Part shown: positions 1 through 12,366 of the stretch, one piece after another
How the letters are laid out: each line of letters opens with the position of its first letter
How positions within the stretch are numbered: position 1 is the stretch's first letter
From: Bacillota bacterium
Lineage (GTDB): Bacteria; Armatimonadota; Hebobacteria; Hebobacterales; Hebobacteraceae
Assembly: GCA_030668755.1 (NCBI GenBank)
Contig: DAOVEW010000005.1
Location: 1-12,366 of the forward strand
DNA: 12,366 bases
Reading direction: 5' to 3'
Position numbers and translations under genes: made by a program
Notes under the pieces: generated by a model
What the model was told of the DNA's origin: nothing
What the model saw: only the letters and a program-made list of their open reading frames with translations
The model's database searches: none

Positions 1-17
1 CAACCCAAATGTGGAAC

Positions 18-33
18 GCGGCTTCGGGGCCGC
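18..33 (-). terminator. weak hairpin downstream of tRNA-Ser
   Basis: Read on the minus strand just past the tRNA 3' end, a GCGGC / GCCGC stem of 5 bp encloses a 6-base loop. It is followed by a sequence with only a short T run (ATTT). It could end the tRNA transcript or act as a processing boundary, but the tail is poor for an intrinsic terminator. Confidence 0.25.
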
Positions 34-50
34 ACGGGATACAGAGGCGG

Positions 51-140
51 CGGAGAGGCCGGGATTCGAACCCGGGACAGGGCTTTTGACCCTGTAACCG
101 CTTAGCAGGCGGCTGCCTTCAGCCACTCGGCCACCTCTCC
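51..140 (-). tRNA. tRNA-Ser (anticodon GCU)
   Basis: This is a complete class II tRNA of 90 nt on the minus strand. The acceptor arm is GGAGAGG (140-134) paired with CCTCTCC (58-52), and the discriminator base is G. The anticodon stem GCCGC / GCGGT closes the 7-base loop CTGCTAA, giving anticodon GCU, which reads the serine codons AGC and AGU. The long variable arm typical of tRNA-Ser is clear (ACAGGG paired with CCCTGT), and the T arm has the usual GGTTCGAATCC core. The genomic bases after the discriminator are CCG, so the terminal CCA is not encoded and must be added after transcription. The gene is transcribed away from the small gene that starts at 210. Confidence 0.97.
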
Positions 141-155
141 GACGTGCCCGCACGC

Positions 156-184
156 ATACTAGCAGATTCGGCCAGAGCATACAA
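156..184 (-). promoter_or_regulatory. putative sigma-70-type promoter of tRNA-Ser
   Basis: On the minus strand, a -35-like TTGTAT (184-179) and a -10-like TAGTAT (161-156) are separated by exactly 17 bp. Each matches the consensus at 4 of 6 positions. Transcription would begin about 7-10 bases upstream of the mature tRNA 5' end at 140, which suits a tRNA leader. The assignment rests on spacing and position only. Confidence 0.45.
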
Positions 185-209
185 GGAAGAAGTGGCGAGG
201 AGGCACTGA

Positions 210-533
210 ATGACCCAAGCCGTGAAGAAGCCTCCTTTGGACAACGCGGAAGCCGCCGACAGTCCCGCACCGATCGCCCCGAGGCCCTGGTGGAAGGACG
301 AGGCCGTCCAGATATCTTTCGGGACAGGGTCAGCGAGCCGGCTGTCCGACGTCGCCGCGGCCCTGATGCCAAGGGTGCTGGCGCGCGCCGCGCACCACAT
401 GGAGGGCATGCATCGCGGCGAGAAGGCCGAGCAGCCCGGCCGCGCCCCAGAACGACAGATCCGCACACATCCAACAGATCATACTTGCACTCTCTGCACC
501 CCGGCCGCTGTCAGTGCGCGACCTGAAGCTTGA
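210..533 (+). CDS. small hypothetical protein
   Basis: This encodes 107 aa. The ATG at 210 has a strong Shine-Dalgarno sequence, GAGGAGG, six bases upstream. The first ~85 codons favour G or C in the third position like the neighbouring genes; the last ~20 codons do not and look less coding-like. The N-terminal half is rich in Pro, Ala and charged residues and contains a PRPWWKDEA segment. The middle (about residues 45-75) could form a helix. There is no signal peptide, membrane segment or recognisable motif. It is divergent from tRNA-Ser. I do not recognise the family. It could be a real small protein or a degraded remnant, and the C-terminal end is the doubtful part. Confidence 0.5.
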   Translation: MTQAVKKPPLDNAEAADSPAPIAPRPWWKDEAVQISFGTGSASRLSDVAAALMPRVLARAAHHMEGMHRGEKAEQPGRAPERQIRTHPTDHTCTLCTPAAVSARPEA

Positions 534-693
534 ACTGCTTGCCAGCGCTGACCGAGAGAGACCTGCGACGGCGCTCTCGCTGCGCCCGCTCTATCTCATC
601 GTGGTGGGCGCACCAGTCCCACACATCTTCGTGCCGCACGCGGACCGAGTGCCATCCGTTCGTCCTGCTGACCTGATGCCGGTGGAAGCGCAT
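511..693 (-). CDS. possible small ORF, unknown function
   Basis: A 60-codon reading frame on the minus strand begins at ATG 693 with AGGAG (704-700) placed six bases upstream. This is the best translation signal in an otherwise gene-poor stretch. The product is rich in His, Trp and Arg (for example VWDWCAHHDE near residue 25 and an RERRRRS run near residue 40), and third codon positions lean to G or C. It overlaps the tail of the 210-533 gene by 23 bases. The family is unknown, and it may be chance or a gene remnant. Confidence 0.25.
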   Translation of the reverse strand: MRFHRHQVSRTNGWHSVRVRHEDVWDWCAHHDEIERAQRERRRRSLSVSAGKQFKLQVAH

Positions 694-833
694 CTCAAGC
701 TCCTGGGTAGCAGATGTAGCTCTGATCAGGTCCTTCTACCGGCTCTATTCCACAAAACAGCACGGCCTCGACCGGCTCTCTGACCGGCTCTCTGGCAGGG
801 CGCCGGCACAGCCTCTGAGAACAGAGGACTCTG
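534..833. other. gene-poor stretch, no confident gene
   Basis: Apart from the weak minus-strand frame at 511-693, nothing here is convincingly coding. The plus-strand frame from 514 lacks a ribosome binding site and good codon bias. The only repeat is a 12-bp tandem duplication, GACCGGCTCTCT, at 770-781 and 782-793, with a degenerate third copy near 736-747. The stretch presumably holds the promoter of the amidohydrolase gene, but I cannot point to a good one. Confidence 0.5.
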
Positions 834-835
834 AT

Positions 836-842
836 GGGAGGG
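836..842 (+). promoter_or_regulatory. Shine-Dalgarno site that decides the amidohydrolase start
   Basis: GGGAGGG lies six bases before the ATG at 849. The in-frame ATG at 834 has only a weaker AGAGGA site, and using it would add five residues (MGGTA) before the conserved N-terminal strand. I therefore take 849 as the start. Confidence 0.6.
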
Positions 843-848
843 ACTGCG

Positions 849-1649
849 ATGAGGATTGACACGCACGTTCACTGGAGTTCGGAAGAGGGATACGTGGACC
901 GTCTCGTCGAGGCGGAGCGGCGGCTTGGTTTCGACAAGGTATGTCTCAACGGCGCAGTCTGGGCCGCGCACCGAGAGGCGAACGATGAGGTGGCCGCCGC
1001 CGCGGCGAGGCGTCCAGACGCAATCGTCGGCTTCGCCTATTTCCGGCTCGGGGCCTGGGGGCCGGAGCGTGTCCGAGAGCTGCACGACCAGGGCTTCCGC
1101 GGGCTGAAGTTCATCCGCCCGCCGGCCCGCTACGATGACAGAGCCTTCTATCCCGTGTACGAGGCGGCGGAAGAGCTGCGCCTCGTGGCCCAGTTCCACA
1201 CCGGAATTGTGGCGCGCACGCCGACTGACAGGGAGCACGACATTGACAACGAGCGACACCGGCAGATCTACCTCGACACGATCGCCCGCGCATTTCCTTC
1301 GCTCAAGATCGTCGGTGCCCACCTGGGCAACCCCTGGTATGAGGAAGCGGGCATGGCCTGTCGGTGGAATCCAAACCTCTACTTCGACCTGAGTGGGTCC
1401 AGCCTGAAGAAGCGGCCGCCGGAGTTCTTCCAGTCCATTCTGTGGTGGACAGAGGAGGGCCAGTACCGCGATCCGGAGGGAAGGCACGCCTGGGAGAAGG
1501 TGGTGTTCGGCTCGGACGTTGCGATCGAGCAGATCGGCGACGTCGTGAACGACTACCAGCGCACGATGGATGCAATCGGCCTGCCGCCCCCGCTTCAGGA
1601 AGCTGTCTTCGGCAACACGATGGCGAAGCTGCTGGGTCTTGATACGTAG
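849..1649 (+). CDS. amidohydrolase 2 family metal-dependent hydrolase
   Basis: The protein of 266 aa is a full-length TIM-barrel hydrolase of the amidohydrolase-related (Amidohydro_2) family, whose members hydrolyse or decarboxylate small organic substrates in the cytoplasm using one divalent metal. The metal-site residues are all visible in order: the HxH motif in MRIDTHVH (H6, H8), a barrel lysine in LKFIRP (K87), QFHTG (H117), GAHLGN (H158) and the terminal aspartate in FGSD (D223). There is no signal peptide. A strong GGGAGGG site selects the ATG at 849; an alternative in-frame ATG lies at 834. The substrate cannot be told from sequence. Such genes are numerous in environmental bacteria that break down plant or aromatic compounds. 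The following gene starts 86 bases later, after a GC-rich hairpin. Confidence 0.9.
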   Translation: MRIDTHVHWSSEEGYVDRLVEAERRLGFDKVCLNGAVWAAHREANDEVAAAAARRPDAIVGFAYFRLGAWGPERVRELHDQGFRGLKFIRPPARYDDRAFYPVYEAAEELRLVAQFHTGIVARTPTDREHDIDNERHRQIYLDTIARAFPSLKIVGAHLGNPWYEEAGMACRWNPNLYFDLSGSSLKKRPPEFFQSILWWTEEGQYRDPEGRHAWEKVVFGSDVAIEQIGDVVNDYQRTMDAIGLPPPLQEAVFGNTMAKLLGLDT

Positions 1650-1686
1650 CGGCCGGCCCATGCGCTTTCCGCGTGAACAAAGCCGG

Positions 1687-1717
1687 GCCCGCCCGCGTCT
1701 AATGCAGTGAGGCGGGC
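1687..1717 (+). terminator. GC-rich hairpin after the amidohydrolase gene
   Basis: GCCCGCC (1687-1693) and GGCGGGC (1711-1717) can form a 7-bp GC-only stem with a 17-base loop, 38 bases after the stop codon. There is no T run behind it, so it is at best a weak or Rho-assisted terminator or an mRNA-stabilising 3' structure. Confidence 0.3.
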
Positions 1718-1735
1718 TGTTGCGAGGATTGCTGC

Positions 1736-2212
1736 ATGGGAAGAGACTTCTGGCGGCGTCGACGAAGGAGGAGGAAGGCCAGCTTCCTCGGGAGACCGCG
1801 GTCTCCGGCCGAGGAGATGAAGGGGGCGCTGGAGGAGCTGCGGGACCGCAGGGAGCGCAGCCGCCGAAGAGCGCGCGGCAAGCGACGCCATATCGACGAT
1901 TACCGGGAACTTGTGATAGAGGGTGACGAGCGGGGGACGCTCTCCGAGGCACTCCTCAAGCTGACGGCCGAGAGCCATCGTGACCGACATCTGCTCCTGG
2001 CCGAGGAGACACGGCGCAGCGAACTGCCATCGGCGTCGCAGAGCGGAACCGGTCCCGGGGATGCCCAGGCGCAGGCAGAAAGTGCCCTCGAAGAGCTGCG
2101 GGAGGATTTGAGGAAGCGGGGCGCTCCAGAGCGCACTCACTACTACAGAGCCAGCGAGCGACGCGACACCGGGGAAGTGGACCGGACGTACGTCGTAGAC
2201 GAGGAAGAGTAG
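1736..2212 (+). CDS. highly charged hypothetical protein with predicted coiled coil
   Basis: The product has 158 aa. ATG 1736 is preceded by GAGG at eight bases, and codon usage matches the neighbouring genes, so it is probably a real gene. It opens with a basic tract (RRRRRRRK, residues 7-14), continues with Arg/Glu-rich helices (about residues 25-85) and ends in an acidic tail (VVDEEE). The segment ALEELR occurs twice, near residues 30 and 117, which suggests a duplicated helical unit. Tyr and His cluster near the C-terminus (THYYRAS). There is no signal peptide and no known catalytic motif. The composition suits a nucleic-acid-binding or scaffold protein, but that is a guess. I do not recognise a family. 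Confidence 0.65.
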   Translation: MGRDFWRRRRRRRKASFLGRPRSPAEEMKGALEELRDRRERSRRRARGKRRHIDDYRELVIEGDERGTLSEALLKLTAESHRDRHLLLAEETRRSELPSASQSGTGPGDAQAQAESALEELREDLRKRGAPERTHYYRASERRDTGEVDRTYVVDEEE

Positions 2213-2395
2213 GACCGCAGCGAGGCCCACAGAGCCCTCCCTAGGGCAAATGGCGGGTTTGGCGTGCGATTGGACGCTCTTTCTTCTTGGCCCATCTCAG
2301 AAGGTGCCCCGTTGTGTGGAAGACCCCCAGTGGACGCAGACCGAGGGACGCCGACGACGGCGGACTTCGGTCGCAGTTGTTTGACAACGAGATAG
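2213..2395. other. leader region upstream of the riboswitch
   Basis: No gene is seen here. It contains a short hairpin, GCCCT / AGGGC (2234-2247). Further on, a weak GCGT / ACGC stem near 2258-2273 is followed by a T-rich run (about 2274-2286), which could end transcription of the preceding gene. The promoter that makes the riboswitch transcript must lie in this stretch, but no well-placed -35/-10 pair was found. Confidence 0.4.
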
Positions 2396-2493
2396 TTTCC
2401 CGATAAGGGCAAACCCGGCGAAAGGCGGGGACGCAAAGCCACGGGTCTACGGTCCGCATACCACGGACTATGACGGCCAGGCTGCCGAAGGAA
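2396..2493 (+). ncRNA. cyclic di-GMP-I (GEMM-I) riboswitch aptamer
   Basis: The stretch carries the diagnostic landmarks of the class I c-di-GMP aptamer in the right order: AAGGGCAAACC (2405-2415), a short stem capped by a GAAA tetraloop (2420-2423), the block GGGACGCAAAGCC (2428-2440), a helix with GTCCG / CGGAC (2452-2456 and 2464-2468), and the 3' block GGCTGCCGAAGG (2480-2491). TTCC (2396-2399) can pair with GGAA (2490-2493) to close the P1 helix. Class I aptamers bind c-di-GMP, the second messenger that governs attachment versus motility. Here the aptamer precedes an intrinsic terminator and a secreted-protein operon starting at 2659, so it most likely controls whether that operon is transcribed. 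Confidence 0.93.
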
Positions 2494-2498
2494 CAGGA

Positions 2499-2533
2499 GC
2501 TGACGCTGCCCCAACGGACAGGGCGGCATCAGC
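2499..2533 (+). promoter_or_regulatory. strong hairpin between aptamer and terminator
   Basis: GCTGACGCTGCCC (2499-2511) pairs with GGGCGGCATCAGC (2521-2533) over 13 positions with one mismatch and one G-U pair, around a 9-base loop. It starts five bases after the aptamer's P1 helix and has no T tract behind it, so it is not itself a terminator. It could be a spacer or pausing element of the riboswitch expression platform. Confidence 0.5.
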
Positions 2534-2583
2534 AAGAAGCAGCCTGGTGGGTTTGGCCTCGCTGAATAATCGAGCGATTATTG

Positions 2584-2635
2584 GGACCCGCTCTGAGAGA
2601 CCACTGGGCTCTTCGGAGCGGGTCCTTGCTTATTT
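2584..2635 (+). terminator. intrinsic terminator of the riboswitch expression platform
   Basis: GGACCCGCTC (2584-2593) pairs perfectly with GAGCGGGTCC (2616-2625), and an inner GAGAG / CTCTT helix extends the stem. It is followed by the U-rich tail TTGCTTATTT. It lies between the aptamer and the first gene of the operon, which is the expected arrangement for c-di-GMP control of transcription read-through. Its 5' arm can also pair with upstream sequences (2442-2448 inside the aptamer, or GAGCG at 2572-2576), which gives candidate antiterminators. Confidence 0.8.
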
Positions 2636-2658
2636 CGGATGTGGAGGTCGGGTGTTAG

Positions 2659-3228
2659 ATGGGCCGGCAAGTATGGAACAACCAGAACCGTCAGGCAGGA
2701 GCAGGCGGCACAGTGGCAGCGCAACGGGCAATCAAGCGAGGCCTTGCGATAGGCCGGGCGCGAGCTCATACCATTCTCGTGGCCCTCGGCTTGTCGTACA
2801 GCATCGCGGCCCTGTCGGGCGCGGCGCATGCAACGTCCGCTCGGCTGGATTTCGGTGTGTCCACTCTGTCGTTCCCCTCGGCCGACCCAGATTCGGTTCC
2901 CGTCATCCGCGCGGTCGAGAATCCCGTGGCTGTAGACGTAACCATCAACGGCCCGCACTCGACGATATCACAGCTCACGGTCCAGGCCGCGGGAGACCTG
3001 ATCTCAGGTCCCGATCAGATTGCCATCGATCACGTTGGCTGGCAGGGCCAGGGCGAGGGCTTCGTCCCGGGACCCGCGAGGCTGAGCAAGGACGAGCCCA
3101 GGCTCGTCGGCCAGTGGGTGGGCAAAGGCGCCAAACAAGGTAGTCTTCGGTTTGGCATGGAGAACTCCTGGGACTACGCAGCAGGAGTCTACAGCCAGAC
3201 CGTTGTGTATACGCTCGTCGCCTACTGA
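2659..3228 (+). CDS. secreted pilin-like subunit, paralogue 1 (possible tip or terminal subunit)
   Basis: The product has 189 aa. A basic N-region (RAIKRGLAIGRARAH) and a hydrophobic core (TILVALGLSYSIAALSG) end in a likely signal peptidase site, AHA|TSA. The mature part is about 130 aa of beta-strand-like sequence and is clearly paralogous to the next gene. Shared blocks include ADPDSVP, ENPV, GDL-SG, a G-GFV-G block and a C-terminal SWDY-AG-YSQTVVYTL. No family name can be given with confidence; size, composition and context suggest a fibre subunit resembling fimbrial or spore-coat-U proteins. Unlike its paralogue, the mature protein starts directly at the first core strand and has no N-terminal extension. 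The ATG at 2659 is chosen with GGAGG 11 bases upstream; GTG 2713 is an alternative that shortens the unusually long N-region. It is the first gene behind the riboswitch. Confidence 0.85.
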   Translation: MGRQVWNNQNRQAGAGGTVAAQRAIKRGLAIGRARAHTILVALGLSYSIAALSGAAHATSARLDFGVSTLSFPSADPDSVPVIRAVENPVAVDVTINGPHSTISQLTVQAAGDLISGPDQIAIDHVGWQGQGEGFVPGPARLSKDEPRLVGQWVGKGAKQGSLRFGMENSWDYAAGVYSQTVVYTLVAY

Positions 3229-3279
3229 AAGTAAGGGCGACGTCATCAAACGGCAAAACTAGAAAGGTGGAGGCTGAAA

Positions 3280-3786
3280 ATGAGAAAGGTAACAGCAGTA
3301 TGGGCAGCGGCGGTCGCATGCCTTGCCCTGCTGACCGCAAGTGCGGAGGGCTGGGCGGCGACTGACCAGCAGTCGCTGACGATCAACGCCACGGTGTCGG
3401 CAAAGGCGAAGCTGACGCTGGGCGTAGCTGCGATCAACTTCCCGGACGCAGATCCGGATTCCGTGCCCTCGATCGCAGCGACGGAGAACCCCGTCTCGGT
3501 CACGGTGAAGACGCAGGCCGGGTCGGCGTCGAGCGTGACACTGACGGCCCAGGCAAACGGAGACCTCGACTCCGGCACCGACACCATCGACATCACCAAT
3601 GTGACGTGGACTGCAACCGGCGCTGGGTTCGTCGGCGGCACCATGGACACAGCCGCGCAGTCGGCCGGCGCTTGGACCGGGTCCGGCCGTCGTGACGGCA
3701 CGTTCTCATACGCGCTGGCCAATAGCTGGGACTACACGGCCGGCAGCTACTCGCAGACAGTCGTCTATACGCTGACAGCTCCGTAG
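3280..3786 (+). CDS. secreted pilin-like subunit, paralogue 2 (possible major subunit)
   Basis: The product has 168 aa. The ATG has GGAGG six bases upstream. Residues 1-26 form a typical signal peptide ending in GWA|ATD or nearby. The mature protein begins with an alternating hydrophobic stretch, QSLTINATVSAKAKLTLG, followed by the same blocks as the previous gene (ADPDSVP, ENPVSVTV, GDL-SG, NSWDYTAG, YSQTVVYTLTAP). It has no cysteines in the mature part. The N-terminal alternating segment is the kind of strand that could complete the fold of a neighbouring subunit by donor-strand exchange, as in chaperone-usher fibres; this is inference. It lies 51 bases after paralogue 1 and is followed by a strong hairpin that may raise its mRNA level relative to the downstream assembly genes. 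Confidence 0.87.
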   Translation: MRKVTAVWAAAVACLALLTASAEGWAATDQQSLTINATVSAKAKLTLGVAAINFPDADPDSVPSIAATENPVSVTVKTQAGSASSVTLTAQANGDLDSGTDTIDITNVTWTATGAGFVGGTMDTAAQSAGAWTGSGRRDGTFSYALANSWDYTAGSYSQTVVYTLTAP

Positions 3787-3814
3787 CAGGGATCACAGAC
3801 ACGGCCTGGAGATG

Positions 3815-3860
3815 CTCAGGGCCGGGCCGGAGCCGGATTCACGGTTCGCCCGGCCCTGAG
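3815..3860 (+). promoter_or_regulatory. intercistronic stem-loop between subunit and chaperone genes
   Basis: CTCAGGGCCGGGC (3815-3827) is a perfect 13-bp complement of GCCCGGCCCTGAG (3848-3860). After a 2-base bulge the helix continues with GAGCCG / CGGTTC around a 6-base loop, giving about 19 bp in all. There is no T run after it, so it is not a classical terminator. Placed right after the likely major subunit gene, it could protect the upstream mRNA from 3' exonucleases or partly reduce transcription into the assembly genes, as is known in pilin operons. Confidence 0.7.
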
Positions 3861-3903
3861 TGGAAGTGACGTCCGAGGCCAAGCGAGAACAGGAGAGAAA
3901 GCA

Positions 3904-4725
3904 ATGTCCAAGGTCATGGCTGCCTGGATGGTCGGACTGGCGTGCTGCATGTGCGCCGGCGCCGCGCTGGCTGTGCCCTGCTCGATGGAGATCTCGCCGC
4001 TGACGCTGGAGCTCCAGTTGGCGCCTGGGCGGGCCCACACCGGCCACATTCAGATCACGAACGCGGGCGACGGCGCGGAGCACATCCGCGCCTACGCCCA
4101 GGACTGGACCCTGAAGCCCGACGGCGTCGTCGTCTTCCTGCCCGCTGGAAGGCTCCCCAGCTCGGCGAGCGTATGGGTCACCATTGCGCCGGCCGAGTTC
4201 GACCTTCAGCCGGGACAGAGCCAGCGGGTTCGCTACACGATTCGAGTGCCCGAGGATGCCTCGGGAGAGGCTCGCACAGTGATCATTTTCGAGGCAGGCG
4301 GGCGGGATCTCTCGATCTCGAATGGGCCTTCTCGTCTGGTGCCGCGCGTCGGCACCATCTTCTACGTGCACTGCGGACCGCGCCCCGCCGGGCAGGCGCG
4401 CGTTCTGCGCTTCGAGCCGGGTCGGGAAGCGGGCACGATGACCGTGGAGAATGCAGGGCCAGCGCACCTGCGTTTCACAGGAGAACTCGAGATTCGTTCA
4501 GAAGGCAAGCTCGTACGCCGGTGCGTCTTGCGGCCGTTCGTCGTGCTTCCCGCTCCGTTCAACATTCAGCGCGCCCGGCTCGGCCCCGACCTCTTCGCGG
4601 GTCTGCCAGCGGGCCACTACGAAGTCACAGCCATTCTCGACCATGGAGGGACCGCCCTGCTGGGTGCTCGCGCTGAGGTGGACCTGGGCCCCGAGCCGCC
4701 GTTGCTCATTGCGAGTGAGGAATGA
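3904..4725 (+). CDS. PapD-like periplasmic chaperone (fimbrial assembly type)
   Basis: The product has 273 aa. The ATG has AGGAG eight bases upstream. Residues 1-23 are a signal peptide ending in ALA|VPC. The N-terminal domain (about 25-130) has the immunoglobulin-like pattern of pilus chaperones: MEISPLTLELQLAPG, then the strand HIQITNAG, then PAEFDLQPGQSQRVRYTIRVP, which corresponds to the family's 'P-x-L-PG-x-Q-x-VR' region. A second beta domain (about 160-260) follows. In the known systems such chaperones hold subunits in the periplasm by lending a strand, and deliver them to an outer-membrane usher. It lies between the two subunit genes and the putative barrel gene and overlaps the latter by ATGA (4722-4725), which implies translational coupling. 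Substrate binding to the neighbouring subunits is inferred from context. Confidence 0.75.
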   Translation: MSKVMAAWMVGLACCMCAGAALAVPCSMEISPLTLELQLAPGRAHTGHIQITNAGDGAEHIRAYAQDWTLKPDGVVVFLPAGRLPSSASVWVTIAPAEFDLQPGQSQRVRYTIRVPEDASGEARTVIIFEAGGRDLSISNGPSRLVPRVGTIFYVHCGPRPAGQARVLRFEPGREAGTMTVENAGPAHLRFTGELEIRSEGKLVRRCVLRPFVVLPAPFNIQRARLGPDLFAGLPAGHYEVTAILDHGGTALLGARAEVDLGPEPPLLIASEE

Positions 4726-6335
4726 TCTCCGGGCGCACGAGCGCCATATGCGGACTGCTGCTGATGGTCGCCGCCGGAGTGGCGGGGGCCACCCAGGAGC
4801 AGTCCGCATCTCTTAGGCTCACTGGATCGGCGGCGACACTTTCACAGGTGGCCGACTTCGGCGACGGACCCCGTGTGCCGCTCTCTGAGCTTGGCGGGCG
4901 GCTGGGCGTCATCGTGACAGTAGCAGGCCGAAACATCAACATCGTGCGGCGCGACGGCAGTGAGCTGCGCCTGAAGGGCGCGTTCGCCGGAGATCCCCGG
5001 CTCCCTGTCGCCTCCGACGCGATCCTGATTCGCGATGGTGAGGCCTGGGCGCTGCCGGAGGAGGCACTGCCCCTCCTTGGTCTGGCCGAGACCGGCCGCC
5101 AAGGCCCGCGGCCGTCGGCCATGCGACGAGACGGTTCGGCACCGGGGGCCTTCCAGGCATTCGAGGTCGCCAAGCCCGCCGTTGCGCGGCCTGCGCCCAG
5201 ACCTCCGGCGACTTCGCCGCACGCGCGAGTCCTGCCGAGCTTGGCCACGAACTCGCCGGCGGAGTCGGGATGGGTCGAGGTCTACCCGGTCGAGGTGGAG
5301 GTCGGGATCGGCCGCACCTCCACGTTCACGTCCCAAGGCATGACAGGCTTCTACCAGCAGGTGATTGGGCCGGCAGCCAGCTCGACCGGCTACCAGCCCC
5401 GAGAGCTGGAGCCGCGCTCCCCGGTCAGCACCACGATGTCGCACTTACACCTGGAGACAGCCGACGGGGACCGGTTCTTTGCGGTCGGCGACGTCTTCCA
5501 TCCCCTCTGGGGCACGGCAACAGGGATTGAGGTCGAATCGGCCATTTCAGAGCACTCTCGCGTAGCGGCATCGGTCATGGTCCCGAGCGACACTCGGGGC
5601 GAACATCCCGACGGCCGGTTCGCACTGCGGGCCTCGACTGCGGCGCCCGCCGGACTGGCCACTGAAGCGGCGATAGGAGCCGATGGCTCCTACTTCGCCT
5701 CCGGCAGTTGGGAGGGGCAGAGACTCTCGCTCCGCTCCTCCATTGCGGAACGGTCTGACCTCAGCCGCAGGGATGCCTGGTGCCAGCACCGACCGCTGCC
5801 ATCGGTCACCATGTTCGGCCGCGTCTCGGAGGTGGCCGGTCTGTACGAGGCGCGGGCGCAGCTGCTGGGTGTCCACTGGCGTCTGGGGCGTGCCCACGTG
5901 GGTGTTGAGCGGACGCAAGGCACTTCCTTCGAAGAGCCCTGGGGCACGGATGCAATCTCGGTGTCCCTGCTCAGAGGCCAGGCTAGTGGTGTGGTGCGGT
6001 ACCTCGTGCCCCGGGAGGGCACCGGGCGCGCCGGCCTGGAGTTGTCGCTGTCTCGCTGCGATTCTCTGGGCCGCCAGGTGTTCTTCAGCTCGTCCGCGCC
6101 GGACAACACAGAATTGGGCGCCAGCCGCAGCTATCGGCTCGGCACCTCTCTGCCGGTGGGGAAGGACCTGCGCGCACGGACGGCGCTCGACTGGGGGGCA
6201 AGCGGCATCCACCCCGAGGGCAAGCTCGAGTGGCGGCCATCCCGAGACCGGATGGTGGCCTTGCGCTACGGAGTGCTTGACTTCGGAGCTCCCGGAACGA
6301 CGGCAGGCCGCGCTCTGGTTCTTCAGGCAAGCTGA
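4722..6335 (+). CDS. putative outer-membrane barrel protein, usher-like (ends at an in-frame TGA)
   Basis: The product has 537 aa. A signal peptide (residues 1-23, AGA|TQE) is followed by a small domain (about 45-121; VPLSELGGRLGVIV, then INIVRRDG, then WALPEEALPLLGL) that resembles the copper-amine-oxidase-N or stalk-type domains. Next come a Pro/Ala/Arg-rich linker (about 122-180) and then ~350 residues of alternating polar and hydrophobic short strands ending in GRALVLQAS, as in a beta barrel. A GD-rich segment (DGDRFFAVGDVFHPLWG) recalls the barrel repeats of ushers. It is shorter than classical ushers (~800 aa). The frame stays open after the TGA at 6333-6335 and runs into CnaB-like domains at 6381-6941. 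A usher-like pore for the two subunits is my inference; another outer-membrane anchor is possible. Confidence 0.75.
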   Translation: MISGRTSAICGLLLMVAAGVAGATQEQSASLRLTGSAATLSQVADFGDGPRVPLSELGGRLGVIVTVAGRNINIVRRDGSELRLKGAFAGDPRLPVASDAILIRDGEAWALPEEALPLLGLAETGRQGPRPSAMRRDGSAPGAFQAFEVAKPAVARPAPRPPATSPHARVLPSLATNSPAESGWVEVYPVEVEVGIGRTSTFTSQGMTGFYQQVIGPAASSTGYQPRELEPRSPVSTTMSHLHLETADGDRFFAVGDVFHPLWGTATGIEVESAISEHSRVAASVMVPSDTRGEHPDGRFALRASTAAPAGLATEAAIGADGSYFASGSWEGQRLSLRSSIAERSDLSRRDAWCQHRPLPSVTMFGRVSEVAGLYEARAQLLGVHWRLGRAHVGVERTQGTSFEEPWGTDAISVSLLRGQASGVVRYLVPREGTGRAGLELSLSRCDSLGRQVFFSSSAPDNTELGASRSYRLGTSLPVGKDLRARTALDWGASGIHPEGKLEWRPSRDRMVALRYGVLDFGAPGTTAGRALVLQAS

Positions 6336-6359
6336 GCCTTCGGCGATGCCGGCGAGGGC
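6336..6359 (+). promoter_or_regulatory. stem-loop directly after the in-frame TGA
   Basis: Starting with the base after the TGA, GCCTTC pairs with GAGGGC (one G-U pair) and GGC with GCC around a GAT loop, with a 3-base bulge on the 3' side. Structures directly 3' of a UGA can promote read-through, but this one may simply reflect the GC-rich coding sequence. Confidence 0.3.
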
Positions 6360-6380
6360 CCGCGGGGCACTGGACATGTC

Positions 6381-6941
6381 GTGGGGACAGTGAAGGACGA
6401 TTCCGGCCTCGGGGTCGCTGATGTCATAGTTGTGCTGGATGGCGAGACGACGACCGTGACGGCCCCCGATGGGAGCTACAGGTTCGACGGAGTTGACCTG
6501 GGACGACACCTGGTGAAACTCGACGCGGCGCGGCTCCACACCGACCTCGGGGGACTGCTGCAGACGAGAGCCGTGTTCGTCTCACAGAACGAACCCGGCC
6601 GCGCCAATTTCCTGCTGGCCCGGCTGTGCCAGATCGCCGGACAGGTCTATGTGAAGGACGCCAGGTCCGACTATCGAGAGCCGCTCGCCAGCGTTGTCGT
6701 GGAGCTGAGCAGCGGGGTGCAGGCGACGACTGACAGCGGAGGGCGCTATCGGTTTGTCGGCCTGAAGCCCGGACGCTATACGGTTGGGGTGGCATCTACC
6801 ACAGATCTGTTAGCCCTGATGCCGATTCCACCGACTTCCTGGTCCTTCAACCTCCGACCCGGCGAAAACGCCACGGGCGCAGACTTCGCATTCGAGCGCC
6901 GACAGCGCCACATCATCTTCGCCGTGCTTCCCGCCAGCTAG
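6381..6941 (+). CDS. carboxypeptidase-regulatory-like (CnaB-like) tandem domains, probably the C-terminal part of the preceding gene
   Basis: The open stretch encodes 186 aa from GTG 6381, but the frame is open from 6336. It contains two beta-sandwich units with the classic pattern 'G-V-x-D-x-G-x-P/G-V-V-x-L-x-G, T-x-DG-x-Y-F, L-G-x-V-L' at about residues 2-48 (VADVIVVLDGETT, then APDGSYRFDGVDLGRHLVKL) and 84-137 (QIAGQVYVKD, then TDSGGRYRFVGLKPGRYTV). A final strand-rich tail follows (FNLRPGENATGADFAFE). Such domains are extracytoplasmic, yet there is no signal peptide and no convincing ribosome binding site at 6381. The natural first strand (GHVVGTV) begins before 6381 and is in the same frame as the barrel gene. 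Most likely this was one ~739-residue protein now split by the TGA. Alternatively it is read through, or 6333 is a sequencing error. Confidence 0.6.
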   Translation: MGTVKDDSGLGVADVIVVLDGETTTVTAPDGSYRFDGVDLGRHLVKLDAARLHTDLGGLLQTRAVFVSQNEPGRANFLLARLCQIAGQVYVKDARSDYREPLASVVVELSSGVQATTDSGGRYRFVGLKPGRYTVGVASTTDLLALMPIPPTSWSFNLRPGENATGADFAFERRQRHIIFAVLPAS

Positions 6942-7052
6942 CAGCGAGCGGGTCCTCTCCCTTCGGCGCGCAGAACCGCAAGCCCTCGCCGTCTCAGATT
7001 CCTGGCGTGCCATCTACGTGGGGGTGGGACGCCTTTCTCCGGGCCGGTCGAA

Positions 7053-7110
7053 GGGCCGTGATCGTAGAAGGCACATTCCTGGGGCCGTGACCGCAGGAGG
7101 CACATTCCTG
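7053..7110 (+). repeat. two-copy 29-bp tandem repeat
   Basis: The unit GGGCCGTGA-CGTAGAAGG-CACATTCCTG (7053-7081) is followed without a gap by a second copy at 7082-7110. They differ at three of 29 positions, two T to C and one A to G. With only two copies it is not a CRISPR array. The second copy continues into a palindrome (7099-7114). Confidence 0.85.
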
Positions 7111-7154
7111 TGCCGACAGCCTGCATAGTAGGTCGCGACAAGAATGTCGCTCCT
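7099..7154. repeat. inverted pair of REP-like palindromic elements
   Basis: The first element has the core GGCACA-TTCC-TGTGCC (7099-7114) in a context AGGAGGCACATTCC. The second, at about 7131-7154, has the core GCGACA-AGAA-TGTCGC. Read on the opposite strand, it gives AGGAGCGACATTCTTG, so the two are the same element in inverted orientation. The stem bases differ between them but stay paired (GCACA/TGTGC against CGACA/TGTCG). This is the typical look of dispersed REP/BIME-like elements placed between genes. Confidence 0.6.
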
Positions 7155-7586
7155 AGGAAGCCAGGCTTTGGGGTCACAGCATCCACGTGGAGCCTAAGGG
7201 ACCCGTCTTGTGGCCCTGTGATGCCTGAGTTAACTGCCCCACCGGCCGGGGCTACTTCCCGTCCTCCGCCAAGCTGCCTGTGCGAGCAGGCGTGCGGGCC
7301 GCCCGCGCCGAAGTCCAGGGGATGGAGGAGGTTGCGGAGATGCCGGAGCCGAGTGCCGGAGCCGCGTCACCGCCCTGACACTGCGGAGACCGCGCCGCCG
7401 CCTGTTCCCGTGTGGGAACGGCCCCCGGCGCAGGCTGCGAGCGTTTTGCGCTGTCGAACTCTCCTCCTCCAGCCTTTGGCGTGTAGAGGGACCCGTGCAG
7501 GCTGTTCCCAGCGGTTCCCGGGTGCGTCGCGTCGGCGTTGAGGGCCGGGCGGCGAGCCGGCCTGCGGGCGCCGCAAGGAGCTGCAC

Positions 7587-9584
7587 GTGGGCAGCGAGAC
7601 CGAACGGGCGATGCTGGAGAACGACGGGATGAGAGACGAGAGGGCCGGTGGCGTCACGCCCAGAGCTGTACTGGTGGCCTTCGCGCTGCTCATCTTGATC
7701 GCCGTCGGGGCCTTCTACGTCGAGATCGCCTGGAACAAGATCTACATGTTCGCCTCCGGCGTCCCGGCCATGGCACCCGTCGTGCTCCTCTTCGTGCTCA
7801 CTGCGGTCGCCGGCATTCCGGCCCTACGTCGAGCGGGCCTCACCCGCCGCGAGTTGCTGACTGTGTATTGCATTACGCTGGTAGGCGGACCGCTGGTCAG
7901 CCACGGCGTTCTCTTCTGGATGATCCCCAAGGTCATTGCCTACTACTATGTGGCCCGCGTTCAGCCCCTGTGGGAGACGACCTTTCTTCCGTTCGTGCCC
8001 GCGTCGCTCGCGCCCACGGATCCGCTCGCGGCCGAGGCCTTCTTTCAGGGCCACGCACAAGTCCCCTGGCAATTGTGGTGGGCTCCGCTCGGGAGCTGGG
8101 GGGCCTTCTTCTTCGCCCTCTTCATCTGCACGCTGTGCGCGGTCGTGCTGGTCCAGCGTCAGTGGATCACAAACGAGCGGCTCACCTTCCCCATTGCGCA
8201 GATTCCGCTGGAGATGGTCCGCGCGCCCGCGGGCCAAGGGAGGTCAGCGGCAGGCCGCCTGCCGGTGGCCTGGGTCTTTTGGGTCGGCCTCGGCGCCTCG
8301 CTGTTCGTGAACTTCATGAACTCGCTGTCCAACAGAGTGCCTGCCATACCCGCGATTCCGCTTGGACCCGTGGCGATCATCCAGTGGCAGAAGGTCGGGC
8401 CGTGGGCCGGACTCGGCCAGATCGATCTGGTTTTGTGGCCGTGGATGATTGCGGTCGCCTATCTGATACCGAAGGAATTGTCCTTCTCAGCCTGGTTCTT
8501 CTGGGTCGTGCGGCTGGCGCTGACGGTGGCCGCGGTCGCGGCGGGACATACGCCGCAGCGGCCGGAGGACTGGTACGAGAGTGGGTTCCCCGCTCCCTAC
8601 TTTCAAGGGGGCGGTGCCGCTCTCGCGCTGTTCATCTGGGTGCTTTGGGCGGCTCGGCGGCACATCAGGCAGGTGTTCAGGATTGCCGCCAGTCATCAGT
8701 CGGGCAGGGCCGATGACCGGGAGCCTCTTACATATCGGCTGGCGCTGATCGGGTTCCTGCTGTCGTTCGGGTTCATGGTCTATTTCTGTTGGGCCGCCGG
8801 CTGCCGCATCGTCTTCGGCCTGGTGCTGATAGGGATGATAGTGGGCTACTACGTGATGTGGGCTCGCCTGCGCGCGGAGACGGGACTTGGCTTCCTCCCC
8901 TTCCCCCTCGAAGTCCAGAACGGCCTGACGTCCCTCGTCGGCACGGCCTCGCTCCGGCCTCGAGAGGTAGTGACCATGATCTCCACCCGTTGGGCCTACT
9001 TCCCCGGATTCGGCGAGTCCTCGGAAGTGATCACCGGGAACGTGCTCGAGTCGATCAAGATCGCCGACTCCGCTCGCATCAACTCGCGCCGCCTGACTCG
9101 AGCGCTGGTTGCGGGCCTCCTCCTCTCCCTTGTGGTCGGTGTGTTCGTCATCCTCGTCGGCTGCCATACCTACGGGTACTTCGGGCTGGGCATGGGCGGG
9201 GCTTACGGTTGGCCGTCGTGGCAGACGCGCAATGACGGAGGCCGCATCTTCGAATTCCTGACCAATCCGGCTCCGCCCGACACAAATGCGATCGCGGCCA
9301 CGGTCGGAGGCGCGGCAGTGGCCGTTCTCCTCGGCGCGATGCGTTTGCGGTTCTGGTGGTGGCCGTTTCACCCCATCGGGTACATGGCCGCGAACTGCTG
9401 GGGGATGCACTGGTACTACATGCCGTTCTTCTTGGGGTGGGCGTTCAAGTCGTTGGTAATACGGTACGGCGGCCTGCGTCTGTACCGCGCGACGGTGCCG
9501 CTCGCCATCGGGCTCATCGTCGGCGACCTGGTCAACCAGGGCATCTGGTCGGTGGTCGCCGTCGTGACGCAGGGCCGTGTCTAG
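7587..9584 (+). CDS. polytopic membrane protein, DUF6785/DUF6784-like
   Basis: The product has 665 aa. GTG 7587 is chosen because AAGGAG lies six bases upstream. After a short charged N-terminus, TM1 (about 27-48) and more than ten further hydrophobic segments run to the C-terminus. Soluble loops include QRQWITNERLTFPIAQIPLEM (early middle), RLRAETGLGFLPFP, and TRWAYFPGFGESSEVITGNVLESIKIAD. The pattern and size match, from memory, the large DUF6785 (with DUF6784) membrane proteins that are common in Planctomycetota, Armatimonadota and relatives. Their function is unknown; some resemble transporters of the oligopeptide type in outline. It ends with RV and a TAG that overlaps the stop of the convergent GT87 gene. 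Confidence 0.88.
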   Translation: MGSETERAMLENDGMRDERAGGVTPRAVLVAFALLILIAVGAFYVEIAWNKIYMFASGVPAMAPVVLLFVLTAVAGIPALRRAGLTRRELLTVYCITLVGGPLVSHGVLFWMIPKVIAYYYVARVQPLWETTFLPFVPASLAPTDPLAAEAFFQGHAQVPWQLWWAPLGSWGAFFFALFICTLCAVVLVQRQWITNERLTFPIAQIPLEMVRAPAGQGRSAAGRLPVAWVFWVGLGASLFVNFMNSLSNRVPAIPAIPLGPVAIIQWQKVGPWAGLGQIDLVLWPWMIAVAYLIPKELSFSAWFFWVVRLALTVAAVAAGHTPQRPEDWYESGFPAPYFQGGGAALALFIWVLWAARRHIRQVFRIAASHQSGRADDREPLTYRLALIGFLLSFGFMVYFCWAAGCRIVFGLVLIGMIVGYYVMWARLRAETGLGFLPFPLEVQNGLTSLVGTASLRPREVVTMISTRWAYFPGFGESSEVITGNVLESIKIADSARINSRRLTRALVAGLLLSLVVGVFVILVGCHTYGYFGLGMGGAYGWPSWQTRNDGGRIFEFLTNPAPPDTNAIAATVGGAAVAVLLGAMRLRFWWWPFHPIGYMAANCWGMHWYYMPFFLGWAFKSLVIRYGGLRLYRATVPLAIGLIVGDLVNQGIWSVVAVVTQGRV

Positions 9585-10861
9585 CTTGCGCCGGCGGGGT
9601 CTGCAACCCGGCCGCGGCGCAAGTCCCGGCAGGCCAGCCCGAGCGCAACAAGCATCAGAACCGATGCCCAGAACAGGTTGCCCGCGGCGCGCGCGTGATG
9701 GCTCACCAGAAGCACCGTCGCCGCGGCCAGCCCCCAGAGGGCGGCGCGCAGCATCCACGCCGACACCGGCCGCAGCATATCCGCCCGTTCGAGCAGCCGC
9801 AGAGCAACCGTGACCGGGAGCAGGAGCATTACGAAGAAGTAGGTCCACGAGAGGGCCGACACCAGGAGCAGGAGCACGGTCACGATCCCGTACTCGACCG
9901 GCCTGTGCCGGTCGGGCGGACGCCTTATCCCGCATGCCGCCAAGAACCAGAGCGCGAGCGCGGCGAAGAGCGTCAGGATGATCACGTTCACCTCGCGAGG
10001 CGCCAGGTCCACCAGCCCTACGTAGATTGGCTCACCCCCGCGCGCCATCACCTGCGCGTCCACATGGCTGAGGTAGCGGCGGGCGACAGCCGGGAGAGAC
10101 TGATTCCCGAAGTCCACCGCGTGCTGTCCCCAGTCGCCGGCCTCCCCACGCGAGAGATACGGCATCACCACCCGGCGGGCCCATTCGCCGACCTCGCGCA
10201 GATTCCGCTGCAAACCCCGTACGGGCGCCGGGACCAGCACCAGAAAGACGGCACAGGAGAGAACGGCCGCGCCCACGACTCGGAGTCGGCCGCGATACAG
10301 GAAGTAGGCGAGCAGCGGCGCGGGGAACGCTTTGATGGCGATGGCTGCGCCGAGGGGGAGACCCGAGAGCCATTGGCGCCCGCGCAGATCGAGGAGGTAC
10401 GACCAGTACACCAGCAGCATGATGAGGATGTTCGTCTGGCCGAGGATGAGATTGTCGATAGCGTAGGCAGCAACCAAAAGGCCCGGTATCCAGTGATAGC
10501 GGAGAGGGACGTCCTCTCCGCCCGGGAAGGCGATGGCGCGTGCCAGGTGCCCCGAGACGCTGAAGAGCCACAGGTTGGCCACATACCAGAGGAAGTAGAA
10601 TGAAGCAAAGCCCAGTGCGCAGAACGGAGCCACGAGCACCGCGAAGGTGGGTGGATACCGATAGTGGGGAAGGTTGGCGAGGCCCTGGCCGTTCAACACG
10701 CGGCGGCCGGCGTCGTACCAGACCTCCGCGTCCTTGAAGTCGCCGTGGAGGAACTTGCCCACCATGTACGCAGTCAGCAGCGCGACGAGAAGGCCGGCAA
10801 TCAGCAAGGCGAGGCGGGCAGCGAACGGCTCGTTGCGAAACCGCGGACCCAGACCACTCAC
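9581..10861 (-). CDS. GT87 family glycosyltransferase (DUF2029-like, polyprenol-dependent)
   Basis: The product has 426 aa. The frame is open up to 11275, but GTG 10861 with GGAGG five bases upstream is the sensible start, because the upstream extension is antisense to the 11000-11323 gene and not family-like. After TM1 (about 15-37) comes the family's first periplasmic loop with acidic residues (HGDFKDAEVWYDAGRRVLNG; D41 or D44 is likely catalytic) and HYRYPPTFAVLVAP. Further family marks are GQTNILIMLL, GAAIAIKAFPAPLLAYFL and FGNQSL. GT87 enzymes are GT-C-fold integral membrane transferases that use polyprenyl-phosphate sugars, usually mannose, on the outer face of the inner membrane. The donor and acceptor here are unknown. 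It is convergent with 7587-9584 and divergent from 11000. Confidence 0.9.
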   Translation of the reverse strand: MSGLGPRFRNEPFAARLALLIAGLLVALLTAYMVGKFLHGDFKDAEVWYDAGRRVLNGQGLANLPHYRYPPTFAVLVAPFCALGFASFYFLWYVANLWLFSVSGHLARAIAFPGGEDVPLRYHWIPGLLVAAYAIDNLILGQTNILIMLLVYWSYLLDLRGRQWLSGLPLGAAIAIKAFPAPLLAYFLYRGRLRVVGAAVLSCAVFLVLVPAPVRGLQRNLREVGEWARRVVMPYLSRGEAGDWGQHAVDFGNQSLPAVARRYLSHVDAQVMARGGEPIYVGLVDLAPREVNVIILTLFAALALWFLAACGIRRPPDRHRPVEYGIVTVLLLLVSALSWTYFFVMLLLPVTVALRLLERADMLRPVSAWMLRAALWGLAAATVLLVSHHARAAGNLFWASVLMLVALGLACRDLRRGRVADPAGAS

Positions 10862-10866
10862 TGGTG

Positions 10867-10871
10867 CCTCC
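10867..10871 (-). promoter_or_regulatory. Shine-Dalgarno site that sets the GT87 start
   Basis: On the minus strand, GGAGG is followed by CACCA and then the GTG at 10861. This is the only good site near the beginning of the conserved part, and it rules out the much longer frame to 11275. Confidence 0.7.
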
Positions 10872-10887
10872 GAGATGGATGCCGCCG

Positions 10888-10902
10888 ACGATGCGTCATC
10901 GT
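10888..10902. promoter_or_regulatory. inverted repeat in the divergent promoter region
   Basis: ACGATG-CGT-CATCGT is a 6-bp perfect inverted repeat in the ~138-base gap between the divergently transcribed genes starting at 10861 and 11000. It may be an operator for a dimeric regulator, or chance. No clear -35/-10 elements were seen beside it. Confidence 0.25.
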
Positions 10903-10999
10903 GCCGTGTGTGTTCGACCTGCGGTCTTGGAGCGCCTGCCCCCTGAGAGGTGGGATTCGAGGGGGAGAGAAGTACTCCGAGGAGCTCCGAGAGGACGGC

Positions 11000-11323
11000 A
11001 TGAAGGTCCTGCGCCGCGAGGAGATATGGATCCACACTCACTTCGTGACGGACTGCGCCTATCTCCCAGATCACTCCGCGCGGGAGATACGCCGGAAGAT
11101 GGACCGCGTGCTGGATAAGCTCGGCATCGTCTTCGGCATTCACTTCGATGCACGCGGCGACGAAGGACTGCGTATCGTGCTGGAGTGCATCCCTCTCCCG
11201 GAGACGATGGCAGAGATCGAGTCGAGCCTCGAAAAGACCATCGAGCCCGTCCCTGCGCGCCCGCGGCGAACGCACGTCGAGATCGAGCCGCCCAAGCGGC
11301 GCAATGGGGCGAAGAGGAGGTAA
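11000..11323 (+). CDS. small basic protein of unknown function
   Basis: The product has 107 aa. ATG 11000 (MKVLRREE) has GAGG five bases upstream. The frame is open much further upstream (to 10664), but that part is antisense to the GT87 gene. The core (residues 8-85) looks like a small alpha/beta fold, with IWIHTHFVTDCAYLPDH, a helical REIRRKMDRVLDKLG, then strands FGIHFD and LRIVLECIPLP. Several His and Cys residues (H11, H13, C18) sit near the start and might bind metal. The tail is basic (PKRRNGAKRR). There is no signal peptide. Its TAA follows directly on the AGGAGG site of the oxidoreductase gene, so the two are co-transcribed. I do not recognise the family. Confidence 0.65.
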   Translation: MKVLRREEIWIHTHFVTDCAYLPDHSAREIRRKMDRVLDKLGIVFGIHFDARGDEGLRIVLECIPLPETMAEIESSLEKTIEPVPARPRRTHVEIEPPKRRNGAKRR

Positions 11324-11325
11324 CT

Positions 11326-12321
11326 GTGTCGCTATCGCTGGCCCTCGTGGGCCTGAAAGGCCATCAGTACGTTGTGCTGGAGGCCCTCTCGGAACTGCCC
11401 GAGGTCTCTATTGCGGCAGTCGCTGACGAGAATCCGGAGGCCCTGAAGCGCGTGCCCGATTTCCCAAGGGCGAGCGGGGAGACGCGCACCTACCTGGGCT
11501 ATCGCGAGCTGTTGGAAAACCATACCCCCGACATCGTGGTGGAGGCCGGCACCGATAGAGACCGAGCGGACATCTTGGTCGCCTGCGCTGAACGCGGCAT
11601 CAACCTGATATCCGAGAAGCCGCTCGCATACGACTTGGAAGCGCTGGAGCGGGTCGAGAAGGCGGTGGCCGGAGCCGGTGTCAAGGCCAGCATGCTCCTC
11701 ACCATGCGCTGCGACCCGCCATATCTGGCAGTGCGCGAGGCGATAGCAAGTGGCGCGGTCGGCGAAGTGATACAGGGCGGGGGCCAGAAGTCCTACCGAC
11801 TCGGGGAGCGGCCGGCCTGGCAGAAGAGCCGAGAGACCTTCAGCGGCATCATCCCCTTTGTGGGCATCCATGCCATGGACCTGTTCCGATGGACGACGGG
11901 CCGTGAGTTCGTCGAGGTCATGGCCTACGCCTCGAACGTGAGTCAACCCGAGATCGGCGACCTGGAGAACAACGCCTGCGTTGTGGCCAGGCTCGACAAT
12001 GGCGGCTCGGCCGCCTTCCGGCTGGACTACTGCCGGCCGGCCGCCGCGCCAACCCACGGCGACGACCGACTGCGCGTGGCCGGCAGCCAGGGAGTGATCG
12101 AGGTGCAGCAGGGCGCGGTCACCCTCATCACCCGGGATGACGGGCCGAGAGTCCTCCCGCTGCCGCCGCCGGTCAACTTCTTCGCCGACTTCGTGGACGC
12201 GGTGCGCGAAGACCGTGAGCCCTTCATCCCGTTCTCGGACTGCGTGCGCATCACCGAAGTCGTTCTCCGCGCCCGGGAATCCGCCGAGTGCGACCGTCCC
12301 GCGCGCCTCGCTGACTCTTGA
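11326..12321 (+). CDS. Gfo/Idh/MocA family NAD(P)-dependent oxidoreductase
   Basis: The product has 331 aa. GTG 11326 is selected by AGGAGG (11315-11320) five bases upstream. The N-terminal Rossmann domain starts with SLSLALVGLKGHQY; the usual GxGxxG is reduced to GLKG, which is a known kind of variation. The family's EKP motif is present in SEKPLAYD (K98). The C-terminal domain has GIHAMDLFRW (H182, D185), matching the family's catalytic His/Asp region, and the strands that form the sheet used in dimerisation. Such enzymes oxidise or reduce sugars, inositols or aldehydes. The substrate cannot be told. It is the second gene of an operon with the 107-aa protein and is followed by a new gene 11 bases later. 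Confidence 0.92.
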   Translation: MSLSLALVGLKGHQYVVLEALSELPEVSIAAVADENPEALKRVPDFPRASGETRTYLGYRELLENHTPDIVVEAGTDRDRADILVACAERGINLISEKPLAYDLEALERVEKAVAGAGVKASMLLTMRCDPPYLAVREAIASGAVGEVIQGGGQKSYRLGERPAWQKSRETFSGIIPFVGIHAMDLFRWTTGREFVEVMAYASNVSQPEIGDLENNACVVARLDNGGSAAFRLDYCRPAAAPTHGDDRLRVAGSQGVIEVQQGAVTLITRDDGPRVLPLPPPVNFFADFVDAVREDREPFIPFSDCVRITEVVLRARESAECDRPARLADS

Positions 12322-12332
12322 CGGAGGAACCC

Positions 12333-12366
12333 ATGAAAATCCATCTCGTGCTGTCGGCATGCCTCC
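12333..12366 (+). CDS. start of a further gene (partial, exported protein?)
   Basis: ATG 12333 has GGAGG five bases upstream, 11 bases after the oxidoreductase stop, so it belongs to the same operon. Only MKIHLVLSACL is visible. A Lys/His followed by a hydrophobic stretch suggests the beginning of a signal peptide or membrane segment. The LSAC string fits a lipobox pattern, but it is too close to the N-terminus for a normal lipoprotein signal. Nothing more can be said. Confidence 0.6.
   Translation, partial: MKIHLVLSACL

Follow-up and report, generated by a model that had tools for sequence, protein, structure and literature searches.

A GEMM-I riboswitch ahead of a probable chaperone-usher-like surface-fibre operon in an uncultured bacterium of the Armatimonadota

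The window analysed here, a 12,366-nucleotide stretch of DNA, belongs to an uncultured marine-sediment bacterium of the class Hebobacteria (Armatimonadota). A riboswitch in this window heads four genes, coding for two subunits (A and B), a PapD-like chaperone (C), and a candidate outer-membrane barrel protein (D) (Table 1). The MAGs of these classes are considered likely Gram-negative because of their LPS genes (PMC10290634).

Table 1 Features of the leader and of the four genes in the window
Feature	Positions	Strand	Basis
Class-I c-di-GMP (GEMM-I) riboswitch aptamer	2398..2489	+	RF01051, orthologues aligned in L031/L032
Aptamer 3' strand, 9-bp complement of linker 2539-2547 (candidate aptamer/anti-aptamer switch)	2477..2485	+	shuffles, ligand-free fold
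Candidate anti-aptamer segment in linker	2539..2547	+	complementarity to 2477-2485
Intrinsic-terminator hairpin, then T-rich run	2583..2626	+	aligned in three species
Gene A: secreted subunit lacking an N-terminal extension (tip subunit proposed)	2659..3228	+	sequence comparison; no Pfam match
Gene B: secreted subunit whose N-terminal extension resembles a donor strand (shaft subunit proposed)	3280..3786	+	401 relatives
Gene C: periplasmic PapD/WxLIP-like chaperone	3904..4725	+	AF2, Foldseek, hhalign to EcpB
Gene D: outer-membrane usher-like protein (candidate), in-frame TGA at 6333-6335	4722..6941	+	intact orthologues
D N-terminal domain, copper-amine-oxidase-N-like, approximate limits	4854..5081	+	AF2 secondary structure, L031 orthologue
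D predicted beta-barrel segment, approximate limits	5448..6335	+	AF2 of L031 orthologue, low confidence
D C-terminal region: two transthyretin-like domains (CarboxypepD_reg / SdrD_B)	6381..6941	+	PF13620, PF17210

A first-pass annotation of this DNA had placed a GEMM-I aptamer and a terminator upstream of the genes and had proposed a covariance-model search, and both elements were borne out. RF01051 matched the aptamer over its full length (model positions 1-87 of 87) with E 7.2e-15 and 80.2 bits, where the gathering score is 35. The terminator hairpin has a pairing probability of 1.0 at the six bases examined, and the leader fold has a z of -5.6. The hairpin is kept in two relatives, partly via compensatory changes: in the three-species alignment, the pairs 2584/2625 (GC to AT) and 2591/2618 (CG to TA) are changed on both sides, and 2596/2613 is A-C in both relatives. 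With it, the leader has the expression platform ahead of the genes that is expected of an RF01051 riboswitch. Scanning for terminators gave 11 sites where 4.8 were expected, the promoter scan gave no sigma-70-like site where 0.9 were expected, and the ribosome-site pattern matched at none of the four gene starts.

The 9-bp complementarity between the aptamer 3' strand and the linker, which is present in the ligand-free minimum-energy fold, was matched by 24 of 1000 linker shuffles. The L031 linker has a 9-bp complement to a different part of the aptamer, and that of L032 has at most 5 bp. RNA folding predicts the terminator hairpin both with and without the aptamer and does not give the switch direction. 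By analogy with attachment organelles, we lean towards a switch that is ON with c-di-GMP. The ligand would be c-di-GMP rather than cGAMP; the genome has two GGDEF matches.

The first-pass annotation had also proposed looking for the same gene order behind GEMM-I in related genomes. The riboswitch-A-B-C-D block also occurs in two family mates with subunits (G005 and G007), and the order was found in all three family genomes with subunits (at most 12 candidates scored per genome). Three other genomes, scored in the same way, keep an amidohydrolase and GEMM-I with no A/B match (G001, G002, and G004); the contigs of the last two stop 1.5 and 0.9 kb past the aptamer. In 12/12 genomes of the phylum among the matches listed from 291 genomes searched, the gene immediately upstream of the D relative encodes a C relative, so that D lies beside its chaperone, as an usher would. 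This set comprises near-full-length D relatives, with at most three candidates scored per genome and the partial D matches in G280 and G274 left out, and four of its members are absent from the building set of the D profile. Eleven further loci that contain a chaperone relative were scanned for GEMM-I, and none reached the gathering score; one of them (L106) begins 58 bases before its first subunit, too close to show a leader, and L074 lay outside the scan. From these sequences, the riboswitch seems to be peculiar to this lineage.

A and B are small paralogues, 39% identical in alignment A5, and both carry a signal peptide as judged by eye, in agreement with the earlier description of two secreted paralogous subunits. 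A glycine lies 14 residues from the C-terminus in 30/30 complete A5 rows. The sequence pattern of an N-terminal extension with alternating hydrophobic residues, a putative donor strand, is present in 27 of the 31 A5 rows, the others being three A-type rows and P0098, whose extension starts with Val. Because B has this donor-strand-like extension and A lacks it, A looks like a tip subunit and B like a shaft subunit. Neither subunit matched a Pfam family, and no sequence kinship to any known pilin was found, including by profile comparison with EcpA; the best phmmer match of B among PDB sequences was a xylanase (E 0.32).

C, modelled as a PapD-like chaperone, is the best-supported part of the operon after this follow-up. 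The AF2 model (pLDDT 87.4, pTM 0.78) consists of two Ig-like domains in the PapD arrangement, and its nearest folds are WxLIP, the single nearest (Foldseek E 2.4e-12), CsuC (1.5e-9), FimC, CfaA, SafB, and Caf1M. Profile comparison by hhalign with EcpB gave a probability of 69.8, a pairwise E of 4e-5, and a score of 39.4, against at most 18.5 in nine other valid comparisons. Some of the signature residues of EcpB, whose roles are taken from PMC4654587, are also found in C. The superfamily proline of domain 1 (EcpB Pro60) corresponds to P96, kept in 29/30 rows, and the anchor arginine of domain 2 (Arg148) to R190, kept in 30/30. The strand-F arginine of domain 1 (Arg89) aligns with T125, next to R124, which is found in 28/30 rows. 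The alignment stops short of the anchor Tyr169 of EcpB; by eye, residues 211-217 of C resemble that stretch and have Phe and Val there. Y239 (30/30 rows) had been considered as the Tyr169 equivalent and was withdrawn, as it sits elsewhere than 211-217. PapD_N scored above its cut-off in 0/61 genomes, a result that is not decisive because E. coli EcpB itself scores under the cut-off. The earlier suggestion that the product of this gene is PapD-like is well sustained by the confident model, the nearest folds, and the similarity to EcpB.

D is a single interrupted gene. Open reading frames 4722 and 6381 share one frame and are separated by the TGA; in a genome profile search, D of the window is one 740-codon frame with one internal TGA. 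L031 and L032 have a single 741-aa ORF at this position, D is one protein of 736-741 residues in five relatives, and the intact 739-aa protein P0005 shares 97.6% and 96.8% identity with the two pieces. The domains formerly called CnaB-like, now matched by PF13620 (E 1.5e-15) and PF17210 (E 2e-10), are the C-terminus of D itself because the two ORFs are one gene. The first-pass annotation had named a putative outer-membrane barrel with CnaB-like domains and had called the barrel much shorter than known ushers; ORF 4722 is, however, not a complete short protein. The length comparison drew on the interrupted ORF: the whole protein has about 740 residues, against precursor lengths of 841 for EcpC and 878 for FimD, although the predicted barrel segment is itself short, at about 300 residues. 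The earlier overall reading is supported for the riboswitch, terminator, subunits, PapD-like chaperone, and recurring gene order; an usher identity of D is suggested.

The middle of D is provisionally modelled as an outer-membrane barrel with an usher role. AF2 predicts 21 strands over residues 245-540 of the L031 orthologue (pLDDT 55), and with this low-confidence model the first Foldseek match is a FimD usher entry (9fw9_D, E 5.5e-11), which suggests an usher. No usher is among the best 50 VIA-align rows, which we do not count as evidence for a different fold. The D profile A1 (six rows) matched neither EcpC nor FimD. Profile A4 matched EcpC in one C-terminal-domain stretch (probability 12.6, E 0.0023, and a score of 36.2, where reversed controls reached 24.4 at most) and neither protein in the barrel. 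PF07833 scores only in the Omnitrophota homologue L074 (E 2.2e-9), in the stretch aligned to the N-terminal domain of D. PF00577 (Usher) was found in 0/61 genomes, and E. coli EcpC is likewise unmatched. We therefore rejected the Pfam negatives as an argument against chaperone-usher kinship, as EcpC escapes PF00577 and EcpB falls under the PapD_N cut-off.

We propose, with a probability of roughly two in three, that the locus encodes a divergent surface fibre of chaperone-usher-like type and that a riboswitch attenuates the operon. Transcription would enter the leader, where the GEMM-I aptamer would sense c-di-GMP and, depending on its state, RNA polymerase would halt at the hairpin or continue into A-B-C-D. 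A and B would be exported to the periplasm, where C would complete their unfinished sandwich with a beta-strand of its own. At the outer membrane, D would receive the chaperone-subunit complexes, and the subunits would polymerise outward at D through strand exchange, A exiting first as the tip and B, with its N-terminal strand, building the shaft. With the in-frame stop in D, this strain may be unable to make the fibre, unless the stop is a consensus error.

The locus could instead encode a WxL-type surface complex in which C remains attached to the subunits, in the manner of WxLIP and WxL, to display or anchor them on the surface, D being an outer-membrane anchor and no polymerisation taking place. 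We regard this as unlikely: C has no C-terminal transmembrane helix by eye in its last 40 residues or in the model, the N-terminal extension of B is strand-like and suited to exchange, the W-x-L motif is present in 0/31 subunit rows, and PF13731 (WxL) was found in 0/61 genomes, with the Lactococcus control recovered. WxL kinship of A and B by sequence was rejected, as none was found by profile or motif. It is also improbable that D forms a barrel of porin or export type through which single B/A proteins are secreted as a coat or matrix, with C as a holdase. Porins do come first in VIA-align, where Opd/Occ-type porins and AlgE rank high (D residues 250-508), neither Pfam nor the weak AF2 model showed a plug domain, and the barrel segment is short; nevertheless, the PapD-like fold of C, the chaperone-outer-membrane-protein gene pair in all 12 genomes among the matches listed, and the difference between A and B expected of tip and shaft subunits argue against it. 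Least probable is a relic, decaying in this lineage as the stop at 6333 and the three genomes with GEMM-I and no A/B match might suggest, its conserved riboswitch slot serving other cargo, as the reading frames are otherwise open, the near-identical P0005 is intact, and a genome 55% complete in 411 contigs may contain a consensus error.

Chaperone-usher pili have been studied mostly in Proteobacteria, and we know of no cultured member of this diderm lineage. A conserved subunit-chaperone-barrel locus in Armatimonadota, outside Pfam PapD_N and Usher, would broaden the range of the pathway and offer a link to the WxL/WxLIP complexes of Bacillota that can be tested, and the riboswitch would make fibre expression in a diderm lineage directly dependent on c-di-GMP. 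Among open-licence PMC papers, none joined chaperone-usher with the Armatimonadota, and the titles and abstract beginnings of those listed paired no c-di-GMP riboswitch with a chaperone-usher operon. Tentatively, a separate chaperone-usher branch could exist in Armatimonadota and in one or more Omnitrophota records. Its subunits would form a family that has no name yet, its chaperone would lie between WxLIP and the alternative-pathway chaperones in structure, and its usher-like barrel would end in TTR-like domains. This branch might be a diderm counterpart linking Gram-positive WxL/WxLIP complexes with chaperone-usher pili, switched in Hebobacteria by a c-di-GMP riboswitch.

Among GEMM-I switches with transcription terminators, PMC9262584 describes the c-di-GMP switch Cd1 as OFF and the cGAMP switch pilM as ON. 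The leader shares their aptamer family and terminator platform but precedes a chaperone-usher-like operon, its ligand and direction being predictions. Of the WxL/WxLIP surface proteins of Bacillota, WxLIP has the single nearest fold to C, whereas A and B lack the WxL motif, C has no visible transmembrane helix, and its partner is the outer-membrane-protein candidate D. CsuC of the archaic chaperone-usher pili (Csu) is also among the nearest folds of C, although here there is no PF00577 match and A and B match no Pfam family. The E. coli common pilus (EcpA-EcpB-EcpC) of the alternative pathway differs in that A and B are unrelated in sequence to EcpA and a GEMM-I leader heads the A-B-C-D operon. 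D also differs: it starts with a copper-amine-oxidase-N-like domain and ends in two TTR-like ones, its predicted barrel is shorter, and no TcfC domain was recognised in it. However, C and EcpB match as profiles and have in common the proline of the superfamily and the anchor arginine of domain 2, EcpC ends in a PF13620-type domain as D does, both escape PF00577, and the order subunit-chaperone-usher is the same.

The c-di-GMP riboswitch and the operon behind it (secreted subunits A and B, PapD-like chaperone C and usher-like candidate D) are a real, conserved unit, with fibre assembly and an usher function for D as its likeliest reading. The class-I aptamer (GEMM-I) that the first-pass annotation had placed in the leader was borne out by cmscan, which matched all 87 positions of RF01051 at 80.2 bits (E 7.2e-15); it is the one copy found in the incomplete source genome (1.92 Mb, 55% complete), whose contig 366 the window spans in full. 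The same annotation proposed a search of related genomes for this gene order behind GEMM-I, and tblastn of the window proteins on the loci fetched recovered A, B, C, D, E in that order behind GEMM-I in two family mates only, G005 and G007. An A/B profile matched 4 of 291 Armatimonadota genomes, namely the source genome (G000), both family mates and, more distantly, G074 (E 1.2e-13), and the riboswitch stands directly before A in all three own-family genomes with subunits. MAGs of the class Hebobacteria (Armatimonadota) are described from marine sediments in PMC10290634 and are likely Gram-negative, judged from LPS genes; ‘pili’, ‘pilus’, ‘usher’ and ‘riboswitch’ do not occur in the main text of that paper.

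Coordinates of features in the window
Feature	Position	Strand	Remark
Amidohydrolase gene	834-1649		PF04909
Small gene	1736-2212		158 aa, family unassigned; just before riboswitch; 46-54% identity in both operon-bearing relatives
GEMM-I aptamer	2398-2489		RF01051
Hairpin	2583-2626		long, GC-rich, then T-rich run
A	2659-3228		secreted subunit
B	3280-3786		secreted subunit
C	3904-4725		PapD-like chaperone
D, first piece	4722-6335		in-frame TGA 6333-6335
D, second piece	6381-6941		same frame
Repeat	7053-7110		two adjacent 29-base units, 26/29 identical; between D and DUF6785 gene
Small protein	11000-11323	+	between GT87 and GFO/IDH gene; L031 counterpart at 6501-6914

Downstream of the aptamer, 18 of the 19 hairpin pairs are also standard pairs in the orthologous loci L031 and L032, both of which have A-C at 2596/2613. 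Between the window and these relatives, two pairs are altered on both sides (GC to AT, CG to TA); each change may be a single event, as the two hosts belong to one genus. Pairing probability is 1.0 at the examined hairpin bases in all three ligand-free leaders, and the window hairpin persists with the aptamer enforced in folding. In the window, 9 linker bases are complementary to the aptamer 3′ strand (a length reached in 24/1000 shuffles); the L031 linker has a different 9-base aptamer complement (28/1000) and the L032 linker 5 bases only. The leader is therefore likely an attenuator, whose coupling to the aptamer is putative and which may work in either direction. Both directions of control occur among GEMM-I switches (c-di-GMP switch Cd1 OFF, cGAMP switch pilM ON; PMC9262584).

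Across the phylum GEMM-I is widespread: 34 of 61 relatives have a match at E 1e-3, and 31 score above cut-off. The amidohydrolase followed by GEMM-I also occurs in G001, G002 and G004 (L033, L034, L039), with no A-D matches after it, the G002 and G004 contigs ending 1.5 and 0.9 kb past the aptamer; the riboswitch slot seems conserved and its cargo changing. In G001 the nearest large downstream ORFs lie on the opposite strand, one FliF-like by eye. Other GEMM-I sites of the class (L038, L044, L050, L051, L053, L054, L055) precede ORFs that by eye resemble type IV prepilins, proteins of the PilM/PilN kind and a secreted protein whose end is SLH-like. These sites may form a c-di-GMP riboswitch regulon for surface structures.

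The chaperone kinship of C is well supported. Among the matches listed for the D profile in the 291 genomes, near-full-length relatives (at least 650 of 842 positions) occur in 12 (G000, G005, G007, G013, G029, G035, G038, G074, G224, G275, G281, G282), of which G224, G275, G281 and G282 lie outside the set used to build it. A C relative is next upstream on the same strand in all 12, at a gap of 388 bases in L106. One or two small proteins precede C in the loci read (the ORF call around C in L126 is untidy), and the Omnitrophota locus L074 has the same order. At L104 and L102 the chaperone and preceding small proteins lack a complete D; the L104 contig ends within the gene after the chaperone, and no D relative was seen at L102. 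None of 11 loci (L102-L107, L122-L126) carries GEMM-I at gathering score. The C search matched 16 of 61 relatives, its hits including larger proteins with two C-like stretches; ORFs of about 530-610 aa in G005 (C153), G010 (C57) and G040 (C38) have these in tandem.

For B, we found no kin in Pfam or PDB; its family comprises 401 relatives, and some of the best 120 of these exceed 60% identity and are labelled Thermodesulfobacteriota, Desulfobacterales. In an Armatimonadetes MAG, the B and C relatives have consecutive locus numbers (JXA57_01250, JXA57_01245). A Gly 14 residues from the C-terminus is present in 30/30 complete rows of the subunit alignment. Mature B and its kin start with a QTLTINATV-like run ahead of the first conserved strand, whereas A in all three species begins directly at that strand, if the signal-peptide ends, set by eye, are correct. 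A chaperone-usher subunit without a donor strand is generally the tip subunit. We therefore propose that A would be the tip and B the shaft subunit, by analogy with the donor-strand logic of chaperone-usher systems (PMC4654587).

The first-pass annotation took the 4722 product for a putative barrel well below usher length, but that frame is interrupted: D is one gene that includes the 6381 ORF. The same stretch is a single 741-aa ORF in L031 and L032. The uninterrupted 739-aa protein P0005 shares 97.6% identity with the first piece and 96.8% with the second. The stop in the window copy is therefore either a real mutation or a consensus error, and intact copies of the gene exist elsewhere. D has a signal peptide (by eye), a copper-amine-oxidase-N-like N-terminal domain, a linker and a strand-rich region, and ends in two CarboxypepD_reg/SdrD_B domains. 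For the N-terminal domain, the PF07833 score comes from the Omnitrophota homologue; D itself has none. Further downstream, the small protein at 11000 may be a real gene concealed within a longer ORF call, given its L031 counterpart.

PF00577 and PF00345 were each found in 0/61 genomes, with the E. coli positive controls found. These zeros are compatible with the alternative chaperone-usher pathway, since the E. coli usher EcpC has no match to PF00577 at E 0.1 and EcpB scores PapD_N below cut-off (E 0.017). EcpC scores CooC_C and, below cut-off, a PF13620-type domain at its C-terminus; D carries this domain type twice.
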